From contig MHBE01000003.1 in assembly GCA_001803205.1 (NCBI GenBank), forward strand, positions 1 to 45,230: a stretch of 45,230 nt of DNA, read 5' to 3'. This stretch comes from Lentisphaerae bacterium GWF2_38_69. GTDB taxonomy: Bacteria; Verrucomicrobiota; Lentisphaeria; Victivallales; GWF2-38-69. The notes under the pieces were generated by a model. It was not told the DNA's origin and made no database searches. It saw only the letters and a list, made by a program, of their open reading frames with translations. The stretch's first letter is position 1; each line of letters begins with the position of its first letter. The position numbers were made by a program, and so were the translations under genes. Shown piece by piece: positions 1 to 45,230 of this stretch.

Positions 1-39
1 CTCATGTTCTTTTTCCTCCTGCTTGTTAAAATCGAACAT
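1..39 (-). CDS. possible start of a gene leaving the window
   Basis: On the minus strand an ATG at 39-37 opens a frame (MFDFNKQEEKEHE) that stays open to the window edge. Only 13 codons are visible, so no function can be given. It lies downstream of dnaJ in the same direction and could belong to the same transcript. A weak GAGAG lies upstream. The same bases form a perfect 9-bp inverted repeat (CTCATGTTC at 1-9, GAACATGAG at 34-42), so the open frame may be incidental. Confidence 0.25.
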   Translation of the reverse strand, partial: MFDFNKQEEKEHE

Positions 40-79
40 GAGAAAAATTATCTCTCAAACTCTAGGAAAAAAAGATGGG

Positions 80-267
80 TCATATTTGACGCTTACCTAT
101 GAGCAGGAAATATATTGCCAGAAACATCGCAAGATAAAAATAATTACCTTTTGACAGAAAGTACGCATAGAATCCCAGAAAGAAAAAGAATGGAGCAAAA
201 TACAGATAATAATAGAATTCATAACTCAGGAGAAGAAGGAACCAGATTAAAGGCTAATCCAATTCAT
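80..267 (-). pseudogene. possible small two-helix membrane protein, one-base frameshift
   Basis: The minus strand reads MNWISL from an ATG at 267-265 and then hits a stop. If one base is added in the short A/T run at 249-251, the frame continues as a very hydrophobic, aromatic-rich chain to a TGA at 82-80, giving 62 residues with two likely membrane helices and a GKRQI tail. It follows dnaJ on the same strand. I do not recognise a family. It may be a decayed gene, a sequencing error, or chance in AT-rich DNA. The rest of 40-360 shows nothing I can support. Confidence 0.25.
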
Positions 268-359
268 AGTTTTTCCCACACTTTTCAGCCCTTCTGTTCT
301 TAGTTGCATAAGAATATAATACTCATGTCAGGCAATCGTTTGTTCCTTGCCTTACAAAT

Positions 360-1529
360 TCATTCACCTCGAAAGAAACGCTTTGCCTTATCCATGAAAG
401 ATGAGATCATCGGATGATTGCTCTTTACATTTTCGAGCTGCCCGAATTCGTTTAGTTTGTCCTTTTGCTGTTTTGTCAGGTTTTGCGGGACTTCAACAAA
501 AACTTTAATGTGCTGATCGCCGCGTTTGCCTCCATGAAGAGAAGGCACACCTTTTTCTTTAAGCCTAAGGATCGTGCCGGTCTGAGTTCCTTCCGGAATC
601 CTCATTTTCGCCTGGCCTGTAATTGTAGGGACATCAACTGTTCCGCCAAGAGCCGCTGTAACAAAATCTATGGGTATATCACACATAAGATCAAGGCCGT
701 CCCTCTGGAATACTTCATGCCTTCTTACATGAATAACTACAAATAAATCTCCGTCATTGCCTCCGTTGACTCCGCTTTCGCCTTCACCGGATACGCGCAG
801 CCTTGAACCTGTATCAACGCCAGGAGGAATATGTATCTGAATATTTTTTTCAGTCCTTACCCTGCCTTCTCCGCGGCATTTAGGACAGGGTTTCTCAAGT
901 GTCTGCCCTGCTCCATGACAGCTTGGGCAAGTCTGCCTCATGCTTATAAAAGAGTGGTTAATTGAAACATACCCGCTTCCATTGCATCTCTTGCATCTTA
1001 TCCTGCTAGAACCCGGAGCCGCACCGGAACCGTTGCAAGAAGAACAGGACTGCATTTTGGAGAATGATATTTTTTTATCTGCGCCAAAAACAGCTTCTTC
1101 GAAGTCAATTTCGAGATCATATCTTAAATCATTACCATCCTGAGACGACGATCTTTTCTGCCTTGAAGAGCCACCCATTCCGCCAAATAAATCTTCAAAA
1201 GAAAAACCGCCGCCGCCCCCCGCATTACCGAAAACCTGACTGAATATATCAAATGGATCGTGAAAACCTCCAAAGCCTCCTCCTCCACCGCCGCCTCTTC
1301 CGTAATTAGTGAAAGCGTCATGTCCAAGTTGGTCATATTGAGATTTTTTCTTTGGATCTGAGAGAACTTCATATGCTTGTGAGAGTTCCTTGAATTTCTC
1401 TTCAGCTTCCTTATTTCCAGGATTCTTATCTGGATGGAATTGGATTGCCAGTTTTCTGTATGATTTCTTAATTTCTTCAGCGGTAGCAGATTTATTTACT
1501 CCGAGTATTTCATAATAATCTCTTGACAT
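360..1529 (-). CDS. dnaJ: chaperone DnaJ (Hsp40)
   Basis: Cytoplasmic co-chaperone that delivers unfolded clients to DnaK and stimulates its ATPase. The 389-residue protein has the full class I layout: a J domain with the HPD tripeptide near residue 33, a Gly/Phe-rich linker (about 75-120), four CxxCxGxG zinc motifs ([32 protein letters not shown]) and the C-terminal substrate-binding beta domains. Its ATG lies four bases after the grpE stop, with an AGGAG ribosome site inside the end of grpE, so the two genes are one translationally close operon. dnaK and hrcA are not in the window. No CIRCE element was seen upstream of grpE. Confidence 0.98.
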
Positions 1530-1533
1530 AAAT

Positions 1534-2136
1534 TTATTTCTCCTGCTGTTGTTCAGCCTTGCCGCTGCTGATTATAACGGAGGCTGGCCTTATCAGCCTG
1601 TCTCCCATTTTGTAGCCGGATCTCCACTGCTTTACGACTGCGTCTTTATCAATAGTGTTTGAAGGCTCATGGGCAATAGCCTCATGAAAGCTTGGATCAA
1701 AGGGTTTTCCAACTGCATTTATTGCTTCTACTCCCAAATTGGACAATGCTTTTTCAAATTCAGACTTAATGAGTTTCATGCCCTCATAAAGTTTATCAAG
1801 ATTATCAGATGTTTCAGCAGAGCTCAGAGCCAACTCAAAGTGATCCAATACCGGAACAATTTGATTTAAGACTTCAAACTGAGAGTTTATTCTTATATCT
1901 CCTTTTTCCCTTACAACACGCTTGCGAAAATTATCATATTCAGCATTTAGTCTGAGATATTTATCCTCAGATGCGGCAAGTTTTTCTTTAAGCTCGGTAA
2001 TTAAGTTTTCGTTCTGGGAATTATCAGTTTGTATAACATTATCTGAGTAATCCCCCGGGGCTTCGCAATCATTGATATTGTCTGAAATATCTGGCTGGTT
2101 GTCATTTTTTTGATCTTTCTTTTCGTGTTTCGACAT
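1534..2136 (-). CDS. grpE: nucleotide exchange factor GrpE
   Basis: Releases ADP from DnaK during the chaperone cycle. The 200-residue protein has an acidic, low-complexity N-terminus (residues 1-45), a long coiled-coil helix (about 45-100, with the conserved YDNFRKRV segment) and a C-terminal beta domain ending in the typical [13 protein letters not shown] motif. An excellent GGAGG ribosome site precedes the ATG. It is the first gene of the grpE-dnaJ pair and is divergent from mtnP. Confidence 0.97.
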
Positions 2137-2188
2137 AAAACGGGAACCTCCGGTTTTAAACAGGCTTGTAGCTTTTAATTATTTTATT

Positions 2189-2217
2189 TTGACTTATATA
2201 TAGAACTATAATAAAAT
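2189..2217 (+). promoter_or_regulatory. putative sigma-70 type promoter of mtnP
   Basis: TTGACT at 2189-2194 and TAAAAT at 2212-2217 are separated by 17 bases, close to the sigma-70 consensus. The mtnP start codon lies about 47 bases downstream and has an AAGGA ribosome site at 2252-2256. This is a visual match only. Confidence 0.45.
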
Positions 2218-2263
2218 GTAATTAGTTGAAATTTCAATAAATTCAATCATAAAGGACTTTTCT

Positions 2264-3151
2264 ATGAAGTTAGGCGTTATCGGCGGAAGCGGGTTATATT
2301 CTATTGAAGGACTCCAGATTAAGGAAAAAATACCTCTACAGACACCATTTGGAAAACCTTCTGATGCATATCTTTCCGGCAGTATAGCCGGCCTGGAAGT
2401 TGTTTTCCTGCCCAGGCATGGAGAAGGACATACAATCTCTCCTTCTGAAATAAATCATAGAGCCAATATTTACGGAATGAAAAAACTTGGCGTCACTCAC
2501 ATATTAAGTTTTTCAGCTGTTGGAAGCCTTCAGGGACATTTTCCTCCCAAAGATATTGTTATAATTGACCAGTATTTCGATAGAACAAAACAATCTGAAA
2601 ATCATACTTTTTTCAGAAATGGGATAGCTGCCCACATTCCTTTTGGAGATCCGATTTGTCCTGAATTTAAGAATTTAATTTTCAAGGAAGCGCAAAAAGC
2701 TGTTGCCGCAATCTACGGCACTGGGGAAGGGAAGCCCAAAGCTGTTAACGGAGGGACTTATGTAAATATGGAAGGTCCGGCATTTTCAACCAAAGCTGAA
2801 TCTAAGTATTACAAAGCATGCGGATTTGACCTTATCGGAATGACAAGTTTGGCAGAAGCAAAACTCTCCAGGGAAGCTGAGATATGTTATAGCGCAGTAG
2901 CAATGGTGACTGATTTTGACTGCTGGCACTCCGATCACGACAGCGTCACAGTAGATATGGTAGTAGAAACTATGAAATCAAACATCAGAACAGCTAAAGA
3001 AATACTATCAAACGCCGTGAAAGTTTTTAAAACACTGACAAGAAACTGCCCCTGCCCTCACGCTCTTAAAGGAGCAATAATGACTTCAAAAGACAAAATT
3101 ACTCCTGAAATTAAAAGCAGACTGGATATTATTGCAGGGAAATACTTTTAA
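2264..3151 (+). CDS. mtnP: S-methyl-5'-thioadenosine phosphorylase
   Basis: Cleaves methylthioadenosine with phosphate to adenine and 5-methylthioribose-1-phosphate, the first step of methionine salvage and polyamine by-product recycling. The 295-residue protein shows the N-terminal IGGSGLY phosphate loop, the PRHGEGHTISPSEINHRAN signature and NGGTYVNMEGPAFST. The TDFDCW segment (near residue 220) carries the Asp residues that favour 6-amino purines, which separates MTAP from purine nucleoside phosphorylase. AAGGA lies 7 bases before the ATG. No other methionine-salvage gene is adjacent. Confidence 0.93.
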   Translation: MKLGVIGGSGLYSIEGLQIKEKIPLQTPFGKPSDAYLSGSIAGLEVVFLPRHGEGHTISPSEINHRANIYGMKKLGVTHILSFSAVGSLQGHFPPKDIVIIDQYFDRTKQSENHTFFRNGIAAHIPFGDPICPEFKNLIFKEAQKAVAAIYGTGEGKPKAVNGGTYVNMEGPAFSTKAESKYYKACGFDLIGMTSLAEAKLSREAEICYSAVAMVTDFDCWHSDHDSVTVDMVVETMKSNIRTAKEILSNAVKVFKTLTRNCPCPHALKGAIMTSKDKITPEIKSRLDIIAGKYF

Positions 3152-3171
3152 TAGAAGAAATTAATAAGCTG

Positions 3172-3786
3172 TTATTGAGCAGAGGGCTGACTAGTTCTCT
3201 GCCATATTTCATTTCTCCCGAATAAAGAAAAACCCACAAAACCCCTTATTTTCAAAGTATTGCCATTATTGTCCAGTTCAGCTGTACAATCATATGTATT
3301 ACCTGACCATGGATCTAATATTGTTCCCCCGGAAAATGTAGTTGCGCTATCCTTACTCAGGTTTTTGAGTATAATCAATCCTACGACAGGTTTATTCTTG
3401 TCCTCTCCTCTGCACATATAGCAAACTATCCCTTTATCTTTTTCCTGGAGGGTTTCTACAATTTTGCCAAAATAGTTTCCATTAGACATATATACCTGAA
3501 TAATAGCATTATCCACACCTGTTTTATCGTCAAAAGTCTTCCAATATCCTACAATCTCTGATTTATTAGTTTCAACTACAGCAGGTTTGAGGTTTTCATT
3601 AACGGGCTGAGGAGGAACTGAAGGAACCGCTGATTTATCAGTTTCAACAACAGATGGTTTGAGGTCTTCCGCAACAGGTATAAGAGGAATTGAAGGAGGA
3701 TTAACCTTGTTATCATTCTTACAACCTGAAAAAGATAAGATAATAAAAGAAAAAACTACCAATAAAGCGCTAAATCTTTTCTGCAT
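3172..3786 (-). CDS. DUF2147 lipoprotein
   Basis: Predicted secreted lipoprotein. The start chosen is the second Met (ATG at 3786), because the first ATG at 3798 lies inside the GGAGGAAG ribosome site. This gives a basic n-region, a hydrophobic stretch and a lipobox LSFSGC with the lipidated Cys at residue 22. A Pro-rich linker follows, containing two imperfect copies of a unit like 'NENLKPAVVETNKS'. The C-terminal two thirds (from about residue 80, IVGYWKTFDD) match the DUF2147 fold: GYWKT, GKIVE, a CYMCRG pair of cysteines and GLIIL. Function is unknown; the family is generally periplasmic. The gene is convergent with mtnP. Confidence 0.8.
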   Translation of the reverse strand: MQKRFSALLVVFSFIILSFSGCKNDNKVNPPSIPLIPVAEDLKPSVVETDKSAVPSVPPQPVNENLKPAVVETNKSEIVGYWKTFDDKTGVDNAIIQVYMSNGNYFGKIVETLQEKDKGIVCYMCRGEDKNKPVVGLIILKNLSKDSATTFSGGTILDPWSGNTYDCTAELDNNGNTLKIRGFVGFSLFGRNEIWQRTSQPSAQ

Positions 3787-3960
3787 TACTTCCTCCATGA
3801 TTTCTTACATTAAATTTTCTAAAAAGACCGTTTTCCAGCCATTATAAAATAAAGTATTGCTTTTGTCCACACAACTTCAGCAACAAGCTGTTTTACTCCC
3901 AAAGACTAATAAACTTAACTTTCGGGTTTAATAAAAACGCATAAATATTTTATAATAAAT

Positions 3961-4035
3961 GGATTAACATATATATAATGCTATAATAATGTTGTAATTA
4001 CAATACAATTAAAAAGCACTAAATAAAGTTAATCC
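3961..4035 (+). repeat. inverted repeat in the IS4-like leader, copy 1
   Basis: GGATTAAC (3961-3968) and GTTAATCC (4028-4035) are perfectly complementary and the second arm ends 4 bases before the transposase ATG. The second copy of the element has GGCTAATC at 43931-43938 and GATTAGCC at 43865-43872, so pairing is kept although the sequence changed. It could fold in the mRNA and restrain initiation, or be a protein-binding site. Confidence 0.55.
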
Positions 4036-4039
4036 AAAA

Positions 4040-5499
4040 ATGAAAAAGAATAAATTAAGCAATATCAGTTTAACACCAGTAGGGGACAGTTTAAAGGGCG
4101 ATTATACATTTGTTGATAACGAGATTCAGGATTCGATTAAGAAACTAAATTTTTTCCGGCATGTAAAACAATACAGCAAAACCAAGAGAAGCGGATGGAG
4201 CATGGAGTCGACAGTTTATACATTACTTATATGGGTGTACCTGAAAAATGATTCCATAAAAATGTTTTACGAGAAGTGCCTGTTTGTTTTCTTTAAAGGC
4301 GGAAAAGATGTTCTATATGAAACGATGAGGGATGAAGGAACAAACTGGAGGCAGATATCATTTTCTACAGCTAAAGAAATGCCAGCGTAACAGAAAAAGC
4401 CTTTGTAGTTGACGATTCTATAAAAGAACGAAGCGGGAAAAAAGTAGAAGGAATATCAAAACATTTTGAGCACTCTCAAGGGCGCTATGTAATGGGGCAT
4501 CAGATGATAGAACTTGGCCTGGCATTTAAAAATGGGTTTCTGCCTTTGGATCGTCAAATATTCATAGGGGATAAAAAAGCGCATCTGCTCAACAACGCTT
4601 TCAAGGACTCCATAAGTGCTGCAGCCCAGGACTTTAAATGTGCCCTTGAAAAGGATAAGAATGAAATGTTCAGATCTATGCTCCAAAGGACAATTAGAAA
4701 AGGCTTCATGGCTAAGTATTGTCTGGCTGATTCATGGTTTTGCAGCAAAAAGAATATAAGAACGGTAATAGACAATAATCTTACCGGGATACTCAGAACA
4801 AAAAGAAGCAAACTCAATTATTTGTTTAACGGCAAATTATACACCCTAGTTGAATTGTATTTTCTTTTAAGGCGCCGCTTCAGAAAAAACTCACAATGCA
4901 AATGGAAAACATTCAGTGCAGTTGTCAAGATTGACTTGTCCGAGGACATCAAGATACATGACTACATTCAGGTCAAACTTGTATTCAGCGCGCCCAAGGA
5001 TCAGAAAAAAGATCAATGGGCGGCATTTCTATCTACGGATATAAACCTCAGCAATGAAGATGTCTTGAAAGTCTAGGCCATGCGGTGGGGAGTGGAGGTT
5101 TACTTTAAGGAAATAAAGCAGAATATGGGATTTCTAAAAGAACAGTCATGGTCTTATGTTTCTCACTATGCGTCAATCCATCTGACTGCAATACGGTATA
5201 TGCTTTTATTCGATATACTGTTACTGTCGGGAAACTGTTGCTCATTCGGCAGCATGAGAAACGCTTTAACCGGAAAACTTGAGATGCTGACTTTTGCTGC
5301 ATTGCTGTGGGAATTATTCAAAGCTATCATATATGGAGTTCTGGATACATTTAAGGATCTGATTGGCGAAAAAATGTTAAACAAAATCAAAAGCAAGATA
5401 AGCTCTACCATCGAAGAGTTCCTTGAAAAAGCTCTTCAGTTAGATGAAAATTATATTACCAATGAGCTTAGAGCAGAACGATTAGGGGTGTTGAGATGA
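4040..5499 (+). pseudogene. IS4-family transposase, frameshifted and nonsense-mutated
   Basis: DDE transposase in three pieces. The N-terminal part (4040-4390) shifts frame near 4380. The middle frame carries the first catalytic region (FVVDDSIKERSGKK) and the second Asp (YCLADSWF). A TAG at 5074-5076 then interrupts the gene before AMRWGVEVYFKEIKQ. The IS4-family signature is Y(2)R(3)E(6)K, and the TAG sits exactly at the Tyr, so an amber mutation replaced it. The C-terminal helix region runs to 5499. With a frameshift and a stop it should not make active transposase. Confidence 0.88.
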
Positions 5500-5629
5500 C
5501 AAGCCCATATGCAAAAAAATGAAACCCGAAACTTTAGTAATAAAGTCTCAAAATCTTGAATTGAGTTCATCTTTGTGTAACATCCTAATAAACGATATAT
5601 CTCTAAAATTCTTAATATTACTGAGGGTT

Positions 5630-6535
5630 ATGGAAAATATTTCATTATTTATAAAAGCTTTTGGCAATTACCTTTCTCTGGAAAAAGGCTTAAGTAAAAA
5701 TACCGTTTCTTCCTACATTTCTGATATAAACTTTTTTGTCGAATATTTAAACAAAAAGAAGCTTGATGATTTTGGGACATTAACAAGAGATGACCTGCTT
5801 GGATATCTTGAAAACTGTTCAGATAATCAGATGGAACCAACTTCGATAGCAAGAAAACTTGTCTCAATCAAAGTTTTCTTTCGTTATCTGCTTTCTGAAA
5901 AAATCATTAAAACAGATATAACAGATGTTATGAATTCTCCAAAGCTATGGAGAGTTCTTCCAGATTTTCTCACAATCGAAGAGATTGACAAAATGCTCGA
6001 TGTGTTTGCCCCTAACTCAAAAGATCCATTGATTATCAGGAACAGAGCCATAATTGAACTGATATACTCCTGCGGATTGAGAGTATCAGAACTCGTTAAT
6101 ATACAGATTCATGATTTAAAGTTTGATGATGCCATAATCAAAGTCACCGGCAAAGGAAATAAAGAAAGAATTGTGCCTGTAGGAGCCAAAGCCGAAAAAA
6201 TTCTTACAAAATATATTCAGGTATCCAGACCTGAACTTCTCAAGAATAACCCTACGCAATCCAAGATATTTGTCTCACATAACGGCAGAATTCTCACTAG
6301 GGCTATGATTTGGAATATTGTTAAAGAGGCAGCCCGTCTTGCCGGCATCAAAAAAAATATTTATCCGCATACTCTAAGGCATTCTTTTGCAAGCCATCTG
6401 CTTCAGAACGGCGCGGATCTCAGAGTCATTCAGGAAATGCTTGGGCATGCAGATATAAGCACTACCCAGATTTATACTCATGTCGATCAGAACAGGCTGA
6501 AAAATATTATAAAAACTTTTCACCCAAGAGCATAA
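5630..6535 (+). CDS. xerD: site-specific tyrosine recombinase XerD
   Basis: Resolves chromosome dimers at dif together with XerC; cytoplasmic, acting at the divisome via FtsK. I place the start at ATG 5630 (MENISLFIKAF), giving about 301 residues, the normal XerD length. The longer open frame from 5519 would run into the IS right end. The N-terminal SAM-like core-binding domain spans residues 1-90. The catalytic domain shows R in SCGLRVSEL, K in GKGNKER, HTLRHSFASHLL, GH and the nucleophile Tyr in TTQIYTHV. The ending FHPRA favours XerD over XerC. The gene stands alone, convergent with leuD. Confidence 0.9.
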   Translation: MENISLFIKAFGNYLSLEKGLSKNTVSSYISDINFFVEYLNKKKLDDFGTLTRDDLLGYLENCSDNQMEPTSIARKLVSIKVFFRYLLSEKIIKTDITDVMNSPKLWRVLPDFLTIEEIDKMLDVFAPNSKDPLIIRNRAIIELIYSCGLRVSELVNIQIHDLKFDDAIIKVTGKGNKERIVPVGAKAEKILTKYIQVSRPELLKNNPTQSKIFVSHNGRILTRAMIWNIVKEAARLAGIKKNIYPHTLRHSFASHLLQNGADLRVIQEMLGHADISTTQIYTHVDQNRLKNIIKTFHPRA

Positions 6536-6551
6536 AAACTGCTTCAAACGC

Positions 6552-7076
6552 TTAGTATTTTGAATTGGCAAAACCTACCCATCCGCCAGCTTCAACAAGT
6601 GCTTTATCGAAACCGCCGAGACGGAACTGTATCACCTCTGAAATACCTCCGGAAGAAATTGATATTTCCCCTTTCTTAACATCGACTTTGGCATAAGTAT
6701 CCATGCCTGAATATTTTTTAAAGAGAGATTCAATAGTTTCAGTTGGAAGTTCAATCGCAAGCATGCCGCAATTAAAGTTGTTCTGCCTGAATATCCTTGC
6801 AAAACTTTCAGCGATAACCACATTTATATTGTTAACTTCAAGAGCCCATGGAGCATGTTCTCTTGAAGAACCGCAACCGAAATTCTTTCTTGAAATAACT
6901 ATCTCTTTGTCCATTAAATCTTCTCTGGGATCAAAACCTTTTAATTTTAAATCTTCAAAAAGATGAGGTTTTAATGCTTCTTTGGAAACTTCTGTAAGAT
7001 ACTTAGCTGGAATTACTTCATCAGTATTTATATCTGATCTGTCTAAAAACAGCACTTTGCCTTCAAATCGTTTCAT
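6552..7076 (-). CDS. leuD: 3-isopropylmalate dehydratase small subunit
   Basis: Small (swivel) subunit that forms the active isomerase with LeuC, converting 2- to 3-isopropylmalate in leucine synthesis. At 174 residues it is the short LeuD2 type. It has DEVIPAKYL near the N-terminus, the CGSSREHAPWAL active-site motif and the FARIFRQNNFNCGML segment. The substrate loop reads YLTE, so a role in a related reaction (homoaconitase or citramalate branch) cannot be excluded. It follows leuC by 18 bases with an AGGAG ribosome site. Confidence 0.92.
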   Translation of the reverse strand: MKRFEGKVLFLDRSDINTDEVIPAKYLTEVSKEALKPHLFEDLKLKGFDPREDLMDKEIVISRKNFGCGSSREHAPWALEVNNINVVIAESFARIFRQNNFNCGMLAIELPTETIESLFKKYSGMDTYAKVDVKKGEISISSGGISEVIQFRLGGFDKALVEAGGWVGFANSKY

Positions 7077-7094
7077 TTTTAAGGTCTCCTTGGT

Positions 7095-8378
7095 TTACAC
7101 TTTGAAAAATGGAGAATTAGTTATCTTGCCTTCGATAGCTGTAGCTGCCGCGGTAGCAGGACTCATCAGGTGAATCATGCCTCCTTTGCCCATTCTTCCG
7201 TTAAAATTCCTGTTAGTAGTAGCAGCGCAGACTTCGCCATTTGCCAGAACACCGTTGCTCATTCCGAGGCATGCTCCGCAAGTTGGATTTGTCACGCAGA
7301 AACCCGCATCCATAAATATCTTTATAAGGCCTTCTGACATAGCCTGCTCGAATATCTTGGGAGTGGCAGGAGAAAGAACTGCCCTGACATTATCGCTTAT
7401 TTTTTTACCTTTAAGAACGGCTGCAGCAATTCTCAGGTCTTCAATCCTTCCATTTGTACAGGAACCTATATAAATCTGATCGACAACTGTCCCTTGCGCT
7501 TCTCTGACGCTCTTTACCTGATCTGGTTTAAATCCCACAGTTATAAGCGGCTCAAGCTTACTTAAATCATATTCGATAACTTTTTCAAAAGATGCGTCTG
7601 AATCGGATTTGTATTTGCTATAATTTGCAAGAGCGGCTTCTTTTGTATCAAAATCTTCTTTTATAAAATCCCACAAATATTCAACTGTTTTCATATCCGG
7701 ATAACATATCCCGCAAGTACCGCCGGCCTCAATAGCCATATTGCAAAGGGTCATTCTTGATTCCATGCTCATATCGTCAATAAGCGAACCTGTAAATTCC
7801 ATTACACAGTCAGTAGCTCCATTGACACCTATCTGTGAAATTATAAACAGAATTACATCCTTGGCATAAACTCCCTCAGGCAGTTTACCTTTAAGAATAA
7901 ATTTCATTGTTTTGGGATATTTGAAAGCGCATACTCCTTTGAGAATTCCTACTTCCAGGTCGGTAGTTCCTATCCCTGCCGCGAAAGCTCCGAAAGCACC
8001 GTATGTGCAAGTATGAGAATCACCCATTATTGCCGTAAATCCCGGACGGATAAAACCTTTTTCCGGAAAAATTGCGTGGCATACGCCATTACGGCCAATA
8101 TCAAAGAACTCAATCTCGTGTCTTCTTGACCAATCGCGGAGGATTTTTCCCTGTTCGGCAGTTTTTGAATCCTTTGCAGGAGTCACATGATCTATTACCG
8201 CTTTTATTTTGGAAGGGTCATAAACTTTATCCATATCTCTTGCGATAAGGTCATTGATAGCAATTGGAGTAGTTATTTCATGACAGAAAACTCTGTCAAT
8301 TTTAAGCACATAAGACCCCTTGAAAGGTTCATCAAGTAGATGTTCTTCAAAAATCTTTTCAGCTATAGTCTTTCCCAT
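7095..8378 (-). CDS. leuC: 3-isopropylmalate dehydratase large subunit
   Basis: Carries the [4Fe-4S] cluster of the isopropylmalate isomerase. The 427-residue length and sequence are of the LeuC2/archaeal-HacA branch rather than the enterobacterial type of about 465 residues. Visible motifs are MGDSHTCTYGAFGAFAAG, the cluster Cys in GSCTNGR, and the CxxC cluster pair in NPTCGACLGM. A GGAGGA ribosome site precedes the ATG. With leuD it forms a two-gene operon; leuA and leuB are not here. A perfect palindrome lies 32 bases upstream of the start. Confidence 0.92.
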   Translation of the reverse strand: MGKTIAEKIFEEHLLDEPFKGSYVLKIDRVFCHEITTPIAINDLIARDMDKVYDPSKIKAVIDHVTPAKDSKTAEQGKILRDWSRRHEIEFFDIGRNGVCHAIFPEKGFIRPGFTAIMGDSHTCTYGAFGAFAAGIGTTDLEVGILKGVCAFKYPKTMKFILKGKLPEGVYAKDVILFIISQIGVNGATDCVMEFTGSLIDDMSMESRMTLCNMAIEAGGTCGICYPDMKTVEYLWDFIKEDFDTKEAALANYSKYKSDSDASFEKVIEYDLSKLEPLITVGFKPDQVKSVREAQGTVVDQIYIGSCTNGRIEDLRIAAAVLKGKKISDNVRAVLSPATPKIFEQAMSEGLIKIFMDAGFCVTNPTCGACLGMSNGVLANGEVCAATTNRNFNGRMGKGGMIHLMSPATAAATAIEGKITNSPFFKV

Positions 8379-8409
8379 AAGTATGATTCCTCCTCAATCT
8401 TAATGAGCA

Positions 8410-8432
8410 AATATCAAGTTAAAATTGATATT
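8410..8432. promoter_or_regulatory. perfect 8-bp palindrome upstream of leuC (operator-like)
   Basis: AATATCAA at 8410-8417 and TTGATATT at 8425-8432 are exact inverted copies with a 7-base spacer. They lie between the divergent leuC and pyrE starts, nearer leuC. The symmetry and spacing suit a dimeric repressor, but the region is AT-rich. A 10-bp palindrome GATAATTATC at 8462-8471 is also present. Confidence 0.35.
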
Positions 8433-8569
8433 GTAAATTATTTGTTTTCAACTTCTCTGACGATAATTATCATATTTTTGTATTGATAAATTAATTTTTG
8501 GAATTCGATTAAACAGGTCTGAATAGTTTATATTAAAACAATCTATGAAAATGGAGACTTCTTTTTTAT

Positions 8570-9253
8570 ATGACTGAATATGCTGTTAAACTTGCCGAAG
8601 CCGGATTAAAAATCAATGCGATGAAACTAAATGCGAAAAACCCTTTTCAATGGGCGTCAGGGTTCTTTATGCCGATATACAATGACAACCGCATGTTCCT
8701 ATTCTATCCGGAATTCAGAAAACTTATCCTTGATGGTTTTCTAGACATAATCAGAACAAAAAAAATTATTATCGATGTGATTGCCGGTACAAGTACAGCC
8801 GGAATACCTCATGGAACACTTTTGGCAGAAGCTCTTGGTCTTCCCTTTATTTACATCAGGGAAAAGCCCAAGGCTCACGGGCTGAAAAACCAGATAGAAG
8901 GAATAGATGCTGAAAAAGACCTTGAAGGAAAAAAAATAATTGTCATTGAAGACCTTATTTCGACAGGAGGAAGCTCCGCCAAAGCTGTTCAGGCCGTAAG
9001 AGAGGCAAACGGCAAAGTAGACTACTGCCTGTCTATATTCAGTTATAACCTTTTAAATGCGCTCAATGAATTTGCTAAACTTGACAAACCCTGCAAAGTT
9101 TTATCTATTCTTGAATATGACACGCTCATTGATACAGCAAAAAAAACAGGCTATATTTCTGACGAACAGCAGGAAGCGTTGAAATTATGGCGCCACGAAC
9201 CTTTCGAATGGGGCGAGAAGAGAGGTTTTGCCAGAATAGTAAAAAAGCAATAA
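8570..9253 (+). CDS. pyrE: orotate phosphoribosyltransferase
   Basis: Joins orotate to PRPP to make OMP, the fifth step of pyrimidine synthesis. The 227-residue protein has the type I PRTase fold with IDVIAGTSTAGIPHGTLLA, the flexible-loop YIREKPKAHGLKNQIEG and the PRPP-binding motif IIVIEDLISTGGSSAKAV. GGAG lies upstream of the ATG. It is followed by pyrF, whose product acts next, with a 23-base gap. Confidence 0.95.
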   Translation: MTEYAVKLAEAGLKINAMKLNAKNPFQWASGFFMPIYNDNRMFLFYPEFRKLILDGFLDIIRTKKIIIDVIAGTSTAGIPHGTLLAEALGLPFIYIREKPKAHGLKNQIEGIDAEKDLEGKKIIVIEDLISTGGSSAKAVQAVREANGKVDYCLSIFSYNLLNALNEFAKLDKPCKVLSILEYDTLIDTAKKTGYISDEQQEALKLWRHEPFEWGEKRGFARIVKKQ

Positions 9254-9276
9254 AGAAAAAAAAATGAGGATTTTTT

Positions 9277-10047
9277 ATGTCTTTGACTTATCAGGAAAAA
9301 CTTGCAAGAAATAGAGTCTGTCTTCCTTTGGACGGGCTTAACAGCTTAGCAGAAGTTAAGGAGAGAGTTGCTGAACTTAAAGAGGTGGTTGGACTCTTTA
9401 AAGTGGGCAAGGAATCTTTTACTAAGTTTGGACCAGCAGTAATTGAACTTATTCACAATTCAAAGCGTGAAGTTTTCCTTGATCTCAAATACCACGACAT
9501 TCCAAACACAGTTCGAGGCGCTGCGGCGGCTGCAGCTGAACTTGGAGTATTTATGTTCAATGTCCATTCTTCAGGAGGACTTGAAATGATGCAGGCGGCA
9601 AAAGAGGGAGCTTTGAGCGTTTCTGAAAAAATCGGAATGAGATGCCCTAAAATCATTGGAGTTACGGTTCTAACCAGCATAGACAATAGGATACTCAGAG
9701 AAGACCTTGGAATTCAGGAAGAAGTCGAAGAACATGTGCTAAGGCTTGCTAAACTGACTCAAAAGGCCTCCCTGGACGGAATAGTATGTTCAGCAGCCGA
9801 TCTCTATGCAATTAAAGATAAGCTGCCGGATGATTTCATGTTTGTCACTCCGGGAATCAAAGCTGTCGGCGGTCATGCGGGAGCAGACCAGAAAAGAGTA
9901 TTCTCCCCGGGAAATGCTATCAGAGACGGTTCTACAATTCTTGTAGTAGGCAGAACAATAACAAGTTTTGCCACACCCGAAGAACGCATAGAATCAGGAT
10001 ATAATATCTTAAAGGATATAGCACAATACATGCCGAAAAAAGTGTAG
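9277..10047 (+). CDS. pyrF: orotidine 5'-phosphate decarboxylase
   Basis: Decarboxylates OMP to UMP, the last step of de novo pyrimidine synthesis. At 256 residues it is a TIM barrel with substrate Asp/Lys in LDGLNSL and LFKVGKESF, and the catalytic charged tetrad in FLDLKYHDIPNTV (Asp-Lys-x-x-Asp). The late phosphate-binding segment reads GNAIRDGSTILVVGRTI. It sits directly after pyrE in the same operon; a DMT transporter follows with almost no gap. Confidence 0.95.
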   Translation: MSLTYQEKLARNRVCLPLDGLNSLAEVKERVAELKEVVGLFKVGKESFTKFGPAVIELIHNSKREVFLDLKYHDIPNTVRGAAAAAAELGVFMFNVHSSGGLEMMQAAKEGALSVSEKIGMRCPKIIGVTVLTSIDNRILREDLGIQEEVEEHVLRLAKLTQKASLDGIVCSAADLYAIKDKLPDDFMFVTPGIKAVGGHAGADQKRVFSPGNAIRDGSTILVVGRTITSFATPEERIESGYNILKDIAQYMPKKV

Positions 10048-10068
10048 TTGTCATCAGGAAGAAATATT

Positions 10069-11010
10069 TTGAATAAAGTAAGGCTGAATAGCTCACTGGG
10101 AATTATTCTGATAATTACAGCGGCTGTAAGCTGGGGGCTTTCCGCGGTATTTTTCATACCTAATCTCTACAATCTTCCTGTAACTTTTGTGGTACTTCTC
10201 CAAAACTTTTTATCCTTTATTCTCATGAGCGTATTGTGCCCCAAAGAATATGCCTATGCTTTGAAAATTCCCGGAAAAATTCTTTTTCTTCTCTCACTTA
10301 TCGCACTCTTTTCCGGAGTTATAGGGACTCTGGCTATCGTCAAGGCCTTGTTTCTTGTAAACTTTAAACAGCTTTCAGTCGTCGTTCTTATCCAGAAAGT
10401 TCAGCCTGTGTTCACTGTAATTTTAGCGTTAATCTTCCTTAAGGAAAAACTTGCAAAAAATTTTGTTCTCTGGAGCTTAATAGTTTTTGTTGGCGTTTAT
10501 ATGATTACATTCGGTTTTCATGCTCCTGACTTTTCCACAACTAATTCTCATCTTATGGCATATTTGCTCTCTATAATCTCAGCGCTTTCATTTTCGACTA
10601 ATACGATTCTGGGAAGGTATCTTGCAAATTCTGTTTCTTTTCTGAGTATAACATTTCATAGATTTTTTTTCGGAACGATCTTCAGCGTAATAGCATGCCT
10701 GATGACAGGAACTCTTTGGTGTTTCGGGCAAATAACCTTTCATAATTATATTTTTCTAATAGCCATAGTCATAATAGCAGGCCCTCCTTCAATGTTTATA
10801 TATTATTTTGGGTTAAAATATGTCAAAGCAATGGTTTCGGCTATTTGTGAACTGGCGCTACCCTTCAGTGTGATAATTCTAGATTATCTTATTAATGGAA
10901 ATGTGCTGACTTTAACTCCGTGGGCAGGCGCGATAATAATGATTATTGGGATAATGAAAATATCCAATCAAACTAAAGTCCCCCAGTCAGTAAAAACTAG
11001 TAATACCTGA
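10069..11010 (+). CDS. EamA/DMT-superfamily transporter
   Basis: Inner-membrane permease of the drug/metabolite transporter superfamily. About ten hydrophobic helices in two EamA repeats are visible (about residues 10-140 and 160-300). The first repeat ends with FTVILALIFLKEKL and the second with a PFSVIILDYLINGN segment. I prefer a TTG start at 10069, because AGGAAG lies 8 bases upstream; the open frame could also begin at TTG 10048, directly after the pyrF stop. Substrate is unknown. Tight linkage to pyrEF might hint at a nucleobase-related or precursor substrate, but that is only inference. Confidence 0.8.
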   Translation: MNKVRLNSSLGIILIITAAVSWGLSAVFFIPNLYNLPVTFVVLLQNFLSFILMSVLCPKEYAYALKIPGKILFLLSLIALFSGVIGTLAIVKALFLVNFKQLSVVVLIQKVQPVFTVILALIFLKEKLAKNFVLWSLIVFVGVYMITFGFHAPDFSTTNSHLMAYLLSIISALSFSTNTILGRYLANSVSFLSITFHRFFFGTIFSVIACLMTGTLWCFGQITFHNYIFLIAIVIIAGPPSMFIYYFGLKYVKAMVSAICELALPFSVIILDYLINGNVLTLTPWAGAIIMIIGIMKISNQTKVPQSVKTSNT

Positions 11011-11181
11011 ATGCTAAATCACATTAAACCCTCGATCGTTTCCTCTATTTATTGTTACCTTATGAATGATTTTTCGTCCAGATTTTGTTTAAAGTGGCAT
11101 TCTCATCTATCTTAAAAGGATATTTAATCTGATACTCTCATATGGAGAGAAATTATTAACGAATAAAAAGAGTGGAATAAA

Positions 11182-11391
11182 ATGAAAATCAGCGCAAGAA
11201 ATGTTTTTAAAGGCAAAGTTATTCAAATTACCGAAGGAGCAGTAAACAGCGAAGTAATTATTGAACTTCAGGGTGGAATTAAGATGGCTTCTGTCATCAC
11301 AAAAGAATCTGTCAAGAACCTCGGTCTTCAGGTAGGAAAAGAAGCTTACAGCATAGTAAAGGCTTCTAATGTCCTTGTAGCAGTAGAGTAA
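11182..11391 (+). CDS. molbindin-like single TOBE/Mop domain protein
   Basis: Small cytoplasmic protein of 69 residues matching one Mop (TOBE) domain, from MKISARNVFKGKVIQITEGAVN to IVKASNVLVAVE. Stand-alone Mop proteins assemble as hexamers and bind molybdate or tungstate. The start is supported by GAGTGG upstream. No molybdate transporter genes are adjacent. The next gene, nfo, begins 28 bases later on the same strand. Confidence 0.85.
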   Translation: MKISARNVFKGKVIQITEGAVNSEVIIELQGGIKMASVITKESVKNLGLQVGKEAYSIVKASNVLVAVE

Positions 11392-11418
11392 GTCAAAGAT
11401 CAAGTCTAGAGGTTTGAT

Positions 11419-12273
11419 ATGAAATATATCGGGGCTCATGTCAGTACTGAGGGCGGCGTTTATAATGCCGTCGGGAATGCTGCTGATATCAATGCAAAGG
11501 CTTTTGCCCTTTTTGTTAAAAATCAAAGGCAATGGTCTGCGAAACCTCTGGACTCTTCTACAATCCAAAAGTTCAAGACTGCAATGAAGGAGAATAAATT
11601 TGCCCCTAAACTTGTTCTTCCGCATGCAGGATATCTTATCAATCTAGGAAACCCCGTCAAGGAAAACAGGCAAAAGTCAATAGATAGTTTTATTGATGAA
11701 ATGAATAGATGCTCTGCGCTCGGCCTGACTTGCCTGAACATCCATCCCGGAAGCCACCTGAATGAAATTTCAATTGACAACTGTATCAATCTCATAGCAG
11801 AAAGCCTTAATATCTCATTAAATGCTGTAAAAGATATAAAAATCATTATCGAAAATACTGCCGGACAAGGCTCGAATATCGGCTCGCGTTTTGAAGAGAT
11901 TGCCGCGATAATCGAAAAAGTTCCTGATAAAAAAAGAATTGGAGTATGTCTTGACACATGCCATACTTTCGCGGCTGGGTATGATATTAAAACCCAGGAA
12001 AAATATGAAGATACCATGAACAAATTCGGTGACCTTATAGGTTTCGAAAATCTTTCAGGAATTCATCTTAATGACTCAAAAGTGCCCTTGGCCTCAAGAA
12101 AAGACCGCCATGAAAGCATAGGCAAAGGCTATCTCGGACTGGATTTTTTTAAACGCTTCGTGAATGATAACAGGTTTGACAATATTCCGATTATTCTTGA
12201 AACAATTGACGAAACTTTATGGAAAGAGGAAATTGAACTGCTCTACTCCATGATTCAGAAGCAATTATCCTAA
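11419..12273 (+). CDS. nfo: endonuclease IV (AP endonuclease)
   Basis: Cuts the backbone 5' to abasic sites in base excision repair. The 284-residue TIM barrel contains the zinc-ligand motifs IGAHVSTEGG, LNIHPGSHL, IIIENTAGQGSNIG, GVCLDTCHTFAAGYDI and HLNDSKVPLASRKDRHESIGKG in the order of the family, and ends with an ILETID segment. AGAGG precedes the ATG. Its last 9 bases overlap the end of the convergent sensor kinase gene. Confidence 0.95.
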   Translation: MKYIGAHVSTEGGVYNAVGNAADINAKAFALFVKNQRQWSAKPLDSSTIQKFKTAMKENKFAPKLVLPHAGYLINLGNPVKENRQKSIDSFIDEMNRCSALGLTCLNIHPGSHLNEISIDNCINLIAESLNISLNAVKDIKIIIENTAGQGSNIGSRFEEIAAIIEKVPDKKRIGVCLDTCHTFAAGYDIKTQEKYEDTMNKFGDLIGFENLSGIHLNDSKVPLASRKDRHESIGKGYLGLDFFKRFVNDNRFDNIPIILETIDETLWKEEIELLYSMIQKQLS

Positions 12274-13845
12274 AAGTTCTTTAGCTTTTTTCCCCAGGTC
12301 AATCATCGTATAAGGCTTTTTCACGAACCCCTTCATCCCGTTATTAATAGCCGTCTTAACTTCATCGCTGTCTCCATCGTGCCCCGAAATCAGAAGTGCT
12401 TTTATTTCAGGATTAATCTTTTTCATTTCATAAAAAGCCTCAATGCCTGACATTGTAGGCATACTGTTGTCAAGAAATACTCCTGCAATATATTTTGATT
12501 TTTCCTTATAGATATTAACCGCCTCATCTCCGTCTGATGCTACAAGCACTTTATAACCGGCCTTTTCCAGAACAACTTCTGCAACCCTGCGCATAATAAT
12601 GTCATCATCAACCACTAATACCATATTTTCGCTTCCAGCCATTCCTTTAAGGATTGCTGAATTAGCTTTTTTAATTATCCAGGAATCGCTCATTCCAAAA
12701 CTTTTATTTATATCTTCCTGCTGTTTATGTTCAGGAATGTGTATCATTACTTTCGTGCCTGCTCCTACCTCGGATTCGATTTCAATAAACCCTCCGTTTT
12801 CCTGAATAGTAGTATTTGCTACTGAAAGCCCAAGCCCATCAGGATTTAACATTGATTTGCCTTCAGTATAAAAAGGATTAATAACTTTTTTTATAAGTTC
12901 TTTTTTTATTCCTACACCGGTATCAGCGACAGTTACTATCCAATAACTGGGTCTTATAGCTTTGGGATGCAATATCCTATAGGTTTTATCTGTTTCGACA
13001 TGATCTACAGTGATACTGAGAGTACCTCCTTTGGAAGAATCTTTTTCTCCTCTCATTATGGTCATGGAGTGAATTGAATTTTCACAGATATCTCTTATAG
13101 CGGTCTGTAATAATGACGAGTCTACCCTGACCATTGCTTTAGTCGACAGGATTTCAGCGTCTACAGTTATTTCTGAACCAAGTTTAGAAAGATATCCTAT
13201 ATAAATATTTCTTATTATATCATTCAGGTCTACTTCCTTAAAAGAGAGATTTATTTTAGCTGAAAAAGAACTAAGCTGTGTAACAAGTTCTGTAGCTCTT
13301 ACAACGGATTTGTCAATCAAATCAAGATATCCCCAAATTTCTTCTTTAGTATTCTTTTCAGAGATGTTTTCGCAAGTGCTTTTGATAATTGACGAATTAC
13401 CATTTATAGCCCCGAGAATATTGTTAAAATTGTTACAAATGCAGGCAATTAAATTTCCCAGCATCTCTTTTTTATTAATAAGCTGTGTGCTTAATGAATC
13501 CTGACAAGAAGATCCTCTTCTTAAAAGTATATACAGTATGCCCTCAGAGGGGATAAGAGTAATTTCAGATGTCGTAGTGGAGCTGCTCAATGCAGTTACG
13601 TTAGGAATTTTCTTGGGTTTCTGATCTTTAATGGCATTGGAGAAAAGCTCAAGGCATAACTTTAGCCCGTCAAAAACTTCATCTACGCTTCTATTAATCA
13701 ACGAATCACAATTAAGAGAAAATCTTTTAATTGCCGGTTCATTACAGAATAAAATCTTCAATTCGCTGGAAAGCGCAATTAAAGGAAGCTCTTCAAGCTC
13801 AGCTATAGTTTTGAAGGCTAAAAAGAATTTATCATTTAAGTCCAT
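12265..13845 (-). CDS. hybrid histidine kinase with receiver domain, phospho-acceptor His missing
   Basis: Cytoplasmic 526-residue signalling protein with no membrane segment. Order: PAS-like N-terminal region (about 12-110), DHp helix (about 122-185), HATPase with N-box DICENSIHSM, G1 VADTGVGI and G2 PDGLGLSVANT, then a receiver domain (about 405-526) with acidic pair VVDDD, phospho-Asp in FLDNSMP and Lys in VKKPY. The H-box that normally reads AHDFNN is here CNNFNN: Asn 138 (codon at 13434-13432) stands where the phosphorylated His should be and Asn 139 replaces the Asp. The protein cannot autophosphorylate in the usual way, so it may act as a pseudokinase or receive phosphate on its receiver from a partner. 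It lies downstream of proBA on the same strand with a 138-base gap. Confidence 0.9.
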   Translation of the reverse strand: MDLNDKFFLAFKTIAELEELPLIALSSELKILFCNEPAIKRFSLNCDSLINRSVDEVFDGLKLCLELFSNAIKDQKPKKIPNVTALSSSTTTSEITLIPSEGILYILLRRGSSCQDSLSTQLINKKEMLGNLIACICNNFNNILGAINGNSSIIKSTCENISEKNTKEEIWGYLDLIDKSVVRATELVTQLSSFSAKINLSFKEVDLNDIIRNIYIGYLSKLGSEITVDAEILSTKAMVRVDSSLLQTAIRDICENSIHSMTIMRGEKDSSKGGTLSITVDHVETDKTYRILHPKAIRPSYWIVTVADTGVGIKKELIKKVINPFYTEGKSMLNPDGLGLSVANTTIQENGGFIEIESEVGAGTKVMIHIPEHKQQEDINKSFGMSDSWIIKKANSAILKGMAGSENMVLVVDDDIIMRRVAEVVLEKAGYKVLVASDGDEAVNIYKEKSKYIAGVFLDNSMPTMSGIEAFYEMKKINPEIKALLISGHDGDSDEVKTAINNGMKGFVKKPYTMIDLGKKAKELLG

Positions 13846-13983
13846 ACAACTATTCGTAGTTATATTTTACAATAATTATATAAAGATAAAAGGATTATAG
13901 TTAGTGTTGCTTTTATCGCAATATCAGACAAGGTGCATTTTCAGGATTACTTAAATAAAAGTTCTTTTAGCTAACAGTGTTTC

Positions 13984-15258
13984 TTATTTCCGTTCTTGGC
14001 CGGAGCCGTAAACAAGGTATTTATAGCTGGTGAGTTCCTTTAATCCCATTGGCCCCCTGGCATGGATTTTATCAGTGCTGATACCGATTTCTGCTCCCAT
14101 GCCAAACTCAAAACCGTCAGTAAAACGGGTTGAAGCATTATGATAAACAACAGCAGAATCTACCTGTGCCATGAACTGTTCCGCCGTTTGCTTATCATTA
14201 GTAACTACGCAATCACTATGCCTGGAGCCGTATTTGTTTATGTGGGCTATTGCCGAATCAAGATCAGGAACAACTCGTGAAGAGAGAATCAAATCATTAT
14301 ATTCTTCGTACCATTCGTTATCCGTCACTGGTTTTGCCTCTTTTACAAGTCCGCAAAATATATTATCTCCTCTGAGCTCAACTCCTCTAGGCAGAAGTCT
14401 TTCAGCTATTTTAGGGGCAATTTTGTCTGCAATTTCATTATGAATCAGTAGATGTTCTGCCGCATTACAAGTTCCGGGACGCTGGCATTTGGCATTTTCT
14501 ATCAGGTTCAATGCCATTTTGAAGTTACAGTTTTTGTCAATGTATATATGGCAGACTCCTTTATAATGCTTAATTACCGGAATTGCTGACTCTGCGACAA
14601 CTTTTCTGATAAGATTCTCTCCTCCTCTTGGAATCACCAAATCTATATACTGGTTCATCTTGAGCATTACAGATACAGCTTCCCTGTCTGTCCAGGGAAT
14701 AAGCTGAACTGCGTTCCTGTCAAGCACTGCCTCCTGACAGGCCTTGGTAATACAATGGACTAAAGCCAGATTAGAGTTGATAGCTTCTGAGCCGCCTCTT
14801 AAAATTACTGCGTTTCCTGCCTTTAGGCAGAGAGCCGCAGAATCAATTGTGACATTCGGTCTTGATTCATAAATAATTGCAATGACGCCTATCGGCACAC
14901 TGATTTTTCTTATTTCAAGTCCATTAGGGCGAACAGTACTTGAAAGGATTTCTCCTACAGGATCTTCCAGAGACACAATTTGCCTGAGCCCTCTTACCAT
15001 ATCTTCTACTCTTGTCTCGTCGAGTCTGAGCCTGTCTATCATAGCTTTTGAAAGTCCATTCTTAATTGCCGCATCAATATCTTTCTGATTTTCACTGATG
15101 ATATGATCTTTGTCCTGCTCAATAACCTTAGCTGTCATTTCAATGCACTCATTCTTTAGAGCTGACGGAGCTGTCGCAAGCAGCCTTGAGGCAACAAGTG
15201 CATTTTCACCCATTTCAAACAATGCGCTTTTGAGCTCTTCCTGTGAAAGTTTTTTCAT
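13984..15258 (-). CDS. proA: gamma-glutamyl phosphate reductase
   Basis: Reduces glutamyl-5-phosphate with NADPH to glutamate semialdehyde, the second step of proline synthesis. The 424-residue aldehyde-dehydrogenase-fold protein shows VPIGVIAIIYESRPNVT, GNAVILRGGSEA, the catalytic Cys region KCQRPGTCNAAEHLLIH, and FGMGAEIGISTDKIHARGPMGL near the end. It follows proB by 15 bases, on the same strand. Confidence 0.96.
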   Translation of the reverse strand: MKKLSQEELKSALFEMGENALVASRLLATAPSALKNECIEMTAKVIEQDKDHIISENQKDIDAAIKNGLSKAMIDRLRLDETRVEDMVRGLRQIVSLEDPVGEILSSTVRPNGLEIRKISVPIGVIAIIYESRPNVTIDSAALCLKAGNAVILRGGSEAINSNLALVHCITKACQEAVLDRNAVQLIPWTDREAVSVMLKMNQYIDLVIPRGGENLIRKVVAESAIPVIKHYKGVCHIYIDKNCNFKMALNLIENAKCQRPGTCNAAEHLLIHNEIADKIAPKIAERLLPRGVELRGDNIFCGLVKEAKPVTDNEWYEEYNDLILSSRVVPDLDSAIAHINKYGSRHSDCVVTNDKQTAEQFMAQVDSAVVYHNASTRFTDGFEFGMGAEIGISTDKIHARGPMGLKELTSYKYLVYGSGQERK

Positions 15259-15273
15259 ACGGCTTCTCCTTTT

Positions 15274-16398
15274 TCAGTCCCTATCGCAGAGAACTAAATT
15301 GTCTCTGTGTATTGCCTCGTTATAACCATGCTTACCTAGAACCTCATCTACCTCGTCTAATTTCAGGCCTATAACTTTGCGTAAATCTTCAATAGAAAAG
15401 TTTGTAAGTCCTTTCGCTATGAGTTTGTCGCTTTTGTTCAGAATATCTACGGCGCTTCCTTTTCTAAAAGAGCCTTTCAGCGCTAAAATTCCTGAAGGAA
15501 GCAAACTTCTTCCGCTATTAATAATAGCCTTTTCCGCGCCTTCGTCTATTCGAATCTGCCCCTGACTCTTTGTAAAAAATGAAAGCCAGCGCTTTTTTGA
15601 AGACATTAACTTGTTTGGAGGAGGCAGAAACAAAGTTCCGACATCTTCTGCGTTGAATATTTTTTCAAGAATTGAAGCGTCTTTGCCGTTGGCTATCCAT
15701 AGATACTCACCGGCTTCAGTAATCATAGCAGCTGCTTTGAGTTTGCTTGCCATTCCGCCCACTGATACTTGGGCATCATCGGTACCCATAGCCATTTTTT
15801 TTATTTCAGGAGTAATTTTCTCTACTACTGAGAAGCGTTTGCCAAAGCTGCCATTATTGACTTCATAAAGGCCGTCAACACTTGTCAGAATAATGGTTAA
15901 TTGACACCTCATCATCATTCCTACAAGAGTTGCCAGATTGTCATTATCGCCAAAAGTCAGTTCTTCTACAGCAACCGAGTCGTTTTCATTGATGATCGGC
16001 AGGACATCCATCTGAAGAAGCGTATTAATGCAGTTGAGAGTGTTCAAATGCTGCTCTCTGTCCCTCAGTCCAGACATTGTTAACAGAATCTGCCCTACAT
16101 AAAAACCATGTTTTCTTGCTTCAGCGTCATATATAGACATTAGTTTTCCCTGGCCGATAGAAGCAAGAGCCTGTTTCTTTGAAAGTTCCCTTGGGCGCTT
16201 TTCCAGCTGCATTGCCTTCATTCCAAGCCCTACTGCTCCGGAGGAAACAAGTATAACCTGATAGCCTTTGAGTCTAATCTTATGAATCTGTTCGATAAGA
16301 GTGCTTATTTTTTCTATGTCTGTCAGGAGCCTCGTACCTACTTTAATAACTACTTTTCCTTTTTCGGAAATAACCTTTTTTCTCGGGGATAATGTCAT
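15274..16398 (-). CDS. proB: glutamate 5-kinase with PUA domain
   Basis: Phosphorylates glutamate to start proline synthesis and is the usual feedback point. The 374-residue protein has an amino-acid kinase domain (about 12-260; VVIKVGTRLL, LVSSGAVGLGM, INENDSVA, FGDNDNLATLVG, GGMASKLKAA) and a C-terminal PUA domain (about 280-365; GRSLLPSGILAL, FRKGSAVDIL). proA follows immediately. Its promoter must lie in 16399-16593, shared divergently with rpsO, where I see AT-rich DNA and a 7-bp inverted repeat (TTTAGAT/ATCTAAA) but no clear consensus. Confidence 0.96.
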   Translation of the reverse strand: MTLSPRKKVISEKGKVVIKVGTRLLTDIEKISTLIEQIHKIRLKGYQVILVSSGAVGLGMKAMQLEKRPRELSKKQALASIGQGKLMSIYDAEARKHGFYVGQILLTMSGLRDREQHLNTLNCINTLLQMDVLPIINENDSVAVEELTFGDNDNLATLVGMMMRCQLTIILTSVDGLYEVNNGSFGKRFSVVEKITPEIKKMAMGTDDAQVSVGGMASKLKAAAMITEAGEYLWIANGKDASILEKIFNAEDVGTLFLPPPNKLMSSKKRWLSFFTKSQGQIRIDEGAEKAIINSGRSLLPSGILALKGSFRKGSAVDILNKSDKLIAKGLTNFSIEDLRKVIGLKLDEVDEVLGKHGYNEAIHRDNLVLCDRD

Positions 16399-16593
16399 AT
16401 ATTTTTGTAAAATTTATCCGATTATGTTTAGATAGTGAGCTAAAACATATACATAATGCATCTAAACTTCAAAATATTTTAATACACATAAGCTTGTATT
16501 TTCTGCAACTTCCTATAAATTCAGAGCTTCTATATTTATTATAAATATTTCAATAAATTCTGATATATCAAAAACATAAGGAAAAAAGGATTA

Positions 16594-16860
16594 ATGAAAT
16601 CAGACGCAAAGAAACAAACAGTGGATAAATTTGCACTATCCAAAAATGACACAGGTTCAGCTCCTGTTCAGGTAGCTTCATTAAGCACTGAAATTAAATC
16701 TCTTACAGAACATCTCAAAGAGCACAAGAAAGATCACAGCTCAAGAAGAGGCCTTATTGCCAAGGTAAATAAGAGAAGAAAACTTCTCAATTATTTTAAG
16801 AGAGAAAAGCCTGAAGAATGCGAAAAGCTTATCCAGGATCTTAAAATCCGTCATCAATAA
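16594..16860 (+). CDS. rpsO: 30S ribosomal protein S15
   Basis: Primary 16S rRNA-binding protein of the small-subunit platform. At 88 residues it matches the family in length and motif: TGSAPVQVASLSTEI near residue 23, HLKEHKKDHSSRRGL and NKRRKLLNYFKREKPEE. AAGGA with AT-rich spacing precedes the ATG. A strong intrinsic terminator follows within 15 bases, and pnp comes next, the same rpsO-pnp order as in enterobacteria. Confidence 0.97.
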   Translation: MKSDAKKQTVDKFALSKNDTGSAPVQVASLSTEIKSLTEHLKEHKKDHSSRRGLIAKVNKRRKLLNYFKREKPEECEKLIQDLKIRHQ

Positions 16861-16874
16861 CTATTGATTAATGA

Positions 16875-16906
16875 AGGGTAAGCCAAAAGCTTACCCTGAT
16901 TTTTTT
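16875..16906 (+). terminator. intrinsic terminator between rpsO and pnp
   Basis: AGGGTAAGC (16875-16883) pairs perfectly with GCTTACCCT (16889-16897) around a CAAAA loop, followed by GA and seven T. This is the clearest Rho-independent terminator in the window. Read-through would enter the structured pnp leader. Confidence 0.88.
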
Positions 16907-17037
16907 GAGGAGATAGAATTGAGGAAAACATATGTGGAATCCATGCGACAACAGCATCCGAATATAAGGGTCGGAAATTGCTGTCGCGGTTCCACAATTG
17001 AGACAGATATCTCAATAGTATTTTCAATTTCCTCCTC
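16907..17037 (+). promoter_or_regulatory. structured pnp leader, predicted three-way junction
   Basis: A closing stem pairs GAGGAG (16907-16912) with CTCCTC (17032-17037) and continues after a small internal loop with AATTGA (16917-16922) and TCAATT (17024-17029). Inside are two hairpins. One has TGTGGAA (16933-16939) with TTCCACA (16990-16996), extended by GCGACA with TGTCGC. The other has ATTGAGA (16997-17003) with TCTCAAT (17010-17016). In enterobacteria the pnp leader folds into hairpins that RNase III and PNPase use for autoregulation, so the same role is plausible here. The fold was worked out by eye. Confidence 0.6.
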
Positions 17038-17078
17038 TTTTCATATTTCGAATTAACTAAAACAAAAGAGGTAAAATC

Positions 17079-19187
17079 ATGTCAGAAAAGAGTATTACAT
17101 TCAAAATGGCAGGTGACAGGGAAATAACTATTTCGACCGGTAAACTTGCAAGACTTGCAAATGGCTCCTGCACAGTAAAACAGGGAGACACAATCGTATT
17201 TTCAGCAGCCTGCTCGGGCAAGGCAAAAGAAAATGCTGATTTTCTGCCGCTCCAGGTAGATTACAGAGAAAAATACAGCGCTTCCGGAATTTTCCCCGGC
17301 GGCTTTATAAAAAGAGAAAATAGACCAAGCGACAGGGAAATCCTAATCTGCAGAATGGCAGACAGACCACTTAGACCACTCTTCCCTAATGGATACTTCG
17401 ATGAAGTACAAGTACAGTCAACTCTTTTAAGCGCTGACTTCGTTAATGAACCAGATGTGCTTTCCATACTTTCTGCATCAGTCGCCCTGACTGTTTCCGA
17501 CCTTCCTTTTGAAGGACCTATCGGAGCATTGAGAGTCGCCCTTATAGATGGTAAATTTATAGCTAATCCTACGATTGAAGAAATAAAAAAGAGCTCTCTC
17601 GAGCTCATTTACGCAGGACTCGCAGATAAAATAATCATGATTGAAGGTGATGCAAAAGAGCTTGACGAAGAAACATTCAGGAAAGCCTTTGAATTCGCCA
17701 ATGAACAGGTAAAAATCCAGATTGACGCCCAGCTTGAACTTGCCAAACTCGCAGGCAAGAAAAAATCAACTCCGAAACTTTACACAGTCCCTGCAAAAGT
17801 TAAGAGCCTTGTTACTTCATTCTGTCAGGGAAAACTCGATGAGGACTGTTTTATTCCAGGGAAAGAGGAAAGAAACAATGCTCTTAAACTAATATTCACT
17901 GAAATGCTCGAAAAAGCACGGCCTGAATTCGCCGGACAGGAAGAAGAAACTAAATTGGAATTCCACTTAAGGATGGCTTTCGATGCTGAAGTTCAAAAAA
18001 CAATAAGAGATGCAATCCTTATCAAGGGAAAAAGATCTGATGGAAGAACAGTTGATGACCTTAGGTCTCTTCATGCAGAAACAGGTTTTCTCCCCAGACC
18101 CCACGGTACAGGACTCTTTGAGAGAGGAGAAACACAGGCGCTTGTAATGGCTACACTGGGATCCCCGAAAGACGCTCAGGAATCTGATTCAATAGTAAGC
18201 CCTGAAAGACTTACAAAGAAAACATTTTTCCTTCACTACAACTTTCCCAACTACAGTGTCGGTGAAGTCGGAAGAATCGCAGGTCCAGGCAGAAGGGAAA
18301 TCGGACATGGAAACCTTGCAGAACGCTCTCTGCTGCAGGTTATGCCAGATAAGTACCCATACACTGTCAGATGCGTATCTGAAATCATGGGTTCAAACGG
18401 ATCTACTTCAATGGCTAGCATCTGCGGCGGTTCTCTTGCCCTTATGGACGCAGGGGTTCCAATAAAAGGCCATGTGGCTGGAATTTCATGCGGCCTTATC
18501 AAAGAAGGCGAAAAAGCAGTATTGCTGGCTGATATTATCGGCGCGGAAGACCACTACGGAGATATGGACTTCAAGGTAGCTGGAACAAAAAAAGGCATAA
18601 CAGGGTTTCAGCTTGACCTCAAAATTCCTGGCATATCAATTGATTTGATAATGGAAGGTATGTATAAAAATAAGACTAACAGGGAAAAAATCCTTGATGT
18701 TCTTTATAATTGCATTTCTTCCCCTAAAACAGATCTCAGTCCTTTTGCTCCGAGAATTCATGTAATGAAAATAAGCACTGAAAAAATCGGCGCTCTCATC
18801 GGCCCCGGCGGAAAGATTATTAAAGGTATCTGCGAACTAACAGGCGCACAGATTGATGTAAAAGATGACGGCACAGTAACTATTTTTGCCACCAATAAAA
18901 ATGCCCTTGAAACAGCTTTGGATGAAGTTAACGGCTATACTGCTGAAGTAGAAATCGGAAAGATTTACCGCGGCAAAGTAACAGGTATCAAAGAGTTCGG
19001 AGTATTTGTTGAATTCCTTCCAAACCAGGAAGGGCTTGTTCATATTTCTGAATTAGCAGATTATAGAGTTAACAATGCAGAAGAAATCTGCAAACTTGGT
19101 GACAAGATGACAGTTAAGGTCGTTGGCTTCGATGTAAGAGGCAAAATCAAGCTTAGCAGAAAAGCAGCTCTGGCTGAAATCAAATAA
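17079..19187 (+). CDS. pnp: polynucleotide phosphorylase
   Basis: 3'-5' phosphorolytic exoribonuclease of mRNA decay. The 702-residue protein has the full layout: first RNase PH domain (about 10-140), helical linker (about 150-230), second RNase PH domain (about 315-455, with GSNGSTSMASICGGSLALMD), KH domain with the GxxG loop in LIGPGGKIIKG (about 555-615), and S1 domain (about 620-695, VGKIYRGKVTGIKEFGVFVE). An AGAGG ribosome site precedes the ATG at 7 bases. Likely autoregulated through its structured leader. Confidence 0.97.
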   Translation: MSEKSITFKMAGDREITISTGKLARLANGSCTVKQGDTIVFSAACSGKAKENADFLPLQVDYREKYSASGIFPGGFIKRENRPSDREILICRMADRPLRPLFPNGYFDEVQVQSTLLSADFVNEPDVLSILSASVALTVSDLPFEGPIGALRVALIDGKFIANPTIEEIKKSSLELIYAGLADKIIMIEGDAKELDEETFRKAFEFANEQVKIQIDAQLELAKLAGKKKSTPKLYTVPAKVKSLVTSFCQGKLDEDCFIPGKEERNNALKLIFTEMLEKARPEFAGQEEETKLEFHLRMAFDAEVQKTIRDAILIKGKRSDGRTVDDLRSLHAETGFLPRPHGTGLFERGETQALVMATLGSPKDAQESDSIVSPERLTKKTFFLHYNFPNYSVGEVGRIAGPGRREIGHGNLAERSLLQVMPDKYPYTVRCVSEIMGSNGSTSMASICGGSLALMDAGVPIKGHVAGISCGLIKEGEKAVLLADIIGAEDHYGDMDFKVAGTKKGITGFQLDLKIPGISIDLIMEGMYKNKTNREKILDVLYNCISSPKTDLSPFAPRIHVMKISTEKIGALIGPGGKIIKGICELTGAQIDVKDDGTVTIFATNKNALETALDEVNGYTAEVEIGKIYRGKVTGIKEFGVFVEFLPNQEGLVHISELADYRVNNAEEICKLGDKMTVKVVGFDVRGKIKLSRKAALAEIK

Positions 19188-19307
19188 AGCAAGAGAACTT
19201 GCCATAGAAGCAAATTGTATTTTGCTGAAATTTCCTAAACATCTTATTGTCTGATAAGCTTGAGATAGAATAATTTTAAGCTGTCAGTTCTGATTAGAGG
19301 GAATTTT

Positions 19308-19478
19308 ATGAAACAATTTAAGCTTAAGAATGGCAAATTGCTGACAATCAGGCGCGCTGAAACAGCGGATGCGCCTGATTTGTTCAGACATCTGAAAACA
19401 ATATTTGGTGAATCAGATTTTCTTATCAACGGTATTTTTCACAATGCCTACTCAATGGGATTGCAAATAGATAACTAA
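19308..19478 (+). pseudogene. N-terminal fragment of a GNAT acetyltransferase
   Basis: An open frame of 56 codons with a good TAGAGGG ribosome site begins with a typical GNAT N-terminus, including LLTIRRAETADAPDLF and an FGESDFL segment. It ends after 56 residues, where a complete enzyme would need about 150 or more, so the acetyl-CoA-binding core is missing. The break lies just before the imperfect inverted repeat at 19501-19589, which suggests that an insertion or deletion there removed the rest. Family assignment rests on the short N-terminal motif only. Confidence 0.55.
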
Positions 19479-19500
19479 TGCTGATATGAAACTGAATCAC

Positions 19501-19589
19501 CAACACTCAACAAGGAACGCCCAACTCCCAACGAAAATACAATGAGAAATGCATTTACTTAGTAATTGGATATTCTTTGTTGGATATTG
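19501..19589. repeat. imperfect 26-bp inverted repeat between GNAT fragment and dtd
   Basis: The arms 19501-19526 and 19564-19589 are inverted copies with 18 of 26 positions complementary. All eight differences are transitions, several of which would still pair as G-U in RNA. The arms contain CAACAAGGAA and TTGTTGGATATTG, which look like a dispersed palindromic repeat. No coding potential. Confidence 0.55.
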
Positions 19590-19639
19590 AATGTTCAAAA
19601 AGTTTCACAATGAAATTTCTGGCTCTGCCGGTGGTCTCC

Positions 19640-20077
19640 ATGAAAATCGTGATACAAAGAGTTTCTCATGCTTCAGTAAAAGTCGATGACAGGATAACAG
19701 GCAAAATAGATAAGGGCTTCATGGTTTTACTGGGTATAACTCATAGCGACACAAAGAAGGAAGCCGATTTTCTGGCAGACAAAATAGCCGGCATCCGGAT
19801 ATTTGAAGACGCCGAAGGCAAAATGAATCTTGGCCTGAAAGAGGTAGGAGGAGCTGTTCTGCTCATATCACAGTTCACTCTCTATGGTGATGCTGTCAAA
19901 GGACGAAGGCCTAGTTTCTCTGAAGCCGCCAGACCTGATCAGGCAATCCCTCTTTACGAATATTTCATCCGGAAAATCGAAAGTCATGGAATAAAAGTAG
20001 AAACAGGTATTTTCGGAGCTATGATGGAAGTCAGCCTGACAAACTCAGGTCCGGTGACAATCATCATTGAGAAATAA
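19640..20077 (+). CDS. dtd: D-aminoacyl-tRNA deacylase
   Basis: Removes D-amino acids mischarged on tRNA, and glycine from tRNA-Ala. The true start is ATG 19640 ([17 protein letters not shown]), giving 145 residues, the usual DTD length; the open frame extends 21 codons upstream into the repeat, which is unlikely to be translated. The two hallmark motifs are present: [11 protein letters not shown], and the Gly-cisPro motif in [15 protein letters not shown] upstream is a modest ribosome site. Confidence 0.94.
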
Positions 20078-20151
20078 AAAGTTATTGCTTTTGCTAGCTG
20101 CCCTGTTACAATAGCTTAGCATATATCAAACAAATTCCGGAAAAATACTAA

Positions 20152-22605
20152 ATGGCAAGAAAGAAAGCAGACTCATCTAAACCGATTGAACAGTATGAAC
20201 ATAAGGACAAGGAGAGGCTGAATAATCCTCCTGTAGGCCTCGTTGACGCCCACACAGATAATGGCGGACAGAAGAAAAAACAATACTCATATGACCCGCA
20301 TCTTGATCCCCAGCTCCAATGGGCAGGGAAGGCTGAACACACCTGTTTTGAAGTCCCGACAGTGAGTTTGCATGTCCATGAACGCATTGACCCAAGGCGC
20401 ATAATAGAATCCGTCAGAAAGGAAGAAACAGGACTCCTCCAACCCAGCCTCTTCGAGGAAACTAAAAAGCCTCTCAGGGAAGCCATTGAATTTTACAAAC
20501 ACAAGGAAAACTGGTCTAACCGCCTTATAGCCGGTGACAGCCTCCTTATCATGAACTCCCTCCTCGAAAAGGAAGGCATGGGCGGTAAAGTACAGATGGT
20601 TTACTTCGACCCTCCCTACGGCATTAAATACGGTTCAAACTTCCAGCCCTTTGTCAATAAACGCGATGTAAAAGACGGCAAGGATGAAGACCTCACAGCC
20701 GAACCAGAAATGATAAAAGCCTTCCGCGATACCTGGGAACTCGGGATTCATTCGTACCTGACATACCTCAGAGACAGGCTACTTCTCGCCAGAGACCTGC
20801 TCGATGAATCCGGCAGCGTCTTTGTCCAGATCAGCGATGAAAATGTACACCATGTCCGCGAAATCATGGACGAAGTGTTCGGCAGAGAGAATTTTGTGAG
20901 CCAAATTGCTTTTCAAACAACCCCATACGCAACAAGTAATTTTCTAGCTCCTGTGTATGACATTATCTTATGGTATGCAAAGGATATTAAATTACTAAAA
21001 TATAGAGCGCTTTTTCTGGAAAAAGAAAAACTGGGAAAGATTGATTTATATAAGTATATTGAAGCTCCAGATGGAACATATTTTAGAACACTTACTTACG
21101 AAGAATTAGAGAATCCAACACTTATTCCAAAAGACTGGAAAAGATTTCAGTCCGTTTCTCTAATATCACAAGGAAAGACATCAACAAATCAAAGCGTTGA
21201 ATTTGAAGGCAAAACATGGGTACCACCTGTAAATAATCACTGGAAAGTAACAGTCGATGGGCTTAAAAATGCTATTAAGCAAAATAGATTTTTTACTACA
21301 GAAAATTCTTTACGCTTTAAAAGTTTTCTGACTGATTTTCCAATTACCATCATACATAATATTTGGAATGATATGATTACAGGTAGCTTTACTGATACAA
21401 AAAAATATGTTGTTCAGACAAACCCTAAAGTCATACAACGCTGTCTTCTCATGACGACCGACCCAGGGGATTTGGTATTGGATATCACCTGCGGAAGCGG
21501 GACGACAGCTTATGTAGCTGAAAGTTGGGGCAGAAGATGGATCACCTGTGACACATCGAGAGTAGCTATTGCCTTGGCAAAACAGAGATTGATGACAGCG
21601 AATTTTGATTATTATGAACTGGCATATCCAAATGAAGGAGTAGGAAGCGGTTTTAAGTACAAGACAGTTCCGCACATTACGCTTAAATCAATTGCAAACA
21701 ACGATCCTCCATCGCAGGAAACTCTTTACGACCAGCCGTTTACTGACAGGAAAAGACAGAGAGTTACCGAACCATTCACCGTCGAAGCAGTTCCGGCTCC
21801 AATAGCAGTGATGAGCGGCGAGGAACTATCCACTATCCACCAACCACTATCCACTTCCATCGCCCGAAGCGGCGAGACTCTCAGGCAGAGCGAATGGAAA
21901 GATGAACTTCTCAGAGCCGGAGTCAGAGCCAAGGGAGGAAAACTAATTGAGTTCACGAGAGTCGAAACTCTGAGCGGAACTCGTTATCTGCAGGCTGAGG
22001 CCGAAACAAAAGAAAATAGTCCGAAACGGGTTCTGGTTTCATTCGGGCCTGAACACGCCCCGCTGGAACAGCGTATGGTAGAACTGGCATTGGAAGAAGC
22101 AGGCCACATGAGACCCAAACCTGATATGATACTTTTCTGCGCTTTTCAGTTTGATGAAGAAGCCAGCAAAGACATTGACGAAACGAACTGGCCGGGAGTT
22201 ACACTGCTCAAAGCCCAGATGAATGCTGACCTGATGACAGATGACCTCAAAAAGAAACGCTCCAGCAATGAAAGTTTCTGGTTAATAGGCCAACCGGATG
22301 TTCAGCTTATAAAACAGTCTGACGGGAAATATGTAGTCGAAGTACTTGGATTTGACTATTATAATCCGAAAACAGGCACAGTTGAGAGCGGAAGCAAAGG
22401 CGATATTGCCATGTGGATGCTCGATACGGATTATGACGGAAGAAGTTTATTTCCGTCACAGGTCTTCTTCCCAATGGCAGGAGCCAAAGAGGGATGGGCG
22501 AGTCTGGCCAAAAACCTCAAAGCTGAAATTGACGAAGAAAAAATCGAAGCATTCAATGGAACTTCTTCCCTCCCGTTCACACCAGACAAGGCCGTTGCAG
22601 TCTAA
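20152..22605 (+). CDS. mod: type III restriction-modification DNA methyltransferase (Mod)
   Basis: Adenine-N6 methyltransferase and recognition subunit. The 817-residue protein has motif IV (FDPPYGIKYGSN, about residue 160) before motif I (LDITCGSGTTAYVAESWGRRW, about 440), the beta-class order of type III Mod. Between them lies the target-recognition region. The C-terminal part (about 520-817) is long and may contact Res. Hand counts per 60-base line fall from 34 and 27 G+C (20761, 20821) to 17 and 16 (20941, 21001) and return to 28 (21541), so the recognition region is compositionally foreign. A short repeat ACTATCCAC occurs three times at 21825-21854 in frame. Confidence 0.88.
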   Translation: MARKKADSSKPIEQYEHKDKERLNNPPVGLVDAHTDNGGQKKKQYSYDPHLDPQLQWAGKAEHTCFEVPTVSLHVHERIDPRRIIESVRKEETGLLQPSLFEETKKPLREAIEFYKHKENWSNRLIAGDSLLIMNSLLEKEGMGGKVQMVYFDPPYGIKYGSNFQPFVNKRDVKDGKDEDLTAEPEMIKAFRDTWELGIHSYLTYLRDRLLLARDLLDESGSVFVQISDENVHHVREIMDEVFGRENFVSQIAFQTTPYATSNFLAPVYDIILWYAKDIKLLKYRALFLEKEKLGKIDLYKYIEAPDGTYFRTLTYEELENPTLIPKDWKRFQSVSLISQGKTSTNQSVEFEGKTWVPPVNNHWKVTVDGLKNAIKQNRFFTTENSLRFKSFLTDFPITIIHNIWNDMITGSFTDTKKYVVQTNPKVIQRCLLMTTDPGDLVLDITCGSGTTAYVAESWGRRWITCDTSRVAIALAKQRLMTANFDYYELAYPNEGVGSGFKYKTVPHITLKSIANNDPPSQETLYDQPFTDRKRQRVTEPFTVEAVPAPIAVMSGEELSTIHQPLSTSIARSGETLRQSEWKDELLRAGVRAKGGKLIEFTRVETLSGTRYLQAEAETKENSPKRVLVSFGPEHAPLEQRMVELALEEAGHMRPKPDMILFCAFQFDEEASKDIDETNWPGVTLLKAQMNADLMTDDLKKKRSSNESFWLIGQPDVQLIKQSDGKYVVEVLGFDYYNPKTGTVESGSKGDIAMWMLDTDYDGRSLFPSQVFFPMAGAKEGWASLAKNLKAEIDEEKIEAFNGTSSLPFTPDKAVAV

Positions 22606-22657
22606 ATAATAGATGCCAGAGGGATAGAAAGTCTAAAGATAATCAAGGGGTAATTTT

Positions 22658-23140
22658 ATGGGACTTGAAGTCATAACAGACGAATTCATTTCTAAACTTA
22701 TAAAGATTAAAAAATCCGTGGAAAACCCTCGAACAAGAAAAAAAAGAGAGTCAGGAAATGAAAGAGCGACCTATACACTCTATGATGAAGAAGGTAACCG
22801 CTACGATTTATATCTCAGGCAGAATTATTATCTAGGGATGTCAGATGATTTTTCCTGCGGCCTTTCATGGTTGATGACTGGCGGAGAATATTTCACACTT
22901 ATAAGATATAATGGCTCTAGCCATATTCACTTTAATAAAATTGAGAGGAATAGACTCAGTTTTATTTGTCATATTCACAAAGCGACTAAAAAGTATCTGG
23001 ATGAAACAGGTATTGCCGATGGATTTGCTGAAGAATCATCCAGATATTCAACTTTAGAAGAAGCTCTATTCTGTTTGATACAGGACTGTAATATAGAAGG
23101 TCTGAATATAAACCCTATGCAAGGAGAATTTAAACTATGA
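22658..23140 (+). CDS. hypothetical protein inside the R-M operon
   Basis: I do not recognise this protein with confidence; it resembles the small hypotheticals found beside DUF1828 genes (possibly DUF6978). It is 160 residues, soluble, with no signal peptide or membrane helix. The N-terminal part is basic (NPRTRKKRES), and the core has alternating beta-like stretches (ATYTLYDEEGNRYDLYLRQN). It overlaps the next gene by 4 bases (ATGA), so the two are translationally coupled. A strand-specific AAGGGG ribosome site precedes its ATG. Its place between mod and res suggests a linked accessory or control function. Confidence 0.75.
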   Translation: MGLEVITDEFISKLIKIKKSVENPRTRKKRESGNERATYTLYDEEGNRYDLYLRQNYYLGMSDDFSCGLSWLMTGGEYFTLIRYNGSSHIHFNKIERNRLSFICHIHKATKKYLDETGIADGFAEESSRYSTLEEALFCLIQDCNIEGLNINPMQGEFKL

Positions 23141-23925
23141 GTACGATATGCAATATAGATGATCTACAGAAAATATTATGCGCCAGCTTTTGCGCTGACA
23201 TAAAAGTGGCCAGAAAAAATGAACACCTCATCAGGGTTGAAACTCCATTTTATTTTCCAGATGGAGATCCATATCAGATATACCTGAAAGAGATATCTAC
23301 GGGCGGTTTCAAAATAACAGATGCCGGACACACGCTTATGCATTTAAGCTATGAAAACGATATAGATGAATTCCAGAAAGGAACAAGAGGCGCGCTATTG
23401 CAGCAAATCCAGCTCGAAACAGGCATGAAGGAAGATGATGGAGAATTCTACCTTGAATCTGCCAGCAATGAAATACATATAAATCTTTTCCGTTTTGGAC
23501 AGGCTCTTACAAAAATCTACGATCTTACTTTTCTGAATCGGACAAGGGTTGAAAATACCTTCTATGAAGATTTAGACCGTTCCATAATCAAAATTGTTGA
23601 TGAAGAAAAAATTATAAGAGACTACATCTTTAAAGGAATGGAAAGTGCAGAAGATTATCCTATTGACTACTACATCAAAGGGAAAAAAGAAGAACCTCTA
23701 TACCTTTTTGGCATTCCGAACAGAGATAAAGCCAGGCTAACTACAATAATTATCGAAAGACTCTTAAGGCATAATGCAAAGTTTGAATCTTTAATAGTTT
23801 TTTCTGATTTTGACTCAGTACCTAAGAATGACTCCAAGCGGCTTATAAATGTTGGAGGAGAAATAATATCTTCACTTGATGCCAAAGATGATTTGAGCAG
23901 AAAAATACTAAAGAGAGTCGCTTGA
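23137..23925 (+). CDS. DUF1828 domain protein inside the R-M operon
   Basis: Protein of 262 residues. The N-terminal half matches DUF1828: TPFYFPDGDPYQIYLKEISTGGFKITDAGHT-like strand pattern with a conserved Asp-Gly-Asp and ITDAGHT (about residues 40-75). The C-terminal half (about 150-262) probably corresponds to the companion DUF1829 region, with FDSVPKNDSKRLINVGG near the end. Molecular function is unknown; these proteins occur in phage- and defence-linked loci. Coupled to the preceding gene by ATGA and followed by res after 9 bases. Confidence 0.72.
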   Translation: MSTICNIDDLQKILCASFCADIKVARKNEHLIRVETPFYFPDGDPYQIYLKEISTGGFKITDAGHTLMHLSYENDIDEFQKGTRGALLQQIQLETGMKEDDGEFYLESASNEIHINLFRFGQALTKIYDLTFLNRTRVENTFYEDLDRSIIKIVDEEKIIRDYIFKGMESAEDYPIDYYIKGKKEEPLYLFGIPNRDKARLTTIIIERLLRHNAKFESLIVFSDFDSVPKNDSKRLINVGGEIISSLDAKDDLSRKILKRVA

Positions 23926-23934
23926 TCTCTTATA

Positions 23935-26748
23935 ATGAAGAAGATAGACAAACTCATAATAAATTCGCCTTATGAAGAACCCGCTCAATATTGGGAGTAT
24001 TTAAGGGAAACAAGAGAGTTTGTACTTAACGAAGGGAGGAGACCGGCTGGCTATATAGTTGCTTCAGAAAGCTCAAAAGCCTTTGATGACCCTGGAGAAT
24101 TCATTGAAATCCCTCTTGTCAATTATATCAGGCCAAAAATCAAAAAGTGGCAGGAAGAGGGTTATCCCGGAGTAACTGGGATAACAAAACGGCTCCTCAC
24201 ACATTGGCAGGATCCAGAAGAGCGCAAAGACCGCAGACTCTTCTTTTGCCAACTGGAAGCCATCGAGACTCTGATCTGGCTTACAGAAGCTCCTGACGCT
24301 GACAAGACTGGAGTCAAAATCCCGGGCGATGGCGGAGATTTCTCTAGATTGTGTAGCAAGATGGCGACAGGTTCAGGAAAAACCATAGTAATGGGAATGC
24401 TTATCGCATGGCAAATTTTAAACAAAATAGCTAACGGTAAAGACACGCGATTTTCAAAAAATGTTTTACTGGTAGCGCCTGGTTTAACTGTAAGAAACCG
24501 TTTAAGCGTATTAAACCCTTTTGATACGGCTAACTACTACGAAGAATTCAACATTGTCCCAAGCGGGCTGATGGAAAACCTCAGGCAGGGAAAAATCAAG
24601 ATTATCAATTGGCATGCTTTAGCCTGGGACAGCGAAGAAAAACTATCTAAAAAGAAAACAGTTGACAAGCGAGGAGCCAAAAGCGATGATGCTTATGTAC
24701 GGGAAGTTTTGGGTGATATGGCCTCCGCCTCCAACTTGATTGTGATTAATGACGAAGCCCATCACGCCTGGAGAGTACCATCGGAAAGCAAAATTAAAGG
24801 CGTAAAGAAAGAAGATATTGAAGAGAGCACCGTCTGGATAGGCGGACTAGACAGGATTCACAGAGCAAGGAATATAATCAAATGTTTTGACATGACCGCT
24901 ACGCCATTTGCGCCTTCAGGAAAAAAAGCCTCTGAGGAAGCTCTTTTCCCATGGATTGTCAGTGACTTTGGATTAAATGACGCTATTGAATCAGGGCTGG
25001 TTAAAACTCCGCGCGTGGTAATAAGAGATGACGGCAATACTGATAACGAATTGCGCTCAAGGCTCTATCATATTTATGCTGACCAAACAGTAAGAGACGA
25101 CATCAATAGAAAGGCAGATGAAAGCGAGCCTCTCCCTGATTTAATTAAAAATGCCTACATCCTCTTGGGAAAGGATTGGAAAGCCACTAAAGATGAATGG
25201 GAAAGAGTCGGTTATAAAATCCCTCCTTCAATGATTACAGTGGCTAACACGACTTTCACATCAGCAAGGATAAAGTATTCTTTTGATCATGACTATTTCG
25301 ATATGAAAATTGCAGGATTGGCAGATTTAATTGCGCCTGATAAAACTCTTCAGATTGACAGCAGCATCCTCGACAAGGCTGAAGCAGAATCCGAAACCAC
25401 TGAAATAGTTTCAAACGAGGATACTGAAGAAGAACAAACAGACGATGCGCCAAAAGAGAAAAAGTTAACTAAGAAGCAACAGGCTGAACTTCTCAGGAAA
25501 ACTGTTGATAGCGTCGGTAAAATTGGGCAGCCCGGAGAACAAATACGCAATGTAATTTCCGTAGGGATGCTAAGCGAAGGCTGGGATGCCAAGACAGTTA
25601 CGCACATCATGGGACTTAGAGCCTTCAGCAGTCAGCTTCTTTGCGAACAGGTCGTCGGCAGAGGTCTGAGACGGACAAGTTACGATGTCGCAGAAGATGG
25701 TTTATTTGAACCTGAATATGTTAATATTTTTGGTGTTCCTTTTACATTCCTTCCTCATGAAGGCGGAGAAGGCTCTCCTCCTCCACCGCCAAAACCAAAG
25801 ACTAAAATAGAATCTATCAAAGAAAAAATTGACCACGAAATAACTTTTCCAAATGTCCTGCGAATAGATCATGTTTATAGAAATGAGCTTGCCCTGGACT
25901 TAAATAAAACAGCGACGCTTGACCTTGATCCTTATAAGTCTATTACTCAAGCTGAACTTGCGGCTATCATCGCTGGAAAGCCCAATCCTGCCGCGCTGAC
26001 AGAAATTGACCTGAAAGAGATTGGCGAAAAATTCCGCTTGCAATCAATTATATTCAAAATCGCTTCAACAATTTATAATTCTGAAAAAAAAACGGACTGG
26101 AAAGGAAACAAGGAATCATTTCTTGTTCAACTAATCGGTTTGATAGAAAAATTTATCCTTTCAGGCAAAATCCTAATCAAAGATCCTCTATTTAATCAGG
26201 ATGAAACTAGAAAGAGAGTCCTGATTATGCTTAATATGAACAAGGTCATTCAGCATATATGGAATGAGATCAAAGCAGAAAACACAAAACACATCACTCC
26301 GGTGTTTGATAAAGAACATCCTATCCGCTCCACATCTGACATTCGAACATGGTGGACAAGCAAACCTTGCGAAAACTTCAGTAAATCTCATGTGAACTTT
26401 GTAGTTTTCGACAGCAAGTGGGAATACATGGAAGCAAAGACTATCAATGAATCAGATTATGTTAACTCATTTGTCAAAAATGATCACCTTAATTTTGTAG
26501 TCTACTACAATTGTCAGGGAATCATTAGAAGATATTTTCCCGACTTTATAATCAAACTTAAAAATGAATCATATCTGATACTTGAGACTAAAGGCCAAGA
26601 TACTGAAAATGACAAAAATAAAAGAGCTTTCCTTGATGAATGGTGCAGAGCTGTTAATCAGCATGGAGGTTTTGGCAGATGGCTATGGAATGTCTCATTT
26701 AATCCGAATGATCTAAATGATATTTTAAGAAAGGCTTGCGAACCTTAA
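23935..26748 (+). CDS. res: type III restriction enzyme subunit Res (helicase-nuclease)
   Basis: ATP-dependent translocase and nuclease that cuts unmodified DNA with Mod. The 937-residue protein has superfamily 2 helicase motifs: Walker A MATGSGKTIVMGM (about 140), DEAH box INDEAHHAW (about 280), DMTATP (about 323), and motif V/VI SEGWDAKTVTH and QVVGRGLRR (about 550-580). Near the C-terminus is the nuclease core YFPDFIIKLKNESYLILETKG, i.e. PD...ExK (about 870-890). The N-terminus (INSPYEEPAQYW) resembles the BPTD_3080-type restriction enzymes. No clear ribosome site is visible, so translation probably depends on the gene before it. Confidence 0.9.
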   Translation: MKKIDKLIINSPYEEPAQYWEYLRETREFVLNEGRRPAGYIVASESSKAFDDPGEFIEIPLVNYIRPKIKKWQEEGYPGVTGITKRLLTHWQDPEERKDRRLFFCQLEAIETLIWLTEAPDADKTGVKIPGDGGDFSRLCSKMATGSGKTIVMGMLIAWQILNKIANGKDTRFSKNVLLVAPGLTVRNRLSVLNPFDTANYYEEFNIVPSGLMENLRQGKIKIINWHALAWDSEEKLSKKKTVDKRGAKSDDAYVREVLGDMASASNLIVINDEAHHAWRVPSESKIKGVKKEDIEESTVWIGGLDRIHRARNIIKCFDMTATPFAPSGKKASEEALFPWIVSDFGLNDAIESGLVKTPRVVIRDDGNTDNELRSRLYHIYADQTVRDDINRKADESEPLPDLIKNAYILLGKDWKATKDEWERVGYKIPPSMITVANTTFTSARIKYSFDHDYFDMKIAGLADLIAPDKTLQIDSSILDKAEAESETTEIVSNEDTEEEQTDDAPKEKKLTKKQQAELLRKTVDSVGKIGQPGEQIRNVISVGMLSEGWDAKTVTHIMGLRAFSSQLLCEQVVGRGLRRTSYDVAEDGLFEPEYVNIFGVPFTFLPHEGGEGSPPPPPKPKTKIESIKEKIDHEITFPNVLRIDHVYRNELALDLNKTATLDLDPYKSITQAELAAIIAGKPNPAALTEIDLKEIGEKFRLQSIIFKIASTIYNSEKKTDWKGNKESFLVQLIGLIEKFILSGKILIKDPLFNQDETRKRVLIMLNMNKVIQHIWNEIKAENTKHITPVFDKEHPIRSTSDIRTWWTSKPCENFSKSHVNFVVFDSKWEYMEAKTINESDYVNSFVKNDHLNFVVYYNCQGIIRRYFPDFIIKLKNESYLILETKGQDTENDKNKRAFLDEWCRAVNQHGGFGRWLWNVSFNPNDLNDILRKACEP

Positions 26749-26763
26749 AGGCATGATACTTGC

Positions 26764-27903
26764 ATGAAAAATATTGTTTTACTCGGTTCTACAGGCTCAA
26801 TAGGCACAAACGCTATAAGAGTCATTGAAAATCATCCTGACAAACTGCGTCTGCTTGCTGTAGCTGCAAACAACAATATCGAAGTACTTGCCGAACAGGT
26901 AAAGAAATTCGGGTGTAAATTCGCCGTCTGCAATAAGAATTCCGCAGAAAAACTCAAGCAGCTAGTTCCATCTTCGGTTAAAATACTTTGCGGCATTGAG
27001 GGAATGATTGAAATTTCCACTCTTAAAGAAGTTGATATAGTCCTTTGTTCCGTTGTCGGCACTGCCGGGCTTATGCCGGTACTTGAAGCAATAAAAGCAA
27101 AAAAAGACATCGCTCTTGCGAGCAAGGAAGTCCTTGTCATGGCTGGAGATGTAGTTATGCCTGAAGTAAAAAAAAACTGCGTAAGGATGCTCCCTGTCGA
27201 TAGCGAACACAGCGCCATTTTCCAATGCCTAGATGGCAGAAACCACGGCGATGTTTCAAAAATAATCCTTACGGCAAGCGGAGGAGCTTTCAGAAATCAT
27301 ACGAAAGAAGAAATGTTCAAAGCCTCATTTGCCGATGCCATGAAACATCCTACATGGAATATGGGCGAGAAAGTTACCCTTGACTCCGCCACGCTGATGA
27401 ACAAAGCTCTTGAAATTATCGAAGCTCACCATCTTTTCGATATGCCTCCTGAAAAAATAGATGTAATTATCCACCCGCAATCCATAATTCATTCAATGGT
27501 TGAATTTAATGACGGAACGATTCTGGCACAGTTGGGGATAACAGATATGAAATCTCCTATCCAGCATGCCCTGACTTATCCTGAAAAGGCAGACAAATTA
27601 CCGTTCATATCTCTTTCTAAAATAGGCACTCTTTCCTTTATGGAACCTGACAGAGTTAAATATCCAAGCATTGATATTGCCTATAATGCGATAAGAGCCG
27701 GAGGAACCATGGGAGCAGTAATGAATGCCGCGAATGAAGTTGCTTTTGAAAAATTCAAGGCGGGATGTATACCGCTTCCAGGAATTTGGGATATTATCAT
27801 AAAAACTATGGAAAAACACTCAGTGATAACCAAACCTTCACTTAAAGAGATACTTTCGGCAGATAAGTGGGCAAGATCAGAAGCAGAAAAAATTACTTTA
27901 TGA
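26764..27903 (+). CDS. dxr: 1-deoxy-D-xylulose 5-phosphate reductoisomerase
   Basis: Converts DXP with NADPH to 2-C-methylerythritol 4-phosphate, the first committed step of the MEP isoprenoid pathway. The 379-residue protein has the Rossmann start VLLGSTGSIGTNAIRVI, metal/substrate motif LPVDSEHSAIFQCL, LTASGGAFR, and HPTWNMGEKVTLDSATLMNKALE. Its stop TGA (27901-27903) overlaps an ATG at 27900, which I take to be the ancestral btuF start, so dxr and btuF were once ATGA-coupled. Confidence 0.96.
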   Translation: MKNIVLLGSTGSIGTNAIRVIENHPDKLRLLAVAANNNIEVLAEQVKKFGCKFAVCNKNSAEKLKQLVPSSVKILCGIEGMIEISTLKEVDIVLCSVVGTAGLMPVLEAIKAKKDIALASKEVLVMAGDVVMPEVKKNCVRMLPVDSEHSAIFQCLDGRNHGDVSKIILTASGGAFRNHTKEEMFKASFADAMKHPTWNMGEKVTLDSATLMNKALEIIEAHHLFDMPPEKIDVIIHPQSIIHSMVEFNDGTILAQLGITDMKSPIQHALTYPEKADKLPFISLSKIGTLSFMEPDRVKYPSIDIAYNAIRAGGTMGAVMNAANEVAFEKFKAGCIPLPGIWDIIIKTMEKHSVITKPSLKEILSADKWARSEAEKITL

Positions 27904-27909
27904 CATTTA

Positions 27910-28000
27910 TACTTAAAGCGAAATTATTTTCGAAAAATATTTACACAAAATGAGTTCATATGTGCGAAATAAAACCACATATTAAAATACCCTTTGGGTA
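27910..28000 (+). mobile_element. 91-bp TA-flanked miniature element, copy A (in btuF)
   Basis: Begins TACTTAAAG and ends CTTTGGGTA, so the 9-bp ends are inverted copies apart from two positions. It is flanked by TA on both sides (27908-27909 and 28001-28002), the target duplication of IS630/Tc1-mariner type transposition. The right end is also a perfect hairpin (ATACCC-TTT-GGGTAT, 27987-28001). The first 66 bases differ from copy B (42137-42226) at one position. It contains an in-frame TGA and, six bases later, the ATG now used by btuF. Confidence 0.82.
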
Positions 28001-28853
28001 TAATTTCAAAACAATCTGGTTCTTTCTTGTTTTAGCTTTTTTCCCTTTTCTATCTCTGCAAGCTGAGCATATACCCAGAGTTGTTTCTATCACACCAAAT
28101 ACAACCGAAATTATATTAATTCTTGGCGGGCGTTCTTCCCTGGTAGGAAAATCATCCGCATGCGATTACCTGCCGGAAATCAAAGATGTCCCGATAGTAG
28201 GCAATATGGGAGTTCCAAACATTGAGACGGTTTTATCTTTAAACCCGGACGCGGTGGTCTCTTCGCTCCTTATGAATCCTTCTGATGCCAGCGTCATTGA
28301 AAATCTGGGAATTAAATTCTATTTACTTCCCACTGAGAGCTTTGACGAGTACTACATTACTGTCAATAAAATAGGAACTATCCTGAATAAACAAAAAGAA
28401 GCAAAAAAAGAGATAGATAGAGTCAAAGAAGGAGTCAGGAAACTATTGTTATCCAGTAAATCAATAGCAACAGATAAAAAGCCTAAAGTATTCTGGGAAA
28501 TCTGGAACACTCCCCTTATCACTATTGGCAATAAATCTTTTCTTAATGAGTTTATAAATTTGGCCGGAGGCATCAGCATAACTTCTGATATAAACCGTAA
28601 TTACTTTGAGATAGCAAAAGAAAGCGTTATCTCAGCTGACCCCGATGCAATAATAGCTCCCGGTCTTCCACTCGATTATGGTCTTGAACTAAAAAAACAA
28701 CTTAGCTGGAGCTCTCTGAAAGCCGTGCAAGACAATCGTGTCTACACGGATCTTGACCCAAATCTGTTATCGGTATTCGGGCCTAGAATGCTTGAAACAA
28801 TTCATATAATAAATGATTTACTTTATAAAAAAGGCATTGATGAAAAAAAATAA
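27960..28853 (+). CDS. btuF: cobalamin-binding periplasmic protein BtuF-like, start supplied by a mobile element
   Basis: Substrate-binding protein of vitamin B12 uptake, with the helical-backbone type III fold. After a hydrophobic signal segment (IWFFLVLAFFPFLSLQA) the mature part reads RVVSITPNTTEIILILGG, LVGKSSACDYLPEIKDVPIVG, NIETVLSLNPDAVV, and late SADPDAIIAPG. The 297-residue frame begins at ATG 27960, which lies in the 91-bp miniature element; its first 13 codons are element-derived. Removing the element with one TA joins the frame to ATG 27900 (MTFNFKTIWFF), overlapping the dxr stop. No BtuC or BtuD gene is near. It overlaps cobU by 14 bases. Confidence 0.85.
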   Translation: MCEIKPHIKIPFGYNFKTIWFFLVLAFFPFLSLQAEHIPRVVSITPNTTEIILILGGRSSLVGKSSACDYLPEIKDVPIVGNMGVPNIETVLSLNPDAVVSSLLMNPSDASVIENLGIKFYLLPTESFDEYYITVNKIGTILNKQKEAKKEIDRVKEGVRKLLLSSKSIATDKKPKVFWEIWNTPLITIGNKSFLNEFINLAGGISITSDINRNYFEIAKESVISADPDAIIAPGLPLDYGLELKKQLSWSSLKAVQDNRVYTDLDPNLLSVFGPRMLETIHIINDLLYKKGIDEKK

Positions 28854-29358
28854 TAAATATTTGTTGACAGGCGGAGTAAGAAGCGGCAAAAGTTCGTATG
28901 CAGTGGAGCTTGCCAGATCATGCAAATCTCCTTTCTATATTGCCACGGGCTGGGCCGGCGATGAAGAAATGACAGACAGAATCATAAAACACAAAGAAGA
29001 AAGAGACAGCAGATGGCTGACAATCGAAGAGCGTTACAACCTGGATAACGCTATTCTTGAGGCAATCGGAAAAGGCGCTGATATGATTGTAGTCGACTGC
29101 ATAACGATGTGGACATGCAATCTGATGTACGCTGAGAAAGATAATATGAATTCAAGAGTCAATTCGCTGCTTGAAGGCCTGATAAAAGTTGATATTCCAA
29201 TTGTCCTTGTTACCAATGAAGTAGGACTGGGAATAGTTCCTGAAACAAAAGACGGCAGGAATTTCCGGGATCAGCTTGGGCAGATAAACCAGAAACTTGC
29301 CAAAGTTTGCGATAAAGTAATTTTTATGGTTTCAGGAATACCTATGGAGATAAAATGA
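28840..29358 (+). CDS. cobU: adenosylcobinamide kinase / guanylyltransferase
   Basis: Phosphorylates adenosylcobinamide and transfers GMP to it in the nucleotide-loop pathway of cobalamin synthesis and salvage. From ATG 28840 the protein has 172 residues, with P-loop LLTGGVRSGKSSYAVELA, FYIATGWAGDEEM, the HxxxR segment KHKEERDSRW, VVDCITMW, and TNEVGLGIVPETKDGRNFRDQLGQINQ. The open frame begins at 28813, but the later ATG gives the standard N-terminus. It overlaps btuF by 14 bases and cobS by 4 (ATGA). Confidence 0.93.
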   Translation: MKKNNKYLLTGGVRSGKSSYAVELARSCKSPFYIATGWAGDEEMTDRIIKHKEERDSRWLTIEERYNLDNAILEAIGKGADMIVVDCITMWTCNLMYAEKDNMNSRVNSLLEGLIKVDIPIVLVTNEVGLGIVPETKDGRNFRDQLGQINQKLAKVCDKVIFMVSGIPMEIK

Positions 29359-30095
29359 AGAGTTTTAGATTTGCCCTTTCTCTGCTTACCACAATTCCGT
29401 CAGGATTTAAAGACCTGCCAGACGAAAAAACTTTCCTCAGTAGCGTTAATTTTTTTCCTTTATGCGGCTATATTCTTGGTTTCTTTTGCGTTCTTTCATT
29501 TTATGCATTATCCCATATTTTCTATATTAACGACATAATTGAAGCTATTGGAATAACAGCACTTCTTTTTCTTCTGACAGGGGGACTGCACCTCGACGGT
29601 TTTGCCGACAGCTGCGATGCCCTGATGTGTTCCGCCCCTCCTTCGAAGAGAATTGAAATTCTTCATGACTCCAGATTGGGAGCCTTCGCGACTATAGGAT
29701 TGATATTGCTTTTGAGCGCTAAAATCTGCGCTATTTTTATACTTATCAGAGAAAATGAATACTGGAGCATATTCTCAATGATTGTTATTGCCAGATTCAT
29801 AATGGTCTTTCTCATAAAAATCGGACAATTCTACCCCTTCGAAAGAGGCATGGGGAAGGAAATAATAGGAAAGATTCCGTGGCTGACTGTTTTTGTAACC
29901 TTCCTGTATACTGCTCCGTGCATATTCATGAACTGGGATATTCTTATAACCACAATAATACTGATACTGATTGTTATCTATTTCAACAGCAGGGTAAAGG
30001 CTAAACTAGGAGGCATATCAGGAGACATTCTAGGAGCTTCAGTTGAACTCTCTGAAACACTCGGTCTCGTACTCTTGACAATCAAACTTTTATAA
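29355..30095 (+). CDS. cobS: adenosylcobinamide-GDP ribazoletransferase
   Basis: Membrane enzyme that joins adenosylcobinamide-GDP to alpha-ribazole (phosphate), completing cobalamin. The 246-residue protein has several hydrophobic helices and the family motifs LLTGGLHLDGFADSCDAL (metal-binding Asp residues), SRLGAFATIGL, FYPFERGMG and LGGISGDILGASVELSE. ATGA overlap with cobU. cobT and cobC are not here, so the locus holds only uptake (btuF) and two loop-assembly steps. Confidence 0.94.
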   Translation: MKSFRFALSLLTTIPSGFKDLPDEKTFLSSVNFFPLCGYILGFFCVLSFYALSHIFYINDIIEAIGITALLFLLTGGLHLDGFADSCDALMCSAPPSKRIEILHDSRLGAFATIGLILLLSAKICAIFILIRENEYWSIFSMIVIARFIMVFLIKIGQFYPFERGMGKEIIGKIPWLTVFVTFLYTAPCIFMNWDILITTIILILIVIYFNSRVKAKLGGISGDILGASVELSETLGLVLLTIKLL

Positions 30096-30198
30096 ATTTT
30101 CGCTCAGAAGCCCCTAGGAAGTATTACTATTTCCATAATTGCAGTTATAATGTATCTGGATTATTTTGTTTAATTTTTTAGCACATGGATATGAATTT

Positions 30199-31392
30199 AT
30201 GAATAACAGCGAAACCGAAAAAAAATCCCCACAACCTTCTCAAAGAAAAAAGAAGTGGCCTCTATGGATTACAATAGCAATTCTTATAGTAATACTTCTC
30301 CTTATAGGAAGAAGAATAGAATATGGCAGCAGAAAACAGGCTCTTCCGCCTTCCGCTGTACCTGTTTATGCTACTGAAACAAGAGTTGGAGATATGAAGG
30401 TTTTCCTGAACGGCCTCGGCTCAGTCATCCCCATAAACAGTGTCGTGCTTAAAAGCCAGGTCGGCGGAGAACTCATGTCTGTACACTTCAAGGAAGGCCA
30501 GTTTGTCAACAAGGGTGACCTTCTTGCAGAGATAGATTCCCGCCCCTTCGATGCTATGATAAAACAGGCCGAAGGTCAGTTAGTCAAAGATAAAGCTCTG
30601 CAGGACAATGCCAAAGCCCAATATGAGAGTTATAAGCAGATGGTGGTAAAGAATGCGGTTGATAAACTGGACTACATCTCTAAAGAGGCCTCATATTACC
30701 AGGCTATGGGGCAGGTAGAGTATGACCAGGGAGTTCTTGATAATGCCCAGCTTCAGCTGACATACTCGAAAATTACCGCGCCGTTAAGCGGCATAGCAGG
30801 CTTTCTGAGCATTAATCCCGGCAATATTGTTTCCGCAGACGGTTCGCAAGGAATAGCTACTATCAATCAGCTAGACCCGATTTATGTGCTTTTCTCTCTG
30901 CCAGAGGACGATCTTCAGCAAATACTTGAAAAGTATCAAGATGGGAAAAACCAGATTTCTGTAGATGCGTACAATAGGAATGACTCTAAGAGAATTATAA
31001 GCGGGACTCTTACATCTATTGACAACCAGATAAGCTCGTCTACTGGCACAATCCAGTTCAAAGCCACATTTGCCAATCCTGACAGCAAACTATATCCAAA
31101 TCAATTTGTAAACGCCCATCTGCTTCTGAATATTGAAAAGAATGTTCTGATAATACCGACAGCCGCTCTTCAGCACGGCCCTCAGGGAGACTTTGTCTAT
31201 GTAGTCAATAAAGACCAGACTGTTTCAGCGAAAGTTGTAGAGCACGGGCACACAGAAGGGGACTCCATGTCCATAAAAAAAGGCCTCTCACAAGGAGATC
31301 TGGTAGTGATAGACGGCATTGAAAGGCTCAGGGAAGGGACTAAAGTCGAAGTAATGCAGCCGAGACATTCAGATAATCCTTCTCAGGGTTAA
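30199..31392 (+). CDS. mdtA: RND efflux periplasmic adaptor, MdtA-like
   Basis: Membrane-fusion protein linking the RND pump to an outer-membrane channel. I choose ATG 30199 (MNNSETEKK) over the TTG at 30166. There is a single N-terminal membrane anchor ([17 protein letters not shown]), then [31 protein letters not shown] (lipoyl half), a coiled coil (about 110-170), the second lipoyl half ([16 protein letters not shown]), beta barrel ([14 protein letters not shown]) and the membrane-proximal domain. First gene of a three-gene operon. Local GC is higher than in the flanking genes. Confidence 0.92.
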
Positions 31393-31396
31393 AGCC

Positions 31397-34300
31397 ATGT
31401 CCGGCAAAGTAAACCTTTCAAAGATATTCATCCTCCGCCCGGTGGCAACGACCCTTATAGGTATTGCAATAATGCTTGCCGGAGCCGTCGCATACTTTCA
31501 GCTGCCGGTTTCGGCTCTACCAGAAGTTGATTACCCGACAATACAGGTACTCACTTTCTACCCCGGGGCTAGCCCCGATGTAGTTGCCACGGGAATTACA
31601 GCTCCGCTGGAAGTCCAGTTCGGCCAGATGGCAGGGCTCAAACAGATGAGATCGACGAGTTCATTCGGCTGTTCTGTCATCGTCCTGCAGTTTGACCTGG
31701 ATCTGAATATCGATGTCGGCGAACAGGAAGTTCAGGAGGCAATAAACGCTGCTTCCGGATTCCTCCCTGATGACCTGCCCAATCCTCCAGTTTACAGCAA
31801 AGTAAATCCAGCCGATCCCCCTATCCTGACACTTGCTCTCTCGTCAAAAACTCTTCCTCTGACACAGGTGCAGGATCTGGCCGATACGCGGCTGGCCCAG
31901 AAAATTTCGCAGTTGTCAGGCGTCGGCCTTGTAAGCATCAGTGGCGGGCAGAGGCCAGCAGTAAGAGTTCAGGCAAACCCCCTATCGCTTGCTGCATACA
32001 ACTTGACTCTTGAAGACCTTCGAAATTCCATCAATTCTGCCAATCAGAACCTTGCTAAAGGCAGTTTTGACGGCCCGAGGCAGTCTTCGGTAATAGGAAC
32101 AAATGACCAGCTCTTCACGCCTCAGGAATACAAGTCTCTGATTATAGCATATTCAAATGGCGCTCCCGTGAGAATTTCTGATGTGGCAGATGTAATCAGC
32201 GCGCCTGAAGATGTCAACCTGGCGGCATGGATGAACGAAACCCCTGCTGTCATCCTAAATATTCAGCGCCAGCCCGGTTACAATGTCATAGAAGTAGTAA
32301 ACAGGATCAAAGAAATGCTTCCTCAGCTTACAAGTTCCCTGCCCTCCTCTGTGGATGTCAAAATACTCACTGACAGGACAGTAACGATCAGAGCCTCAGT
32401 CAGCGATGTGCAGTTTGAACTCATGCTTTCGATAGCCCTTGTCATTGCCGTTATATTCGTCTTCCTGAGAACCTTTACAGCCACAATCATCCCGAGCGTA
32501 GCCATTCCTTTGTCACTCGTCGGGACACTTGGAGTGATGTATCTGCTTGGATTCAGCCTTAACAATCTTTCGCTTATGTCTTTAATCATAGCCACTGGTT
32601 TCGTCGTCGATGATGCCATAGTAATGGTGGAGAACATCGCCAGATACATCGAGGAAGGAAAAACACCTCTTGAAGCGGCGCTGGAAGGTTCGGGGCAGAT
32701 GGCATTTACTATCTTATCATTGAGCATCTCCCTCATCTCGGTATTGATCCCTCTTCTATTTATGGGAGACCTGGTCGGAAGGCTGTTCAGGGAATTTGCC
32801 ATCACTCTGGCTGTGACGATTATGATCTCGGCTGTGGTCTCTCTGACCATCACGCCGATGATGAGCGCCAGATTCCTGAAATTTAAACCCGAAAGCGAAC
32901 AGGGCAGGTTCTACCATACTTCCCAAAAGGTTATAGACTCAGTCATATATTTTTACGGCATAACCTTAAGATGGGTGCTCAAACACCAGAAACTCACTCT
33001 CCTGGTGGCTTTCTGCACACTGTTTTTTACCATTTTCCTCTTTTATATTATACCTAAAGGATTCTTCCCGATTCAGGACACCGGGCTTATCATCGGGATG
33101 TCTGAAGCGGCTCAGGAAACTTCGTTTACAGAAATGTCCAAACATCAGCAGTTCCTGTCCAGAGCAGTGCTCAAGGATCCCGCTGTAGCAAGCCTCTCCT
33201 CATTTATTGGGATTGACGGCACAAATACCACGATAAATAGCGGCAGGATCATGATAAATCTAAAACCGATTGAAGAACGCAGGATAAGCGCCACTGATGT
33301 GATAAACCGCCTTCAGCCCGAACTGGCTAAAATCAAAGGCATAACCCTCTACATGCAGCCTGTTCAGGACATCACGGTGGACGACACTGTAAGCCGTACC
33401 CAATATCAATATACGCTTGATGATCCAAACCCGGACGAACTGAGCATCTGGGCGCCTAAATTCCTTGAAGCTCTCAAGGATATTCCGGAAATAACAGAGG
33501 TAAACAGCGATATGCAGAACAACGGCATGAAAGCTTATATTAAGATTGACCGCGACACAGCTTCGCGCCTCGGCATTACTACTGATGTAATAGATAATAC
33601 GCTCTACGATGCTTTCGGGCAGAGACAGGTTTCCACGATTTTTACCCAGTTGAATCAATATCATGTGATACTTGAAGTCAAACCTGAATTCCAGCAGAAT
33701 CCGCGGATCCTGAAAAACATCTACATTGCTTCAGCAGGCGGTGGACAAGTACCCCTGAATGTCATTTCTGACACGAAAATAATCAGCGCACCGCTCCTCG
33801 TCACCCACCTCGGGCAATTCCCGGCTGTAACAATTTCTTTCAATCTCGCTTCCGGAGCTTCACTCGGCGCTGCAGTCGAGAAAATCAACGATACGGCCGA
33901 CGCGATCGGAATGCCTGCAAGCATACACGGGAGTTTCCAGGGTACGGCTCAGGCTTTCCAGTCGTCCCTGGCCAATGAACCTCTCCTCATACTCGCTGCC
34001 CTTATTGCCGTCTATATCGTTCTTGGCATTCTCTATGAGAGCTTTATACATCCTATAACAATCCTTTCTACACTGCCTTCTGCAGGCGTCGGAGCGATAC
34101 TTGCGTTGCTCTTGTGCAAAATGCAGTTAAGCATTATCGCCCTCATTGGCATCATCCTGCTTATAGGTATAGTCCAGAAGAACGGCATTATGATGGTGGA
34201 CTTCGCACTTGAAGAAGAGCGCAATAACGGCAAAAGCTCATACGAAGCAATATTCCATGCCTGCCTGCTAAGATTCAGGCCAATCCTGATGACAACCATG

Positions 34301-34501
34301 GCTGCCATGCTCGGTGCCCTGCCCCTTCTGCTCGGCAGCGGGATTGGCTCCGAACTCCGTCGCCCGCTCGGGGCGACAATCATCGGGGGGCTGCTGTTCA
34401 GCCAGATCCTGACACTCTATACTACGCCGGTTATTTATCTCTGGTTCTGCCGCTTAAGCAAAAAGGTGAACTCTATAAGCACCATTTCATCAGAGAAGTA
34501 G
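31397..34501 (+). CDS. mdtB: RND multidrug transporter, MdtB-like
   Basis: Proton-driven inner-membrane efflux pump subunit of 1034 residues with the HAE1 layout: TM1, large periplasmic loop, TM2-6, second loop, TM7-12. The proton-relay Asp pair is in [23 protein letters not shown] of TM4, and the conserved [11 protein letters not shown] start is present. The repeat similarity between TM1-6 and TM7-12 is visible ([20 protein letters not shown]). With mdtC the pair resembles the MdtBC heteromultimer of enterobacteria. No tolC-like gene follows. Confidence 0.93.
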
Positions 34502-34504
34502 GAA

Positions 34505-37500
34505 ATGAATATATCAGCCCCTTTTATTAAACGGCCTGTAGCGACAACTCTTCTGGCTGTCGCATTTGTCCTCTTCGGCCTTTCCGCTGTTCCCTTCATT
34601 CCTGTTTCCCCTCTTCCACAGATAGCCTACCCGACAATCCAGGTCTCGGCTTCGCTTCCGGGGGCAAGCCCTGAAACAATGGCAAGTTCAGTCGCAGCGC
34701 CGTTGGAAAAACAGTTTTCCAACATCTCCAATGTCACTGAAATGACTTCCACAAGCACACTGGGTTCGACAAGGGTCGTCCTGCAGTTTGACCTTAACCG
34801 CGACATAAACGGCGCCGCGAGGGATGTGCAGGCCGCCATCAATGCTGCTCAGAGCGACCTACCCACCGACCTTCCCAGCAAACCTACTTATCGCCTAGTA
34901 AATCCGGCCGAGTCGCCTGTTCTGATAATTTCACTTACTTCTGAAACTCTGCAGATCCCTCAGATTTATGATGCCGCATCCTCCATTCTTGCGCAGAAGA
35001 TATCGCAGATTGAAGGCGTAGGCCAGGTAATAGTCGGCGGAGCTTCTCTTCCGTCAGTGAGAGTGGAACTCAACCCCTATGCCATGAGCAAATACGGCCT
35101 GAGCATCAATGATGTCAGCAATATCATCACCGATAATAACCGCAACAAACCCAAAGGCCAGCTTCAAAATGAAAAACTCCTCTTCGGCATAGAAGCAGAT
35201 GACCAGCTAAATACGGCTGCCGGATACAGGCCGCTGGTTGTATCATTCAAAAACGGTGCTCCGGTCAGGCTCTCCGACATAGCAGAAGTCAGCGATTCGG
35301 TTCAGAATATCCGCAACGCAGGGTATGTGAACGGCAAACCTTCTGTCACAATTATAATTTTCAGGGATCCCCAGGCAAACATCATCACCACGGTAAACAG
35401 TGTGCTTGATATGCTTCCGCAGCTGGAAGCTTCTATCTCTCCTGCAATTGACCTGCATGTAGTTATGAACCGCACTGTAACTATTCAGGCCTCAATCAAT
35501 GACGCGAAGATGACGATTCTCTTTTCATGTATCCTTGTCATCATAGTAGTTTTTGTCTTTCTCGGAAGCGTCCGCGCGACCTTCATCCCCGGCATAGTCA
35601 TCCCGATATCGCTCGTCAGCACTCTGGGAGTTATGTACCTGCTCAATTTCAGCATCGACAACCTCTCAATCATGGCGCTGACCATTGCCACAGGCTTCGT
35701 CGTGGACGATGCAATCGTCGTTATGGAAAACATCACCAGATACATAGAAGAAGGCTTGACCCCTTTCCATGCAGCCATGAAGGGAGCCAGTGAAATAGGA
35801 GCTACCATAATGTCCATAAGCATCTCTCTGATTGCTGTTTTCATCCCGATACTCTTGATGGGCGGCATCATAGGGCGCCTTTTCAGAGAATTTGCGATCA
35901 CCCTCTCTGTCACTATTATCATGTCACTTCTGGTCTCCCTGACTGTTACGCCCATGATGTGCGCAAAGATCCTTAAAGGCGAAAAAGATAAAAAAGAAGG
36001 AAAACTCTCCCGTTTAATCAGATATGGGGTTGATGCCATGCAGCAGGGTTACGCAGACACTCTCTCCTGGGCGCTGAAACATCCCAGGCTCATGCTTGGT
36101 ATAACAGTTCTTGCAGTCTTTATGAATGTGGTTCTCTTTATGATTATTCCGAAAGGCTTCTTTCCTCAGGAGGATACAGGCAGGCTGATGGGGTATGTCC
36201 AGGCCTCTCAGGATATATCGTTTCAGGATATGAAAGGAAAACTTCAAGAAATTGTAGATATCGTAGGAAAAAACCCTGCAGTCGATACTGTAACGGGGTT
36301 TACGGGTTCGAGCGGAAGTTCAACCACCAATGTCGCCAGGCTCTTTATTTCTCTCAAACCTCTCAATGAACGCGCCCACTGCGATGAGGTTATGGCGCAA
36401 CTGAGAAAAGCCACTAGCCACATCCCGGGCGCTCCTGCCTACTTCCTCTCTCCTCAGGATCTGCAGATCGGCGGCAAACTGACTGCCGCCCTCTTCCAGT
36501 ACTCTCTCCAGTCTGAAAATCTTGATGAACTCATGAAATGGGCGCCCGTGCTTCTTGCCGAACTTCATAAAGTCCCTCAGATTGTGGATCTCAACAGCGA
36601 CCAGCAGAACAAAGGTCTGCAGACATTCATAACAATTGACAGGAACACTGCTTCCCGCCTGGGGATCAGCGCAGAAGTCATCGACAATACTCTCTACGGT
36701 GCCTTCGGGCAGCAGGAAACTTCGACTATTTTCACGCAGCTTAATCAGTATTATGTTATTCTGGAAGTAGCTCCCCGCTTCTGGCAGAGGCCGGAAATCC
36801 TCAGGGATATTTTCGTGACCTCCTCGAAAGGTGAACAAATCCCTCTGAGCGCATTTGCCAAATACAATGAAACTTCTACGGCTCTGGCTGTTAATCACAT
36901 AGAACAGTTCCCTTCGGTGACATTCTCATTCAACCTTACACAAGGCGCCTCTCTGGGAGATGCTGTCAAAGCAATAGAAAAAGCTTCGAGAAAAATCGGT
37001 TTGCCCGCAGACATTCAGGGAAGTTTTCAGGGCAATGCCCAGGCCTTTCAGGCGTCACTTGCCAATGAACCTATGCTGATTCTCGCCGCCCTTATAGCTG
37101 TCTATATCGTGCTTGGGATGCTCTATGAAAGCTTCATCCACCCGATAACGATTCTTTCTACTCTCCCCTCAGCCGGAATCGGTGCTATCCTTTCACTCCT
37201 TATCTGCAAAATAGATCTGAGTGTGATCGCACTTATCGGAATCATTCTCCTTATCGGAATAGTCAAGAAAAACGGCATCATGATGGTTGACTTTGCAATA
37301 GAGGAAGAGAGAAACAGCGGAAAATCTCCTGCTGAAGCTATCCATAGAGCCTGCCTCCTGCGCTTCCGTCCAATCATGATGACCACTATGGCTGCAATGC
37401 TGGGAGCACTGCCTCTAGTGCTTAGTTCTGGAATAGGCTCTGAACTTCGCAAACCCCTAGGCGTAACCATCATCGGCGGCTTGATTTTCAGTCAGATGCT

Positions 37501-37603
37501 CACGCTCTATACAACCCCGGTAATTTACCTTTATTTCAGCCGTATCCAGAAAAACTTTAAATCAGCTACTCCAAATTGTAGAAAAGAGATAGTGCCAGAC
37601 TAA
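34505..37603 (+). CDS. mdtC: RND multidrug transporter, MdtC-like
   Basis: Second RND pump subunit, 1032 residues, a close paralogue of the preceding gene (for example [20 protein letters not shown] near the C-terminal half). The TM4 proton-relay motif is [30 protein letters not shown] precedes the ATG three bases after the mdtB stop, so the genes are tightly coupled. Line counts such as 32 G+C of 60 at 36361, against 24 of 60 in dxr (27421), show a richer composition than the neighbourhood, which may mean acquisition as a unit. Confidence 0.92.
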   Translation: MNISAPFIKRPVATTLLAVAFVLFGLSAVPFIPVSPLPQIAYPTIQVSASLPGASPETMASSVAAPLEKQFSNISNVTEMTSTSTLGSTRVVLQFDLNRDINGAARDVQAAINAAQSDLPTDLPSKPTYRLVNPAESPVLIISLTSETLQIPQIYDAASSILAQKISQIEGVGQVIVGGASLPSVRVELNPYAMSKYGLSINDVSNIITDNNRNKPKGQLQNEKLLFGIEADDQLNTAAGYRPLVVSFKNGAPVRLSDIAEVSDSVQNIRNAGYVNGKPSVTIIIFRDPQANIITTVNSVLDMLPQLEASISPAIDLHVVMNRTVTIQASINDAKMTILFSCILVIIVVFVFLGSVRATFIPGIVIPISLVSTLGVMYLLNFSIDNLSIMALTIATGFVVDDAIVVMENITRYIEEGLTPFHAAMKGASEIGATIMSISISLIAVFIPILLMGGIIGRLFREFAITLSVTIIMSLLVSLTVTPMMCAKILKGEKDKKEGKLSRLIRYGVDAMQQGYADTLSWALKHPRLMLGITVLAVFMNVVLFMIIPKGFFPQEDTGRLMGYVQASQDISFQDMKGKLQEIVDIVGKNPAVDTVTGFTGSSGSSTTNVARLFISLKPLNERAHCDEVMAQLRKATSHIPGAPAYFLSPQDLQIGGKLTAALFQYSLQSENLDELMKWAPVLLAELHKVPQIVDLNSDQQNKGLQTFITIDRNTASRLGISAEVIDNTLYGAFGQQETSTIFTQLNQYYVILEVAPRFWQRPEILRDIFVTSSKGEQIPLSAFAKYNETSTALAVNHIEQFPSVTFSFNLTQGASLGDAVKAIEKASRKIGLPADIQGSFQGNAQAFQASLANEPMLILAALIAVYIVLGMLYESFIHPITILSTLPSAGIGAILSLLICKIDLSVIALIGIILLIGIVKKNGIMMVDFAIEEERNSGKSPAEAIHRACLLRFRPIMMTTMAAMLGALPLVLSSGIGSELRKPLGVTIIGGLIFSQMLTLYTTPVIYLYFSRIQKNFKSATPNCRKEIVPD

Positions 37604-37699
37604 TACCAATTTTGTAACTTTTGCACATAACTTTTTGCATTCTGAAATCTGTAACCTAAAATATCCGATACATATTTATAATTTTAATACTGTCTTTCT

Positions 37700-39526
37700 A
37701 TGGAAAATACATTTGAAAAACGCCTTCAGGAATCAGTTCTGATATTCGATGGAGGCATGGGTACCGAGATTTATAAAAAAAACTTTTTTATCAATACCTG
37801 TTTTGAAGAACTCAATTTGAGTGCCCCTAAAATTATATCAGAAATTCATAAGGACTATGCCAAAGCAGGAGCGGAAGTCCTCACGACAAATACCTTTGGA
37901 GCAAATCGAAACAAGCTCTCTAAATTCGGGTTTGCAAATAAAGTCGCTGAAATCAACAAAGCCGGAGTAAAACTTGCCAGAGAAAGCGCCGAATCAAATA
38001 TTATAGTAGCAGGCTCCGCAGGCCCTATCGGTGAAATACCTTACAACAGCGGAGTTACCAGTACCAATATCATTGATATGCTTGTTGAGCAGCTCATTGC
38101 CTTAAAGGAAGGAGGAGCCGACTTTATAATGTTTGAAACCCTTCCTTCGTTACGAGATGTTCAGCAGTCTATAGATGCGATAAGACAAGTAAAGGATATA
38201 CCTTATGTGCTCAGCATGACTGTAAACAGGTTCGGTGAAACAGATAAAGGCGAATGCCTTTCGACTCTGCTTGCTCCCCTTGCCAAAATGGATTACAAAC
38301 CTACTGCTATAGGAATCAACTGCGGGCTTGGCCCGGAAGCTCTTCTATCAGTAGTGGAAAAACTTTCGAAAATCTGCTCGTATCCTATTATTGCGCAACC
38401 AAACGCAGGCTCGCCCAGAAGCGTGGACAATAGAACTATTTACATGACCAGTCCGGAATACTTCACCACCTATGTGCTTAAATATGTGGCTCTGGGAGTA
38501 AGAGGCGTAGGAGGCTGCTGCGGAACAACTCCTGACCATATTAAGGATCTGGCAAGAAGCGTAAAACCAACATCAAAAAACGCTTTCGCAAAAACAATAA
38601 ATCTTTCTATCTCGGAAGAACATTTGCAATCGCCTGTGCCTACTTCCCAGAAATCAAAACTAGGCGCAAAAATTGCCGCTAAAGAGTGGATTAAAACCGT
38701 AGAGATAGTCCCGCCCAAAGGGTACAATCTTAAAGATGTAATTAACAAGGCAAAATTTTGCAAAGAATCAGGAGTTGATGCCATAAACATACCTGATGGC
38801 CCGCGAGCGAGCTCTAGAATGTCTCCTATTATTACTGCCCTGATGATACAACAGCAGGCAGGGATCGAAACAATTCTACATGTCTGCTGCAGAGACAGGA
38901 ACCTCATTGGGATGCAATCCGACCTTTTAGGCTGCGCTGCCGCAGGGGTAAATAACCTGCTTATAATTACCGGAGATCCCCCGAAACTGGGCAACTACCC
39001 CTACGCCTCAGCTGTTTTCGACGCGGATTCAATAGGCATGACAAGAATCCAGTCAAACCTGAACCGCGGAGTAGATATAGGAGGCAACACCATAGGAGAA
39101 AAAACTGCCGCATTAATTGGAGTGGGCGCGGATCCGAATGCCATTGATATGGAAAGAGAGTTCAGGAGAACAGTTGAAAAGATTGAAGCCGGAGCGGAAT
39201 TTATAATAACGCAGCCTGTTTTTGATGTAAATTCGCTGATTTCCTTCTATAAGAAAATAGAAAAATTCAAGATTCCTTTAATAGCTGGTATCTGGCCTTT
39301 GGCAAGCTACAGAAATGCGGAATTTATGAAGAATGAAGTGCCAGGCGTGGTAGTACCTGACTCTATTATGAAACGGATGGCCAGATATGAATCCAGAGAA
39401 GATCAAAGGGCTGAAGGTATATCTATTTCCAGAGAGTCTATTGAGCTGATAAAAAGTTTTGTAGCTGGAGTACAGGTGAGCGCTCCCCTCGGCAATGTCG
39501 AAACTTCTCTGAAAGTTTTAAAGTAG
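37700..39526 (+). CDS. bifunctional homocysteine S-methyltransferase / methylenetetrahydrofolate reductase
   Basis: Fusion like Bacillus YitJ. Domain 1 (about 1-290) is a Zn-dependent S-methyltransferase: FDGGMGTEIYK, TTNTFGANRNKL, zinc Cys in GINCGLGPEAL and the pair in GGCCGTTPDHI. Domain 2 (about 320-600) is MetF-like: VEIVPPKGYNL, INIPDGPRASSRMSPI, LHVCCRDRNLIGMQSDLLG, ITGDPPKLGNYP and FIITQPVFD. It couples methyl transfer to homocysteine with folate methyl reduction. No SAM riboswitch is visible in the 96 bases upstream. The next gene starts 14 bases later. Confidence 0.93.
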   Translation: MENTFEKRLQESVLIFDGGMGTEIYKKNFFINTCFEELNLSAPKIISEIHKDYAKAGAEVLTTNTFGANRNKLSKFGFANKVAEINKAGVKLARESAESNIIVAGSAGPIGEIPYNSGVTSTNIIDMLVEQLIALKEGGADFIMFETLPSLRDVQQSIDAIRQVKDIPYVLSMTVNRFGETDKGECLSTLLAPLAKMDYKPTAIGINCGLGPEALLSVVEKLSKICSYPIIAQPNAGSPRSVDNRTIYMTSPEYFTTYVLKYVALGVRGVGGCCGTTPDHIKDLARSVKPTSKNAFAKTINLSISEEHLQSPVPTSQKSKLGAKIAAKEWIKTVEIVPPKGYNLKDVINKAKFCKESGVDAINIPDGPRASSRMSPIITALMIQQQAGIETILHVCCRDRNLIGMQSDLLGCAAAGVNNLLIITGDPPKLGNYPYASAVFDADSIGMTRIQSNLNRGVDIGGNTIGEKTAALIGVGADPNAIDMEREFRRTVEKIEAGAEFIITQPVFDVNSLISFYKKIEKFKIPLIAGIWPLASYRNAEFMKNEVPGVVVPDSIMKRMARYESREDQRAEGISISRESIELIKSFVAGVQVSAPLGNVETSLKVLK

Positions 39527-39539
39527 CCTGAAAAGATTT

Positions 39540-40916
39540 ATGGAAAATTCCAGATTGCACAGCTTTATAACGAGAGCAAATGTCGCTAATAAATATCTTC
39601 TCTCGATATTTATTATGGTATTCATCGTCTTTCTTATTACTTCAGAGATGATGCTCTCCATTTTAAAACTGGAAGTTAAAAGCTCTTACCAGACGCTGGA
39701 AACTTACGCGAAAAATGAAACTCATTTAATCTCATTTAAGTTTAAGGAGGAAAACACTCATTCCAAAGATTATCTTGACTGCATTTTCAGTGCAATGGCA
39801 AAAAATAAGCCTTCCTTTATCTTTTCAGAAACTGGAGATACGCTGATAGCAAAGCAGAAAAACGATAATTTTCAGCTCTTATATAGCGCAAGGAAAGGCG
39901 ATATTGCCAATTCAGTTCCCACTAACTTAGACGATGCATTCCAGAACAGTTTCGCCCGTTCTTTGCTTTTTGGGGATACACAATCTCTGATTGGAATCGG
40001 ATTGAATAATCAAATTATTTTGTCAGCCTGCGTGCCTCTGAAAATAAACGGCAACAATCTATTCCTGATTACATCCATTGATTTTAATGAGATTATAAAA
40101 CCTTATTCAAATATTATCCTTACTACTCTTATTGTAGAAATTATCCTGTTGACTATCGGGATAATATTCATTGTGATGATTTATACAAAAGCTCTTAGAA
40201 AAGAGATTAAAACTGCCGCAAAGGATTTAGCGCTCTCAAGAAAACAGATTTGCGAACTAAAACAAATAGAAAAATCCCTGGCTGACATAAAAAAAGATAT
40301 GGAAGAAGCTCTGGATGTAGGTCTCTTCGGTTTTTGGCTATATGATATTCCTTCAGGAAAATCAATTCGCTCATTAATGCATGACCACATATTCGGTTAT
40401 GATGCTCTTGTAGAAAAATGGAACTTTGACTCTTTTATCAATCATGTAATAGAAGAAGACAAAGAGGAAGTGCGGAAAAGTTTTGATGAAGCAGCTGTTT
40501 CTAACTCTAATATAGATATTGCCTGCAGAATCTATAAGAGAAATAAAGAATTAAGGTGGATTTGGGTCAGAGGCAGGAAAAGAAGCGACGGATGCCTGAT
40601 AGGCATAGTAAGAGATATTACCGCTCGCAAAAAAATGGAAAAAGAGCTGAATGATTTTAAGGATCATCTTGAAGAACTGGTGCATAAACGGACAACAGAG
40701 CTTGAGGCCGAAAAAGAAAAACTCCAACAGGCTCACTCAAATATAAAAAGCCTTAATGCACTGCTCCCGATATGCTCAGGCTGCGGCAAAATAAGAGAAG
40801 AAGACGGAAACTGGAACAATCTAGAAAATTACATACAAAAACATACTGATTCCAAATTCAGTCATAGTCTCTGCCCTGATTGCTTAAAAACACATTACCC
40901 GAATATAAAAGTTTAA
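39540..40916 (+). CDS. membrane-bound PAS protein with Cys-rich C-terminal tail
   Basis: Predicted sensor of 458 residues without kinase, cyclase or receiver domain. Two membrane helices (about 19-40 and 183-207) enclose a periplasmic sensing region. A cytoplasmic coiled coil (about 208-250), a PAS domain (about 250-365; FGFWLYDIPSG, WIWVRGRKRSDG, IVRDITARKKMEKEL) and a second coiled coil follow. The tail (about 409-458) reads LPICSGCGKIREEDGNWNN and then SLCPDCLKTHYP, i.e. CxxC...CxxC like a small zinc ribbon. This tail recurs at the end of many PAS proteins and its role is unknown. It probably shares a transcript with the methyltransferase/MTHFR gene. Confidence 0.82.
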   Translation: MENSRLHSFITRANVANKYLLSIFIMVFIVFLITSEMMLSILKLEVKSSYQTLETYAKNETHLISFKFKEENTHSKDYLDCIFSAMAKNKPSFIFSETGDTLIAKQKNDNFQLLYSARKGDIANSVPTNLDDAFQNSFARSLLFGDTQSLIGIGLNNQIILSACVPLKINGNNLFLITSIDFNEIIKPYSNIILTTLIVEIILLTIGIIFIVMIYTKALRKEIKTAAKDLALSRKQICELKQIEKSLADIKKDMEEALDVGLFGFWLYDIPSGKSIRSLMHDHIFGYDALVEKWNFDSFINHVIEEDKEEVRKSFDEAAVSNSNIDIACRIYKRNKELRWIWVRGRKRSDGCLIGIVRDITARKKMEKELNDFKDHLEELVHKRTTELEAEKEKLQQAHSNIKSLNALLPICSGCGKIREEDGNWNNLENYIQKHTDSKFSHSLCPDCLKTHYPNIKV

Positions 40917-40926
40917 ACATCGTACT

Positions 40927-40973
40927 CCTCGATACAATTGCTGCGCAATCACGGTTGGTGAGCATAGTCGAGG
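40927..40973. repeat. REP-like nested palindrome
   Basis: CCTCGA (40927-40932) pairs with TCGAGG (40968-40973), enclosing ATTGC-TGC-GCAAT (40937-40949). The right part, GGTGAGCATAGTCGAGG, resembles dispersed palindromic repeats seen in many genomes. The rest of 40917-41137 holds a hairpin GTGGG/CCCAC (41048-41052, 41067-41071) and no gene; it is probably the left flank of the IS66 remnant. Confidence 0.4.
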
Positions 40974-41137
40974 TGCTTGGACTGTGAAACAACGCATGCC
41001 AAGAATCTGCGCTCAAACTAAAGTGCTCTGGTTCTTTCTTAAAATGAGTGGGTACTAGTGAATATTCCCACATAATGATTTACAGTTTATTTCATCATTC
41101 AAGAAAATCAATAATTATAAATGAGGGGTGGAATGAA

Positions 41138-41435
41138 ATGATGAAAGAGTTGTTTGAAAAGGCGCTTGGGTTAAGCAAACAGCGGAATAAGTGTTCCTGA
41201 ATATTGTAGGAAGCAGAAAATTCATGAGAATAGTTTTTACAGCTGGCGCAGCGAGCTGAAGAAAAGTGGTAAAGAGATAACAGGAAATGGGTTTAAAGAG
41301 GTTAAGCTATCTGGCTCTTCTGAAGATAGCTCCGGGATACAGATATGCATAAGCGAAAATGTCCATATCATAATTGAAAAGGATTTTAATGAAGCTGCAT
41401 TGTTAAAAGTTGTAAAGCTCCTGTCAGTGTTATGA
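41138..41435 (+). pseudogene. IS66-family accessory protein TnpA, frameshifted
   Basis: Starts MMKELFEKALGLSKQRNKCS and stops at a TGA, but an overlapping frame carries the conserved region SVPEYCRKQKIHENSFYSWR, the IS66 TnpA helix-turn-helix pattern, continuing to a TGA at 41433-41435. One frameshift near 41190 explains both pieces. GGGGTGG upstream is a ribosome site. It overlaps tnpB by 4 bases as in intact IS66 elements. Confidence 0.75.
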
Positions 41436-41672
41436 TGTTCAGTATTGACAGAAGCACCATTTATCTTTCTCAATCGCTATCACAATAAGATGAAAATTTT
41501 ATACTGGGATTCTGATGGTTTTGTAATATTCTACAAGCGTCTTGAAAAAGGTCGTTTTTATGTCGGCTCAGATGGCAAATCAGAACTTACACGAAGGGAA
41601 TTCCAAATGCTTTTTGAAGGGATAAAACCAGAAAAACTCGAGAGGCGTTTTAGTCTGAAAAAAATAACTTAA
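41432..41672 (+). pseudogene. IS66-family TnpB, internally deleted
   Basis: Begins MMFSIDRSTIYLS in the first frame; the conserved core appears only in another frame as FIFLNRYHNKMKILYWDSDG and FVIFYKRLEKGRFY, the IS66 Orf2 signature. About forty residues that normally lie between (the VDMRKGFDGL region) are missing. The junction is near 41455. Confidence 0.78.
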
Positions 41673-41747
41673 ATATAGTTAAAATGAGTTCAATTATGCT
41701 CAACTTATGCTATATTTAAGAATGATAAAAAACATGATAAATCAGAT

Positions 41748-43346
41748 GTGAATTTAAGCGAAGTTCTTTTGGAAAATGAATTGCTCAGAAATGAAATTGA
41801 GCAATTAAAAGAACAGCTCGCATGGCTTAGAAAACAACTATACGAGCCGAAGTCCTAGAAGCTTTCTGATATCCCGCTGGACGCTCCATTATTGCCCGGT
41901 TTTGATTTTGGCGATGAGGTAATTGCAGAGGAAAAGAAAGAACAAATTTCATATGAACGGAAAAAGGGAGTTAAAAAAGGTTCCTGCACGCTTGAGCTCC
42001 CAGACAATATGGAAGTCAGAGAAACGATTCATGAACTCCCCGAAGAAAAACTAATAGATGAAGCAACAGGCGAAGAGCTCTTAGAAATAGGAAGAGAGTC
42101 AATAAATAAGCTTGCCAGCAGCCCAGTAAGATATTATACTTAAAGCGAAATGATTTTCGAAAAATATTTACACAAAATGAGTTCATATGTGCGAAATAAA
42201 ACTAATATTCAAATACCCTTTGGGTATACATAAAAAGAGATACCTATGTAAAATACGCCGTCAAAAACAATCCTCTTTCCGGAGTTATACAGCTACCTTC
42301 AGCAGATTCAGTATTGAAGGGCTCAAAATTTGATGAAAGCTTCATGGCTGAAGTCGTCACAGCAAAATTAGCATATCATCTTCCATTCTACAGACAGCAG
42401 GAAATGCTGCAGTGTTTTGGGATAAAAATAGAAAGACAAACTCTAAGTTCCCTTTTTGTTAATCTTGGAGAAAAACTTGAAATTCTCTACGATGAAATGA
42501 AATCATTAGCATTTGAATGTGGATATTTATTCACTGATGACACTCCGGTAAGGATGCTAGATCCAGGAAGTGGCAAAACCCGTGAGAGCAGAATGTGGAT
42601 CTATGAGGCGGCACGCCAGGATGTTCCCGCATACAAAGTATATGACTTTTCCATAAACCGAAGTTATGATCATCCTTTTAAATTTCTTAAAGACTTCAAA
42701 GGTGTAATACACGGCGATGCATTCGGCGCATATGTAAAACTCGATAAAGACAAGGATAATCAAATTTCCTGGGCTTCATGCTGGGTACATGCCAGAAGAT
42801 ATTTTTTGGAAGCCCAATCTGGAGATCAGGAACTCAACCACTATATCCTAAAGTCAATCCGCAATCTTTACAGATATGAAAATATTGCATGGAGGCATAA
42901 TTCAGAAACAAGACTCAGGATCAGGAATCAATACGAAAGGCCAATCGTTAATGAGATATTTGAGAAACTATGGCTTAAGATTAAAACTGAAATCCTGCTT
43001 CCTAAGGCAAAACAGACTGAGGCAATAAAATACATGCTTAATCATGAAAAGAATTTTAAACTCTATCTGGATGACCCAAATATAAAAATAGACAATAAGC
43101 CGCTGAACAGTCAATGCGCAAAGTTGTCCTTGGTAAAAAGAACTGGATGTTCGTAGGAAGCCCGAAAGCAGGAAAATCCATGGCTGTGCTTTATTCTTTT
43201 GTCAGACATGCAGGACACTAAAAATAGATCCCCAGGCTTATCTTGAAGATATTTTCAGAAGGCTTCCAGGACATCCTCATAAAAACCTCAGAGAACTCAT
43301 CCCTGATCAATGGGCCAAAGCTAAAACTCGAAACTCAAAAAAATAA
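41748..43346 (+). pseudogene. IS66-family transposase TnpC, multiply broken
   Basis: GTG 41748 opens the N-terminal coiled coil (LLENELLRNEIEQLKEQLAW). A TAG at 41856-41858 replaces the Glu of the usual 'SEKL' motif. A 90-bp miniature element interrupts the gene at 42137. The DDE core follows: LFTDDTPVRMLDPG, VIHGDAFGAYVKL, WVHARRYFLEA. A frameshift near 43115 precedes VVLGKKNWMFVGSPKAGKSM, then another small lesion near 43220 and the C-terminal IDPQAYLEDIFRRLPGHP to a TAA at 43344-43346. Inactive. Confidence 0.88.
42137..42226 (+). mobile_element. 90-bp TA-flanked miniature element, copy B (in IS66 tnpC)
   Basis: Same ends TACTTAAAG and CTTTGGGTA and same flanking TA (42135-42136, 42227-42228) as copy A. 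Removing the element with one TA joins AGA TAT TA to C ATA AAA and restores the IS66 frame (R-Y-Y-I-K-R-D-T-Y), which fixes the insertion point to the base. It differs from copy A by one substitution in the first 66 bases and a few changes plus one deleted base around 42201-42212. Confidence 0.85.
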
Positions 43347-43371
43347 TTTGTCAAGTCAGATTCCTAATGGG

Positions 43372-43860
43372 TTAATTTTTACGCTTTCTTACATTTCGCC
43401 CCTCAGAATGTTCAAAATGACTTGAGATTCCTTCAACTTTCTTTCCGCTGCGCTTTTTTATGGTATCGTCAACTACAAACGCTGTTTCCTGCTCAAAGGC
43501 AAGATTATTCTGGACATATATTTCTTTAGCTGTAGAAAGTGATATCTGTCTCCAGTTTATTCCTTCATCTCTCATTGTACCGTACAGAACGTCTTTACCT
43601 CCCTTAAAAAAAACAGATAGACATTTTTCAAAGAACATTTTTATTGAATCTTCTCGGAGAAATACCCAAATTAATAATGTGTAAATTGTTGTCTCTACGC
43701 TGTAACCACTTCTTTTGCTTTTCCTATATTGTTTTACATGTTTAAAAAGGTTAAGCTTTTGTATCGAATCCTGAAGTTCATTATCGACAAATACGTAATC
43801 TCTCTTTAAACTTTCAGTTATCGGCATTAAGTTGATGTTTGTTAACTTAGATATTTTCAT
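43372..43860 (-). pseudogene. truncated IS4-family transposase (copy 2, inverted)
   Basis: Residues 1 to about 150 align with the transposase at 4040-5499, including WRQISLSTAKE and the first catalytic region FVVDDTIKKRSGKKVEG, here without the frameshift. Homology stops after HFEHSEGR near 43395, where the gene runs into IS66-side DNA and ends in NVRKRKN. The rest of the transposase is absent. Its left end AAATCAGAAA is at 43971-43980. Confidence 0.88.
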
Positions 43861-43864
43861 TTTG

Positions 43865-43938
43865 GATTAGCCTTTCTTTAGTGATTATTGATGTCATTGA
43901 ATAAACAACAATAATATAGCATTAATCTGAGGCTAATC
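43865..43938 (-). repeat. inverted repeat in the IS4-like leader, copy 2
   Basis: GATTAGCC (43865-43872) and GGCTAATC (43931-43938) pair perfectly and flank the promoter region just before the transposase start. Compared with copy 1 the bases have changed in both arms together, so the symmetry, not the exact sequence, is conserved. Confidence 0.5.
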
Positions 43939-44000
43939 AATTATATATTAAATATTTATATCATTATTTTAAATCAGAAAGTTGAGTAATAAATGTGTCC

Positions 44001-44190
44001 GCAAACCACTCTTGCCTTTGAAACGGGCTTCAATGCCCAAGATGGCTGTCCGGTTTTAAGCGGAACACGGTAGCAGAAGACGGGCTTAATCTACCAAACG
44101 GGATACCGTAAAGATTCCCTTAGGGACGGACAACTCCGTCTTCTGTGATTCTTTCCCAAGCGTCCAAGGGAAAGAACTCTACCGAAAATA
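44001..44190 (+). ncRNA. HEARO/omega-RNA-like structured RNA (IscB-type), no iscB gene present
   Basis: Dense nested pairing: CTTG (44011) with CAAG (44038) around GGGC-TTCAAT-GCCC, TCCG with CGGA, CGGTA (44068) with TACCG (44104), a perfect 10-bp stem CAGAAGACGG (44074-44083) with CCGTCTTCTG (44136-44145), ACGG-GATA-CCGT, TCCC-TTA-GGGA, and a 9-bp stem TTCTTTCCC (44149-44157) with GGGAAAGAA (44168-44176). Unpaired-looking conserved-type strings such as GCCTTTGAAAC and CTTAATCTACC resemble, from memory, the HEARO (omega) RNAs that lie just upstream of iscB. An iscB gene should follow on the plus strand within about 100 bases, but none is seen. Alternative: another transposon-end or ribozyme-like RNA. 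Confidence 0.5.
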
Positions 44191-44271
44191 CTACTTATTA
44201 ACAACATCAACATAATAAATAAAGAAAAAGTTAACAAAAAGAAATTACTGATAATACTGAATCTAACATTT

Positions 44272-44372
44272 GCCTGTTTTACACAGGCTACTAACTTACA
44301 AGGGACGGCTCCACGCAGAGCGTGGCAAGCTCCGGAGTTTATAACGTTGTAGAGCCGCAACATTTTGCGGCT
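44272..44372. repeat. cluster of perfect hairpins downstream of the RNA
   Basis: Three perfect stems occur close together: GCCTGT/ACAGGC (44272-44288), CCACGC-AGA-GCGTGG (44311-44325) and AGCCGCAA-CATT-TTGCGGCT (44353-44372). CTCCGGAG lies between the last two. A fourth, CGTATC/GATACG with inner CGTT/AACG, lies near 44482-44508. None is followed by a T run, so they are not standard terminators. They may be subterminal hairpins of a mobile element's right end. The remainder of 43990-44758 has no gene I can support. Confidence 0.5.
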
Positions 44373-44758
44373 GTGATTGATGAGACGCAAAATCTAGCTG
44401 GTGTGCAGTTCCCAGACGCTAAACTCAGAGGGTGTCCCTAGCTTTCCGAAAAAACATTTTACAGACCTCGCATTAAAAAACCGTATCCCGGCGTTGTAAA
44501 ACGATACGAATGTGTACTACCCATCCCCGGGCTCGCTTTCATTGCTGTTAAGCCAAAGTAAAAGCCCTACCTACTCCATATTTGCAACCGCGGGCCTTTC
44601 TGGTTATGTTTCAAACGGTCTTAAAGTGTGTGTTTTCGTGCATTGCGTATTCATATTAGCCCCTTTGTCACCTCCTATCTGCGTTACTAGCCGGATAATA
44701 CTAATTATGTGGCAGCGGTGCAAGATATGGATTGCCTTCTGGGGATGTTAAAAAAACC

Positions 44759-45230
44759 TTAAAACCATTGGGTGGTTGTTGCGCATCCATTCCTTAACCA
44801 CATATTTATGTATTTGGCCTCCTGTATTGCAATTTCGTCTGGTGACAACTCGCGTCCGTAATTGGGGACTAATAACTGTCTTAAAATCTGCGATCCTTTC
44901 GGATGCATGTCGTTTTGTTTGCCTAAAGACGCGACCATCCCCCCCCGAGGGCTGATGTTTATGGCCTGTTGGAATTGCTCGCGGGTGTCAAAACTGTCGG
45001 CCGTTGTTTGAGTATAAATTATATCCTCCCTTCTAAAGTCGGTTAATGGATTCAATATGCCTCGGGCTTTTATTACATAGCCGGGTGGAAAACACTTTTC
45101 TCTCATTTCGAAGATGCCGTAAGTGGGATACCAGTCGGCTGCTATTTTTTCACGTGGCATAGATGTCCCTGTAGATCTGTAATACGGTTGACCATCGATC
45201 ACCGTAAATGCTCTTTTTCCTTTGTAGATT
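44759..45230 (-). CDS. unrecognised protein, partial (N-terminus beyond the window)
   Basis: An open frame runs from the window edge to a TAA at 44761-44759, about 157 codons visible; a GTG at 45202 could be an internal start, but the frame is open upstream (YKGKRAFT), so I treat it as partial. I do not recognise a family. It has YYRSTGTSMPREKIAADWYP near the start and a C-terminal ELSPDEIAIQEAKYINMWL helix; no signal peptide or membrane helix. Base composition looks richer in GC than the neighbouring insertion-sequence region, so it may be transferred DNA or a different assembly segment. Confidence 0.5.
   Translation of the reverse strand, partial: IYKGKRAFTVIDGQPYYRSTGTSMPREKIAADWYPTYGIFEMREKCFPPGYVIKARGILNPLTDFRREDIIYTQTTADSFDTREQFQQAINISPRGGMVASLGKQNDMHPKGSQILRQLLVPNYGRELSPDEIAIQEAKYINMWLRNGCATTTQWF

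What the first reader, a model, noticed from the sequence alone, without database searches (positions are those of the whole stretch)
44001..44420. Orphan omega-RNA-like structure without an iscB gene
Seen: about 190 bases with at least seven nested perfect stems, including a 10-bp and a 9-bp stem, starting directly beside the end of a truncated IS4-like element (43980). Known: HEARO/omega RNA lies upstream of iscB and carries its guide at the 5' end from flanking DNA. Inference: this may be an omega RNA whose nuclease gene has been lost, possibly used in trans by an IscB elsewhere. The guide would then come from bases just before about 44000.
Basis: partly seen in the sequence, partly recalled or inferred. 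Interest (0 to 1): 0.8.

Follow-up and report, generated by a model that had tools for sequence, protein, structure and literature searches.

The report
Orphaned IS110 bridge RNA
The folded RNA is real, but it is not an omega RNA: it is the "bridge RNA" that guides a jumping gene of the IS110 family, read on the opposite strand; it still carries the guide for the site where it sits, but its recombinase gene is gone, so it is most likely a recently decapitated fossil of a known kind of RNA-guided element.

Summary
In detail: 43995-44187 folds far better than shuffles and contains the 10-bp and 9-bp stems. The omega-RNA reading fails: no Rfam/HEARO match, no IscB RRXRR-domain hit in the genome, and real HEARO RNAs from the same phylum look different.

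A covariance model of the window RNA found full-length relatives in related (Lentisphaeria) genomes. In most loci the RNA lies just upstream of an IS110 recombinase on the recombinase's strand, so the window RNA is on the minus strand (44187->43995). Across 16 distinct sequences 92% of pair cells are kept, with double changes in 41 of 48 pairs. Layout matches the E. coli IS621 bridge RNA: 5' stem-loop, target-binding loop, donor-binding loop.

The left target guide (CCGUCCCU) equals the flank at the predicted left end (CCGTCCCT|TGTAAGTTAG, 44301/44300; core CT). That flank is the 3' end of a dispersed repeat; 14 uninterrupted CCGTCCCT|ACC sites exist in this genome, and the right target guide (GGUAG) fits CT-ACC. 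The recombinase is missing: an IS4-like remnant ends 7 nt from the RNA, and no IS110 gene remains in the assembly.

Known kind, new (decayed) member. Expression untested.

The parts
43995..44187 (-). IS110-type bridge RNA (modelled region; the true 5' end is probably up to ~10 nt inside 44187)
   Evidence: CM hits to relatives directly upstream of and co-directional with IS110 recombinases; covariation
44149..44176 (-). 5' stem-loop of the bridge RNA (9-bp stem)
   Evidence: helix 2, 8 of 9 pairs with double changes
44074..44145 (-). target-binding loop closed by the 10-bp stem CAGAAGACGG/CCGTCTTCTG
   Evidence: helix 3, 96.8% paired, 8 of 10 pairs with double changes
44122..44129 (-). left target guide CCGUCCCU, identical to the left target plus CT core at 44301-44308
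44091..44095 (-). right target guide core GGUAG (extended GUUUGGUAG from 44099), complementary to CT-ACC
43995..44068 (-). donor-binding loop with closing stems; left donor guide CCAUCU (44040-44045); right donor guide GGCAAG (44011-44016)
   Evidence: helices 5-9; similarity to the IS621 donor loop
43988..44300 (-). remaining left end (LE) of the IS110 element, starting TGTAAGTTAG at 44300
   Evidence: LE of relatives starts TGTAT(R)TTA at about 100-170 nt before the RNA; window 113 nt
44301..44302 (-). CT core dinucleotide at the target/element junction
   Evidence: CT core shown from a filled site and an uninterrupted copy of its target repeat in G048 (L045 vs L046)
44301..44346 (-). left half of the target: 3' end of a dispersed repeat (GTGGAGCCGTCCCT)
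   Evidence: copies elsewhere in the genome
43372..43987 (-). truncated IS4-like element lying where the IS110 recombinase should begin (expected start about 43958-43965)
   Evidence: 73% identical to the copy at 3913-4492; RNA-to-start distance in relatives 29-37 nt

Best explanation
The structure is the bridge RNA in the left end of an IS110-group (IS621-like) insertion sequence that inserted at the CT core in the 3' end of a dispersed repeat (CCGTCC-CT-ACC). In an intact element the RNA binds the DEDD recombinase. One internal loop pairs with the target (left guide with the bottom strand, right guide with the top strand) and the other with the element's own joined ends, and the recombinase exchanges strands at CT. 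Here an IS4-like element lies between the RNA and the expected recombinase start, and the recombinase gene and right end are gone. The copy is therefore almost certainly immobile: a solo bridge RNA that may or may not still be transcribed. Shown here by sequence: family, strand, loops, guide-target match, missing gene. Inferred: RNA production, recombinase binding, and the order of events in the decay.
For: Full-length relatives with the same fold. A recombinase-first search gives 52 loci, 17 of which carry the RNA, always on the recombinase strand and immediately upstream. Recombinase in the expected place in 22 of 30 RNA loci. The true-strand model scores higher than the antisense model for most homologues, e.g. 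73.0 vs 61.7 and 61.0 vs 42.7 bits. Covariation: double changes in 41 of 48 pairs, 92.3% of cells paired vs 40-53% when slid, 0/500 shuffles. Guide match of at least 8/9 at the element's own junction in 10 of 23 elements vs 8 of 506 mismatched pairings, 0/5000 permutations; the window is one of the 10. Filled versus uninterrupted repeat in G048 gives core CT and donor ACCATCT|TGTAT. Target repeat copies. IS621 comparison. Rules from PMC11208160.
Against: No recombinase in the window itself, so the cis link rests on relatives. Right end and right target are lost, so left donor and right target pairing cannot be checked in place. The window left end lacks the upstream hairpin (CGAGAATGGG...CTCGTCGGAG) that many relatives share. 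The first 10 nt of the presumed left end (TGTAAGTTAG) also occur beside one dispersed repeat copy (L006), so the exact boundary could be disputed by some bases. No expression data.
Confidence: 0.96

Rival explanations
1. It is an omega (HEARO) RNA whose iscB/isrB gene was lost, with a guide taken from flanking DNA at its 5' end.
For: Highly structured orphan RNA beside a mobile element.
Against: No meaningful Rfam match at E<10. No HEARO hit in the own genome, while the same search finds true HEAROs in two other genomes of the phylum whose sequence is unlike it. No RRXRR hit in the own genome (weak control). Relatives adjoin IS110 recombinases.
Confidence: 0.01
2. It is an orphan bridge RNA kept by selection and used in trans, by a recombinase from another IS110 element or in a host function.
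For: All helices are intact. Bridge RNAs work in trans in engineered assays (PMC11208160). Five other loci without recognisable recombinase exist.
Against: No IS110 recombinase in the 95%-complete genome by PF01548, PF02371 or a clade profile, only a 30-residue scrap. Single copy. The promoter-like motif of relatives (TTGACA-17-TACGGT) is degenerate here. Intact helices are also expected after recent loss.
Confidence: 0.03
3. The RNA is a bridge RNA, but its orphan state is an artefact: the recombinase is present in the organism and missing only because of mis-assembly or incompleteness.
For: Metagenome-type draft, 66 contigs, 95% complete. The feature lies 1 kb from the contig end.
Against: The IS4-like piece at the junction has only one other copy, 73% identical, so it is a poor source of mis-joins. 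No recombinase on any contig.
Confidence: 0.1
4. It is a bundle of repetitive palindromes of the genome with no RNA function.
For: Dispersed palindromic repeats lie next to it.
Against: The RNA part is single-copy. Compensatory changes across genomes and position before recombinases.
Confidence: 0.01

Closest known systems
IS621 bridge RNA (IS110 group), Escherichia coli
   Same: 5' stem-loop, then target-binding loop, then donor-binding loop; CT core; LTG identical to the target top strand, RTG complementary to it; donor loop AAACCGGACAG...GCAAG..UGGUUU; target is the end of a repetitive extragenic element followed by AC; RNA upstream of the recombinase (PMC11208160)
   Different: Low sequence identity (local score reached by 3 of 1000 shuffles). 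In this clade the RNA begins about 100-170 nt inside the left end, with a predicted internal promoter; in the window the recombinase and right end are lost
IS110-group elements of Lentisphaeria and relatives (L044, L045, L050, L056; Oligosphaera ethanolica L063-L068)
   Same: Same covariance model, same strand and position, LE starting TGTAT, own-target guides
   Different: Mostly with recombinase; many carry an extra hairpin in the left end that the window lacks
Omega RNA / HEARO (IscB, IS200/IS605-type)
   Same: Structured non-coding RNA guiding a transposon-encoded protein; orphan copies conceivable
   Different: No covariance-model match; no iscB link; guides lie in two internal loops, bispecific, rather than at a 5' end
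IS1111-group bridge/seek RNA
   Same: Bispecific RNA of DEDD recombinases
   Different: Lies downstream of the gene, in the right end; here it is upstream, in the left end

Membership tests
IS110-group bridge RNA | RNA lies in the left end, directly upstream of and co-directional with a DEDD (PF01548/PF02371) recombinase | tested here: met
   Met in relatives: 17 recombinase-found loci and 22 of 30 RNA-found loci. In the window the gene is missing.
IS110-group bridge RNA | Two-loop architecture with conserved secondary structure | tested here: met
IS110-group bridge RNA | Left target guide identical to the flank ending in the CT core | tested here: met
   Window 8/9 including CT at 44301; clade-wide permutation test
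IS110-group bridge RNA | Right target guide complementary to the right target | tested here: inconclusive
   Right flank lost in the window. GGUAG fits CT-ACC of 14 uninterrupted repeat ends; in L044 CACAGAG fits CTCTGTG.
IS110-group bridge RNA | Donor guides match the element's own joined ends | tested here: inconclusive
   Right end lost. Left donor guide CCAUCU matches the ACCATCT ends of relatives; right donor guide GGCAAG pairs CTTG plus G.T.
IS110-group bridge RNA | RNA is expressed and bound by its recombinase | not testable with these tools
   needs small-RNA sequencing and binding assays
Omega RNA (HEARO, RF02033) | Match to the HEARO covariance model | tested here: not met
Omega RNA (HEARO, RF02033) | Association with iscB/isrB | tested here: not met
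   Relatives adjoin IS110; no RRXRR hit in the own genome (control genomes silent)
IS1111-group bridge RNA | RNA in the right end, downstream of the recombinase | tested here: not met
   RNA upstream in all loci with a recombinase in place

The most novel reading that the evidence does not exclude
A solo bridge RNA maintained without its recombinase, still transcribed and able to steer a visiting IS110 recombinase (or to act as a host RNA) at the genome's dispersed repeats, as one of a class of solo bridge RNAs in Lentisphaeria.
Probability: 0.03. Interest if true: 0.75.

Novelty: new member of a known kind. Interest (0 to 1): 0.35.

Why it matters
It shows that bridge RNAs are recognisable de novo, without their gene, from fold plus a guide that matches the flank. 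It documents a clade of IS621-like bridge RNAs in Lentisphaeria that Rfam 15 does not cover, with readable target guides. It gives another case of an IS110 element aimed at a genome's own repetitive extragenic elements through its guide. The window copy itself is probably dead.

Tried and rejected
Rfam at gathering and relaxed thresholds: nothing meaningful. HEARO and RRXRR searches: nothing in this genome. blastn of the region in phages, plasmids and 149 relatives: nothing, the RNA is too diverged for DNA similarity. tRNA/tmRNA scan: nothing. The downstream 156-aa ORF as a possible partner: no relatives. Considered from appearance and dropped once the IS110 link appeared: integron attC site, single-strand replication origin, retron RNA, group I/II intron. 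Laying out the whole genome was not available.

Full report
Observation. The region 43995-44187 is strongly structured: -68.1 kcal/mol on the + strand for 43990-44200 (z -3.7, no shuffle as low), and -74.4 on the minus strand for 43995-44187 (z -3.8). The RNA part is single-copy in its genome, a 3.1-Mb draft of 66 contigs in which the window is the whole of contig 3.

Not an omega RNA. cmscan against all 4227 Rfam families gives nothing at gathering score, and only a chance snoRNA hit at E 4.9 elsewhere in the stretch. The HEARO model finds nothing in this genome but rings in two other genomes of the phylum, whose sequences are plainly different. RRXRR, the IscB N-terminal domain, is not found in this genome; the control genomes were silent too, so this alone is weak.

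Relatives. A covariance model of the single window sequence (R1) found seven full-length relatives at E 1e-11 to 1e-5 in six other genomes of the same order or class. Reading those loci showed IS110-family genes beside several of the RNAs, confirmed by PF01548 and PF02371. The recombinase follows the RNA on the strand complementary to my model, so the true RNA is the reverse complement. Start codons lie 29-37 nt after the RNA.

Independent test. Searching 84,980 named genomes with an alignment of three recombinases returned 52 loci, mainly Lentisphaeria/Victivallales, with Oligosphaera, Hydrogenedentes and others. The RNA model hits 17 of them, always in the same position, upstream and co-directional with the recombinase. 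A true-strand model (R2) gave higher scores than R1 for most homologues, for example 73.0 vs 61.7 bits for L044 and 61.0 vs 42.7 for L055. On 16 distinct sequences, 92.3% of cells pair (40-53% when slid), 41 of 48 pairs show changes on both sides, and 0 of 500 shuffles reach any measure. The alignment was fitted to the structure, which inflates the absolute figures, but the slid controls fall by about half. A multi-sequence model (R3) finds 36 matches in 26 of 198 genomes of the class. In 22 of 30 readable loci a recombinase (some truncated) stands in place. Six with room downstream lack it, among them the window, L135 and L138; two more are cut by contig ends.

Mechanism, from anatomy. Durrant et al. 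(PMC11208160; [quoted passage not shown] In G048 one element (L045) interrupts a repeat that is uninterrupted in L046...CCTTTCCT|TGTATATTAC ... AAACCATCT|CAAAAGGGC against ...CCTTTCCTCAAAAGGGC. The core is CT and the donor is ACCATCT|TGTAT. Its loop holds CCUUUCCU, the left target. In the window, read on the minus strand, the same arrangement is ...GTGGAGCCGTCCCT|TGTAAGTTAG..., with CCGUCCCU in the loop (8 of 9 counting one further position), 113 nt before the RNA, against 114 nt in L045 and L099. Over 23 elements with a TGTA left end, 10 have at least 8/9 identity between loop and own flank, against 8 of 506 mismatched pairings, some of which are near-identical elements; no permutation of 5000 reaches this. 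The right guide GGUAG asks for CT-ACC, and 14 uninterrupted repeat ends in this genome read CCGTCCCT|ACC. The donor loop resembles that of IS621 (AAACCGGACAG identical; local similarity reached by 3 of 1000 shuffles). I recalled the IS621 sequence from memory; it was then found at 100% identity in E. coli, immediately before the gene annotated as IS621 transposase.

Loss of the gene. The IS4-like remnant ends at about 43987, 7 nt from the RNA and before the place where relatives start their recombinase. Its only other copy in the genome is 73% identical, at 3913-4492 of the same contig, so a false join through this piece is unlikely. No IS110 recombinase is found by PF01548, PF02371 or the clade profile, except a 30-residue C-terminal scrap on contig 35. 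The helices are intact, which suggests recent loss, while the promoter-like motif of relatives (TTGACA-17-TACGGT) is degenerate here (read by eye).

Uncertain points. No expression data. The right end is lost, so right target and donor pairing cannot be seen in place. The ten bases TGTAAGTTAG also occur beside repeat copy L006, which may be chance. The window left end lacks the extra hairpin of many relatives.

Verdict. The thing is a solo IS110 bridge RNA of the IS621 type. It works like, and by the tests possible belongs to, the IS110-group bridge RNAs; it fails the defining tests of omega RNA and of the IS1111 group. New member of a known kind. I found no paper in the library that combines IS110 bridge RNAs with Lentisphaerota, but thousands of IS110 bridge RNAs were predicted in 2024 (PMC11208160), and I did not see the full list, so I claim no more.

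Noticed in passing
L045, L047, L049, L050, L053, L056, L061, L099, L137, L157 (upstream of the bridge RNA): A second conserved hairpin in the left end of many relatives, with apical motif CGAGAATGGG...CTCGTCGGAG on a variable stem, between the element end and the promoter-like motif; absent in the window. Function unknown; possibly recombinase binding or regulation.
   Followed up: partly
window 44759-45229 (-): 156-aa open frame running off the contig end with no Pfam match and no relative in phages, plasmids, viral contigs or 59 related genomes; the DNA around it has higher G+C than the neighbouring contig.
   Followed up: partly
window 19186-19390 (+): Very strong fold (z -6.6) just after a polynucleotide phosphorylase-like gene, with a long imperfect inverted repeat spanning the start of the next frame; no Rfam match.
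   Followed up: no
window 44301-44437 and L002-L018: Family of dispersed palindromic repeats (AGGGACGGCTCCACGCAGAGCGTGGCAAGCTCCGGAGTTTATAACG...), composite and mosaic, present at many places in this genome; one end is the IS110 target.
   Followed up: partly
L017 from about 1533: A sequence that looks like the 5' part of a group II intron interrupts a copy of the dispersed repeat.
   Followed up: no
L063-L068 and G143:C1: Oligosphaera ethanolica carries at least five near-identical recombinase loci of this IS110 clade with equal-scoring bridge RNAs; genome G143 has nine RNA copies. Good intact systems for experiments.
   Followed up: partly
L135 (L047), L138 (L048), L150, L153, L154: Other bridge RNAs of this family without a recognisable recombinase downstream (L047 keeps what looks like a frameshifted start), so solo bridge RNAs recur in the class.
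   Followed up: partly
L103 (G000:C35:41989-42078): 30-residue C-terminal scrap of an IS110 recombinase, the only trace of the family's protein in this genome.
   Followed up: partly
window 44099-44109 and 44480-44490: 11-nt near-perfect inverted repeat (CGGGATACCGT / ACCGTATCCCG) linking the target-binding loop hairpin to DNA beyond the repeat; unexplained, may be chance.
   Followed up: no
window 20152-26748 (+): DNA methylase and ResIII-type helicase/endonuclease genes with two small genes between them, resembling a type III restriction-modification system.
   Followed up: no
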